From the NCBI GenBank assembly GCA_025677815.1, contig JAIXMP010000010.1, positions 1,364,001-1,428,000 on the forward strand: a stretch of DNA of 64,000 bases, written 5' to 3'. The stretch comes from Phascolomyces articulosus. Taxonomy: Eukaryota > Mucoromycota > Mucoromycetes > Mucorales > Lichtheimiaceae. Numbering within the stretch: position 1 is the first letter of the stretch; the number at the start of each line of letters is the position of its first letter. The translations under genes were made by a program, and so were the position numbers. The notes beneath the pieces are model-generated. The model ran no database searches. It saw nothing but the letters and a program-made list of their open reading frames with translations, and was not told where the DNA came from. Of this stretch, positions 1 to 64,000 are shown piece after piece.

Positions 1-2182
1 ATTATAGTGATTGTCGGGCTAAAACAATAAATAGAATCTTCTATATTTTACCATGATGTCTTCTCTCTTCTCGTGATATGTCTTGATTTATAACCTTTTC
101 GCTTTCTCTTCTCATTTATTTCCTATATTTGACATAACCTATGAACAGCATACAAGCAACACCAAACAAGACTATGAAATTATTCCAATTATATCCTTTT
201 TCAAATAAACCTGAGGGAATAAGGGATGTATTGCTTACCAGGTGTGATTAATGATAAAAAATATGTTTTTTTTTGTTTATCCGTTTCTTCCAGTAATGCT
301 GCTTGTATCACTATAAATACGTTATTACCGATTATTGCTATTTTGCTCATCATGTAATACAAGGTTTATTTTGCTAAGCAGCAAGAACATTTGCGAAGAA
401 AAGGAGAAAAAACGTGGAGTACAAAATAGATAACTTTAAATTATAAAAACCGTCGTTGATGACACTTTTTTATCTTTATTATATTTGTAACTTAGCAAAA
501 AAGAACTATATAGATTTTATCTTCTTCATCTATTATATATCATCACATTATAGCTGATTATAATTTTATCATATTGTCAAGCTTATTTTTGGCATTTTAT
601 TCAATAGGCTCTACTTTATCCATTCTTTGTCTTTTTTTCTTTCTTTCTTTCTTATCATCTTTTCCTTTTCCTTTCTTCTGTTTTCACTCTTTTTCATCAC
701 AATCACTATTGTATCCCCAGTAATCAAGGTGGTCATTATCACTATGTTCATTTTTTTCAGGATAACCCCCATCGACGTGACTTCTATCTAAACTTCGATT
801 ATCATTCACTACTAATGGTAACAACTTCAAAAAACATACCATCATCATTCTCGAGAGAAATAAAATAATCGGAAGCAGTCGTAATGGTAATGGTACTTTG
901 TATATAATTACTCGGACCAACGGAAAATTCCCTTTCTATAAAGGTACTAAATAACGTTATTGTACTTATTGATGGTATGACTTTTGTGATGCGTAAAAGT
1001 AGCAGGTATATTTGTAATTTCTAATGTAATCGTCGTAATCGTTGACAGGACAGCTATAAATGATAACAATATCCTGAGTTGTAGTGGTAACTGGAACAAT
1101 AGTAGTTATAGATACAGGATGACACTGAGCTGGGAGCATTACTACTGCTACTGCTAGCTGAACTTGATTCTTCCGGAAATGATGATGGACTCGAACTTGA
1201 TAGTAAAATTGATGAGCTACTGGTACTACCAAATTTAAATGTAATTATTTTTATTTACTCACTTACGTATCGGCAAGATTGCATAATGATTTTTTTTTTT
1301 GTGAAGACAACTTAACAGTTAAATAGATAATAACAACCGTGATCGGCTTCTGAGAATTTATTAGATTGTTATATTATAGGTTCATGATATGTGGTGTGTT
1401 TTAGCAGTAAATAAAATCTATTAAAGTAGTATTTTCTTCTTCGTACTATCTCTTAGTAATATCAAGTATTATGGTTCAAATATTTAAAGTTGACCATATA
1501 TAGGAGTACATGATTAATATATATTATTAATGCTTATTGACGTTTTTTTACAACAAGTGCGTGTTATGTGCTGCTTACATATATAAGCGTGTGTGAAGGA
1601 TAACAAATTTATGTGTCATTATTGTTGAGAATTATATATTATACAGTTAAATGTTATATATTCAAAAAGAAGCGTGTTTTCAGAAGGATCACATATAAAA
1701 AAATACAGGATGGTATACACAATGATAAAATATTGCCTTAATTATATTATTATCATTATTATTAATATTGTGTAGGAAAAAATAACGAAAACACAGCTAT
1801 ATCGTGGTATATTTGGACTTGAGCTATTGATCTTTTATGGATCTGCCTATATTTTTATAAAAATAGATAAGTATTTAAAGGAGAATAGCTTACATTACTG
1901 GAAGAAGTCATTTAAATTGACACTAATAACTGTACCTTGAATTTTTCTGTAATACGAGAAGCACACCCACCATCTTGTTTTTCTGTTCCCATAATGTATA
2001 TTGCATTTGTGTTGGCTATCGTTAGCAGGACACAATTGCCAGTTTCATTCATTTTGCCCCGGAAAAATGTATTCGCTGAAGGAAGTACAATGATAGAAAG
2101 AAGAAATTTAAACGTTGTATGTTTATGCTTATGGCTAATGGTATATTACTTGTTCTTTTCTTGATGTAGTAACACTGAAAGA
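1..2182. other. Gene-poor left edge
   Basis: This AT-rich stretch has no gene that I can model. Open frames here are short and biased by simple sequence. The one item of note is a Ser/Thr-rich stretch on the minus strand at about 684-1235, listed separately. The rest holds poly-T and AT runs only. Confidence 0.6.
684..1235 (-). pseudogene. Possible decayed Ser/Thr-rich (mucin-like) coding remnant
   Basis: Read on the minus strand, successive short stretches in different frames are all Ser- or Thr-rich. A serine-rich run lies at about 1235-1115, followed by a Thr/Val-rich run (it includes IVPVTTTTQDIVI) and further Thr-rich pieces to about 850. No single frame stays open and no convincing intron set joins them. 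This would fit a frameshifted cell-wall or secreted protein gene. It could equally be biased simple sequence, so the call is weak. Confidence 0.2.
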
Positions 2183-2667
2183 TCATCGGCGATTGTTATT
2201 TTCTCTCAGATCTCGATAAACAGGTGGAGGAGGACCAATTACTTCACTTCCATAGGATGGTGGTGGAAGATCCATTTCAATAGCTGTGTGAGATTCGACT
2301 GCAGTGACAATTGATGTTGGTTCTTGATTGCTGGTTGGTTGGGGGATAGTATTTTGTTCTTGTTGTTGTGTTCTTGTTGATGATGTATTGTTTTGATTTC
2401 TAAAGTTATTGACCGCGAAGGAGAAAGCTATTTCCAAATAAGAATTAAAATCAAAGTATTAATACACACATATCGTGCTTGTATTTCTCCCTTTGTTGTT
2501 TTTATTCTATTGAGTCAGCACTTACAAGCATCATTTCTACCTTGCTGCTGTCTTGATAATTGAGCAGGTTTTTTCTTTTCGTTCTCATGATAAGCCTTTA
2601 TAACATATATCACAATAGCTACAATAAAACTTATAACGGCAAGAACAATTATAATAGTAATATCCAT
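2183..2667 (-). CDS. Small single-pass membrane protein with PPxY motifs (copy 1)
   Basis: The model is two exons, complement(2183..2427, 2526..2667), giving 128 aa. The intron of 98 nt has donor GTAAGT and is phase 1. Residues 4-24 form one hydrophobic membrane segment with almost no N-terminal domain, followed by a Lys-rich cytosolic flank (EKKKP). The tail is Gln/Asn/Thr-rich and ends with PPSY (103-106) and PPVY (115-118). PPxY is the known ligand of WW domains, as in NEDD4/Rsp5 ubiquitin ligases. An adaptor role is therefore inferred, not shown. An in-frame ATG at 2730 would add 21 residues; I chose 2667 because the paralogues begin at the membrane segment. The closest relative is the copy at 25.6 kb, which shares the pattern MDLxPPxYGxE...PPPPVY. 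Confidence 0.75.
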
Positions 2668-3846
2668 AATAGATCGAATTCCTTGTAGAAAATGAAAAAG
2701 AAAGAGAAAGAAAGTGTACGATGCATTCATTTGTATGTGAAACTTTTTTTATTGGTTTGTTTTGTACTACTTTTGAACGGACTCAAATTCATTGCTGAGC
2801 ATATAAAAACGACGTTCGAAACTGGTTCAACTTTCTATGTATGACAATAAAAAAGTTTAGAATATTGGAATGTTCAAGTTTAAAATTAGCATCGAATAAG
2901 TTTATTATAGGCATGAGTTGCACATCTTTATTTTTTCTGATAATTATGAAAAAAATGGTTGTATATACTATGGTTATCTGTAAAGAAAACTATTCTCTCG
3001 AAATAAATCGAAAAAGAACTGAATTAGGATAAGTGCATAAAAGCAAACGGTAAATTTAGGGTGTTTTTTTGAGAGAAATACTTTTCATAGTTGTTTTTAT
3101 AATATGCCACCAAATAAGTAGTTACACTTGTGTACCATCTGTCAAACTGTTGAATATAGATATTTACCTATAAACATGAATTCATTGGGATGGTGAGCAA
3201 CTTTTCGATTTTCGAGATGTTTTTTTATGACAATATACTTATAGTGTTTAGTAATAATATAAATTTTTTAAATAAAATTTATTAGAAATGTTAATGATGG
3301 ATAGATTATGTCAGCAAGGATTGATATGGATATAAGTGTTATTGTTACATAGATGATGGTAAACAAAAATAGAGTATTTATATTACGTTTATTCACATGC
3401 TATCTTAGTGATAAGTTCATAAATGTATAAATAGTAGATCATACATTGAGCTATATTACACGACCATCATTGTTTCGAACAACAATTGCAGTCACTGTCA
3501 TTGGTGAATTAAATTATAGTATTCATTAAAAGTCATATAATAATTTCTATATTATTTACATATAGGTGATTACACCATTTTCCTCTAATATATATATACA
3601 TTTAAACAGTTACAATAATTAAGCATTTACACAAAAGTATTCCAGATATAGAATGCTGGTTTATGCGTTTGCATCCAAAATTTCTCTCTGGCCATTATCG
3701 TTACACAGATTGTATGATTTCAGGGATGAGGATGCTAATGTAAAAAAACAACCAAATACGTAAATATATATAGCGTGATGTGGTGTTAAAATGGAGTTGG
3801 ATTAGCTGATGATCCATACATTTTTCTGGGAATTGATATATTGTAG
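2668..3846. other. Intergenic between PPxY copies 1 and 2
   Basis: About 1.2 kb of AT-rich sequence without a supportable gene. It should hold the promoter of copy 1 and the 3' region of copy 2. No clear motif stands out. Confidence 0.6.
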
Positions 3847-4319
3847 TTATGCGATACGTATATCTCTTTGGTAGTTCTGATAAGACGGGGGTGGTGGATT
3901 ATTATCAATCGTAATAATACTTGATACCAGTTGTTCAGATGGTTCATTGTTGTTATACGAAGATAATAATGGTGATGAGGATACTACCGCCGGTTGAGGT
4001 GTTGGTAATATATTATTCTCGATCTGGACCATGGTAAAATGCTCTGGAAATACTGGTGTAGAGATTCCCATGCTTGAAGTATTATTGTTACGAGAGTCTT
4101 CTATTTGTGATTGTTAATCATGATGTTTTCATAGAGTAATTTATCGACTTGAAAAAAAAATAGAGTAACAACCAGGTGTAGGTACCTTTTTTAAGTCTTA
4201 CCATTAGTTACTCTGTTTCTTTCTTTCTTACGACAGGTACTCCAAGTCCAAAGTATAAATAAAGTTAAAAACGTAATTGAAAGAATGATTATTATCAAAA
4301 TATAATAAGGTTCCAACAT
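3847..4319 (-). CDS. Small single-pass membrane protein with PPxY motif (copy 2)
   Basis: The model is complement(3847..4100, 4202..4319), 123 aa. Exon 1 codes for a short start (MLEPYY), a membrane segment at about residues 5-26 ending in Trp-rich WTW, and a basic flank (CRKKER). The 101-nt phase-1 intron has a GTAAGA donor, and the join restores the frame as Asn-Glu-Asp. The tail carries Pro/Ser-rich sequence and a single PPSY at 110-113, close to the C-terminus. Architecture and intron position match the neighbouring copies although the tail sequence has diverged. No signal peptide is seen apart from the membrane segment, so the PPxY tail most likely faces the cytosol. Confidence 0.75.
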
Positions 4320-4865
4320 GATTTCATTAAATAATAAAACGCGAATAAAATCAACTTTTAAATATGTTTTTTTTCATATATTTATTTATATGTTTTATAT
4401 ACTCAGCCTTTATGTTTATGTAGCATGAGGCTTAGGAAGAAATGTCATCTATGATTTATATTTATTTCGGGTAAGCAGCATTTTTTTTTTGTTTTATGCA
4501 TTTTTGTTTTTAAATCATGTTACGATAAGCACCATCATCATAACATTGCATACATATAAATAAATAACGAAGTTGGTGCTTCCCCTGATGATGTCTCAAT
4601 ATTTCGCACGTTGCAGAAGCAAGGTCCAAAAATGGAAATTGACTTGGAGGATTTCGTCCTGGTTGATTTTCCGATCCAATTGAAGTTCGACAATGGTATC
4701 ATGCATGTTCTTTTATTTCGGTGGAACGAGAAGACCATGATGAGATAATTAATGAGTGTTGTCGAGAGATAAATATAAAAATTATGAGTTGTTGGTATAT
4801 CATTATATCTTGTCATTTTATCGTATTAATTAATAGTTTTTTCTTTCATCATTATTATTTGTTAT
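4320..4865. other. Intergenic between PPxY copies 2 and 3
   Basis: About 550 nt, partly less AT-rich at 4560-4740. Short frames exist there on both strands, but none has a start, splice site or similarity that I can defend. Confidence 0.5.
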
Positions 4866-5299
4866 TTATTGTTGATACTGTCGCTGGTGCTGTTGTTGCG
4901 TAATTTGTGTGTCTCGTCGGTGATCGTGGTAAGACGGAGGTGGCATTCGTGGATCAATAATATCTATAGCAACGTTATAAGATGGTGGATCAACTTGCGA
5001 CGTAGGATTTTGATTCATTGATAATTCTCGTTCCATACGCTCCTGTAATAATATCTGTCGATGTCGTTCTTGATAACGTTCAGCTGTTGTTCGTGGTCTC
5101 TCTAGAATTTTGTTTTATATAATTTTAATACGTACGTATAAAAAATTGTTATATGTTTTATTAGTAATAATTTACCATTGGATGCATTATTTTCTCGGGC
5201 TTTCTTAATATGAAAACAAACGATCAACATGGTTACAGCTGTTAATCCAATCACCAAAGCAATAATGGTAATAGCAATATCTCCCTTATCATCATCCAT
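4866..5299 (-). CDS. Small single-pass membrane protein with PPxY motifs (copy 3)
   Basis: The model is complement(4866..5101, 5176..5299), 119 aa. Exon 1 starts MDDDKGD, followed by a membrane segment at about residues 8-29 and a basic flank (HIKKARENN). The 74-nt intron is phase 1 with donor GTAAAT and acceptor CTAG. The cytosolic part is Arg/Gln/Glu-rich and probably helical (residues 43-70). It then has PPSY at 80-83 and PPSY at 96-99, and a Gln-rich end. An upstream in-frame ATG at 5395 would add a Ser/Phe-rich leader; the start at 5299 agrees with the paralogues. Confidence 0.75.
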
Positions 5300-6037
5300 T
5301 TGTCTTCTTGAAATATACGTAGAAAGAGAGAAAGAAAGAAAAAGAGAAAAAGATGTAAAAATTTCGGAGGATCTATAAGTTTCTTTTAGGATCAATTGTG
5401 TGACGGAGGTACAACAATACCAACAAAAATGTTTTGGAATTCAAAGTTGTGCTGTGTATCACGATTCCAAAGTCTCGTAATGGTATATTTTTACCATATA
5501 TAAAATAAAAAAATTATATTTTTAAACTATCAGATCAGTAGATCAATGCACATTAAAAATGTGGAATTAATGATCCTTGATTTAATAAAATTATTAAATT
5601 AATAATCTTGACAAGTTTTACTGGTTGGATCTGATTTCAAAGTGTGAGAGTCTATCATCATCATTTCTTTTTGTTTGTTTGTAGGTAAGGTGACACAAAA
5701 AAATAATACAAAAGGAGGTGTTGCCTTGTTGCCAAAGAATGTGGTATTTTATTTAAACCAACCAAACAAAAAAAATATTACCATTATTATTATTTAGATA
5801 TTTACATATGATTAGTGTCAAAAACAAAGAGAAGGATGTATGTATATATAAAATATTATATAGAGAAAAGTTGAAAAGATAAAAAACATAAAGGTATAGA
5901 GGAAATGAATGTTTTTCCAAATATAAATAATAGTAGAAAGAGAAAATATCACTGAAAACTACAGCTGGTATAAAGAAGTATTTGAATATATATATGATGT
6001 TGATAATGACGATGATGTCGATGATGATGATGAATGA
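5300..6037. other. Intergenic between PPxY copies 3 and 4
   Basis: About 740 nt of AT-rich sequence. No gene is seen; it serves as the promoter side of copy 3 and the 3' side of copy 4. Confidence 0.6.
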
Positions 6038-6509
6038 TTATCGAATTCGCGTATCAAGATGATGGTTTTTATATGCTGGTGGCGGTGGAGGAAGCAATAC
6101 ATTTCTTGTTGATTGTTCTGGATTTGTAGCATTATGTTGTTCAGAGTATGAAGGTGGAAGAGCACTTTCTTCATCGGTAGGTCGAGTCGTCAAAATTGTA
6201 TCTTCGTCATATCGATAAACAACCTGTGAATCAACAATTTGTTGCCATCGTTCCATTTGTTGACGTTGGCGTCGTTCTTGTCGTTGTCTTATTTTTTCTG
6301 TTATGATGAAACAATATAGAAATAATAATTCTGTGAGATTTACATGTATATTTTTATATGAAATAAGTAAAACGTAAGATTATCAAAAAAAATATAAATA
6401 AATTACGTTTTTTCTTCATGTCTTTGTAAGCATGAACATGGAAGCAAAGAGCGATTACAGCGAGCATAGCGACAATGATAATAGCAACAATAAGAGCTTC
6501 ATTAATCAT
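6038..6509 (-). CDS. Small single-pass membrane protein with PPxY motifs (copy 4)
   Basis: The model is complement(6038..6297, 6407..6509), 120 aa. Exon 1 encodes MINEA, a membrane segment at residues 6-24 and a His/Lys-rich flank (HAYKDMKKK). The 109-nt intron is again phase 1. Exon 2 opens with a very basic Arg/Gln helix (residues 35-52) that resembles the same region of copy 3, then PPSY (82-85) and a five-proline run with PPAY (107-110) just before the end. Copies 3 and 4 look like the closest tandem pair, sharing the basic helix plus two PPxY sites. The role is inferred as for copy 1. Confidence 0.75.
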
Positions 6510-7966
6510 TCCCCTTCCCGCCTTCTTTTATATAAAAACAGAGAATCGTCGGAGGAAGAAACAAAAGAAAAAAAAAGACGCATGAGAAGTTTTTTAACTG
6601 ATACTAAAGAGCTTATCAGCTGGTTTCACATAGTATTTAGATTTATAGTTGTCATGAGGCAAATATTTTCATCTGGCGATCTTATCAAGTAAAGTAATGT
6701 GCAACTAATGTGTTGTTTTATTTCGTGTGTAAAAATCACTGTACCTATTTCCTTTTTTTTCTCAGGGAAATCATAAAGTACTATTTATCATCTAAGTGAA
6801 CTACTACTTGATTAAATTATAATTCTAATAGTTTTTTTTACGTCATAGATCTTATTATGTAAAAAAGATACACTTTTTTCTATCTTTTTTTTGATACGTT
6901 TACTTGTACGAGAAAAAAAGATTATTTTTAATAACGCATGAGGTATTTTATATACTACTTTCATCAACACAAAAAAAAAAAATACTCTCACACTCTCACA
7001 CACATACCTTGATTTATATACAGCAGCAATATACTACTGCGTGAGTGATTTAAAAGCAGAATGACAATGAGGTCATGCGTTTTCAAGAAACAACTACTAT
7101 TGCCAAGACACATTAATACAGAATGAAATAAATCATGCTTGTCAACTGCATTTTACATATTCTAACCTTCTCTCACCTCCGAATCAAATTATCAGGTGAG
7201 AAAGATATAGGATGAATAAAAGTATTCCATGGAGTGGAATTGTAAATGTTGAAAATCAAAAACTATATATGGTTACCAACCCTTTTGACTCCTGATTGTT
7301 TGCCAAAATTGAAGTGCTCGAATCAGGCAGATATATTTTGGGTCCACAAATGCAAACCATATTTTACAAATCGGACACATCCAAATAATTTTATATATAG
7401 ATTAACGATGTATGACAAGGTGACTAGTGTTTTTTCATTAGACAAGCAGTTGCTTACATGAGCAATGTCCAAGTTGAGGGTAATATCAAGTTGTTGGGAG
7501 GAATCTCAGTAGAGATAAAGTATAGAGCATTAGCATATGACAATATTCTACGTTATGCTTACATAAAACACAATTTATTATTCAATAAAAAAAAAGAAAG
7601 CAACTGCCCTTCATATTATAAATAAAACAACAACAACAATAGAGAATATAACCATTTAAATAACCAAGGTCAATATACAGAAACAACCAGATGTGGCCTT
7701 ACTGTCATAATAAATTACATGTTGATTCAGACGATCGATATTGTTGGGGATACGTTCCCTTTTTAGTCACTGCAACTAATCCTCCTTCAATGACCAGTAA
7801 TACTAAATATCAAAAGAATATGTAAGGCAAACACGTCCTTTCACCCACAATATCATTATCCGTTCACCCAACGTGAGTTTGAATCGTTAAAGAAATTCAT
7901 AAAAATCCATATATTATTATTCTGAAAAAAAAATTCGTCTATGATACATTAATTTTTATTAATTTT
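6510..7966. other. Intergenic, upstream of PPxY copy 4 and downstream of bL21m
   Basis: About 1.45 kb. A 71-codon open frame at 7246-7461 (+) shows no family resemblance and no splicing partner, so I do not call it a gene. Poly-A and poly-T runs are common. Confidence 0.6.
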
Positions 7967-8648
7967 TTAATCCAATGCATTTACATCCACTTTAGAAATT
8001 CTAAGCACTGTGTGGGTTTGCTTATGTTCAATTGTACGCTTATAGTTCTTTCTTCTCTTCTTTTTGACAATTTGGATCAATTTGCTTTTAGGATGTTCAA
8101 TGACGGTGGCTGTGATATCATAAAAACCTTCATTGACATAGGGTTGACCCTTGACGGTATAATCCTTGCTACCAAGTTCACGTACTCGATCCAATTTTAG
8201 TACGTCTCCAACCTTGACGTCCTTTAATCGGTTTACAATAACTTGGTCGTTCTTTGTAATAAGGAACGGGCGACCTGCAATTTCTGCGATCGCGTAATAT
8301 CGTAATTGATTTCGTAATTTGGTTATCAAGTCTTTGGTCGTGGCATCAGTTTGGACATTTCGAACAAAGTCTAATAAAATCATATCATATGTTTTCATTA
8401 GTCATTTTTCTTAAAAACAACCAGTTAATGAAAGGAAGAGGTGTTGTGTCAGACAATAACAAAAATAATAATACGTTACTCTTTGTCGGCATGGCCACTA
8501 TAAATAAACAAAAGAAAGATAAATGGAATAATTTAGTATAATTGCTATTTGTTGTTCTTAAATATATATATATATTCAGAATAATAAAATTACCTCGCGT
8601 AGCAAGGGACTGGATGGCCCCCACACCCTTCATTGCCGTCAAGAACAT
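7967..8648 (-). CDS. mrpl21: Mitochondrial large-subunit ribosomal protein bL21m
   Basis: The model is complement(7967..8370, 8480..8497, 8594..8648), 158 aa. It is a component of the mitochondrial 50S subunit. The first ~25 residues are basic and free of acidic residues, as expected of a presequence. The L21 fold covers about residues 40-150, with the AEIAGRPFLITKNDQ strand, the VKVGDVLKLDRV segment and the very basic KKKRRKNYKRT stretch that binds rRNA. Exon 2 is only 18 nt. The intron before exon 3 uses donor GTAACG and acceptor TTATTAG, and has a good branch site (TGACTAATG) 25-35 nt upstream. An alternative start inside the last exon region would lose the presequence. The identification is firm; the exact joints of the micro-exon are less so. 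Confidence 0.85.
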
Positions 8649-8860
8649 TTTATGTATATTATGTGTAAAGGTTGTCAAATAAAGCAAACTGCACAATGAA
8701 GTGGCTTTTCAATACCTGGTCCAAATTAGCGGGTCCATAAAAAGTCGATTACTATGTTTGGAGGTGCCTTTTTTTTCGCGCTTTCAGGTCCGGTTTAAGC
8801 TATAAAGAATTGGTCGCCTATCAGAACCAGCTTTATCGAACCCGATAAACTTATTTTATA

Positions 8861-10009
8861 ATGTCAAAGTATATTCCATCAACGTTGGAAAATAACACGT
8901 AGAAACTGGAGTCTATTGTTGTCTCGTACGCCCAAGTTGAGGCACCTCTTGATAACAACAACAACTATACTCAAGTCATTAAATATGCATCGACCACCGT
9001 TACTCAGATCAAGCAACCACTTCTTCTCACAGTACTTGATCGTAGAGCGTTTGCATTTAGAATGAATAGCTTATTTAATGATACTATTACAGATGCACGT
9101 GAAATGATATCTATTGCCTCACATCACCTATTATGGGTTATTTACGAATAAACAATCTTTATTCTATGCAAAGCAAGGAATAGCTAGCTATTGGCACGTG
9201 CGAAGCTGGACTCTAAAAGGCATCACAGGAAGATCATCCAACAAGCTATCTACAACTTGCTAAGAAAAAGAATACATCCTTAAAACAAATCGACACGCGT
9301 ATTGACTTTATAAGCAGACTCCTGATCGAATTAACGCAGTATATTTTGACCAGACCGCCAATATATCAAGATGATAAAGCGACGTTTTAACAGTTTTTGG
9401 GAAACAGGGAGACACACTATATCGCATTGTGCTTCAGCGTGGTCTAAATTGAATGCGAATTGTTGTTCCGAAAATAATACTGTGATAGCAAATCATCCTA
9501 TTCATATTGGTCCACACGTTTACGACCTCGTATTGTACACACCAGAGATGAAATTGTAAAAGCCATGTCGCTGCCATGAACAACAGTTATCTTAAGAATA
9601 TCAAATCTCTTTATATCAATTCATATTTTAACCAATTTTACTAAATTACTAAAACATAAAAATACACACATCTTGTTGAAACATAACAATAGATTTTTAC
9701 AAAGGAGAGGATATTCCACAATCCTTGACGATGACAAAACATTGACAACACTGAAGCTAGATTTACATTATTGTGGAACAAACTTTAAACTGAGCAGTTT
9801 ATTTCACACATGCAACCATCTCACTCGACTGAAATATTCTACGCCTAATAATCTTTCAAGCATGATTGACAAAGACGACTTATATGTTTGAACAAGTCCG
9901 TTTTAATGAAGATGAATTTAATGAATTTGATGATTATGACGAGTTTCATCGCTATGATGATTCTTATAATGAATTTGGTAGTGATGATGAAGAGTATGGA
10001 GAATGTTGA
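8861..10009 (+). pseudogene. Decayed TPR/F-box/LRR protein gene
   Basis: A reading starts at ATG 8861, meets TAG after 13 codons, and continues with recognisable protein sequence in shifting frames. A TPR-like N-terminus shows LTVLDRRAFAFRMNSLF. A frameshift near 9130 leads to YLRINNLYSMQSKE, then two in-frame stops, then IDTRIDFISRLLIELTQYIL, which is the usual F-box opening. The F-box remainder (RHTISHCASAWSKLN) sits in another frame at 9371-9559. LRR-like pieces (LKNIKSLYIN near 9593; LTTLKLDLHYC at 9673-9891) and an acidic tail to 9009+1000 follow. Such TPR plus F-box plus LRR proteins are common in Mucorales as SCF adaptors. At least two stops and three frameshifts make a working product implausible. 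Confidence 0.75.
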
Positions 10010-10386
10010 TTTAATAAAAGATATACTTCTTAAAATATATAGTTCTGTATACAATGAAGTGTACGTTTTAAATGTTGACAATTGATCATTATATGCGCAT
10101 ATATACACATAACCAAAAATCACTGGTTAAACAGATATATAGAGCCTTTATATGAATCTTATTTTTATCCCATGATTAATATCAATCCATATCTTCACTA
10201 TATAAAACATATACTCTTTTTTATTGATTTGTTAAATGGATAACACATCAAGGAGGCGTTTATCTTTGCATGAATTTTATGAAATTTATAATTGTGGCTT
10301 TGCTTCAGCATAGATAGTTACTAGACCGAATTTTGAAAGGATGTTTCCTTTCACCAACTTTTATTTTTTCATTTAACTTTTGAACC
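10010..10386. other. Intergenic, upstream of the LYAR gene
   Basis: About 380 nt of AT-rich sequence with no gene. It holds the presumed LYAR promoter. Confidence 0.6.
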
Positions 10387-11324
10387 ATGGTCAGGTACGA
10401 AAAATCTGCGAGCACTTTATGTTCAAACCAATTGAATAAAAAAGTAAAAGTATGCATTCTTAACCTCGATGGTTTCTATCTCTCTCCTCGAATACGTTTT
10501 TAGCTTCCAGTGCGATTATTGCGGCGACGTTGTAAAAAAACCCAAACTCGATCAACATCGTAATCGATGCCATTCCACGTTTACATGTATTGATTGCTCA
10601 ACAACATTCCAAGGAATAGATTATAAGTCACATACTTCTTGTATTTCAGAAGCTGAAAAATACCAAAAAACTTTATACAAGGGAAAGGTAGTTTCAGAAT
10701 TTTTTATATATATGCTACAGGGCGAAAGAGAATCATTTACTTACTGTCAACATTGTATAAAAACTTTCAGGGCAAAAAGAACAACAATAATGGACAAAGC
10801 AATAACAATAATAAGAAACCAGAACAACAACAAAAGAAGGATACACCTGCTTCAAAACCGTTGTCTCTTGTTGAAGAATTAAAGAAAAAGAAAGATGAAG
10901 AAACTGCATCATCAGGTGAAAAACGTAAGCAAGATGAAGAAGAACAATCCACCAAGTCTAACAAAAAGGCCAAGAAGGAAAACAAATGGGAAGAAACTGA
11001 ACTTCCAAAGGATGTTTCTAAAGCGCTTGAACTTGCTTTGCGTGAAACTCTTCGGGCTTCTAAGGTATATATCTTATGAATGTGTCATAGCATGGAAAGG
11101 ATAAAGATAGAAAAAAAGGAGTTATATAACAACGCTGTTAATATATTCGTCTTGTTTTGAATTAGACACCATTGTCTATTAAGGATGCCCGCAAGAAAGC
11201 TATTAAGCTTTTAATTTCTCACCCCAAATCAACAAATAATGATAAGAAGGAACTCAAGGAAAAATTTGACGAGGGATTGGTTGTTAGTTCGGCAGATGAT
11301 GTTATTACTGTCAAGACTGCGTAA
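10387..11324 (+). CDS. lyar: LYAR-type C2HC zinc-finger nucleolar protein
   Basis: Exons are 10387..10394, 10504..10687, 10771..11064 and 11166..11324, giving 214 aa. Exon 1 is only 8 nt (ATG GTC AG) and joins to give MVSFQCDYCG, the typical opening of this family. Two zinc knuckles are complete: C6, C9, H21, C25 and C31, C34, H46, C49. A Lys/Glu/Asn-rich low-complexity middle (65-140) follows, then a conserved C-terminal helical region (WEETELPKDVSKALELAL) that probably packs as a small domain. LYAR proteins are nucleolar and act in cell growth and pre-rRNA processing; this role is taken from the family. All joints are in phase with GT-AG borders. The long in-frame read-through of intron 1 would give a different N-terminus, which I reject. 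Confidence 0.88.
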
Positions 11325-11670
11325 AAAAATATACACAATCAACCTATTTTCACATAATACTTTACATATTTCTACAATCCATATAACTTGCATATACTTT
11401 TTTTCGCGACCGTTTGTAATTTAATCCACAAAAAGAAAAATTTTACCGCTACTCTTTGCATAATAACAACAACAATAATAATAAAGACTATTTATTACAA
11501 CAACATACAGTATATTATACAAGCAATTATATTCAATATACAAATATAGAAAAGTAGTTAAATAATAAGTATAACTCTTTATTTTGTTTTCAAATATACA
11601 TATACTATCTAAATATTCATACAGCATATCAAAAGTGACACAACTTGGTTATATTTATATAATAATTTAT
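11325..11670. terminator. Convergent 3' region between LYAR and amylase genes
   Basis: The two genes end tail to tail 346 bp apart. The interval is AT-rich and presumably carries both polyadenylation regions. No single AATAAA signal is decisive; AATAATAATAAAG-like runs lie near 11475. Confidence 0.4.
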
Positions 11671-13166
11671 CTAAGCTGAACCTGCAACAAAGATGGCTGG
11701 AAGACCATCAGTTATAGTAAATGTAATACTACCACCAGAAACAGTAACTTGACTACCGCTGATGGCATCTGTCAAAGCAGTATTATCATCAATATTGGCA
11801 CCCACGCTAACGGTCACTTGGTTGCTTGCACCACTACCATAGTTATTAAGCACGACCAAAGCATTACCGTGCAGGAAGGCATATGTATTGTCACCGACAT
11901 CAACATCCATAACTACTGTCTTGCCACTCTTTTGTCTAATCTTGCCATTGACAGTAGCAATAAACTTGTAAAGGTCGCTATCTGTGGAATAACCAGAAGT
12001 CCACAACACTTCTCGATTGGCTGGATCGGCACCACCTGAATAACCTTGTTCAGTACCATAATAAACAACAGGAATCCCTTCTGCCAGAAGCACGAGAGCA
12101 AGTGCGTTCTTAAGTTGGCTCACATCACTGTTGGCATTTAAGAAACGAACCACATCATGGTTATCGACAAAGTTAGTAAGGACGCTCACATCCTTGAAGG
12201 AATTACGGTTGGCACTCAATTGGTTTGCTAAGCGACTCATAGAACCACCTGACTTGAATGTTTCGGAAATGGCATAATACAGTGGGAAGTTGAGAAGTGA
12301 GTCAAGTTGTTCTTGGTAAGACCCAACATAGGCTTGATCACCATGGAAAACTCTATACAAATGAAGTAATATCTCTGGTTATTTTCAAATTTTCTTCCTT
12401 TATACATTTGCTTGTTTTTTAATACATACTCTCCAGTAGCAAATACACCACCAGCGGCTTGATAAGGGCCCCAGAAATCTTTACGAACATGCTTGACTGT
12501 ATCAATACGAATACCATCAAAACCGTAGGTAGTAATCCAGTTGGAAAGAATATCGTGTAGTTGGCTGACAATACTATCATTTTCAGTATTGACATCAGGC
12601 AACACATCAGCGACCCAACACTGCTCGATTGAATCTTGATCATCATAATCAATGGAGCACTGAGTATGGTAGTCATCAGCGGAATCAAAAGTGTAACCGG
12701 AATAATCACCATTGCTAGTAGGACCCGAGTGATTTGGCACGACATCCAACATGACATACATGTCACGCTCATGAGCAGCTGCCACAAGTGCTTTCAAGTC
12801 ATCGGCTGAACCAAAATTTTCATTGATTGCGCTGAAATCGGTACCCCAGTAACCATGATAGCCACCAGGACTATTGGCAGGAATAGGAGAGATCCAAATT
12901 GCATCAAAACCCATGCCAGAGATATAATCCAATTGTGAAACAACACCTTGAAAGGTACCACCACAGTAGTCGGATAAACTGCCACAATCACCACCAGAAG
13001 AATCACCTTTAGAAAATCTATCAGTCAAAATTTGGTAAATGGAGCGATCTCTCCAATCATCAGCACCAGCACGTTTAACAATAGTCTTGTTTTCAAGGGG
13101 TCTAGCCAAAGCACTAGCACTGATGGCTGCCAAAAGGATGGATTGGGTAATAGTAGTAAATTTCAT
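11671..13166 (-). CDS. Secreted GH13 alpha-amylase
   Basis: The model is complement(11671..12352, 12430..13166), 472 aa. It is an endo-acting alpha-1,4-glucan hydrolase of the fungal Taka-amylase type that digests starch outside the cell. A signal peptide covers about residues 1-21 (cut near ALA), and a KR pair at 31-32 could be a Kex2 site. The (beta/alpha)8 core shows region I DVVPNH (141-146), the nucleophile Asp222 in GIRIDTVKH, the acid/base Glu246 in ATGEV, and Asp312 in FVDNHD. A C-terminal beta domain ends in FVAGSA, and there is no starch-binding module. Length matches the family. The single 77-nt intron splits the Glu246 codon (GA|A). All catalytic residues are present, so the gene looks intact. 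Confidence 0.93.
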
Positions 13167-16100
13167 GACGAAGATTTTTTTTTACAAATGAATTAAGAAA
13201 AAAGGAAGGCTGTTATTAGAAAAGTTTTTGAAAATGAGTAGTAATGAGGTAATAAACTATTTCTTGACCTAGAAAAAAAAAGGAGAATGTTTCTCTATTT
13301 ATATGTTTTATTTTTTTTAAGTTATCGCCCACCATCATTCATGTCTCCTATGATCTGTTTTATCAACCCCTCACTTTTTTGAAGTCTCCATGGTACATCG
13401 TTGTTATATTGTATTTTTGAGCCTTTGCCTGTTTTGTTCAAGGTATTAACGTTATAAAGCAGTTGCTGTTTTTTAGCTTCTTGGATCTGGTGTACTGGTA
13501 GTGGGAAATGTATTCAATAACTATTGCTTCTTGAAATATCTATCCTGTGTGCCACCTGAATAAATTCTACCCGCCCTGCTTCAGCGTTCCCGTTGTTGCA
13601 CACAGGAAAAAAATAATCCTTGTCCCCGCTTTTTTTCTTTTTCGTTTTTCTTTCCTATTAAATCTATTTTATTTCTTGGTACAAGAAGTGCGTCATACAT
13701 AAACTAGAGAAAAAAAAGTGAGCGATCATGATTTGTAACAATAATAAGTTAATATATAGATGAGATCTTGAGCAATCCAGAAAAGATGAAAGCGACGGTT
13801 GAATTGGATTATCTATTCGTCCTTTTTTCAACTACTTCTATTACACTTGCCATTTTGTACACTATGTTCACGCAACACATTGTCCCCTCTTTTTTAGTTT
13901 GTCTCTACATAACATATATACCCCGAGATTTCTCGCGTGCAAAATTATAATCCCACAATAATATTGGCATGACTCGGAAAGTCATGTGAATTAAGAATTT
14001 TATTATTTCAGTGCTGTGTGTGGAGAAATCTTAATTATGTGATAAGTTGATAGAGTGCATCACTCATGTGATGGTTGTTTGTTGTATATCGACAAAAGAG
14101 CAGTAGTAGCGAGGAATTAACGTTTTCTGTCTTACTCCCTCATCACTCAGATACAACTTGTGTGGGACCAAAAAATATGTGTAAATTATATACTTATTAA
14201 TGAACGAAAAGGTTGTGAATTTTCATGTAACGATGGGATCGTCGATCCTTTTAATTTTTGTAATACACTCTTGACATATAAAAGGATCTTTTAAATTATT
14301 TTATTATTGGTCATCACTGCTCTTTAGATTATTTATATAGATATTTCAAATAGATACACTTCTTGAACTAGATACTTTTTAGATTGACAGATTTGCACTA
14401 TTTTAGCATCAAAACGTCAAGAGGTGATCTTTGCATGGTGGTGGCGTCGAAAGTTTGTATTTTTATTATTATTACTATACAAAGAAAAAAGAAGCACTAA
14501 GATGAATTTAGAAAATTGCATTTAAAAAGCCTGGGAAATACAAGCGTTCGCCGCGGCTGAGATTAATCGTCACTCCCGCATGGTCCCAGAACAATGTAGT
14601 ATTCATCATCTCCTCTAGTGTACCTTACAACTGAGAAATTACTTGTAAATAAGTTGGACTGTTTTAAAGCTCAATATCATTTTACTACTGAAAGAAAAAA
14701 TATCCGTACGCTAAATAGGAATTGTTTTATATGATGATGATGTAGGACCCAAAAAATTCAATTACCAGGAGTTGATGTTATTCATACACTTACACAGAGT
14801 ATAGTACAGCACAATAGAATATCGTAAAATATATAGAAAATATTATAAAAGTATACGTGCTATCATACTATACTATTGAGTAATACAATGACTCTCTACA
14901 GATTGAGAAAAGATTCGACAAATTTTAATAAATATGTTTACATACTAGATGATGGCATATAACATATGCCTTAACGACTAGTATTATGAAAAGATAAATA
15001 ATAAATGAAGATGCCATAAAATCACCATTATTGAAAGAGTTGCTGTCATTCCTACTGAATTTTTGTTTGATTCTAATAAAAAAAAAATTGTGGATAATAG
15101 GAAAATTAGATACATTAACACGTCATTTTTTTATCGATCGAATTATATATTTCCCCGTAGTAATTCTAAGTGCGGTACATAGCACTGAATATTATGCTTT
15201 CAGTTTACCAATGTAACAAAAGTGGCCGGTGTGCTACCATGGAGAATAGTCATATAATTTACCACAATATTGTCATACTACTACAACTATGTTAATATGA
15301 TGTAACTAATAAGAATCATGATATGCTAAGAAATGAATGATTTATTTCTCTCCAAGAGTGTATAGAGAGCGGGTTCCATTAATCTAATATGTATCTTATG
15401 AAGATCATATATTTATCATATATGGACTACGTAATGATGATGAAAACGGGGCTATCTTTATATTAATTCCATACCATAGCAAATAATATAAGCAATTGTT
15501 TTTTATGAGAGCTATTTATCTATCCACGTTCGCTACAGTTATTCCACGTTTTATAGGTCTATCCCTTCATTTTCATATTGGGCATTTGGATTTCATCAAG
15601 AATTTCAAATAATTGTTTCTTTAGCGCCATCAGTATTCATTTACAGTTGTTCAAGAGTTTAATCTAAATATTTATATCTTTCTGAAATTTGGCATAATAC
15701 ATAATATCCTTATGGCATATTACGAAAATAATCAGCTCATCTTTTCCATTCATGCTATGATTTAGGTGTCAAGAAATGCATACTTGGTGAATATATCAAG
15801 GAATACTTATCGCATTCAGACTGTTTCTACAACGCCATCATATGCAGCATAAATCTTTAGAAGACTTAGATCACAATTGATTATACTGAATTACTTCTAT
15901 ACTCATTGCTATATTTCATTTGTTAAACCTAAGAGTTTATGTTTGTATACATCAATTCATTGCCTACTATATACGTATACACTAAATATTATATGTAGTG
16001 GAGATAAATAGCACTAAATCTAACCCTCATCATGGTAGACTTCGACTATTTTACGTACTATACAATATTTTTTTCCAACAAAGTATATATCAAAAGAAAC

Positions 16101-16388
16101 CAAAGTTTGGAAACGAGGCTGCACAATAGATCATTTCTGACATATAGCAAGTAGGTGGGTCATCTATTTTAGATATCAATTTTCCCACTTTCGTGGGTAA
16201 AATATATATTTTTTGAAAGATCAATTTATAAAATATATAATGCTTGATTTTTTTAAACGTAAAAAAAAAAGAGAATGTATTATTTGTACAAGGGAAAAGA
16301 GGGAAAAAGAGAGGTTGAAATGATTAAGAAGAAAAAAACTATGCCATGCGATAAAATAATGTAAAGATAATAAAAAAACAAAATACTT
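13167..16388. other. Intergenic, amylase promoter side to Sof1 3' end
   Basis: About 3.2 kb. Apart from the amylase promoter elements I see no gene. Longest frames (13768-13950 and 15031-15216, +) are about 60 codons and unsupported. A small GC-richer patch lies at 14540-14600. Confidence 0.6.
13296..13304 (-). promoter_or_regulatory. TATA box of the amylase gene
   Basis: On the minus strand ATATAAATA lies about 130 nt upstream of the amylase ATG. A GCGGGG block at 13624-13629 (minus strand) fits the SYGGRG consensus of CreA/Mig1-type glucose repressors, which would suit an amylase. Both are matches to short consensus sequences only. Confidence 0.4.
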
Positions 16389-18167
16389 CTATTTTGCAAC
16401 ACCAATAATTGCCTTCTTTCTTTCTGGTATCCGTTTCTCCTCTGCGTATTTCTTGCTATGTTTACGTCTATTTTCATCCTTTCTCTTTTCGGAGGATAAG
16501 ATAGTCTTCTTCATTCTATCAGCACGTCTCACATCACCAGGTAAAGGACGGTGACGATCAATCTTTCGAATTTCATCCATATGCTTGAATCGTTCCTTGA
16601 GGGATGCCGCATATGCAAGGTGATGACGTTCTCGCCAATCCTTGACACCCAATTTTTCAGAAGCGTTAGCCTTCCACAAACGAATATTACCATCGTCTGA
16701 TCCGGAAAGAACAAATTTACTATCCATACTGAATTGTACTGAAAAGATTCTATAATTATCCAGAATAGGTTAGTTATTCCGCTCTGTGAAGTGGATTGTC
16801 CCTTTCCCCACAAGAATAAAAATTCACACACATGGTTATATAGCACATCTACCAAAAATAAAGGATAAGGCTCTTTTTCGGGCCCATGACGTTACCTTTG
16901 CATTCGTTTTGTGTGGTACACATCTCGACTATGTCCTTGATTGATGTTGTATAAACGTAATGTTCGATCATAAGAACCAGTAACAATTTCTTGACCTGTT
17001 GGTGCAAAATCAACATCCATACTATAGAGACAACCCAAATCCATAACGTTTACCTTTAATAACTGAATGATATTTTACTTTTTTCCCTTCCATATACTTT
17101 CGTTCCGTTCTTTGTCAACTTACACTGCTGAAACATGATCCTTAAACACATTATGAGCACTTTCCATATTTCGCATATCAAAGAGATAGGTATTATGATC
17201 TTCATTAGCAGCAGCAAATGTAAATGCTTCGATTGGATTCCATGCAATAGCATTGGTACGCATAGCCATGACGACCTTGGAAATAGGTTGACTTGTTCTT
17301 AAATCATACAAGACAATAGTACGATCTGTACCGGTGCTTGCCAAAATATTGGTTTCCACTTGATTGAATTTAACGCTTTGATATGAATCGGCACCCCATT
17401 CGAATTCATGGATAGGTTCAGATCGAGATTCATCCCATACATCTACTGAATTGCCTGCTGTTGCGAAAAGTGGATCCTTGCGATGATGTGACAAACTCAT
17501 AAATGCATATTTGCCAACATAGGTATGAATAGGATCAGATCCACTGTTTGTATCCCAAATCTTGACAGTTTTATCTTGTGAACAAGATAAGAAGCGTGAA
17601 GTATCCGTAGCACCAGCACACACGCCCTGAACAATACCGTTATGTGCATTGGCACTCCATGTTGTTCTTTGATCTGAAATATCCCATACTCGAATTTCTA
17701 TAAGGTGAACATTTAAGTAAAAAAAAACCGTTAATATTGTGGCTTGCTACTTTAAATTATTGAAACATAAAGAATCCATCCATCATAGAATGAGAAATGG
17801 AATATATAGAGAAAAAAAAAACTTACCACCATCGCCACTACCCGAGATCATGCTAGCTAATCGAGTAGGATGTTTTGCCATGGAATAAACGCCATCGATA
17901 TGTCCATTAAGTGCTCCAACAAAAGGTTTGGCAAACATTCGTTCTAATTTAACAGTGTTCAAGGCACGAACATATTCTCGACCCTGTTCAAATGGATGGA
18001 TCGTTGGGTTCAAGTTGCGTTGTACTTTATGAAGATCTTGAGATCGTTCACGAACATAGTCATTGGATGATCGTGAAAGTGCTTTTACTTTCTATAAAAA
18101 ATAATCGAGTTTAATAAATTGGATTTTGGAACGAAATCACACTGGCGATCTAAATATGCTTTACCAT
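16389..18167 (-). CDS. sof1: Sof1/DCAF13 WD40 protein, U3 snoRNP-associated rRNA processing factor
   Basis: The model is complement(16389..16749, 16896..17021, 17124..17697, 17827..18091, 18165..18167), 442 aa. The first coding exon is just the ATG. Splicing gives MKVKALSRSSNDYVRERSQD, which is the expected Sof1 N-terminus. WD repeats follow between about residues 60 and 345 (for example SGSGDGGEIRVWD, SCSQDKTVKIWD, TASYDRT-like TGSYDRTLRLYN, SGSDDGNIRLWK). The Sof1 C-terminal domain ends the protein, with the RADRMKKTILSSEKRKDENR basic stretch. In the nucleolus Sof1 belongs to the small-subunit processome needed for 18S rRNA maturation. All exon joints are in phase. Confidence 0.92.
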
Positions 18168-18297
18168 TTTTTTTAGGTGGTGGCAGAAAAGGAAAGAGAA
18201 AAAAATAATAAAAAAAAGTTTGCTGGAACTAAAAATATGATGGGTTTTTTGCATTACAGCTTAACTTTTTTATCTTCTCTTACTGTTGTTACTTGTT
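18168..18297. promoter_or_regulatory. Bidirectional promoter between Sof1 and CCDC174-like genes
   Basis: Only 130 bp separate the two divergent start codons, so both genes must draw their promoters and 5' leaders from this interval or overlap. It contains A-rich and T-rich halves and no clear TATA box. Confidence 0.55.
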
Positions 18298-19537
18298 ATG
18301 CCACCAAAACGAGTTATTGATTATAGTGCTTCATCGGTAAAGTACCATTATTTTTTTAAGGATCCAAACAGGAATTAAAAAAAAAACTCAAAATTCTTAT
18401 ATTGAATTATATTATTATTTTTATTATTTGTAGTTAGTTGATTTAAAAGCACAACTAGCACAACAAACTGAACAATTTGAACGGGTACGATCAAGTGCCA
18501 AACATGGACCTGCATCCAATCGACGTAGTGACAAGGTAATAAAAAAAGAGAATGAACGTTTTCTACCAATATAACAATGAAGAGGAAGCGTTTCAATTAA
18601 TCTACTGGGTTGGCATTCCTTCTTTTTTAACTTAGAAACCTACAATATGGGCACGACAGAATAAAGGTGTGAATTCAAGAGCACAGCGCGATCAAGTTCA
18701 ACATCTCGAAGAAGTGGAAGGCCACTCTCTTGCACGCAGTAGAGAAGCTCTGGAACGTAAAGCTAAAATATATGAAGAAATGAGAACTCGCGTACGAAGA
18801 GAGGATGAAAGCGAAGACGAAGATACATTGATTGATTTTGATCGAAAATATTGGGAAGAGGTAACGAAGATATATCAACTAATTAAGATTTATATAGAAA
18901 AAAAAAATATGTATACATATATTAACCAATTATTTTCTCATAGCATGAATTACAAAATAGAAAACAAGAGAATGCAAATGATAAAAAACGTAGTCAAAAA
19001 TCAACAGACAGTGAGGATGATGAGGATGATCCATGGGTTGAATACGAGGATGAATTTGGTCGTTCAAGAACAGTTCGACGTAGTCAATTACCTTCACGAT
19101 CACCATCACCAGCATCATCATCATCATCGCGTTCTCCTTCACCAGAACGTATACCTCGTGAACCGGTTGAATTAGCGGATCGAGCAGGTATTCGACACTA
19201 TGATGCCACACGAGAAAATCGTACACGAGGTGTTGGCTTTTATCAATTTGAAACGGATGAAGAGAAACGTGCAGAACAAATGGAACGACTGAACCAATTA
19301 CGAGAAGAGACAGAAACAGCACGAAGGAATAAACAAACAGTAGCAGAACGAAGGAAAGCTGCTATTCAAAAGAATGCTGATAAAGTTCGTGAACGTCGAC
19401 AGGCAATGATGGCGAAACGAAGGAAAACGGATTCATCTTCCTCCAGAACAACTACAACGAATGATAGGGGAGAACCATTGAATGTGAATGAAGATAGTAT
19501 TTCGAAATTTATTAAATCAATTAGAGATACCCTTTGA
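18298..19537 (+). CDS. ccdc174: CCDC174-like coiled-coil protein (DUF4078)
   Basis: Exons are 18298..18336, 18434..18535, 18636..18860 and 18944..19537, all phase 0, giving 319 aa. The family signature is visible: a KKPTIWARQNKGVNSRA block (residues 46-62), the acidic linker followed by WVEYEDEFGRSR (153-164), and GVGFYQFETDEEKRAEQM (218-235), which leads into a long charged coiled coil. Human CCDC174 is nuclear and linked to the exon-junction complex and mRNA splicing; the fungal role is inferred from that. A Ser/Pro-rich stretch at 173-192 resembles RS-type splicing-factor linkers. It is divergent from Sof1. Confidence 0.82.
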
Positions 19538-19630
19538 ACAATATGTATATAAAATAATAGTCTTTCAAATATCAGTAAATATTCCCTCTCCCCTTCCTCC
19601 CCCGACCATTTGCATTAAGTTTATCAATGC

Positions 19631-19664
<34 letters not shown>

Positions 19665-20269
19665 ATTGTAAGTACACAGCAAAAGCAAAAATACATTTCA
19701 TATATAAAAAAACTATCTCTGAAAAACATGTTTGTTTTTATTTGAGAAGGGAAGAATGATCTTCTAAATCGAATATGTTATGTTGAAGGACAAAATGTCA
19801 ACAGTTGAATACACTCATCAATCGTTCAAAAATCCACAATATTTAAAAAGCTTTTGAGTTGTTGATTATTCTATTACATAAAAATATAAAGAGTTGTCAA
19901 GCAATATTTTGGTTCACTATGAGTTGAGGCCGGTACGTAATACGATCCAAAGATCCCGCATGGTGGATTCGATAATCCAATTTTGAGTTTGTGTTTTTCT
20001 GGGATATTATTATATAACTTTATTCTTCGTGTTTCCGTGTAAAATAACAAAAGTTACCAGTGCAAGATAGTCATAAATGAGGCGATATAGGGAAGCCTTT
20101 TGGTTAACAACAACTTGCTACTATGCCACTATGTTAATAAAAGATTGATGCTCATAGTAAAATGCTGGTGGGATTCTTTTGCCTATGAAAAAGTAAGTGA
20201 TATACTGTGTTTTGCTTTATAAGTGACGATAAAAAACCATTTTACAGTAATAAAGATAGAATTTAGTTA
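19538..20269. other. Intergenic with AT microsatellite
   Basis: This 730-nt region starts with the 3' end of the CCDC174-like gene. It holds an AT dinucleotide run at about 19633-19661. No gene is seen. Confidence 0.6.
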
Positions 20270-20314
20270 GGGTAAAAATCTGTTGTGAGAAGTGAAACAA
20301 AAATGCAGTGCCAT

Positions 20315-20712
20315 TGAATATAATGAGCTATTGGTAACAAACTAAGGCTTTACTTTTTACAGTTAATTACACCGTTTTCTATGAATGCTATTAAAAAAAG
20401 CATGGTTTACATGTATCATTTCATTAAAGAGACAAACCAGGACGTCGGGTTTTTTAACTCGCTTAACAGTGTACTTAAAAGAACTGCTGGGAAGATACAC
20501 TTGTAAATTTTTCATTAAATTTACTTTACAAGACATGTTACATGTGCCGCTGCAACTACTCTAAGCGAGTTAAAAAACCCGACGTCCTGGTTTGTCTCTT
20601 TAATGAAATGATACATGTAAACCATGCTTTTTTTAATAGCATTCATAGAAAACGATGTAATTAACTGTAAAAAGTAAAGCCTTAGTTTGTTACCAATAGC
20701 TTATTATATTCA
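20315..20712. repeat. Long near-perfect inverted repeat (151-bp arms, 96-bp loop)
   Basis: Arm 1 (20315-20465) and arm 2 (20562-20712) are reverse complements. By eye I find only about two mismatches (in the ATGAGCTA/ATAAGCTA part and in ACACCG/ACATCG). The loop is 20466-20561. Outside arm 1, the block at about 20270-20296 resembles the reverse complement of the sequence just after arm 2, after an indel of roughly 20 nt, so an older and longer palindrome may have eroded at its ends. There is no open frame in it and no clear target-site duplication. It could be a MITE-like element, a fresh inverted duplication, or a hairpin RNA source. Confidence 0.9.
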
Positions 20713-21690
20713 CTTCTTTCAACAATTTTTCACTCATGTTTTGCTTGCAAAAAGTAGACTGTAATTTAGTATAACAATATGTGAAATCAATTACCACTGC
20801 AGAAATAATTTCATGGTAACCCAGATTTCGCGAAAAAAAAAAAAGGGGGAGAATGCCAATCGTTAAAAGAAAAAAAGCTTGACTTTATGTAAAAATAACA
20901 AAAGCGTTAAGCGTGTCCTTTCAAGGATACCTCGCGATTTTCATTTCCATGACAATGCTGCCTCACAGCTTTTTTATTTTATCTATGGACTATCACGCTT
21001 TTATCATGCTTAGAGAAGCATGTCGTGTAAATATGCAAGCAAAAAAAAAAAAAAGAACGGGATTTGAATTTCCAAGAACAATGATAAAATGAACTTTCTC
21101 ACAGCAACGAGCAATATCTCTTTGCTTTTGTCCCCTTTTTTTACATTCCCCTTGAAGATGCTACCCACCCGATTTTCTCTCTTACGTTTTCATTGTACAA
21201 GCTAAACAATGCCGTCAATGACACGTTTTTGAAGCAGCAGCAAATCTGTGGTCATTTGCCTTCCCCCCTCCGCCACTCTGGCCTGCAACTCTATTTTGTA
21301 GCAGCATTGCTCAAGTGCTTCCATGGACCAACCCAACTCGGCGTGCATTCTCTCTGATCAGGTAATAAATGGCTAACATGAAAAAATTGTAAAGGTCCAT
21401 GGAGGCAGTTCGTGGCATTTGCAAGTGGTGAATCGTGGTAGGCTTGTTTGGGCAGGTACATCCTCGAATGACTGCGAACTTTCTTTTCTTTTTCTTAAAT
21501 GGTGCATTTGTCCAGCGCATCTTGGAAGGTTACTCTTACAGCGGGGTAATCGAAATGCCACAGCCTAATGCAGTTTCGGGTATGCACCAAAAAAACTTCT
21601 CTCTTTCTATTTTTATGAACAAACCTGGGGAGATGCACGGACGGAATGACACCATTCATTTGGGGTTGGTTTCGTTACGGTACGGTACGA
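20713..21690. other. Intergenic, GC rising toward the candidate RNA
   Basis: No gene is supported. From about 21130 the sequence becomes less AT-rich than its surroundings. The 94-codon frame at 21435-21719 lacks any recognisable family or splice structure. Confidence 0.5.
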
Positions 21691-21693
21691 TCT

Positions 21694-21700
21694 TATATAG
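21694..21700 (+). promoter_or_regulatory. TATA-like element ahead of the candidate RNA
   Basis: TATATAG lies about 25-30 nt ahead of the first strong hairpin of the candidate structured RNA. The spacing fits a core promoter. Confidence 0.3.
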
Positions 21701-21721
21701 GCGGGGTTGTGGTAAGTGACC

Positions 21722-22010
21722 CTCGAGAGATGCTAAGGAGACTCTCTCATGCCTCAAGTCGGACAGATATTTCGCTATCGCGACTGGGTAAGTAGTCTAG
21801 CTGTCGAGCTGCATGGAGGCGAGTGATGTCTGCGAATCTTCCAATGCCGAGACCTACAACAGTCGGCGGGGGTGGACCATTCATTGCGACTTTCTCTTTC
21901 GCTGTTTTGGACTACCGTTTGAACCTGATCTTTCGCCTGAAAGTACATGGAGGTGGAAGCTGATGTAATGCCACCTCCTCGTGGTAGCTTCTGGAAACCA
22001 TTATTGTATT
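21722..22010 (+). ncRNA. Candidate structured non-coding RNA
   Basis: This block is clearly less AT-rich than its flanks, has no sustained reading frame, and contains several small hairpins. GAGAGA 21725-21730 can pair with TCTCTC 21743-21748. CTTTC 21930-21934 can pair with GAAAG 21939-21943. GAAGCT 21956-21961 plus CCAC 21971-21974 can pair with GTGG 21981-21984 and AGCTTC 21986-21991. A TATA-like box precedes it and a T-rich run follows at about 22007. I tried to match it to U1-U6, U3, SRP, RNase P/MRP and tRNA motifs and could not. Strand and ends are guesses. Confidence 0.28.
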
Positions 22011-22960
22011 ATTTTTATAATAATGCAATTCTAAACATGGGCTAGGCGCATTACATTTGAATGAAATCATTATTATTGTGCTTGGTACGTGTTTCTTTTT
22101 AGTGCCGTGTTATATATATGGTTTTCATTATCATTGTTATTGTCGTTCTTAAATATTAATATTATTATTATTTTTTCTATCATATGTTATTGATCATGCG
22201 AGGAACACATACATTCAAGAAATGCAATCAATGTACGATGGGTACGATCGGACGACAAAAGCAAAGAAGCCAAAGACATCTCTCTTTTGAATTATGGATT
22301 GGACATGGCATGATATATCAGGACAACAAACCCAGACAGATGAATGCGACTTGATCAAGTAACTCAACCAACGACGGATACATTGAATGATGGATCGGGA
22401 TAAAACCGAAAAATTGTTTGTTCTTTGGATCCAAGCGATAAAATACACGAATGATAATATAGGAGCCGAGATTTATTGTCTACTTGCCCATGAATAAAAG
22501 TCTGAATTACATATTTATAATATATTTCTTGAAATTTTCACGTTATTTTTGTTGTATAAATCGGTACAGTCTATAAAGAGTATATAATTAATCCCCTCAT
22601 TGGATGAGTATAACATATACTACAAGTGACATTTTCAATAATCCTTCATTAATGTAATTTTTCGAGCTAGTGCTATTTATTTCAATCAGAGTATATAGTT
22701 GTGTTCATTTTATAGCTTTTTTTTTGCAAGTAACATAAACAGTCGTAATTCTTGAGTTTTCTATACTATGGATTTCCCAAACAATTTGTTATTTCAGCTT
22801 CTCTTTGTTCCACTGAAGAATATTAATCTCTTTGTTTATTTTTATGTATATCCAATGCATTTTATCGTTTAGTGACAATCACCTGGTTATTCTAGATAAA
22901 GGATAGTACATATGTTTTGTAAAAGATTTTGAATTTCCCAATAGGTGAAAATTTATCTAT
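22011..22960. other. Intergenic
   Basis: AT-rich sequence without a supportable gene. The 77-codon minus-strand frame at 22215-22448 is unsupported. Confidence 0.55.
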
Positions 22961-22969
22961 TGGTGAAAG

Positions 22970-23120
22970 ACTGATGGATGGCGTCTATAGACATATAGTC
23001 ACTTCCTTGCGGTACAGGGTAGAAGATTATATAGATATATAGGTTAGAGTAAGAGAAAATAAAATTGAAAACCCCCCTTTTGAGAAAAAAAGTTTAATTG
23101 GTGTAGAGGGCGGTGGAAGA
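22970..23120 (-). repeat. Dispersed repeat, copy A
   Basis: This segment matches 63080-63240. Shared landmarks on the plus strand are AGACTGA, CATATAGTCRCTTCCTTGCGG (20 of 21 bases) and, about 50 nt on, TTGAAAA followed by six C and TTT. Read on the minus strand both copies encode PQGSDYM. Copy B has an ATG in front of this, whereas copy A has GTA at the same place. Similarity outside these blocks is weak but ordered, so the two look like old copies of one element or of one gene start. Confidence 0.6.
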
Positions 23121-23155
23121 GGGACATTATGAATCACAACGTATGGAGGAAATTA

Positions 23156-23422
23156 TTATAAGGAGAAGCCATTAGTAGCTTCTTCTAGTGATGCGTCTGG
23201 AGCTGGTTCCTCTGAATCATCGTAATCTTCACCAGGATGGCTGAGTCTGTTGATTTCCCGTAGGACTTGGATTAGAACTGGCCAAGTAGTAGGCCCGAAT
23301 TTTCCAGTACGTGCTTTCAAATTCAAATTCACAATCTTTGAATAGATATATTGTGCTATTTCCTCGCGCGCTAAAGCAAACGAAGCCTTCTTCGATGGGC
23401 TCTTACAAAGATGTGTTGGCAT
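23156..23422 (-). CDS. Hypothetical 88-aa protein or gene fragment
   Basis: A single open frame without an evident intron. Composition is protein-like, with a basic N-terminus (KSPSKKASF), a middle that looks helical (REEIAQYIYSKIVNLNL) and an acidic C-terminal third (GEDYDDSEEPAPD). I recognise no family. It lies directly upstream of dispersed repeat copy A in the minus-strand direction, so it might be part of the same element or a fragment of a transposon-borne or captured gene. It may also be a short real gene. Confidence is low. Confidence 0.3.
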   Translation of the reverse strand: MPTHLCKSPSKKASFALAREEIAQYIYSKIVNLNLKARTGKFGPTTWPVLIQVLREINRLSHPGEDYDDSEEPAPDASLEEATNGFSL

Positions 23423-25628
23423 AACGCTTCATCAGAGTCAATTGTCCTTCCCTCAGTTGTACCTCTATACAAGATAATTCGTTTATTTATGATATTTCAG
23501 AGAAATTCTCAGATGCCGCTTGTAATATCAATACAATATACGAGAGACGTTTTCATTTCTTTAAAACATTTTTACAGGTGATAATTGTAAGATTTGACGA
23601 ATTCAACTTCCATACAGGCACTAGATAAATACACAAGTTTGATATCAAAAGGTCGGAATCTTCTTTTTTCCAATCTTTGGAAATTGTTTCTGACCGAGGT
23701 ATTATTTAAATATAATTCAAAAGCGATTTTCATTCGTATCCAGTAAGTGATGATAACTGGCTGTATCATTGGAGCATTGAAGGAAAACCCAAATATCTCA
23801 GATTTGTGCTCCTATAATGATCCTTCTCTTTTGCAGGCAATTTTGCCTTCGATAAGTTATTCCTTATAATGCTGTGTTGCTATTTTTCAGGTTGCTTGGT
23901 GTCTGTCATCACAATACATAGCGACTATATCATGCATTTCATTTCCAATCCAGATCTTACTCTTCCATGAAAGAGCATAGCACGATATAGTTTATCTTTT
24001 TCACAATTCTATATGATATTTACTACATGTGATTATAAATATCCACGTAAACTTCTTTTGTTAATAATTGATTTGTCATTTTAGCTTTCAATAATACGAA
24101 TATTTTTTCGACCAAAGCTCTTCTGATGATATCTATATAAATAGTATCATTTTTTCAATGTATATGTTTGTCTGCATCATCAGATAAGATATTCTTCTCC
24201 AAAATGAATTAATGACTGTATTGTTGGAGGAAAATCTGCTTTAGAACGAGCTTTTGTTGTTCTTCTTATCGGCCAAAAGAGTACAACACTCTTAGAGTGA
24301 TGTATACATGAGATATATTATTCACAAGCTTACACTAAATCATCATTGTTTTATGTATCGAGATTTTCATCTGTTGTCCATGTAATATTCAGATTGTTAT
24401 TTTTGCTAGGTACCATAGGATGAACGGGGAGGGAGTTAAACAATGACAGATGTCTTTTTTCAGTTTTTTTGAGCAGTTTATACTAAAAATAAAGAAATAA
24501 GTAAAGGAATGTCGTAATTATTTGGCGGACCAATACCTTAGCCAATAGAAATTAGGATAACAAAAGAGTAGTGAATAAATAAGAAGATAACGGATAGGCG
24601 ATGTCTATTTAATAAAGACAGAAGGGATATTTATATATTTTCTAAACTACTGCGGATATAATGATCTATAATAATGTGATGCAATAATAGTAGTAACAAG
24701 CTACGCATATCGGCAATGTTAATAAAATAGTATTATATAATGATGACGATGATGTCAAGCAGAGGTTGCTAAGCATCGCAAGAAGTAATTAAAAATGGAA
24801 ATGACCGTGACGCTTATTTTTAGATTAAGACAATCATACAAGAAATATGGAAAAGAAAAAAGGGTTACACCAAGGAATCTTAGCTACGACAGGAACATCT
24901 TGGGATTATAAAAGAGATACAATTTCTAGTCCACTCATTAACCAAGGTTGTTTGATGAAAGATGCATATTTTTGTCACATTACAACAAGCTACTTGATCT
25001 ATTTTAACCTATATATCAAAAATGATTGCTCAATGATCTATAATATAGGCAGTTTATGAATTTTGCTTTTCTTCGGATATTAGCACTAAAAATGAGACAT
25101 TCTAAGTAAATGATGATAAGTTAGCAGTCGAACAATGGAAGATAATTAATTCATATATCTTTATCAATATTAAGATATTCCAAAGGAAAAAGATGACGAT
25201 GATAACTCTCTAATCTACTATGTCAATTTTTTTTCATTCTATACGACCAGGCAAAGTTTGAATTATATATAAGGAAAAAGCATACGTAGACTACGAGCGA
25301 CTATTTGCTAAACATCCCTTACTAATAAATGTCATCATTTGAAGTTAACGTATTACAATGTGAAATATGGTCTGAGTCACGTGGACTGAAATGAAGCTGC
25401 GTAACACAACATTTTTTATAGAATGTGGAGAAAAAAAAAGTCGCATAAGAGAAAAATGGATGAGAAAAACTAAGATAGAGACAAAAAAGAAAAACCATTT
25501 ATATATTATATACAACAATAAATCTATATTACAAAATATTTAATATAAGCAAGGATGGGGATATATACGATGGATAAAAGCAACACCTTCATTGTTATAC
25601 ATAGATATATATATATATATATATATAT
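23423..25628. other. Intergenic, left of the fifth PPxY copy
   Basis: About 2.2 kb of AT-rich sequence. No gene can be supported. The 70-codon frame at 24847-25059 (+) has no resemblance to a family. Confidence 0.6.
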
Positions 25629-26088
25629 TTAGGATGTGGTTGTTGTTGGATTATTATTACTGCTGCTGTTGTTATTTCTCCATTCATCTTGATAAACAGG
25701 GGGAGGTTGATAAACAGGTGGTGGAGGATCCAGTGTTTCATTTCCATAGGCAGGTGGAGTTAAGTCCATTTGAATAGTTGTACTGTTATTATTGGAAGAT
25801 GTTTGGTGTTGTCGTGTTTCCATATTATTATGTCGCCGACTCGATATATCTGAGTGTATATAAAATAGAGATGGAGAAGGAGAAGATAATGAGGATGGTT
25901 AATAAGAATGACCTTATTCTTCTTCTCCAAATTCAACATTTACCATAATATCTTGCTCTGATTTGTTGACCATATAATTCTGCCTTTCGTTTATCTTTTC
26001 TTCTTTGCCTTCGATGATATGCTGTTGCCAAGGTCAATATACAAAGAATAATAAGAGCAATGACTAAGAAAATATAAGCTGGATCCAT
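25629..26088 (-). CDS. Small single-pass membrane protein with three PPxY motifs (copy 5)
   Basis: The model is complement(25629..25849, 25944..26088), 121 aa. Exon 1 has MDPAY, a membrane segment at about residues 6-23 and a strongly basic flank (HRRQRRKDKRK). The 94-nt phase-1 intron lies at the same place as in copies 1-4. The tail has PPAY (80-83), PPVY (92-95) and PPVY (98-101), then a Ser/Asn/Thr-rich end. The stretch MDLTPPAYGNETLDPPPP is nearly the same as in copy 1, 23 kb away, which marks the two as the closest pair. Function is inferred only from the PPxY sites and topology. Confidence 0.78.
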
Positions 26089-27222
26089 ATTATTTCAATT
26101 ATTATAGGATATGCTGTGTTAAGAGGAATAAAACGATTCTGTATAGCGAATAAATATAAGACAAGAAGTAGGAAAAAGAAAAAAGATAAATAAAAAGTGA
26201 AAGAGAGAAAGAAAAGAAAGGTTCTTATTTCTTGACAATGCTTTTTTTGTACAACATCAATAACGGAAAAACTTCTTTGTAACTTTTTTTTACTGGCTAT
26301 TGTAAAGTTTTACTGGTTTCTCTTCAGCTGAGCATAATAGCCACATGGAAAAAAAATGCAAATACGGAAAGAAAACGTGGAGTATACTTGGATAATTTAT
26401 ACTAGTGTGCTAAGGTTTTCCTTGTACCAAGAATGCTTAGTCTTTCTTATCAAAAGATATAGAAGATTCTATTGCCATACCATCACTATTAAAAGAACAG
26501 CAAATTCATACAATGGGATTCCAGAAATAGTAGCATTTCTCTTTGTATATATTACAAATTCTATACACTTATGGTTTTGAATCTGAGTTGTACGTTCAGG
26601 TGTTGCGATCAAATACAGGGTTTTTTTATGCCAAGAACAAAAATAATGCAACCACAAACAATAGAAAAAAGTATAAAACGAAGTATGTTTTTATTTATCC
26701 TATTTACTTTGTATTTTTTTTACCTGCCGATCTACTTACCAAGAACAACGCGATTCCATTTTTTCACCCTTTAATAAGACCTTTGGGTTCATAGAATCGA
26801 TCTTTTTAATCAGAAATAATCTTTATTTTTCTTCTGTGAGGTAGATTATGGATATATATATGACTAATATGAATATTGCATCATCAATCCCAATTTGATG
26901 TTTTCTTTCAATATATCCATCTAACAAGTCAGACCTACAAAGATAAAAGATGAAAAAAAAAAAAAATAGTGAAGAAAAAATCCCGGAAGAACAGTAGTTT
27001 CCGGATGACTCTAAGTTCTCAATTAGGGTTTTTTACCGAGCTTTAAAAATCGGTTGAACGATGGACCGATGATCGGTTGACGTGACTACAAACAGCAAAA
27101 AAAAAAGCTATACTTTGTTGCACGCTCCCCCAATTTTATTTTTTATTTTTATTTTTTTCCTCTTTTCGCGCTTTTCTTTCTTACTTGTATACATTAATAT
27201 ATATCAGTTTGAAAAATAAAAA
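26089..27222. other. Intergenic, copy 5 promoter side and LETM1 promoter
   Basis: Two overlapping frames at 26356-26794 (+) are not supported. A TTAGGGTTT motif at 27023-27031, about 200 nt upstream of the LETM1 start, equals the telo-box seen in some fungal promoters; its use here is only a guess. Confidence 0.5.
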
Positions 27223-29743
<2,521 letters not shown>

Positions 29744-31338
29744 CTCACTCTGATAAGGTTTTCTTTTTCTTTTTTTAGATGATCAACCTATTTAGTTTTT
29801 TTTTCTAGAGTAATATATATATAAAAAAATCAACATCATCATTGAGAGAGAAAGAAATAGATGAGAAAGGGATATTTATTTTTCTATTTGATTTTTTTCA
29901 TTTTTATTATAATAATAATAGTAATTTTGAGAGGCTCTGGTTAGCCCCCCAGTCCTGTTTTTTCCTCTCCCTCTCATCTTACTTTCTCATCTTAACTCCT
30001 TTTATCATCCTTCATCAACCTCACTCCCTCTTTATAATCATCATTATCTCGATTGACGGATTTGATTTTTTTTCATTTTTCATGAAGCAAAATATGAGTG
30101 AGTTTTATCCAATGCAATGGATGGAGTGACCTCCATGAATCATGAGTTTAAAAAGTTCAAGAAAAAAACAATCCTATAAATAGCATGAGTATAAAATAGA
30201 TCCTTATATAAAATTCAAAAGTTTGTTTGTACGTATTTATGGAGTGATTGTCTTTTTTAAATAGGATGAGATGGTTGATGATTCTGACAACGATAACAGT
30301 TAACATAAATCCTTCATTGAATCGTATACATCTATCTTGTCAACATATATGAAACCAGGGTCCGTGCGCAAAGTGGGCAATATATATCTATATATTTACT
30401 AGCGCTGGTAATTATTATATTATTACCCAATATTAAAGTAACCAAGTATTTAAATAATATTCCATTATATAATCAATAAAGAATTATATCATGATTTATG
30501 GAGCCACACATTTATATATATATATATATATCCAGTATATTTATAGGATATATACGTAATAAATTGAGGTTATTAACCCTTTTACAATTTAAAGTGTTGT
30601 CAAAGATAGTAACAATTATTATGTATCCATCTTAATTTGAACCTATTACTATTACTAGTATAACTACTACAACATGGACAAATAGTCCCATTGTGATGAA
30701 AAAAAAAAGAGGGTATGTTAGAAAAAAAAAGTTGTTTGTTTATTCTGGGCGAGGAGAAAAGAAGAGGCTCCCCCTCTCCGCATATATATCAAATTTACAT
30801 TTACTTTATTTGGTGATAGAGATAATTGTTATTGTTTCGAAAAAAAAAAAGTTCGATTTTAATAATTTAAAAAAGGTCTTTTTTTTATTATTTACCAAAG
30901 TTCCCCTTTTTTTTATACATTTGTTTTGATTGGCTAATGAAAGAAATTCTGGGCACTTGTACGACAAAAGATGAGTCTATAAAAGGTAATCAAACTGATG
31001 GCTTCAAAGGGTAATGGGGATCGAAGCGTGTAGTACCTTAATCTTTCAAGCCATTATTATAATTATAATATTTTTTTTTGGCTTCTTATTTTTCTCTCCT
31101 CTTTTTATTATTATTATTTTTTTTTTCCCTTTCATCCGTACCATTCCTTTTTACATTTTTTAAATCATTTGAAATTATCAAGCAGCTGGTTTGCTTGTAA
31201 TATAATATAATATCCTTTCCTATCCTTTTTTTTTACCCCATTGATAATCCTCCTCCTTCTCCCTCGTGAAAAATAACGCGCAAAAAAAATAACAATTCCA
31301 TTGGATAATCACCATTAAGTAGTTCTTCAACAAATACC
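29744..31338. other. Intergenic between LETM1 and UPF0658 genes
   Basis: About 1.6 kb, with many homopolymer runs and an AT run near 30515-30530. No gene is seen. Confidence 0.6.
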
Positions 31339-33001
31339 ATGGTTACCGTGAATAAAATTGTATGTTGTCGAATATAATTATAAATATGTATACGCCAAAA
31401 CAACAATACTCGATTCAGACCCATTCATCTCATCCGTTTCCCATTCTATAAATATAGATATCCCGCATCACAGAGACTCGCTGGTCGAAATTATATATTG
31501 CAACAGCCTCATTGCAAGCCCTCATTATAATCATTTTGCAAGCCCTCATTTGTTCACAAAATACATTGCAAGCAAGTTATTTACCCGAAGCCACAGGCGA
31601 TGTATTAATCAGCTCCAATATTGATAATGAAGCCGATATACCTGCTCAAGCAGCAGATCGATTAGGTAGAATTATTTGGGAAAATATTGCATTTATTGGT
31701 TTCCAAGTATGGTTTTTAGTCATGGTCTTTGACGCGGTAAATATATTGTTTCTCTATTTATGTATTTTATTTCTGTAACGCCATATGTCTCATTGTTTTT
31801 TTTTTTTTTTTACTTTATATTGGGGGAAATGGTTGGGATGTGCTATTTTTATAATAATATAATAGACGGTCTATCAAAACACCGCGGAAATTCTAGCACT
31901 AGCTGTGTTAAATGCAATTTGTGCTATTCTTGGTGCGTTACAAGTGGTCGATGGTAATAAGTGGCTGGAACGACTTTCCAAAACAGAATATCCTACAACG
32001 CCGCTCGAAACTGCAAGGTGGCTCGAAATTGCATTGAGTTGTGTGATTATGATTTTTGCTTGCATGATGGCTTATCTTTCTTATGAAATGTCAAGACAAT
32101 TTGGTTGGAATATTTATAAAAAAATCGGTGCTGATGTTCAGATGCAGAGTAAGTTTTCTTTTTTTTTTTAAAAAAAAAAAAAAAAAAACTACTACTACTA
32201 CGACAGACTAACACATTTTTTTTATTAATATTTAAATAGAAATGTATCGAATGTTTCAATTTTTTGTTTTGGGTCTTAAGATTGATGTATTTACCCAATT
32301 TCTCGTATCGTTATTTTATGTGATTCAATTTGGTACCAAGGCGGAAGGTGTTGTTTGGGAAACAGGTATTCAAATTGTTGTCACTATTCTTATTTTACCT
32401 ATGCTTTATTTTGCTCGGACGGCAGTAAGTGTTCATTTATTATCTATGATTTGGAAATTATAAAATTATATATTCACACAAAATTATAATATTTAGGGAA
32501 GTACAGAAAGTTATGGTCGAATGATTACATTTATTACATTTGAAGCCATTGTCATTGTCCATTATTCGTTGATTTTAAAACAAACCCTTCAACCTAATAA
32601 CAGTTGGTATACCTGGATTTGCTTAGGTAAAAAAAATATATATAATGTAGTTGAAATTATAACTAGTAATAGGATGATGCATGATCCCCATACTCACTTT
32701 AATTATTATTATTATTATTAATTATGTAACAGTGCTTATCGGTATCATTCTTTGTGCTGTAAGTTTTTATTACTCTCAACTTTGACGAAAAAAAAATTAT
32801 GCATATAAATTATAGATAAACTCATCATGCAAAATATTTTATTACAATAATTAGGGTACTGGCATCTTGGGTGGTATTTGCATGAATAATTTTGGTCGAG
32901 GACTTAAATCTTATGTACAAAGAGGCAATTCTAAAAAAGCACAGCAAGATGTAGAAATGGCCAAGAACAATAATAATAATTGGCAAATTGATGAAGATTA
33001 G
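31339..33001 (+). CDS. UPF0658 family Golgi membrane protein
   Basis: Seven exons: 31339..31359, 31458..31736, 31866..32148, 32240..32424, 32497..32626, 32733..32758, 32855..33001; 356 aa. The first exon codes for seven residues (MVTVNKI) before a GTATGT donor. Seven or so hydrophobic segments are visible, beginning with the first (about 18-40, LYIATASLQALIIIILQALI). Family landmarks are ENIAFIGFQVWF, the MYRMFQFFVLGLKIDVFTQF block in exon 4, and YGRMITFITFEAIV. The cytosolic tail is Asn-rich and acidic. S. pombe members localise to the Golgi; the molecular role is unknown. All joints keep phase and have GT-AG borders; exon 6 is only 26 nt. Confidence 0.85.
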
Positions 33002-33637
33002 AAAAAAAAAGATTTCTTCTTCTTTTCTCTATTCCCTTTTTTTTTTTTCAAAAACAACACACACATTTTTAGCACATATTCAAATCAATCCAAACCCATC
33101 ATTTTATACATATTATATATTACAATAACAAACCATCTTTTTTTTTACTGTTCTTTCTTTCAACTCCTCCCTTCATTTTTTTTTTTGTGATTCCCCTTCC
33201 CCTTCTTGTTCTCTCTCCCCAGCACTTATATATATATATATATATATTCACAAAAAAAAATATCCACCTATTCTTCTTTTTGTGTACAGAAAGCATTTTC
33301 CAGATGAATATAAAACTGAAAATAACGAAAAAATATATGTAATGTAATTAGGTTCCAATCTTTAAAAAGTTCGCACTTTGTGTGAAGAGGGCATGAAAGA
33401 AGAAGAGAAGGAAAAAAAGGAAGAAATAATAATAATAATTTGATTATTTCACCCTCGGGTAAAACAAACAAATAGAAGAGAAAAAAAAAGAGAAAACTAT
33501 ATCAAGTAAGGGGATGGGGTTGTTTAGTTAGGAGAGAGAGTGAGTGAGTAGGAGGAGAGAAGAGAGTGAGATAGGATATAGAGAGAAGAAGAATGTGTTT
33601 GTAATAACGAAATAGAGTTAAAAAGAAATAAAAAAAA
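33002..33637. terminator. Convergent 3' region between UPF0658 and septin genes
   Basis: The genes end tail to tail. The 636 bp between them contain T-rich and CT-rich runs, a TA run at about 33228-33247 and GA-rich sequence near 33530-33590. No gene is seen. Confidence 0.45.
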
Positions 33638-35739
33638 TTATGGTGACGATGGGTTAGAAGTAGTTCGTACAGGTGTAGCAGGCGTGGTCACAGCGGGCGA
33701 TGCTGGAGTAGCAGGCGAACCACCTGGTGTAGTAGGTGGTTGAGCGGTCGATTCCTTGATAGCTAAAAGTTGTTTAGCACGGAAAGCTTCATAATGAATT
33801 TGAGCTGTGGTTTCAATCAAATCTTGCAAATGTGTTCTAGTCAAAAAGTTACGAAGATGAACAAATTCACAATGATTTTCATCTTCCACATTGATCACAC
33901 CCCATCGTGTTTTTCTTCCACGAACGGCCTTTCCATCAATGACCACGTTTCTTTCAGAGCCCACAATAGCGAATGGAATCAAATCCTATATTTAGAAAAA
34001 AAAATATTATCATGATGATCGTTAATTTACATTCTCAATACTATAGACGCATATTTTTTTTATTCAAAAAAAGATAACCTACACGAATGCTTTCATTTAA
34101 AGCTTGTTCTTGTTCATCATCTTCATCACTTTCATATGGATACAATCGAATGTTATGGAATGCAAGTTCAGCCTTGATCTATTGAAATCGATATCATCAT
34201 AAAAAAACAATAGGTTAAGGATTTCGGTTTTGAAAGAAGGAGAGAATCACACACACACACATATATATATAAAGTGGATCAATAATAATAATAAAAAGTT
34301 TAAAAGAAGGAGAATGGAAGGAGTAAATCATATTGGGATTTCTCTTTTTTTTTGACTTTGTCTTAAATCAAATAATAATAAAAAACAACCTCTCTCTTCC
34401 TTCCCCTCTTCTTCTCCTTTTTTTTATCACACTTACGCGTTGTCTGAAAGCTTCACGTTCTTCAATAGTAAGCGAATCTGACTTGGCAATAACGGGAACA
34501 ACATTCACCACTTCTGAAAGTTTCTTGAGTACAACAATATCAATGGGTTTAAGACTAAAAGGAATAAATCAGATTTTTGAGTAAATTTCTGCAATATATA
34601 TATATATATATATATATCAAACTTACGAGTGACCAGAAGGCGTAACAAAGAAAAGACAACAGTGGACTCGAGAGTCAGTAATATATCGATCACGTTGAGC
34701 TGTCAATTCCTTGCGAAGATAAGCGGAATGTTGATCCTTAATGTACTTGACAATAGGTTCCCAACTGTTATTAGAAATTTTAATTTAATATTTCAACATA
34801 TCAAAATATTATATAATTCTTATTGTTATTATTTTTTTCATTACCAATTTTCGTTATTCACTTGGTCACCATAACCAGGAGTATCAACGATATTGAGTCT
34901 CAAACGAACACCATGTTCTTCAATCACTATTATTATAATATATTAGGAGATATATAAAAAAGGGGAATCCAAAATGTGTTTGTGTGTGTGTACGTGTGTT
35001 ATTAGTTTCTATTTCAGGGTCAACAAAAAAAATATAAAGAGATGAAGTTCAACATTAAAAAAAAAACTTACAGTGAGAAACATTCTCAATCTCGGTAGTT
35101 TGTCGAGGAGGTTCATCCGAATTAAGACGACCTTTACTGTCAATCAAATGAGATGCGAAAATGGTATTGACAAGAGTTGACTTGCCGAGACCTGACTGGC
35201 CTATATATATTCGAATCAAAAAGATATCATGGTTGTATTATATATAGTAGGATGTGTGGGGGTAAAAAGAACCGGGGAGGGGCAATAAGTTGACCAGTTT
35301 CATATATATATAATAATAGAAAAAAAATAACTTTTTATTAGTATTTTTTTTGTGTACCATATCATATATTATTAAGATATTTTTTCTTACTCCATGGCTC
35401 AACATTCAAGATGAAACCTCCTCCCAACAACACTGATAAACTATTTACTCATTTTACTTCACCAACAAAACGACCTCCTACTTTTTTTTTTCCTTTCCTT
35501 TTCTCTATCCTTTTTTTTGTTCAATTCCAAAAATATATATATAATAAATAAATAAAAACTTACCAACAACCATCACATTGAATTGAAAACCTCTTTTCAA
35601 TAATTTCTTTTCAATTTGTTGTGTGATGGTATCAAAACCAACATAACCATTAAGGAGAGTCTATATATCATGATGGGGAAAGGGGAAAAAAAGTAATGAG
35701 TGAAATGATGTGTGTTATGGTACCTGAAATGGGGCCCGA

Positions 35740-35770
<31 letters not shown>

Positions 35771-35873
35771 GACATCTTTGTAGTTTTTTTTTTGATGTCC
35801 AATGCGTCATTATATCAATGGGATATTTTACCTGGTTTGTTTCTACAGGATTTGGTGTAGCGGTAGTAGCCAT
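33638..35873 (-). CDS. cdc10: Septin, Cdc10 type
   Basis: Eight exons, complement(33638..33985, 34083..34178, 34437..34554, 34627..34764, 34845..34926, 35072..35200, 35564..35660, 35832..35873), 349 aa. A polybasic lipid-binding stretch (KKLLKRGFQF) precedes the GTPase domain. P-loop GQSGLGKS is at 47-54, G3 DTPG at 104-107 and G4 AKSD at 186-189. The septin unique element (GRKTRWGVINVEDENHCEF, then RTHLQDLIETT) is intact. The C-terminus is a Pro/Thr-rich tail with no coiled coil, which is what separates Cdc10 from Cdc3, Cdc11 and Cdc12. YVGFDTITQQIEKKL also fits Cdc10. It builds septin filaments at septa and polarity sites. Intron 1 lies after codon 14. Confidence 0.93.
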
Positions 35874-38800
35874 GACAAACTTGAAAGATTAAAAGGATTG
35901 GGAGAGATGGTAAGAAAAAAAAGGAAAGGGGGAGGATAACGCGAAAAAATACGAAAAGAGAGTTAAAAAAAAAATAAAAAGTTCAAATAGAATAAAATAA
36001 TTTGAGTGGAAAAAAAAACTTGTGTCTCAGCCAGTGAAAAGGGGGGGGGAGAATACATACTTACTGTTTTGTACTGATGTGTTCTGTATATGTGTTAGAA
36101 ACAGATTTATTATACCACTGATGATTGAAAAAATTGTCTCACTTTTTTTGGATTGTGGAACATTTCATTTGTAGATACTACACGTGTGAATGTCATTCCT
36201 AATTTGGAAATCCATTTAATATGATGATTTGTATGGTGGTGATGGGTCCTATTACCTATCGAGAATTTTACAGGTTTTTTATTTTATTTTGTTTCATCTT
36301 TTTTTTTTGATTTTCTATTGTTTTATATAATAAAACTAACCTTAAATCTAACTCATCAAGTATTTTAAAGGATTGTCTTTGAATTTATTCATCTCTTTAA
36401 ATTGATGGAAAAGTAGTGTTTCTTTTTTTTATGGGTGATATACGTAAAGAAAATAGAACAAGGAAGGAAGAAAAAAAACAGACAAGTGAAAAAGAAAGGA
36501 ATTATAGTTTAGATAATCATAAACATGAAGGAAACCTTTAAGATTGAATTTTATAAGATAATAATAATAATAATAACGTATTATAGTGATGTATGTAATA
36601 ACATGTGGAATTCTATTATTCCACTTAATGTGTTAAAGCAGAGGGTATAAAATAATAATTACAGATAGAAGAAAAAGAAAAAATAACTCCTTTTATTTTA
36701 AAAGTACGTAGACTCCTCCCTGCGCTTCAACCACCTATTCAAGGGCAACCCACCACCACCGTCACCACAACAACATACATACATGTATATATATATTATT
36801 ATGAGCCTATTACTTTTTTTTTACACTGGGAGGCATAAATCCTCTATAACGTATATATGGGCATTACAATATATCTTTTCTAAATAGGACTTTTCCCTCC
36901 TCTTCTTCCTTTTCCCTCTTCCACGCGTACTATATTATTATAACGTTTTACCACCTACTTTTAGTATACGTCTATATGTTCATGGAGATTGATGATGAGA
37001 ACCCCTACTACTATCCACCATTCTATCTACTATGTACTTTACATATATTTTGAGAAATACATAACAATGAATTGAGGAGCTTTTAGTTATATGATAGTGT
37101 CATGCAACCCTAATTTCTACATTATACTTTTCCCTCTTTTTTTTTTATTAACTTTTCGATGGTATATATGATGTTCCAATTGAAAACAATCGAGCGAGAA
37201 GGCATCATGCTAGTTTTATGAATACCACGATGTTGAATTTTTTTTTAAATAAGGGATATATATCATCGAAACGAGGGATCTCAACATATTTTAAACTTGA
37301 GTAATAATACTATATACCTATATGAGGTAAAATGAGGATATAATAATAACATTATCATGATCAAGAACAAGTATTCTATAGAGTTTTATGTTTTAAAAGA
37401 TGTTACAGAGTGATAATAATAACACTGAATAAAAAAAAATTCAAACTTGAGTTCTCATAAACCAATAAGTCGAATTTGGGCTATATAATGATCGTCATTT
37501 AATCAAAATATTACGTGATAGCTATATAATATAGGTCATCCATTGAATGAGAAAGGAGATCATACATCTTGGTAATAATAACTATATACTTTAGAAGTAA
37601 TTATATAAATTATGTACAAACAAGCAATTTTGTCTTTTTATATGAACAAATAATAACATACTCATGCTATTTATCAGATGTTCTTTTTCAAAGAGTTAAT
37701 CTTAAATGTAAAACTTATAAAAGAACGAATTTTTGTTATTATCGTGACTCCTCTCCTTTACTTACTATTTCACCTAGAATTCATTTTTGTTTCATTGATC
37801 TGCATCTCTTTTCTTTCCAAATAATAAAAAGGCGGGTTACTGTATCATTTGCAGTCATATTTATTATTATTATTATTATAGTAATAATAAAAAGAGAAGG
37901 GGTACTGTAATCCATATTATTATAAAATACTACACTGAAAAGTCCAATCATCCTAAAAAAAAAAAAAAAAGGAGGGGGAGGAATCACTATTAGGGATGGG
38001 TGGGAAAGAGGTGTGTGCGTAATATATATATATTCATTCATTTTTGGAGGGATTGTAATAACAGTAAAAATAAAAGATATAGAAATATTTAGGATCGTAT
38101 AGTAAATAATATGTAAGACCCTGCATGAAAAATGGTCTTTTGAAAACTAAGGATACAAATAAAAGAGATGTTTGCTTCTATCATCTTCTTGACCATCATC
38201 CATCTTTAGAAAGATCCGTGTGTTATATGATTAATAAAGCATAAAAGTAATAATAATGTGGCTTCTTTCCATACGATGGGAAATAACCCCGAGAATAATA
38301 AGTTTTATTATAATTAAGTATATACTATATAATCCCTGGACTAGATTAGAAGGATTTACCCTTTTATGATCAAACGTCCGTTCGTGTGGCCTTTCTTTTA
38401 TTTATTATTATTATCATTATTCTGAACCCTGACATAAAATCACGTAACACATGCTTTGTATCTAATAAGTGTAGCAAATCGATATAATACTTAAAGTTTT
38501 ATCAATGTACAATTTGTTTTTTTTTTACTCCTACTTCTTCTTTTTACTATCGATTCGCTCAATCTTAACTCTCTTTTTTTTATTTTATTTTATTGATCCC
38601 TAAGGATGAAATCGCGAGCACAGGTTTCTTTATATATTTCTTCTTAATTCTTTGAATAAGAAGAAAAAAAAATCTTCAAAAGAACGATTATGAAAGATGA
38701 CGACGTAATATCATGGTAAGCATGGTGAATTTCCCCTTCTCTTCTCTTCCTCCTTCTCTTTTCTCCCCACACATGATGACCATTTCATCCTTTTCACTCC

Positions 38801-40520
38801 TCTCTCGTTCTCTTCTTTTTTTTTCTCTAAAATCCCCCAATCCCCTTCATTTAACGAAACGGTCAAACCATAATTCATCCAATGACCCCAAATTGAACAA
38901 AATAGTCTCTCATATTAGTGAAGTGAATTCATCATTATAAAAAAAAAAAGAGTTCCATCCTTATTAACTTATCTCTTTCTTTTTGGGGAACATTTAACAA
39001 ACCTCTCCTATTTTTTATGTAATAAGGTAGAGAAGTTTCTATGATGAATGGGGGATATTTATTCTTACTTTTGATACTTCTCAATATGAACAAAATTGGG
39101 GATTTCAGAAGCCTTTTTTCGCTATATTATTATCTAACAAAAAAAAAAAGAGGACTACTCATGTTTATTACGTAACGATATCTTATGATTGACATGAAAT
39201 CCTTCTATTTTTCAATATATCATAGATGTGTAAAAAAGGTTAAGTAAAATGATACTTTTTTTTTAGAAAAAAAAGATCAATATCAGATCAAACAACAACT
39301 TTTTTTAATTAATTTCGATCATCCAAAAAAAGTTTATTCTATAACAAGTACGTAGGTTAATCATCTTGGCTTTTGTTGATGATTATCCTATCTTAATCAT
39401 TAGTGAATATATAAATCAATAAAAACCGGTATTTTTTATATATATACATATTTTTCTTCATTTTCTTTAATATTATTATGAATCATGAAAAAGAAAAACG
39501 TTTGGGGGGGAGGAGGAGAACAAAGAAAGGGAGAAAAAGAGGAAAAGAAAATATTATTATTATTCATCCTAAAATACGATCTCAAACGATCATTGTGTAC
39601 TTCTTTAGTTTAGTGATCGAAACTCAAATCGAGAATTAAGCACCTTAAAAAGAGGACCCTGACATTTGGATTTATATTTCTATCTACTTACATCATCATT
39701 GGATGCTACGTAATAATAATTATAATAAAAAAAGAACAATAAGTGTGTGTATCCTGTGCATTAATATATGCTTTAAATGAGGTTTTACGCACGCACGATC
39801 CTTTTTTTTTTTTATTAGATCACATAAAGGATAAAGTCTTATTTTTTTCCCTTGTGATGTTATTGTTGAATGGGGGATTCTTATTAAAATAGACATACGA
39901 CGACGACGTGTTTATAAAAAAAAGGGGGAGCAAGAAGAGAGAAAGAGAGGGATTCTCTAAATTCAACAAAGCGACCTGTGCACACACGTTAAAAAAGTAT
40001 CATATTACTAGGCAAGGGAAGTCATCCAATCATTTAAAGTTCTATCACCAAAAAAAGATAAACGCAGGGTGATTAAGAAAATTATAGAAAAAGAAAGGGA
40101 TTTAAGAAAGAAAGAAACTCCTTTCATTGTTTTCAGAATTAGAATATTGATCTGCACAACAACAACAACAACAACAACAACAGCTTAAGGGTGGGATTTG
40201 TATTGATTTTTTGCCCGGGCAAAAGGATCGAAAACAAGTGCATGGATCTAATAGTAATAAATAATGCTTCATTCATCCACACTTTTAAAAGACAGTGCAG
40301 ATCAAAGTAATGTGCGCGGTTATTTATCTTGTTTTAGGAGCAAAATTGTGTATAAAAGGAGGGGGGAGGTGTGGATGTGCTGTGTGGATGTGTGTGTGTG
40401 AATGAATGAATGATACGAAGATAATTTTGGGGGGTGGAGGGAAAAAGGAGGGAGAAAAAAAAAATATAAGAAAACGAGATTTCACACACAAACAACACTT
40501 TGGAAAAAAAAAAAAAAAAA

Positions 40521-40532
40521 GTGCGCGCGCAC
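40521..40532. repeat. Alternating GC palindrome
   Basis: GTGCGCGCGCAC is a perfect palindrome of alternating purine and pyrimidine, directly after a run of 18 A. It sits in otherwise very AT-rich DNA and is a candidate for Z-DNA. Confidence 0.7.
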
Positions 40533-40938
40533 AAGCAAGTGATGAAAAGGAAGTTCACAAAATGATCAGCAAAAAGCTGTACAACAATTCACCATGCGTT
40601 ATGTACGTGCGGACACTTTGTGTTACCTTGTTTCTTAAAACAATCCATTCATCCTTTGTCCTACCGAAAAAAAAAAGATTGACATTTTTATCATCCATAT
40701 GAATAATAAGGAGGAAAAGTGTGAAAGTACACGTACTACTAGTTATATTATTATATATGAAAAATGAAGGTGGCAAGGATTAGTATATATATATATAAGT
40801 AAGTAGTAATAGAAGAAGAAGAAGAAGAAATCCCCAAATATAGATTTTGACAATAAAAATCCACGCGTTCATACATCATCTAATAACTTGTAAAAAAAAA
40901 GTCTTTCTATTTTATCATAAACAATAACATCTTTTGAA

Positions 40939-40961
40939 ACGCGCGCGCGGGCTCGCGCACG
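40939..40961. repeat. GC-alternating tract
   Basis: A CG-alternating tract of about 20 nt lies 400 bp from the palindrome at 40521 and just ahead of a poly-T/poly-A junction. It is conspicuous in this AT-rich context. Confidence 0.6.
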
Positions 40962-42755
40962 ACCTCCCTTCTTTTTTTTTTTTTAAAAAAAAAAAAAGAC
41001 ACACGCACGCACACACGCACACATACTAGCACCATTATATGATATCAAGTATATTATAGATGGATTTCACGCTATGACATTGTTTTTGTTTCAACCAATA
41101 GTTCTCTCCTTAATTCAATCATCATCATTATTTTAATCATCATGAATAAATATCTTATTACCATATAGAATGACTAAAAAAGAGACACACCCCCCACCCT
41201 TCTACCCGGATAAGTTCCGACTCGAAGCATTTGTTATACAAAAAAGATCAAAGTGGAAGCGATTGACAAGTCGGACAACCAACGCTTTGATCGGCAGTGA
41301 CACATTTTTTTTTACATCGGTCATAAAAAAAAAAAGAGAACAGACATTTTGGATGAATGATGTCGTTCTTTACTAGAAGTGGATACTTTATATATTTTAA
41401 ATGAGGGTAGGACAAAAAAAAAATATGTCAATCTATTACAACATGGGTTTCTTGATTAAGGTCGATCGATATTTGTTATTATGTCAATCTTAGTGTAATA
41501 ATGATGGTAATAGTAGTAATAGAAACAGACAAAGGGATCAACATCATGTTGATGATAGATAGATATCTTTTTCATCGCGTGAAAAATTCAATCAAAGACT
41601 GTTGTCTTTCTATGTAATAGAATTACTTCTTTTTTCTATTTACTATATAGTAAATAATAATTAATAAAATAGGAGTAGTATAAGAGATCTACTATTACTA
41701 CTACTACTACTATTACTACTATTAAGATATATTATAGTAATCGTAACTAACTTCATTAATAACACCTGCTTTTTTGTTTAAATCAAGGCGTTCTTCTTCT
41801 TATTTTAATGTATCATGATGATGAAATGGATTAAACTTAATAAATTTCTTCTTCTCCCTTTCTCTTACTCTCCTCCTCCCCAAAAAAAAACCTTTTTTTT
41901 TTGGACTCTCTTTCTTATAAACCCCTCTTCCTCTCTTCCCCCCAAAAAAAAAGACTTCAAAATGAAGCACATTAACCCCCTTACTGCACTCACACTTTAA
42001 AAAAAAATAATAGGTCAATTGTTTCCCTTTTTTTATTATTATTATTATTGATGAATTATCTATATAATTTTCACCCTTATAATAAAACGTATGGATGACA
42101 ATATTTTTATACACTCAAGGGGATTTATATATATAAAAGAGAGAGAGAGAGTTTTCCATGGTTTTTCTTCTTTTGGGGGTCGTCGAATGTAAGAGGGGAA
42201 AGAAGAAGAGAAAAAAAAAAGTAAAAAGTAAAAAGGAAAGGGTAAAGAATTATAATAAAAAGGGTTCAAACCGCATGCTTTAACCAGATTCAGACCATAC
42301 TTATACATTTTGTCTAAAGAGTTGTTCTTATTACACTAATTACTTTATATATATATATATATAAAAAGAGAAAGAGAGAGATCTGTTGTGTGTCTGCGTG
42401 GATAAAAGTGTGGAAATGTATATCTTCTTATTGAACCACATCTTATCCATTATGATAAATGGGGGTTAGGGAGAAGTATGTATGTATGGATGGATGTATA
42501 TGTAGGTAGGTAAGTGTGTGTGTGTGTGTGTATGTAAAGAGATGGGGGGATTAAAAAAGCGTGTGTGTGCTACAGATGTACATAACACATTTACATTTAG
42601 AGAGAGAAAAAGAGAGAAAGGATAAACATAAGGGGTTGTGCACGTACCTTTCTACGCCTGTGTATCGTGTAATCTTTCTCTATTTAAGTACAGTGGCTGT
42701 TTTTGATCTGTCTTTTTTTTCTTCTTTTTTTTTTTTTTTTTTCCTTGTCCATTTT

Positions 42756-42765
42756 TATATAAATA
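42756..42765 (+). promoter_or_regulatory. TATA box of the zinc-finger gene
   Basis: TATATAAATA follows a long pyrimidine tract and lies about 200 nt before the ATG. The leader in between is A/C-rich and unstructured, as is usual for well-translated fungal mRNAs. Confidence 0.5.
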
Positions 42766-42966
42766 CCCCACTCGATTAATCACCAACTCACCTCCAAATT
42801 GTCATTTTCTTTTTATATACTTCTTTTATATATTTTTTTTATATACATTCTATATATACAAAACATTACAATAAACGTTTATATCACACAACGTACAACT
42901 ATAAACAATAAATAAACAATAAACAAATACACCAAACAATTTTACTTCTTTTAAAAAAAAACAACA

Positions 42967-43180
42967 ATGGAAATTCTCGAACTTGTACACCAAGAACACG
43001 CTCCAACCGAAGAAAGACCTTTTGCTTGTTCAGCTCCTAATTGTAACAAAACTTTTGGTAAATAGCTTTTTATTCTTATTCACAAAAAAGACTTGGATAA
43101 TTAACTTATTTATCCATCATAATATTAGGTCGACGATCTGATCTTGTACGTCACTCTCGAATTCATACCAACGAACGGTA

Positions 43181-43212
<32 letters not shown>

Positions 43213-43248
43213 TACAAGTTTTTATTTGAAAACAACTTGAAGACTCAC

Positions 43249-43279
<31 letters not shown>

Positions 43280-43546
43280 GTCGTAATTATAATAGACCAT
43301 TTAAATGCCGAGAACCCGATTGCGGTAAAAGCTTCATTCAGGTAACATAAGAAAGAATAAATTGGGAAAAGTCGAGTGTAGATCCTTACCATGCTTGTCA
43401 ATTCTCTTTTTAATTAGCGTTCCGCCCTCACCGTACATATGCGTACACATTCAGGTGAAAGACCGCATGTCTGTGAATATCCTGCTTGTAACAAGAGTTT
43501 TAGTGATAGTAGTTCTCTTGCAAGACACAGGTAATTTTTTTTTTAC

Positions 43547-43585
<39 letters not shown>

Positions 43586-44194
43586 GTTGGAAATAATCAC
43601 TCATACAATTCTCTCAGACGTACCCATACTGGAAAACGTCCTTATAGATGTCCTTTTGATGATTGTACAAAAAGTTTTGTAAGAAAAACTATGCTTACCA
43701 AACATATGAAACATGATCATGCTACCAATGGAAAACGTCCTCAAGTTCAATGGCGTCCATTTATTGAAGAACGTCGTATGGTACAACAACAACGTGAACA
43801 TCAACAACAACAAATTCAATTACAACATCAACAACATATTCAACAAATGCAACAACAACAACAACAACAAATGCAAATGCAACAACAACAGCAGCAACCG
43901 TGCACTTGTGCAGAATGTTGTTGGCAACAACAATCCCCTCCGCCTTTAATGGCAGCTGAAAGTCCTTGTTCTTCTTCAGATGAATATCAACCTACATCTT
44001 TCCCTTCATCTCCTTCCAGTGGTACTTGGTCTCAATGCCCACCTTTGTTACCTATGCCTTATCGACGTTCATCTAGTTTTTCGTCTACTTATAGTCAAGA
44101 GAACGTCTTGCCTAGCTTGTCTTCTTTTATGTATTATCATGATCAAGACAAGGAATATCGACGTGATAGTGGTATTTCATTATTTTCAGCATAA
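42967..44194 (+). CDS. Four-finger C2H2 zinc-finger transcription factor
   Basis: Exons are 42967..43057, 43129..43177, 43296..43341, 43418..43530 and 43618..44194, giving 291 aa. Four tandem fingers are complete: C21/C26/H39/H43, C51/C56/H69/H73, C81/C86/H99/H103 and C111/C116/H129/H134 (or H132). They are joined by TGERP-like linkers (TNERPF, SGERPH, TGKRPY). The four introns cut fingers 1 to 3 and the start of finger 4, so each exon carries only a part of the DNA-binding unit. A poly-Gln region (155-200) with a small CTCAECC cluster and a Ser/Pro-rich C-terminus follow. It is probably a sequence-specific regulator. Targets cannot be guessed; the long upstream region suggests elaborate control. 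Confidence 0.88.
43549..43587. repeat. CT microsatellite in intron 4 of the zinc-finger gene
   Basis: A nearly pure CT run makes up most of this short intron and would serve as its polypyrimidine tract. Confidence 0.7.
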
Positions 44195-46123
44195 ATTCAT
44201 ATACAAACAAACAAAAAAAAATAATGATAGAAAAACGCGTGCGTTTGACTATTTTATTATTCTACATTCAATTCAACCAACTACTACACCATAAATCAAC
44301 AATCGATTATTACATTCATTATTACTATTATGTCACTCTTTATAATACCATTACAACAACAGTTACAATGACAACCTTTATATATCCAAAAAAAAAAAAC
44401 AAAAAAAAAACGATACAGTTCTCTTTCCCTTATACAACTTGATATACATCTATCCATCATCGTCGTCGTTTTTTTTTTCCATCCTTACTACGCCATTTGT
44501 CTCCTCATCCGACTCTGATTCCTTAACAACATTAACTTTATCCATATATATATATATAAAAGCCTTTCCTTTCCATAATACGACATTCCTCCACTCTCTT
44601 TTTTTCTCCCTCTTTTTCTTTTTTTGTTTCTGCATCAAAAAAAAGTCATACCAAAAAGGAATCAGATCCATCCTTTTACTATCCTTTCCTTCTCTCTCCC
44701 TCTTTATACCATTTTTATTTTCTTACACGAAAGCTGCTTGCGGTGAATTTGCACTGTATTTTCTGTTAATTATTTGTTCTTTTTTTTTTTATTATTATTT
44801 TTCATATGGGCTTTTTTTTTCTTAATGCACTCTCTATGCTTCACTATGCTTTTTTTTTCCTCCCCCTCTCCTCGTCTATCACACACACCATTTTTTTTTA
44901 TTATTCATCAATCATACCCATAAAAAAAATTATGTCGTTTTCTTCGCGCATGTAAATATATTCTTTCTTTTTTTACTCTTTCTTTTATATACATATATAT
45001 ATAATAGTACTTTTTTCTTTTAAAAAAAATCTCTTTTTTTCCAAAAAATAATTATTACTACTACTACTACTACCACCTAAATTAACACACACACCTTTAT
45101 ACATCTCCTCCTCTCTCCCCCCCTCCCACCTTTCAAACCAACCATTTTCAAAAGAAATTATAATAGTAATGCATATAATAAATCATTTATTTTTTTTATA
45201 CATATTTATCTATTTCTATTGTTATGATGATGATAGATCTTATAAAAGATGATCCATCTCCTAGACACACATCAATGAAGAGAAGGGGAGGAGGAGGAGG
45301 AGGAGGAGGAGGAGGAGGAGCATATTCACATACAAAAAAAGTAAGGAGGAAAAAAAAAAGAGCCAAGTGTTTTTTATTTTTAAAAAATGGGATCATGGCT
45401 TGAGCGTTTCAGCAGCAAACGTGTATGTAAATAATAATAACAATTCATGGATGATATAAAAAAAAGGTGGGGGTGGTACGTGCTTGTCTTTTTTTTTCGT
45501 ACATTTGTTAAAATGCAGGGTTAATAGACATTTATATATATATATATATAACAATAGAAGGAGGATTATATAAAAATGGGAAGGGTGAAATTGATAATAA
45601 TTGATTATTAAACACGAGAGAAAGGAGAGAGAAGAAGTTCCATGATATTGTATATATATATATATTGGGGGAGGAGGAGGAGGGGTAAGTATAGGATGAG
45701 AGGGAAACAAGAAGATGATGAGGAGAGAAAAAGGGATAATGATACTTATATCCCCAAGGAAGACAATGTAGTAAAATATTATATATCATGTAATAATATC
45801 CATGATGATCAAACTAAAAAAAAAAAAAAAAAAAGGTGGGGACAAGTACAAAATAAAGGAAAATTTGTCTCTTAGGTACAAACAAACAACACTCCCCTTT
45901 TGATGGATAGATACCCGCCGCACTGTCATCCTTTTTTTTTTGATCATTAGGAGAGAAAAGTCATGTAGAACATAAACTATGTAGGTATGTGTTGTTTATA
46001 GTATATATAAAAAAAATAGTGGTTATCATAGTATATATATAATATATAGGAAATAATAATAATAATAATAAAAAGAGGAGGAGAAGGATCATCATTATTC
46101 AAGTCGTGATGTATTCGTCGTTA
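44195..46123. other. Convergent intergenic region
   Basis: About 1.9 kb between the tail ends of the zinc-finger and coiled-coil genes. It is made of T-rich, CT-rich and ATT runs and a GAG run at about 45288-45320. Open frames of up to 128 codons here are low-complexity artefacts. Confidence 0.6.
45288..45320. repeat. GAG trinucleotide run
   Basis: About eleven GAG/GGA units in a row, outside any gene. Confidence 0.75.
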
Positions 46124-46169
46124 TCATTGTTTATCCTCGTCGTCGATCGATACTAAATTGATGGTCGTA

Positions 46170-46206
<37 letters not shown>

Positions 46207-46323
46207 TGGATAACTGTAATTGAGTCGATAAAATTCTTGCATCAAGATTAGAAGATTCCAATTCTATCAACAATTGTAATTGCGGTTGAAGTCTATTATA
46301 TAATATATATAGAAAGGTGGTGA

Positions 46324-46357
<34 letters not shown>

Positions 46358-49109
46358 GCCTAATTGAATGACTTTTCCCTCTCTTTTTTTTTTTTAATAT
46401 GTACGTTAGTTGCATTAGTTTCTTCATTGACTCCTTGGATTTCTGGAAAATATCCAACATCTCCGTAACTATAATTCATCATATTTATTCTTTTTTTTAG
46501 TTATCTTTTTCACTACTATTTTGAATGCATCATGATCACAATACATTTCAAAATAAATAAATAAAAAAGCAGTAAAAAGAGCAGCTTTCTCTCTCACACA
46601 TTCTCTCACCTGATTCATGTTGTATCTCCATGCACTCCTTCTTTAATTGTTCCAATTGCTCTTGTTCCTTTTGTAATAAGGCTAGACTCTCATCAACTTG
46701 TTTTTGTCGATCGTTTCGGAGTGTTTCCGAATCAAATAAAGTGCTTTCCATGGATTGGATACGATGGTTTGCTTCCGCTGCTAATTGAAATTGTCCTGTT
46801 TCTACAGCTAATTTCTTTTGTCGATGTAAACTTTTCAATTGTCCCTTGTTTTGTTGGACCACAGACTCTTGATCTTCTAATCCACATTGTAATGTATAGA
46901 GTTGACGTCGTTTGGTTTCGATCGATTGAGTTCCATGTGTTACCTTATCGTGTGCTCTAATACATATAAAGTAGTAGTTAACACCGAAGTTTTTTTTTTT
47001 TTTTTAATTGGGGTTTAGTTGATTGACATTTGTCTATCTATTAATGGAGAATAGAGGATTCATAAAAAAAAAGGGATGGAACACGAACTTACCGGATCAT
47101 GGCTTGTTTTTTATCTATCACAAGAGCATCTCTAGACTCTACATAGTCATGGAACGTGGTCTTGATGGCCTCTTGTTCTTCTTGACCTTGTTCTAATTGT
47201 TGTGTGGCCACATGAATTTGCTCTTCCAAATTTGTCAGTTCATTTTTTTCTCTTTCTTTGTCTTTGGTATGTTGTTCCATTTCACGATATAATATTTCAT
47301 CTTCACGATCCAATTGGTTCTAAATATAATAATAAGTCAAAAATCTAATTATATTTCTTTTTTTTTTTTTGACAGAGAAGAGAGGTAAATTACCCATCGT
47401 TTTTCAATAGATTGTTGGCGTTGTTGTACCAGTAAATGATCGTGTTCGAGTCCTTCTTTTTCAGGTAAATAAGGTTGCATAATATCATGGATGGTAATAT
47501 CCAACTGATGAATTTCTTCTTCATATTCATCCCGGATTTGTTGTAATTCACCTAACCGGGTCATTAATTCATCAATTTCAGTTTGTACATTTTTCATCTT
47601 GTGAGTGACTTCTTCCTTTTTTGATCGTTCTTGATGGACTAATTCATCCATATGGCTTTTGAATTCAGCATCGGATTGTTCCCACATTTCCTGCTCAAAT
47701 GCAATTTCACTAAAAAAAAAAAGGTATGAATAAGCTGTCAAAAACCCACTTTTTTTTTTTTACTTTCTTAAGATAGACAAAAAGTATAACCTCTTTTCTT
47801 GATCCAATTTCCCTCGTTGATGTTGAATATGCTGAAGTCGTTCTTCATATTTACGTTCTTGATCAATATGATATTTAAGTAATTGTCGTTCTCGATCATC
47901 CTATTTATTACTTTAATCAATAATCCAAACCTAGAGTGAAATAGTATAGATAAGACTTACCTTAGTATGTTGACACGCATCCGCTAATTTTTTAGCCGCT
48001 TCCATTTCTCTTGTCAATAGATCAACTAAAGATATCCAACATGCATGAATGTGTTGTTCCACTTGATCTTCTGTATCACTAAACACATCCCATAATTTTT
48101 CCGTCAATTTATTTTGTTGTGTTTGAAACGCTTGTGCTTGTAAATAATCTTCCACTGTCAATGCTTCTTTTGATTTGACTGTGACTTGATGAATTTCTTT
48201 TTGAAGCTAAAAAAAAAAAAAAGAACATCATCGATCATTTTATCATGATGGATATACAATTGAGTCGGAGAGAGAGAGATGTCAATTTTTTTTTTGATTA
48301 AAAAATGTCGATCTTCTTTTCGTTTCCTTACTTGGATCATTTGCTCGTGAATCAATGCACGTTTATTATAACAACGTTGAATCTTGTCTTTTTCACGCTC
48401 TTTCTCTGCTTGAATTCTTTTCCATGTGGTTTCTGCAGAAAGTCTATTCATTTCATTGGTCCCTTGCTTCTTTTTTCTATTATTATTGTTTTGACTGGAT
48501 GGATGGATGATCTTGGATTGTTTTGGACTTTCTAATCGAGGTGTACTACTTCCATCATCATCATCATCATCCTCATTCTCTTTTTTCTTTTCTTGATTAT
48601 CAACATCTAGTAGATGGATATTGGCTATTTAGCAGTTGGGAGGAGGAGGTAATCCGCATATCAAAAAAATAATAGTGTTATCATTGGTTTACTCTCTCTC
48701 TCTCTCTCTCTCTTTTTTTTTCACTTTTTACACTAAAAAAAACAGATAGTTTACACGAAGCACCAATAAATGAAAACGCAGACTTTTTCATTGATGAAGA
48801 GGACGATATGGTCTTGTTATTATTGTAATGACGTTGTTGTTGTTGTTGTTGTTGTTGTCCAGCATGACGGGTATTGCTAGTAGTTGGTTTATTATCACAG
48901 CGACTGGATCGTTCAAAAGTAGGTAAAGATTGGGTAGACGACGACGACGACGCTATTGGTGTTTGATTCACAAAACTAGTAAATTGGTCTCCAAAGAAGT
49001 CATCGGCTAAAGATGCCGTTAAATTAGAACGAGTTGTTGTTGGTGTGGGCGACGATGCAGTGGACAATGTCTTTTTTGTTGTGGCATTGATAAAATGGAA
49101 TGCTGACAT
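46124..49109 (-). CDS. Coiled-coil protein with UVR-like motif, unknown function
   Basis: Nine exons, complement(46124..46292, 46405..46468, 46610..46956, 47093..47319, 47394..47709, 47791..47900, 47961..48206, 48332..48624, 48755..49109), 708 aa, every joint in phase. Residues 1-210 are disordered, Ser/Thr/Asn-rich, with FFGDQFTSF near residue 39, a poly-Gln run and a poly-Asp run. Residues 215 to about 640 are a nearly continuous charged coiled coil. A stretch at 563-588 (KKLAVETGQFQLAAEANHRI) fits the UVR pattern of paired helices that mediate protein contacts. The C-terminus has a poly-Asn run encoded by an ATT repeat. I do not recognise the family. A scaffold or tether is a reasonable guess, nothing more. 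It is 170 bp downstream of the Sok1-like gene on the same strand. Confidence 0.75.
46325..46355. repeat. AT microsatellite in an intron
   Basis: A pure AT run within the last intron of the coiled-coil gene; likely length-variable between strains. Confidence 0.7.
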
Positions 49110-49279
49110 TAAAGTTTATGGTGTCGTGTATTAGTTTGTTTTGGTTTGTGGTTTTTCAAGCAAAAAGAGATAACGAAAAAGATAAAATTATATATATTTT
49201 ATTATTATGTGGGATAAAATAGTTTGCTACAGAAAATAATAATACATGCAAAAAAATAAAATTAAAAAAATACACATAT

Positions 49280-49967
49280 TTAAAACTTAAAGTTGTTGGT
49301 CATTCTATGCCATAATTGTTGATACAAAGTACCATACGTGGCAAGGTTTAAATCCGCTACTGCTCTAATACGTAAACCCAAAGCGAGTAATTCTCGATCT
49401 AAGGGCATCAGGGTATTATGATTAAAGTCATGATATTGTAATTGGCCTTGTGAAACGCGTCTCAACACATGAAACACCCGGTCATGCATCATTTGATAGA
49501 TTTCCGACGAGGTATTCAGGTGTCGTTTCAACCATGTCACCCATTTTTCTGGATCATCCAACAACAATCCCTTCTTACAATGATTCTTTAAAGAAGAAGA
49601 GTGATATTTTGTTGTTCTTCTTGCATGGGTTGTCATGGCCGCTTCACATGCATGTATGGCAAATGGATAATAAAAGGAAGAAGTGATGGTGGAAGACGTG
49701 GCGTTGTTGGAGGAAGAAGAAGATGGGTGTTGAAATGTAATGCTGATGCCTGTACGTTTTAATCGTTGTGCTAGTTTAAGTTTTAATGTTTGAAGATCTG
49801 TCTTGTTCCACCATGGACCAACTAAATAGTAATAGGGTATGAGGAGAATGGCTAAAGTTGTAATGTAGATAAACTCAGTACGGAATTGATGGACAAGACG
49901 GTGTTGATCATATTGTAATGTATATGGAAAAGGTGCGTAATCCATTGTAATTAATCGAATCATGGCT

Positions 49968-50010
<43 letters not shown>

Positions 50011-51622
50011 CAAGGTAAAAATGAGTACATCCTATCTATTGCAAGGGGAGGTCACAGAATTTTGGATTGTTACCAGTATGATAGACGCGAAGAAAAGTCC
50101 AATCGGGATGATCTTGTGAATGCGATAACCATTCTTCAATTAGATACCATTGGTGATCGTCTTTTATTTGTTGTTGAAATTGTTGGTGTTCAAATTGTGC
50201 ACATGTTTGAACTAAATAATTACGGTGTTCTCGCAAAAACCTGTTGGCTTGATCCTATACGTAAATTATTCTCTTCCTATTAGAATCATCTTTTTTTTTA
50301 TCCACAATAAATAAAATAGAAAGGATAATTACCAATTGAATTGCTTCTAAAACAGCAAAGCATTGTCGAAATGCTTTAGCATAACATTTTTGTTCAAAAT
50401 AAAGCACCAGCAATTGAATCCGTGGTATATGTTCTGGAGGACACATGGGTTGAAGGACTGAAACTATAAATTGCACTTTATCACCTAGATCCAAAGTATG
50501 ATGAACCAATTCACGTAAAATCAGGTCCGGATTCAACATACTTCGAACGGTATCCATGGTAATATGACGTGGCCAAACATGTTGATGTTTATGAAGGGGA
50601 GGATGTGTGGTCATTGTTCCTCGACGACTTATTGTGGTAGATGAAAAACCATGGGTTGTGATTTCTTTGGATGAACGATACAATAAAGCAAGACTTTCGA
50701 TGACTTGATCCAATAAGACGGGTAAAAAAGCATCATAATGAATTTCATGTTGAAAGGCTCGATCCAAACGGGTCCAATACCGTTCTGCTTTTCGCTGTTT
50801 CGCCCTTCCTGAAGCACCATCAAAGTTGGGGCGAAAACGTAAATTGCGATCAAATAATAAATCGTGCCGTAGTTGAATATTGTTCATGATTTGGTCCAAG
50901 GCTAACTCTTGAAGGGTTTCAGCGGTAATAGGGGGTGTCCATGCATTTTGTAATACCATGGGTCGGCCATCTTCCCCTCTCTCTTCCAATTCCACATGAT
51001 CATCATAAGGAGATTCTTTCTTCTTCTCACTATAACAACAACAAGAACAACAATGTGTTGTGGTTGTATTCTTTTTGCTAGTACTATTACTACTACTAGC
51101 CATTGTCTCTTTTTCTACGCCATGATGACGATGTCTAGGTGACGCGGATGAGAATAATGAATGTGATTGTAAAAGAGCAATGTCATTCTTGTTATTATTA
51201 TTATCTCTGATACTACTATTACTTGATCTGGTATGATTCGTACTATCATCATCGTCGTAATGTTCGATAAAATGAAGATGATGAAGACTTCGTCGACGCG
51301 TTTTATATCGACGTCGTTGTTGTTGTTGATGGTGATGTATGGTGGTGACGGGTGATGTTGGAGACGACAAAGATGCTGATGATGATCGTGAATCCATGCT
51401 AGGTCGTCGACGTAAACTATTATTACGTGTCAAAACACGATGTTGCTGTGTGATGCGGACCCAACAAAATCGATTTCGACAAGTGCCTTCCTTCTTTCTA
51501 ATTTGATGGGGTCGTCTGAGTTGCTGTTGATCTGGGGGTATCACCGTGGATGTGGTACAGCTATGCCATGATTTTTTCCAATGACTACATGATAAATCAT
51601 TTAGGCATTTGCGTTGTAGCAT
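49280..51622 (-). CDS. sok1: Sok1/TCP11 family protein
   Basis: Three exons, complement(49280..49965, 50074..50254, 50333..51622), 718 aa. The N-terminal 220 residues are disordered and Ser/Asn/His-rich, with LRRRPS at 70-75, which fits a protein kinase A site, and a Cys cluster at 191-196. The TCP11 domain begins near residue 226 (NAWTPPITAETLQELAL, LRHDLLFDRNLRFRPN) and runs to the end, including MLNPDLILRELVHHTLDLGD and MDYAPFPYTL. Yeast Sok1 rescues loss of PKA, and mammalian TCP11 acts in cAMP signalling; a role in PKA-linked growth control is inferred. The last intron contains an AT run of about 37 nt. The start at 51622 is the first Met past an upstream Phe-rich artefact; an extra 5' exon cannot be excluded. 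Confidence 0.85.
49970..50006. repeat. AT microsatellite in a Sok1-like intron
   Basis: About 18 AT units sit next to the acceptor site of the last intron. Confidence 0.75.
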
Positions 51623-54600
51623 CCTGGTGGTTTTAGAAAAAAGGGAGGGAGAGGGAAAGAGAAAGAAAGAAAGAGAGAGAGAGGTTGAAAAAAATATGAA
51701 AGAGACAAAAAAAGTGAAAGGGTGTTCAACCGAGGCCCATGCTATTATTATTTTTAAGCTTGGCAAACACTAACTTCCTAATATTTTCATTAAGACGGGA
51801 AAATGACTACGGTTTGTCTCTTTTTTGACCCTCAATCAAAAATTTTGTCTTTGATATAGGATTTAGAAAGGGGGTATGTCTTGTCCAAATGATTTATAAA
51901 TATATAATATATAATATATTATTATTAAAGTGTGTGCGTGTGTGAGATGGGGTGGCAAAAAAAAATCACTGTTTATTACCCCTGGACGGAAAATTTCTTG
52001 TGAGTGACTATAATCCATACTATAAATCGAATACATAACCGAATCAGATAAAGTGAAAGGGTTAAAAATCCAATGGAAACCTGCCAACAGGGTTCCATAA
52101 TTAGATAAACCAAACCAATAATGCGATCCGAGACTCTGGCACTCCTCTTCCTCACAACTTTAGGTAGAAAATTTGTTTGCATGGTGACTTTTAAAGATAG
52201 CCTATTTGACATGAATAGAACACACTTGAAGCTTTTTTATTCTTCTTTTTTTTTTATATAAATGGAAAGCAATTATTCTGTCACAATGCGATTTCTCTAT
52301 ATGTCTAAATAAAGTAAAATCGTCGAAATATATTATTAATACATATATCAATAGTTTTATGAATAGTATAATCAATCCACCACACCATGTATTCATATCT
52401 ACATGAACCAAATATGGACTTACTGTTTTATGCACGCAAATATCTGCTTTTTGTGGTTACCTTGCTATATTAGTAATTTTTTGTATTATATAGAACTATA
52501 AATAATTTATCATGCGTCGTTGCATCGCAGGAAAATACAATGGGTTCCGGCTATGCATTTAACAAACAAGCAAGAAAACAACAGGTAAAAATGAAACACG
52601 TTAAATTTTTAATGTAAATTTTATCGCTCCAAAATACGTGTACTTTCTCACGAAATGGTGGATGATTCCATTACATAGTAGGCTAATTTTTTTTAGGACA
52701 CAATGAATAAGAAGATCAATCACTACTTCTTTATCTCATTTCTAATAGGATGTAGTACAATTCATCATCCTAATAGTTACTTTCTCATGAAGTATATATA
52801 TAAAGCACTTCTCTTTAATACATTATGGATTACACAACTCCTTGAAATATAGCCCCAATTGATTATCTGTTTCATCTTTTGAGTTGACATACAATAGAAG
52901 AGGACGCGGGTTTTGGTGTTTTCTAGTGGTGAGCCCTGTCTCCATTCATTTCTCCGTCCTACCCTGTTTGCGTCTGTTCTTGAGCAATACTCTCCAAATG
53001 AAGGATTACTGATGGATAGAGTCATTTGCAATATAATTGTACTTCCATTGTGTTTACTTTCAAGCAATTTTTTCCACCTGCCAACTTTGTTGGCACCCAA
53101 TTCAATTAAGAAAACGATAAAAAAACATACTTGATAAAAGATGATGTACTATTTAAAAATGGTGTGTCTTTTTTTTCAGGTCCTTCCATTTTATATACTT
53201 TCGTTGTTTCATATATATATTTTTTCAGTAAACTACATCATCGTTTCTTTATTATCATAAACATCATCATAAAAACCCATTGTTTTTAACCGTTCCCATT
53301 TTCCAGAATGGCTTCCGAACGCACGGACCATACCCATCTTTTTCTCCTTTATATAATTAATCTGACGTTTGATTATTTGATCATGAAAGAACAGACTTTA
53401 TTAACAATAATAGACAGTGTCACGTATATTTTTCCTCTTCCGTTGTGTTAGATCCTTTATCCTTTTTCAAAATAATAAAATAATATTGATACATATTTCA
53501 TTGGCTTTGTGGAATTTGGTTAATTTTAGATTAGAATAAAAGATAAAACGGACGATATAAATCCTTTGAGACTTTTTTATAGGTTTTTTAATGGGAAGAA
53601 AGATTTGAATAAAAGTTTAATTACTTTTCTACAATTACATTTACAATGGCTTATTTATACTTTTTCTATTCTATGAAAGATATGGGCTTAGTTACTTATT
53701 TTATACTATTCTATATTATGGATGGATGAATCGGGACCTTTGGGATATGATAATTATTATCATTTATGAGGGTAGCTATAAGGATAGGTCTAATGCTGCG
53801 CCTTTTATCTTTGACATCTTTGACGTTTTCTTTTTAGAGAGTTATATGAAGGTAGTACATCGTTATGCGACTATACTAATTTCCTTTTCTAAACAAGGGT
53901 TATTTAAGTTTCCTTATTTGTATATGTGCGCAGACTGTGCCTTTTGTGTAATATCGGTATTTATTATAGAGTATAGTGTCAGAATACGACAGGCTTTATG
54001 CACTAATATTGTCTCCATTTTGAACCAACATGGACAATAGAATCATATGCTTATCTTTAATAGTTCTACGTATATTGTTGTAAATAAATCTCAAAACATC
54101 GACAGGAATATGAATAATAAATCAACAATGGTATTAAATCAGTGACTTATATACCAATTAACTTTCAGATTTATATCTACTTGTACCGTTGATTACATTC
54201 ATGAAAGAATAGCAACAGTCCACCAGAGAAAAAATGAGAAAACGTGCCGATTGAAGCACACTTGATGCCATTATAAAGTAAATCAGCGTACCAAAACTTA
54301 TAAATTATGTGTCGCCTTCTACAGACACATTATCCACATTATTCACGATACTAAATTCATTATTATTAGGTTACATAATAAATGGTTAATAAAGAATAAA
54401 GGTTGCTTCAATTAAAAATATCCTATACCTAACGATACATCAGTATATAATGCTGTAAAGAAGATTTTGTGTTTATCACATAACATTTATGCGTCCGGAC
54501 GGGATATCTTTAAATATAAAATTAAATGTGTTATTTATCAGCTACTATTGTTGTTTAATATTAGCATAATACTTAGAGTAACAAAAAAATCTTATTATAG

Positions 54601-55943
54601 GAACAATAAGCTGTATCAAAAAAACAAACTCAATCTAGCGCTCATTCTTTCCCGGCAGATCCTCTCCCGTGTTGTTCCATGTTTCTAATACCAGAAGTAC
54701 TATATAATAAAACGTGTTTTCGTGTGATATGGAAAGTTGAGGAATTCGTATCTCAGGTACTAGACTTCGCCGGCAACATTTACCAGGCCTACTATCGAAG
54801 CCCATCTTAATTGCTCTTAAACGTTTTATTCGAAAGATGGGGAGTGCTATATAATCCTATTGTATACTTTGAGGACGACTACAGGCATTTGCTTTTTACA
54901 ATTGTACTTCTATACCAGTCTTACTAAAATTGGAAAAAACCGATTCCCGCATAAAAAAAAAGTTACCCAGGGTTGCCAAAGGGTGGAGAAAGTATATTTT
55001 ATTAGGTAAGCATGATTCATAGATCATTTTCCTGTAAACTTTGGGAAATACATGCTGTCTTAACCCATTGTCCATTGTCACATTATAATATAGATTGTAT
55101 TTTTTTAATTACGATCTATCAAAGTATCATAGAGTATAAGATGAATATCACCTTTTTTTTTTTTGAAAGGAAACTACGTGATAATAGTATACTTGTATCT
55201 TTATTAGTTTTATATTTATCATTTAAAGACTATTCTTGAATAACTTTAATCGTGGTAATATCAAAGTAAAATTATCATATGTAAAATATGGTTTTTTTTT
55301 CTTTTCTCTGTTTGTGCAAATAACAGCGCGCGCGTACAAAACACATGCGTGTTCAAGCCAATTTCAAACAAACTTAGTAATAAAAAATATCTTGACATCT
55401 CCCACACATTTTCATGGATGAACCAAAAAACCCGCTTTTTTCTGTGTGGGTGGATTGAACCTTATTATTGATATTTAAATGAGATTAAATACCCTATTTG
55501 TAAACAAGGATAATTGAAATGAAACATTTACATACAAAGGGAAGAAAAAGCGCAAGTCGTTCTACTTCTAATAATAATAATAAAAGAAAGATGAAGTAAT
55601 ATAACGACCTCAATGCATAAAATATCATGTAAGCAATGTTGTGCAAACTATAAAAACATACACGCACACAATCTGTTTCTTTAGCATGACATTCGTCTTG
55701 TACAACATGAACAAAAATGTGTCGGCAGATCCTATCAAGATAAATGACTTGCTTTAAAATGTATTATTTCTCATACTAAATTTACTGATCACAATTATCC
55801 TATCCTAGTAAATAACATCATCCATTTTTTGTACATTGTTATATGCATAACTATATATTTATTTTTTTATTGACCGTAGTAGTAATAGGGGAAGGATATA
55901 TACAAAATAGATACGTAGTAAAACATTTAACACATTTTTTTTT
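51623..55943. other. Gene-poor region
   Basis: About 4.3 kb with no firm gene. A weak two-exon candidate at 52540-52852 (+) is listed separately. A minus-strand frame at 51863-52150 has protein-like composition but opens after a stop and has no known relatives to me. The rest is AT-rich, with a GC alternating tract at 55326-55334. Confidence 0.55.
52540..52852 (+). other. Weak two-exon coding candidate or gene remnant
   Basis: ATG at 52540 opens 15 codons (MGSGYAFNKQARKQQ) up to a GTAAAA donor at 52585. Joining to an acceptor at 52696 keeps phase 0 and gives 51 further residues before a stop at 52850. The first exon looks like protein; the second is AT-driven. It may be a remnant of a gene whose later exons are gone. 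No family is recognised. Confidence 0.2.
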
Positions 55944-57779
55944 TTACTTTTTCAAGTTTTGTTCTCTTATAAAGATCCATTCTAATTCCAATACTTCCCG
56001 CCACATGGTACTTTGTTTTCCAAATGTATACAAAATAGCTTCCTTGGCAAGTAAAATCCATCTTCTCACACCACGTTCCTGGAACGTTTCCAGCTTGCCA
56101 CCTTGAATTTCATTTTGAATGATAGAATTCCAGGCTGATTTAGCAAGTAAAAGTAAATGTTGGGCCAACATGGGATGATAAGGCGGATAAATGATTGAAT
56201 ATTGAACCAAGACATACATGCCCAGTTTAGTAGCAGCACGCCAATTCCCTTCCATCATGGTATCCACAAACAATTTGGTACACGCAGACAAAGTGGTGAT
56301 GCGAAAAGGAATGATTTCTGCGGGTGGGTATGTCGAGACTTGATCAATGGCAGCACCAAGAATATCATGATAGGAATCCGAAGCAGCTGAATCAGGTAAA
56401 GCAGCATGTCTGGGTGGATCATCAAAGGCAGTCAGCTGTTTCAGTATCGTCCCGGTCGCGGAGCTGTTTGCCGAGTTGGAATGATGAGTAGGTGAGCGTG
56501 TACCAACGAATTGTATGGCTGGGTTACTGGCAGACCAGAGGTAGGGCGTGAGAAAAGGAAGTAGAAAATGAACATAGTATTGTAAGGATAAGGGTTTGGA
56601 TCGATCAGGAATTGTTCCATTGGTTCGATTGTATGTTTTTGTCATGACAGGTAAATCCCATTCTTCTTCCACCAATTGCATGATATGTTTGCTGATATCA
56701 TCTTGTTTGGTAGGATCTCCATGGTGTCCATTCAAAAGTCTTTCTGCACGATCCCAATCTGATTCTTCCTCCCCCAGCATACCGTCGATCCTGCCAATCA
56801 CATTATCATCCCTACATCGCTCACATGTACATTGGAAAAAGTATTTATCACGTAATGTCTTTTGTCGTGCTGTTCGACTATGAGCAATATCCACATAAGC
56901 AATCGTAATTTCTTCGTCAGGTTGAATATTGTCGATCGCTTTGATCACGAGTAAGGCACCATCAAATAAAACCGCTGCATTGGGTCGACACGAATGGTTG
57001 AACAATGAAGCAACAGGATAAGTACCTTCACCCATAGTAAATAATTGTTCATCATAAATAGCAAAATTGTTACACTTGAATCGTCCCAAGAATTGGATCA
57101 ATTGTTTTTCTTGTAATGGTGTATCGACGAGATAAGATTTTTCTTTGGCTGTCTTGGCAACAGATGCATAATGATCCAATAAATAATGAGGATGATTATC
57201 CAAATGATCCATCAAGGAAGCAAATGCTTCCATGGTCACTTGTACTGTTTCTTCATCATTTGGTTCCATTCCTTGTTGTTGTTCACCATTGACCTGTTGA
57301 CGCTTCATAAAACGTGATACATTCAAAGCAACACGTTCTGTCATTTCTAAATCCAAAGTAGAATCATCCTCTTCTTCGTCGTCGTTTATCTTGTTATTAC
57401 TTTCATCATCGTCATGGTGATGATGGTTATTGGGGGTTGCGGGTTGACATACAAATTGATGATAACTTAACCAAGCATTTTTGAAACATGCCATATCGCA
57501 AAAATAAGCGGATTTACAACGTGAACAACGTTGCAAAGGTGTGGTTTGGTTATAAGTGGTGGCGGTGGACCCCAATTTTCGAAAACAATAGTTACAAAAT
57601 TCATGACGATTGGCTTTTAAGGGGACCGTACCTAATGGTTGTGATGTGGTCACAATGGCACCTCGTTCCAATGGTGCTGTAGCAACCACACTTTTTCCTT
57701 TATCTTTATCTTGAACAAGTGCTAAATGATAACTTGCAAGGTATTTTTCTAGTGATGCGATCGTTGTAGGTGCTGTCAT
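55944..57779 (-). CDS. SET and MYND domain (SMYD-like) protein
   Basis: A single exon of 611 aa. The MYND zinc finger sits inside the split SET domain: C62, C65, C85, C88, C94, C98, H107 and C111 are all present. An acidic, His/Asp-rich linker (118-142) follows. The SET core has NHSCRPN (261-267) for S-adenosylmethionine binding and ITIAYVD (291-297) with the catalytic-site Tyr. The post-SET motif is CTCERC (317-322). The C-terminal 250 residues are helical, as in SMYD proteins. It probably methylates lysines of histones or other proteins. The in-frame ATG at 57848 would add a Phe/Leu-rich leader that disagrees with a cytosolic or nuclear enzyme, so I chose 57779. It is intronless, unlike nearly all its neighbours. 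Confidence 0.88.
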   Translation of the reverse strand: MTAPTTIASLEKYLASYHLALVQDKDKGKSVVATAPLERGAIVTTSQPLGTVPLKANRHEFCNYCFRKLGSTATTYNQTTPLQRCSRCKSAYFCDMACFKNAWLSYHQFVCQPATPNNHHHHDDDESNNKINDDEEEDDSTLDLEMTERVALNVSRFMKRQQVNGEQQQGMEPNDEETVQVTMEAFASLMDHLDNHPHYLLDHYASVAKTAKEKSYLVDTPLQEKQLIQFLGRFKCNNFAIYDEQLFTMGEGTYPVASLFNHSCRPNAAVLFDGALLVIKAIDNIQPDEEITIAYVDIAHSRTARQKTLRDKYFFQCTCERCRDDNVIGRIDGMLGEEESDWDRAERLLNGHHGDPTKQDDISKHIMQLVEEEWDLPVMTKTYNRTNGTIPDRSKPLSLQYYVHFLLPFLTPYLWSASNPAIQFVGTRSPTHHSNSANSSATGTILKQLTAFDDPPRHAALPDSAASDSYHDILGAAIDQVSTYPPAEIIPFRITTLSACTKLFVDTMMEGNWRAATKLGMYVLVQYSIIYPPYHPMLAQHLLLLAKSAWNSIIQNEIQGGKLETFQERGVRRWILLAKEAILYTFGKQSTMWREVLELEWIFIREQNLKK

Positions 57780-59156
57780 GTTTTTATGTTGTGTGCTGGA
57801 GAGAGAGTAAAAAAAAAAAAGAAAAAGAAAAAAAAGGTACGAACGCAAACGGAATAGATTTTCCCTTTAAAGCTTGTTTGACCCAGAAAAAAAATGACAG
57901 TCGCACAGTTTGAGTGGACAGAGGTTTTTTTATAATGGAAAGAATATAAGGTTAAGTAAACAGCTTTATTAAAAAACACTCTGTAAAACCCATCTCTAAG
58001 ATTCATAATAATTCACACACTCCAAACGGTGGATTACTCTATTAGGAAACTATAAAGTAAACCCAGTCAATTTTATTTAAATGAACCAGAAGAGAAAATG
58101 ATATTTTGAATGACATAAAAAAACCCAAGGATTTTAGATAGATAAGGCCACTGTTATAAGGTTATAGATGAAGCATGATAATGACGATATTGGATACTGT
58201 TACAAGGGCCCTGAATATAATAATTCATTGTGTAATAATTAAATGTCCATATAATACTTGAAACAAAAAGTCATATTGGTGATGACAAAGCAACTTATAC
58301 TCCACAAAAAGAGTCTTTTCCTTCTCTTCCCCACACACAATGTATTATTATTTTTATGTTTCAATCCAAACATTGACTTCGTCGTCATTGTCGTATTTTT
58401 AAACCAGAAAAATTTTATATTGACATGTGCTTTTTTTATTTGTTAAAAAGTTTGGTGTGAAACTTTTCCACTTTATAAAAGGAGGGCTCTTGTCTACTTC
58501 TTACGTAGATGATTTTAAAAACGTTTATAGACTCCGAATCCATTTTCCTTGTTGAGATACACCAGAATCTATTTTTGATGGGACCTGTTGATATATCTAT
58601 ATATAATCCACTTTGATCTCCCCTTTGAAATCAACTCATAAAATAGTAACAATAGTAGTTAGTAGTAGTAAAATGACATATATATAAGAAGGGTCCATTA
58701 TAGCCTTACGAATAAAATGAATGAGTCTATATATTATCTAATAATATATATCAAATAATAAAAGTTGGTTAATTATAAGTATTACACAAGAAAAAGGTAT
58801 TTAACTCAGTTTATATACAATATATTACAAAAAGAGGTTGTTTGTGTGATTCTATTATGATTATAACGCGTGGTTGTAATGACTGGTTGCACTGTTTAAT
58901 CCAATTTACCATAGAAAGCCAAGAATTGATTGCTGCTATCCACCGTTGTTCCCTCCCCTTCTTCTTTGTTTCTCTCTCTCTCTCTCTCTCTATTTTTTTC
59001 CCCTTTCCCTTCTTTTTTACTCTTTTTTTTCACTTACTCTTACTCTTCTCCTATTTTTCTTTTATAAACTCCAATCCTTCTAATATATCTTCCAAATAAA
59101 ACTTTTTTTTTCTCTCTCTCTCACTCTCACTTTGTTATAAAAATATTTCAATATTG
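57780..59156. other. Divergent intergenic region
   Basis: About 1.4 kb between the SMYD-like gene and the type I membrane protein gene, with their promoters. CT-rich tracts at 58970-59050 and 59101-59125 precede the rightward start codon. No gene is seen. Confidence 0.6.
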
Positions 59157-61024
59157 ATGAAGTCTCAGCCGTTCATTGTCGGCTTGTTTTTTTATTATTT
59201 CATTACCATTATAAATGCGACCACTGTCGATTCCTTATTAGTGAAGCGTCAAGGTATATACATGCTCTTTTTTGGGATTCAATCATGAACCCACCACCCC
59301 TTTCTCGTGTATACCCAATGAATGTTTCCAGTTTATTAAAAAAAATAAAAACTATGATTTGTTTAGTGGTCGCTTCTGCTGCATGTGCACGTTTAGAAAA
59401 TACGCAAGGAATTTGTTCACCTTCTTCTACTTCTGAATGGTATAATGGGACATTCCAAGAACTAACGTGGAAGTACAAGTAAGGTTTCACTAAAAAACTT
59501 TTGGGAGTCCCAAAATAAAAAATAAAAAAAAATAAAAAAAACTCAACTAACTTATTTTTAAACATTTGATCTCCAAATTTGTTTCTAAAGTAACCCACAG
59601 TATATGAGAGGCGATGTAAGTCATTTGTTTATAATGAATGACCCTTGAAAACAATAGGTTTTAATAAGTATTTTTGTAATAATATGTAAATAGGGTACGG
59701 TCAATGTTCATTTACTTTATATGATCGATAATGAATATACGAGTATCAAAAATTGGACAAATCAACCATTATCACCCGGTACGATTGTTGAACAAATTGA
59801 CGATTCTTGGTTCCCATCTTTACTTCCCGATAACAGCCCCAATAAAACTTGGGAACCATATATTTATGTTCTTACTGATGGTCATGATTATCGAGAAGAA
59901 ATCGCATACGATTATAATTTCCCAGCACCTGTTCAATTTAAATTGATTCGTACGTTTTTTTTTCTCATGATTATATTTTACTTAAGGAGTTTCTTCTTCA
60001 CTGTGGGAAATCCTATATGTATATATATATGTATTATACATATATATAAAAAGAAGAGCCTTTCTCTTTTTCTCTGTTTTTTAAGGGGAGAAGAAAAAAA
60101 GTACAAGGGGACCAATTTGTTCATTATCAACAGGACTAAAAAAACAAAACTATTGACAAAACTACCATTAATCTCATTCATTTATTTCATTTGTTTATTT
60201 ATTTATTAGAAAACGCACATAATGCATCATCAGCATCCAATCCAAACAATGGCGACACAACGGGTGCAGCAGATACGAGTGAATCATCGAGTGGATTAAA
60301 AGGATGGATGATTGCCGTTATTGTCATAGCGTGTGTTCTATTTGTAGCAGCACTTGGTGCCCTATTTTGGTTATTCCGCCGATTACGACGAAACAAAGCA
60401 GCTGCTGCAGCAGCTACGGCTGGTGGAGCCATGGGTGAAACGAGTGATCAACGAAATCTTATTCAAGGTAAAGATGGTACATATACTTCTCAAATGAGTA
60501 GTACACCTTCAGCAGCAGCCATTGCACGACCTTTTGCAGGATCTGTCACCAATACATCTTCTGTAGGGGGTGGTGAACGAAACGATATTTCTTCCATTCA
60601 TTCTTCAACACCTATTGTTCATCATGGTGGTTCGCAACGTGCTCCTACGACCGCTTCTATGCCACAATCACCTTCTTCTCCGCGAAGTATGACGGATCAA
60701 TATAATTATGATAAGGTCTCACCTCCTCCCGCTGTCGCCCAAATTATGCAACAACAAGAAGCACGACAATCCAGTTCAATTTTGAGTGCAACAGATGCTG
60801 TCATGATTGCGGATACATTTAGACAATTTATGCGTAAACCCGAATGGAATGAACATCATGATGATGAAGAAGATGAGGATGGTACAGGTGCAGGTGGTAC
60901 ATTTAAATCTTCTCAAGCTTTTTCAGCAAATGATGAACATAAATCAACATCATCACCGCAAACATCGGACGGTGCTGGTAGTCATAATATATCAACATCG
61001 AATAAACCAGATGGAGGAGTATGA
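59157..61024 (+). CDS. Type I membrane protein with DUF7137-like ectodomain
   Basis: Exons are 59157..59253, 59367..59478, 59591..59615, 59694..59949 and 60210..61024, giving 434 aa. A signal peptide covers about residues 1-21. The ectodomain (about 22-190) has two Cys, Asn-glycosylation sequons (for example NGT and NKT) and strands such as VNVHLLYMIDNEY, DSWFPSLLP and PYIYVLTDG. A Ser/Gly-rich stalk leads to a membrane segment at 196-218 and an RRLRRNK stop-transfer. The cytosolic part is Ser/Thr/Pro-rich with PPPAVAQIMQQQ and a block SATDAVMIADTFRQFMRKPEW that looks conserved. Exon 3 is 25 nt; using the acceptor at 59590 rather than 59600 avoids a stop and restores phase. The ectodomain resembles fungal DUF7137 proteins, from memory only. 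A cell-wall or surface sensor is possible. Confidence 0.72.
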
Positions 61025-63831
61025 TAAATGCTTCAAAACATACAACACACACTTTTTTTAATATATCTGTCTCAGCAACAATAACTACAGCTATAGAACT
61101 GATCAAACAAAAAAAAAGTGAGGAACCCCTTCTTCTCTCGATTTGATTCAATAGTGACAACAAAAAACAAAAACAAAAACAAAAAAAAACAGAAAGAAAA
61201 TCCATCATATAATTTGTTCGATTTTATACCCTCTTTTTTATTTTTATTCTCTTCCTCTCTCACGCATCAACAACACCTTTCTACCATTTATCAAATACAT
61301 CACTCCATCATCATTTTCAACACCTCTTCTTTCAGCAAACCAAAGGTTCACAATTATATATTATAATTATTCAATCCACTCCTCCAAACCAGTAAAAAAA
61401 ACCAATTTTTTTTTCTTGTACTTGTTTTTTTTATTTCTTTTACTATTAATATTTTTTGGCATATTGTTCCTTCTTTATTTTTTTCTTCAATGAATTTAAT
61501 TCATCTTTCCATTTTCATCTGTAAGAGTAGACTTTTTTTTTATTTTTATTCCTTTTATTTTAATTTATTTCTTCTTGCAGTTCTGGAAAAAAAAACAACA
61601 GCAATGACAACCAAAAAAATATATATCAACCTCATTTCGTATATAACGTTTATTTTGTCATGTAAAAAAACAGCCTTTTTTAAAAAAAAAAATTATTATC
61701 GTATCATGACCCACGATAGGAAGGGCTTAGTATTAGGATCCCTATACACCCGATTTAGTGTTTGACAGAAACGAAAAATAGAGTAGCTTGAATCGTTGTC
61801 TCGCTTCAAATTTAGACATATAGGTCACACGAGATCCTATTAAACGGAAATTTTAAAACTGATCGAAAAAAGAAAGAGTTGATGTGATTAGCAACCTACA
61901 GCAAACAACAAACAACAACCTGATTTTCATAATAAACGATGATGTAAGAATAAGATTCAAGGAATCTATTTTGTAAAAAATGTTACTGTTTTTCAGAAAT
62001 CCTTCATACGTTTTTGTATAACAAAAAAGGTTGAAAAAAGAAGGAAACCGTTTTAGAATCGTGAGTATGTGGACCCCACCCCAAAAAAAAAAGAAACGAA
62101 AAAAAAACGCGTAATAAGGTATGGGTATGAATAGGCATTAGATAAGACGCGAGTGCCTTCATATATATACTGATTTTTTTCAGAGTTGTGCCTCTCCTTA
62201 TCACACGGTCATGATCGAATTTTAAAATTGTGTTAAAATCACAATAACCTTTTTATATCTTTAGATGAAGATAGCTCTGAGTATGTAATAAATACTCTAA
62301 TGCTTTTATAACGTTTTATATGCTTTATATGTTATTGGAAAATAGTGAAAAGCTGGTATATATTTTTTGGATAATGAAGAGTTTGGAAGTTTTAATAAAT
62401 GGATATGTAGTACAGAAGTTACAATTAAACCTCTTATACACTGTAAGTAATTATGAGTGAATATGAATATATTCCTTGCTATTCACGGATGACACAGGTG
62501 TATCCTCCTATGTTACAAATATGAACCAATAATACATACAGTTAACCACTAATTTCGTAAGATCTTGGGAGACATTGATTTGCTATATATGTTATATAAA
62601 CGGATATCGTTGGTTACTAGAGGATTTACTAGTATATATTGCTTGGTTTCTATTAGTTGTTATCCTTAACTTCCCATTTTGTATATATTACTTACGCTCT
62701 GTAAGATGATAAAACGGTGGTTTAACATCACCAGAGCCAGGTTCAAAAGGAATTGCACTACTAATACATGCAAGATCAATCAGTAAGGTCATAAAAATAA
62801 TAGGAAAAAAATCTTTTTTTTTGGAAAGACAAAGATGGAGAATGTAGATGAGCCAAGAAAAAAAATACACATGAATGAATCGCCATTATATATATGCTTT
62901 GCTGCATTATATTTATCAGTATTAATAATAAAATATTATTTTCTCTTACGGATAGGATGGCCATCATGGTAACGAGGTTCAAAATGCAAGAGATGATATC
63001 ATGATTTATATACTATAGGTCCCATTATATGATCATATTGATAATCTCTTACAATGTCTAATCACATAAAATTTATATTTATTAATGTGGAAGACTGACT
63101 TGACCTGCGCCTACAGGCATATAGTCGCTTCCTTGCGGCATTTTGATGTGAAGTTATGTATGAATAAAGATATGTAGAATTAGTTGAAAAACCCCCCTTT
63201 GGGAGGAAAAGCTAAGCTAGTGTGGATAATGTGGTAGTGATACAATTGTAAGTCTAATCACATACATATATGATAGATATTATGCAAATGCATATATATC
63301 CCAATGAGCAAGGATCTAATAATTTTCCTGGTAATCACCGTGGTGGATCAGATAAATTTATTGTTGTATATATTATATATTTATATAACATTTATATCAG
63401 TCCTGCGATAAACAATGGACTATCAAACAATCGTGCCATATTATTTTAATGATTAAATGAATAGTGTTCTTCATGCACGTAATAGTAACTTTTTGATAAA
63501 CAAATTACCTTGAAGCGTTAGACAGAAAAGCTATTAATATTTCTAAATATTTTATAATCTTACTTATATTATGATAAATATTTAAATGCATATACTATAC
63601 AATCAAGAGTTTGCATTAAAGAGGGAGAGAAACATGTATTATATATAAACATAGCGCCACTGGATATACGAATAATTTATCCATTGGCAAAGATATGATT
63701 GTGTTATTATGTGAAAGTATTTTGATAATCCATCTAAATAAATCATATAAATATCGGGTTATCAAAATAAAAAAAGATTGATATATACATTACTTCTTCT
63801 TTCGTTCTTTTCCCGTACATCTGTAAAGAAA
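61025..63831. other. Gene-poor region with dispersed repeat copy B
   Basis: About 2.8 kb. Apart from the repeat at 63080-63240, no gene is supported. Minus-strand frames at 62688-62982 contain a possible GTAAGA donor and TAG acceptor but do not join in phase. A TATAAATA at 63746-63753 lies about 80 nt before the next start codon. Confidence 0.55.
63080..63240 (-). repeat. Dispersed repeat, copy B
   Basis: The partner of 22970-23120 (see there). On the minus strand it carries ATG followed by PQGSDYM and stops after 19 residues. The six-G block lies about 60 nt upstream of this ATG. Confidence 0.6.
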
Positions 63832-63958
63832 ATGAAACTTCTCTATACTTTGTCACTGGCCATGCTAGGACTCACATCAAGTACCGTTATTTATGGTGCA
63901 GCACTTGCAGATGAAGATTTGCAACAACTTGACCATCAAATCAGTCCTGCTGCTGAAG
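63832..63958 (+). CDS. Secreted protein, first exon only (runs off the window)
   Basis: ATG 63832 opens a clear signal peptide (MKLLYTLSLAMLGL..., cut probably near residues 22-26), then ADEDLQQLDHQISPAAEG. The exon ends in phase 1 at a GTAAAT donor (63959). Later exons lie beyond the window, so the function cannot be told. A TATAAATA box 80 nt upstream supports the start. Confidence 0.6.
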
Positions 63959-64000
63959 GTAAATACATAAGACGGTATAACAAAGTATAATGGATATCAA

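Follow-up and report, generated by a model that had tools for sequence, protein, structure and literature searches.

The 64,000-nucleotide stretch of Phascolomyces articulosus (Mucorales, Lichtheimiaceae) DNA analysed here (the window) contains five short minus-strand genes, A–E, each predicted to encode a protein with one membrane helix and a tail bearing PPxY motifs. Four of these genes lie in tandem and the fifth lies at 25.6 kb, as an earlier note on this DNA had claimed. The features of the window are as follows:

1..205, minus strand: right-hand portion of what is probably a degenerate copy, read by eye, continuing some 150 bp beyond the left edge of the window
2183..2667, minus strand: gene D, 128 codons (exon 1 2667-2526, phase-1 intron 2525-2428, exon 2 2427-2183); PPSY from 2263, PPVY from 2227
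2761..2800, minus strand: upstream element of gene D, GCTCAGCA-N25-GTACAAA, 94–133 bp ahead of the ATG
3847..4319, minus strand: gene C, 123 codons (exon 1 4319-4202, phase-1 intron 4201-4101 with a candidate donor, exon 2 4100-3847); single PPSY from 3891
4866..5299, minus strand: gene B, 119 codons (exon 1 5299-5176, phase-1 intron 5175-5102, exon 2 5101-4866); two PPSY, from 4988 and 4940
6038..6509, minus strand: gene A, 120 codons (exon 1 6509-6407, phase-1 intron 6406-6298, exon 2 6297-6038); PPSY from 6157, PPAY from 6082; membrane window at residues 5-23
25629..26088, minus strand: gene E, 121 codons (exon 1 26088-25944, phase-1 intron 25943-25850, exon 2 25849-25629); PPAY from 25757, PPVY from 25721, PPVY from 25703
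26327..26333, minus strand: GCTCAGC site upstream of gene E; GTACAAA is present too, but far more distant

The predicted introns of A–E are bounded by GT and AG, span 74–109 nt, and lie in phase 1, and unspliced read-through hits a stop in all five genes. This common phase, which the earlier note had also reported, is backed by deposited proteins at the junctions of B, whose model is identical to P0006 across all 119 residues, and of D, with which P0012 shares the exon 1/2 junction and the tail but not the N-terminus. For A and C, the precise splice sites are our choice; in the automatic scan, other phase-1 sites ranked highest for these two genes and for H. The protein design described in the same note was borne out in all five cases by computed windows, charge, and motif counts: an N-terminus of 3–9 residues, a best 19-residue membrane window starting at residue 4–10 (mean Kyte-Doolittle 2.7–3.4), a basic flank with a net charge of +2 to +6 across the 15 residues C-terminal to that window, and a tail with one (C), two (A, B, and D), or three (E) PPxY motifs. 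An AlphaFold model of B, built from eight aligned sequences (mean pLDDT 70.7, pTM 0.31), has a long helix spanning the membrane segment and a second helix at 47-72, with a low confidence of 50–58 in the motif region; we did not count it as evidence of a fold.

All five genes claimed in the earlier note are real, whereas the size of the family was understated. Ten members (A–J; 98–186 residues, one helix each) have been modelled, with intron phase 1 in 10/10, a common tail design, and, as in A–E, every PPxY in exon 2. None of members F–J lies entirely inside the window, nor do the degenerate copy and one probable further copy: the array runs on beyond its left edge with two genes and the degenerate copy, and further members are more distant. 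The degenerate copy contains a membrane-like segment, an in-frame stop shortly after it, and then a phase-1-like donor, followed past the window edge by an exon-2-like tail with PPVY. The probable further copy (C39:116081-116730) is 79–80% identical to J, and its exon-2 match contains one flagged stop. Weaker matches exist in the same genome, for example on C100, C68, and C78.

A scan for the whole architecture across 174 kb of the contig found nine loci, all on the minus strand, one of them the degenerate copy. Its controls were the opposite strand and 20 dinucleotide-preserving shuffles, which gave one match in total; under a stricter rule, eight loci were found in the real DNA and none in the 20 shuffles. 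A chance origin of the architecture is thereby ruled out. Shuffling of the tail letters reached the real PPxY count in anything from 0/20,000 cases (E and H) to 3.5% (C), and a PPxY DNA pattern run against the whole genome was too loose, yielding 886 matches versus 727 for the reversed pattern. The two subgroup profiles align with each other over the helix and basic flank (E-value 1.5e-11), and A and I differ with NG86 dN 0.31 and dS 0.86. Judged by intron phase, tail design, and this subgroup match, the modelled genes look like one family.

Word-based protein searches returned named relatives from Circinella and Fennellomyces only, and within the reach of such searches the earlier idea of a lineage-specific set is therefore supported, the relatives falling in one fungal family. 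Gene A has A-type relatives (P0003, P0004, P0009, and P0007), with no deposited Phascolomyces protein found in these searches; gene E has a relative in Circinella umbellata (P0002) that likewise has three PPxY; for gene C, the searches found neither a deposited counterpart nor an orthologue. Deposited proteins were found for 4/10 members only (B, F, H, and D with a different start) and the genes are short and spliced, so that such families may often go unnoticed. Across seven orthologue pairs, which cover A, B, and E, the only three members for which clear orthologues turned up, the P/P/Y positions are identical in 45/45 cases versus 330/538 other positions. The earlier note had named a lack of PPxY conservation in related species among its refuting outcomes, and that part of its refutation test was thus passed. 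A tree built with neither P0009 nor the deposited counterparts of B, D, F, and H separates, across genera, at least the lineages of A, B, and E.

The tails are distinctive in composition. Beyond the 20 juxtamembrane residues of each member, which together contain 34 K and 27 R, the distal tails of the ten members total 872 residues, among them 4 K and 57 R (Fisher 3e-9, related tails not being independent). Disorder-like stretches from other frames of the same 174 kb, 2030 residues in all, contain 65 K and 102 R (Fisher 5.5e-7 against the distal tails, with the same non-independence). Tails almost without lysine, yet not without arginine, are new here. Lysine deserts are described as prevalent among disordered ubiquitin-system proteins (PMC10169902); the depletion would also fit a protein that is merely shielded from turnover. 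The flank after the helix is positive in 10/10 members and the N-terminus is neutral or negative in 9/10 (J, +1), which matches expectation for a cytosolic tail.

The genome also encodes an Rsp5/NEDD4-type HECT ligase with three WW domains, one of which matches solved WW domains of ITCH, NEDD4L, WWP1, and RSP5, and also of YAP and MAGI:

C1, 693394-694206: three WW matches of the ligase gene, with an adjoining HECT match at 694751-695746

From these sequence features, we consider the proteins to be, on balance, probably lineage-restricted, minimal single-pass membrane adaptors for the organism's own Rsp5/NEDD4-type ligase. The minute N-terminus would face the lumen or the outside, the single helix would serve as an anchor, and the basic flank would hold the tail in the cytosol, where one to three PPxY near the end of a flexible, nearly lysine-free tail would bind the WW domains of the ligase. 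Such binding would bring the ligase to the membrane and partly relieve its autoinhibition, and the ligase would then ubiquitylate adjacent membrane cargo, which probably contacts the adaptor via its helix or juxtamembrane part. The adaptor itself may be spared by keeping the reachable tail free of lysine. Weighed against this reading are the binding of PPxY to other WW proteins, the single PPxY of C and the second motif site of J, which reads without tyrosine, the sharing of lysine depletion among related, non-independent tails, and the fact that a cargo-binding domain was not visible in the modelled proteins.

Known systems offer partial parallels. Two attributes of membrane PPxY adaptors are found here: PPxY motifs that related species retain in the part predicted to be cytosolic (seven pairs) and a WW-HECT ligase in the same genome. 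The closest build is that of yeast Rcr1/Rcr2 (RCR, PF12273), short membrane proteins with PY motifs in the cytoplasmic part; all ten modelled members are likewise short, with one helix and a predicted cytosolic PY tail, but here there are ten modelled copies, several in tandem. Membership of PF12273 was rejected, since E alone of the five window proteins was listed (E-value 1.4; 10.1 bits versus a cut-off of 27.8). The five RCR matches of the genome are all below the cut-off, and PPxY was absent from frames of at least 60 residues at the two such loci inspected (L036 and L037). The build is best called analogous, with remote homology possible. WBP-1 (PF11669) matches B weakly across the helix and PPxY tail (E-value 0.0028), at 18.7 bits versus a cut-off of 28.1, and membership was likewise rejected, as was that of Commissureless (PF15957), for which A scores 14.3 bits versus 27. 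Sna3 has two membrane helices and Bsd2 and NDFIP1-2 have three, whereas the modelled proteins, as read from their letters, show one near-N-terminal hydrophobic helix and a polar tail, which sets aside the Bsd2/NDFIP type. Bsd2 and NDFIP1-2 are, like the proteins proposed here, membrane PPxY adaptors of NEDD4-family ligases, and PMC2810449 groups Bsd2 with Tre1/2, Ear1, Ssh4, and possibly Rcr1/2 as yeast membrane adaptors. Of these, Ear1 and Ssh4 differ in having SPRY domains of their own (PMC2810449); profile searches listed neither SPRY nor arrestin domains for the five window proteins, the latter arguing against alpha-arrestins (ARTs). Drosophila Commissureless and vertebrate PRRG4, described as a substrate adapter in a Nedd4 pathway (PMC12101832), are animal proteins, those of the PRRG type having a Gla domain, whereas the family here is fungal.

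Sna3 also provides the precedent for the first alternative, that the proteins are cargo whose real job lies elsewhere and whose juxtamembrane lysines are ubiquitylated by PPxY-bound Rsp5 for delivery to the vacuole. In Sna3, a membrane protein, the C-terminal PPAY binds Rsp5, and ubiquitylation of one lysine serves the protein's own sorting (PMC2171029); in the family described here, the 20 juxtamembrane residues contain lysines in 10/10 members. We regard this as unlikely, given that the tail is depleted in lysine, that the motif is retained in diverged paralogues, and that apart from the helix and flank there is little beyond the PPxY tail for another job. Short proteins in many copies, mostly with several PPxY each and tails almost without lysine, could instead be decoys or regulatory proteins, titrating the WW-HECT ligase or tethering it at membranes but presenting no cargo, and PY-motif binding is described as freeing such ligases from inhibition (PMC5892558 and PMC12720080); the separation of the A, B, and E lineages across genera suggests more than bulk titration, and we hold this to be quite improbable. 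Least likely of all are other partners, whether a non-HECT WW protein or proline binders of the SH3, EVH1, or profilin type: 17 of the 20 WW matches listed in the genome lie outside the ligase gene and several tails have runs of four to six prolines, but conservation extends beyond the prolines to the tyrosine and the spacing of PPxY.

If the proteins are adaptors, several copies may be turned on together through a common upstream element. The element GCTSAGCA-N20-30-GTACAAA, newly described here ahead of D, F, G, and I, has eight matches in the genome, four of which sit 90–153 bp before these genes; the p-values of the promoter words are descriptive because a single data set served both to discover the words and to count them. 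Common ancestry of neighbouring upstream regions may account for the element in D, F, and G; member I lies 240 kb off and in the other clade. Weighed against co-regulation is the absence of the element ahead of A, B, C, and H, and the family is perhaps partly co-regulated in this way. A fuller picture, which we put forward tentatively as a possibility, is that of a Lichtheimiaceae repertoire of ten or more minimal Rsp5 recruiters with a fixed ligase-binding end, a lysine-desert tail, and a helix and juxtamembrane part diverged to select different membrane cargo, a subset being co-switched by the element: a transmembrane counterpart of the ARTs, made by tandem duplication.

Knowledge of PY-motif Rsp5 adaptors in the removal of fungal membrane proteins comes largely from yeast. 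A separate family in Mucorales, retained across genera in the form of diverged paralogues and consisting only of a helix and a PPxY tail, would make it possible to ask how little suffices for an adaptor and how the choice of cargo evolves, and its lysine-poor tails would offer a design rule, open to testing, for adaptors needing to escape their own ligase.

The earlier note described four adjacent minus-strand genes and a fifth at 25.6 kb that share a design (short N-terminus, one membrane helix, basic flank, phase-1 intron, PPxY-bearing tail). That observation is right: all five genes were rebuilt, and the family is larger than first reported. The genome searched comprises 47.4 Mb in 110 contigs (C2, which holds the window at C2:1364001-1428000, has 1,511,846 bases) of Phascolomyces articulosus, a member of Lichtheimiaceae (Mucorales). 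Further copies came from an architecture scan covering 174 kb of C2 and from genome searches.

Members of the family (A–E in window coordinates, the others in contig coordinates)
6509-6038, minus: gene A, rebuilt model, two PPxY
5299-4866, minus: gene B, rebuilt model, two PPxY
4319-3847, minus: gene C, rebuilt model, one PPxY
2667-2183, minus: gene D, rebuilt model, two PPxY
26088-25629, minus: gene E, rebuilt model, three PPxY
C2:1362436-1361930, minus: F, architecture scan, just left of the window
C2:1360568-1360011, minus: G, architecture scan, just left of the window
C2:1288751-1288308, minus: H, architecture scan
Spanning the left window edge: degenerate copy, architecture scan
About C2:1121794-1121325, minus: I, an A-like gene, single-protein genome searches
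C13:1298786-1299441: J, single-protein genome searches
C39:116081-116730: relative of J, probable further copy, genome search match only

The modelled members thus number ten, besides one probable further and one degenerate copy; nine of the ten are on C2, all nine on the minus strand. Read from the right, the array runs A, B, C, D, degenerate copy, a plus-strand S21-like frame, F, G; that plus-strand frame, left of the window, resembles the mitochondrial ribosomal S21 protein when read by eye, and a ribosomal protein L21 match (7967-8398, minus) lies just right of the array. The loose architecture scan found nine loci in the real 174 kb (none on the plus strand) vs one in 20 dinucleotide shuffles together, and the strict scan eight vs none in 20 shuffles.

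Elsewhere in the window, all on the minus strand, are alpha-amylase matches (11671-13166; two overlapping frames with PF00128, and domain C, PF09260) that probably belong to a single spliced gene; a WD40-repeat protein piece (17120-17623); Tcp11-domain matches in two adjacent frames (49280-51766); and SET and MYND-finger matches in a single open frame of 634 codons (55944-57848). A plus-strand frame of 238 residues at about 60308 has a membrane helix at its start and a basic flank, without PPxY.

The introns of A–E (74-109 nt, GT..AG) are phase 1 in all five rebuilt models, as had been claimed; reading through them meets a stop codon in every case, and all PPxY motifs lie within exon 2. Phase 1 holds for 10/10 introns as modelled (A–J), for which chance would give about 5e-5, a figure weakened by the picking of sites among candidates (2-26 candidate models per gene). 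The sites ranked first by the architecture scan differ from those adopted in A, C and H: the A site was kept as it aligns with the relatives P0003 and P0007, the H donor was taken from the deposited protein P0008 (likewise phase 1), and the C site was chosen among candidates with no deciding evidence. The J donor is a pick from three models. Deposited annotation, which is not RNA evidence, agrees exactly for B (P0006) and F (P0001) and shares the exon 1/2 junction of D (P0012) with a different N-terminus; for A, C, E, G, I and J the protein searches returned no deposited Phascolomyces counterpart.

Three rounds of searching 5.8 billion proteins, with E limits of 0.01, 0.1 and 0.1, gave a total of 12 proteins. 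Phascolomyces contributed four (P0001, P0006, P0008, P0012), Circinella three (P0002 of C. umbellata; P0003 and P0010 of C. minor) and Fennellomyces one (P0007); the other four (P0004, P0005, P0009, P0011) are ENA entries. P0010 (E 0.0026) and P0011 (E 0.01) are weak matches, yet align with B. Absence elsewhere is weak evidence because the search needs exact 5-residue words in common. Two clades emerge from the tree, {D, E, F, G, J} and {A, B, C, H, I}, with 4 of 14 inner branches well supported and 8 open. The protein of C. umbellata falls beside E, that of C. minor beside B, and those of C. minor and Fennellomyces beside A; therefore these genera parted later than, at the least, the lineages of A, B and E. 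The C. minor proteins INT45_004748 (A type) and INT45_004750 (B type) come from contigs both of 459,674 bases, and P0009 (A type) and P0011 (B type) from contigs both of 2,515 bases; each pair likely sits on one and the same contig, in which case the A–B pair is conserved.

Clade-to-clade profile comparison gave a probability of 97.4 (E 1.5e-11, 42 columns, 14% identity), the match covering helix and basic flank only; scores of this kind are inflated by the hydrophobicity of helices. Common descent of the two clades is supported by their shared intron phase and tail design, and the one-family reading of the genes is strengthened.

Conservation of PPxY in related species had been set as a test beforehand: the P, P and Y positions are kept 45/45 across seven pairs of orthologues (four pairs for A, two for B, one for E), and other aligned positions are identical in 330/538. 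A vs I gave dN 0.31 and dS 0.86, and four other pairs dN 0.5-0.8 and dS 1.0-1.4 (NG86).

Over the 872 residues of the distal tails, taken from 20 residues past the membrane window onward, 4 are lysine and 57 arginine, and seven of the ten members have lysine-free tails; in the 20 juxtamembrane residues the counts are 34 K and 27 R. As control served mechanically chosen disorder-like stretches in frames of at least 150 residues from the same 174 kb (29 stretches, 2030 residues; 65 K, 102 R). Fisher p values of 5.5e-7 (K vs R) and 8.2e-7 (K vs rest) are only indicative because related tails are non-independent and the control frames unannotated. In A-type tails (A, I and four relatives) one lysine directly follows the last motif (PPxYK). 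PMC10169902 describes lysine deserts with arginine retained in disordered ubiquitin-system proteins.

The word TGCTCAGC occurs on either strand within 400 bp upstream of six of the ten members (D, E, F, G, I, J); A, B, C and H are without this element. Because the pattern was derived from these same genes, its counts are description only: of nine GCTSAGC sites in the 174 kb, five are found no more than 400 bp upstream of D, E, F or G (G has two) and four elsewhere, and GCTSAGCA-N20-30-GTACAAA has eight matches genome-wide vs three for a reversed-pattern control, four of the eight preceding the start codons of D, F, G and I by 90-153 bp (spacers 25, 25, 28, 25). Element-bearing I belongs to the other clade from D, F and G, at a distance of 240 kb. 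Across this distance and clade boundary, I and G share a 17-base upstream block, GCTCAGCAATAAGAACA.

One gene encodes a candidate partner ligase: it has three WW matches (C1:693394-694206) and, after them, a HECT match (C1:694751-695746). Rsp5 has this arrangement too, with three WW domains ahead of its HECT domain. Against solved structures, one of the three WW domains matches ITCH, NEDD4L, WWP1 and RSP5 (3olm, 4lcd, E 4.8e-16); it likewise matches WW proteins that are not ligases, e.g. YAP.

All Pfam matches of the five window proteins, RCR included, fell below cut-off. In wider alignments (11 and 7 rows) the first row, the one for which cut-offs are shown, passed none; the best E of the remaining rows was 3.4e-4 among the matches listed (25 of 49 and 25 of 45 families). 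The weak RCR matches at a locus on contig C49 (about 16.5-17.4 kb) are probably an effect of its near-identical repeated blocks, in which there are long poly-I, poly-N and poly-K frames. The open-licence PMC literature yielded nothing on Phascolomyces articulosus, on Mucoromycota with PPxY or on Lichtheimiaceae with Rsp5, and Mucorales are absent from the matches listed there on PPxY/Rsp5.

Rcr1/2, Comm and other membrane PY adaptors are similar in build to these proteins, a likeness in architecture without sequence membership. We consider it somewhat probable that the PPxY membrane proteins function as adaptors. We rate the family as moderately surprising, a lineage-restricted form of a kind already known.
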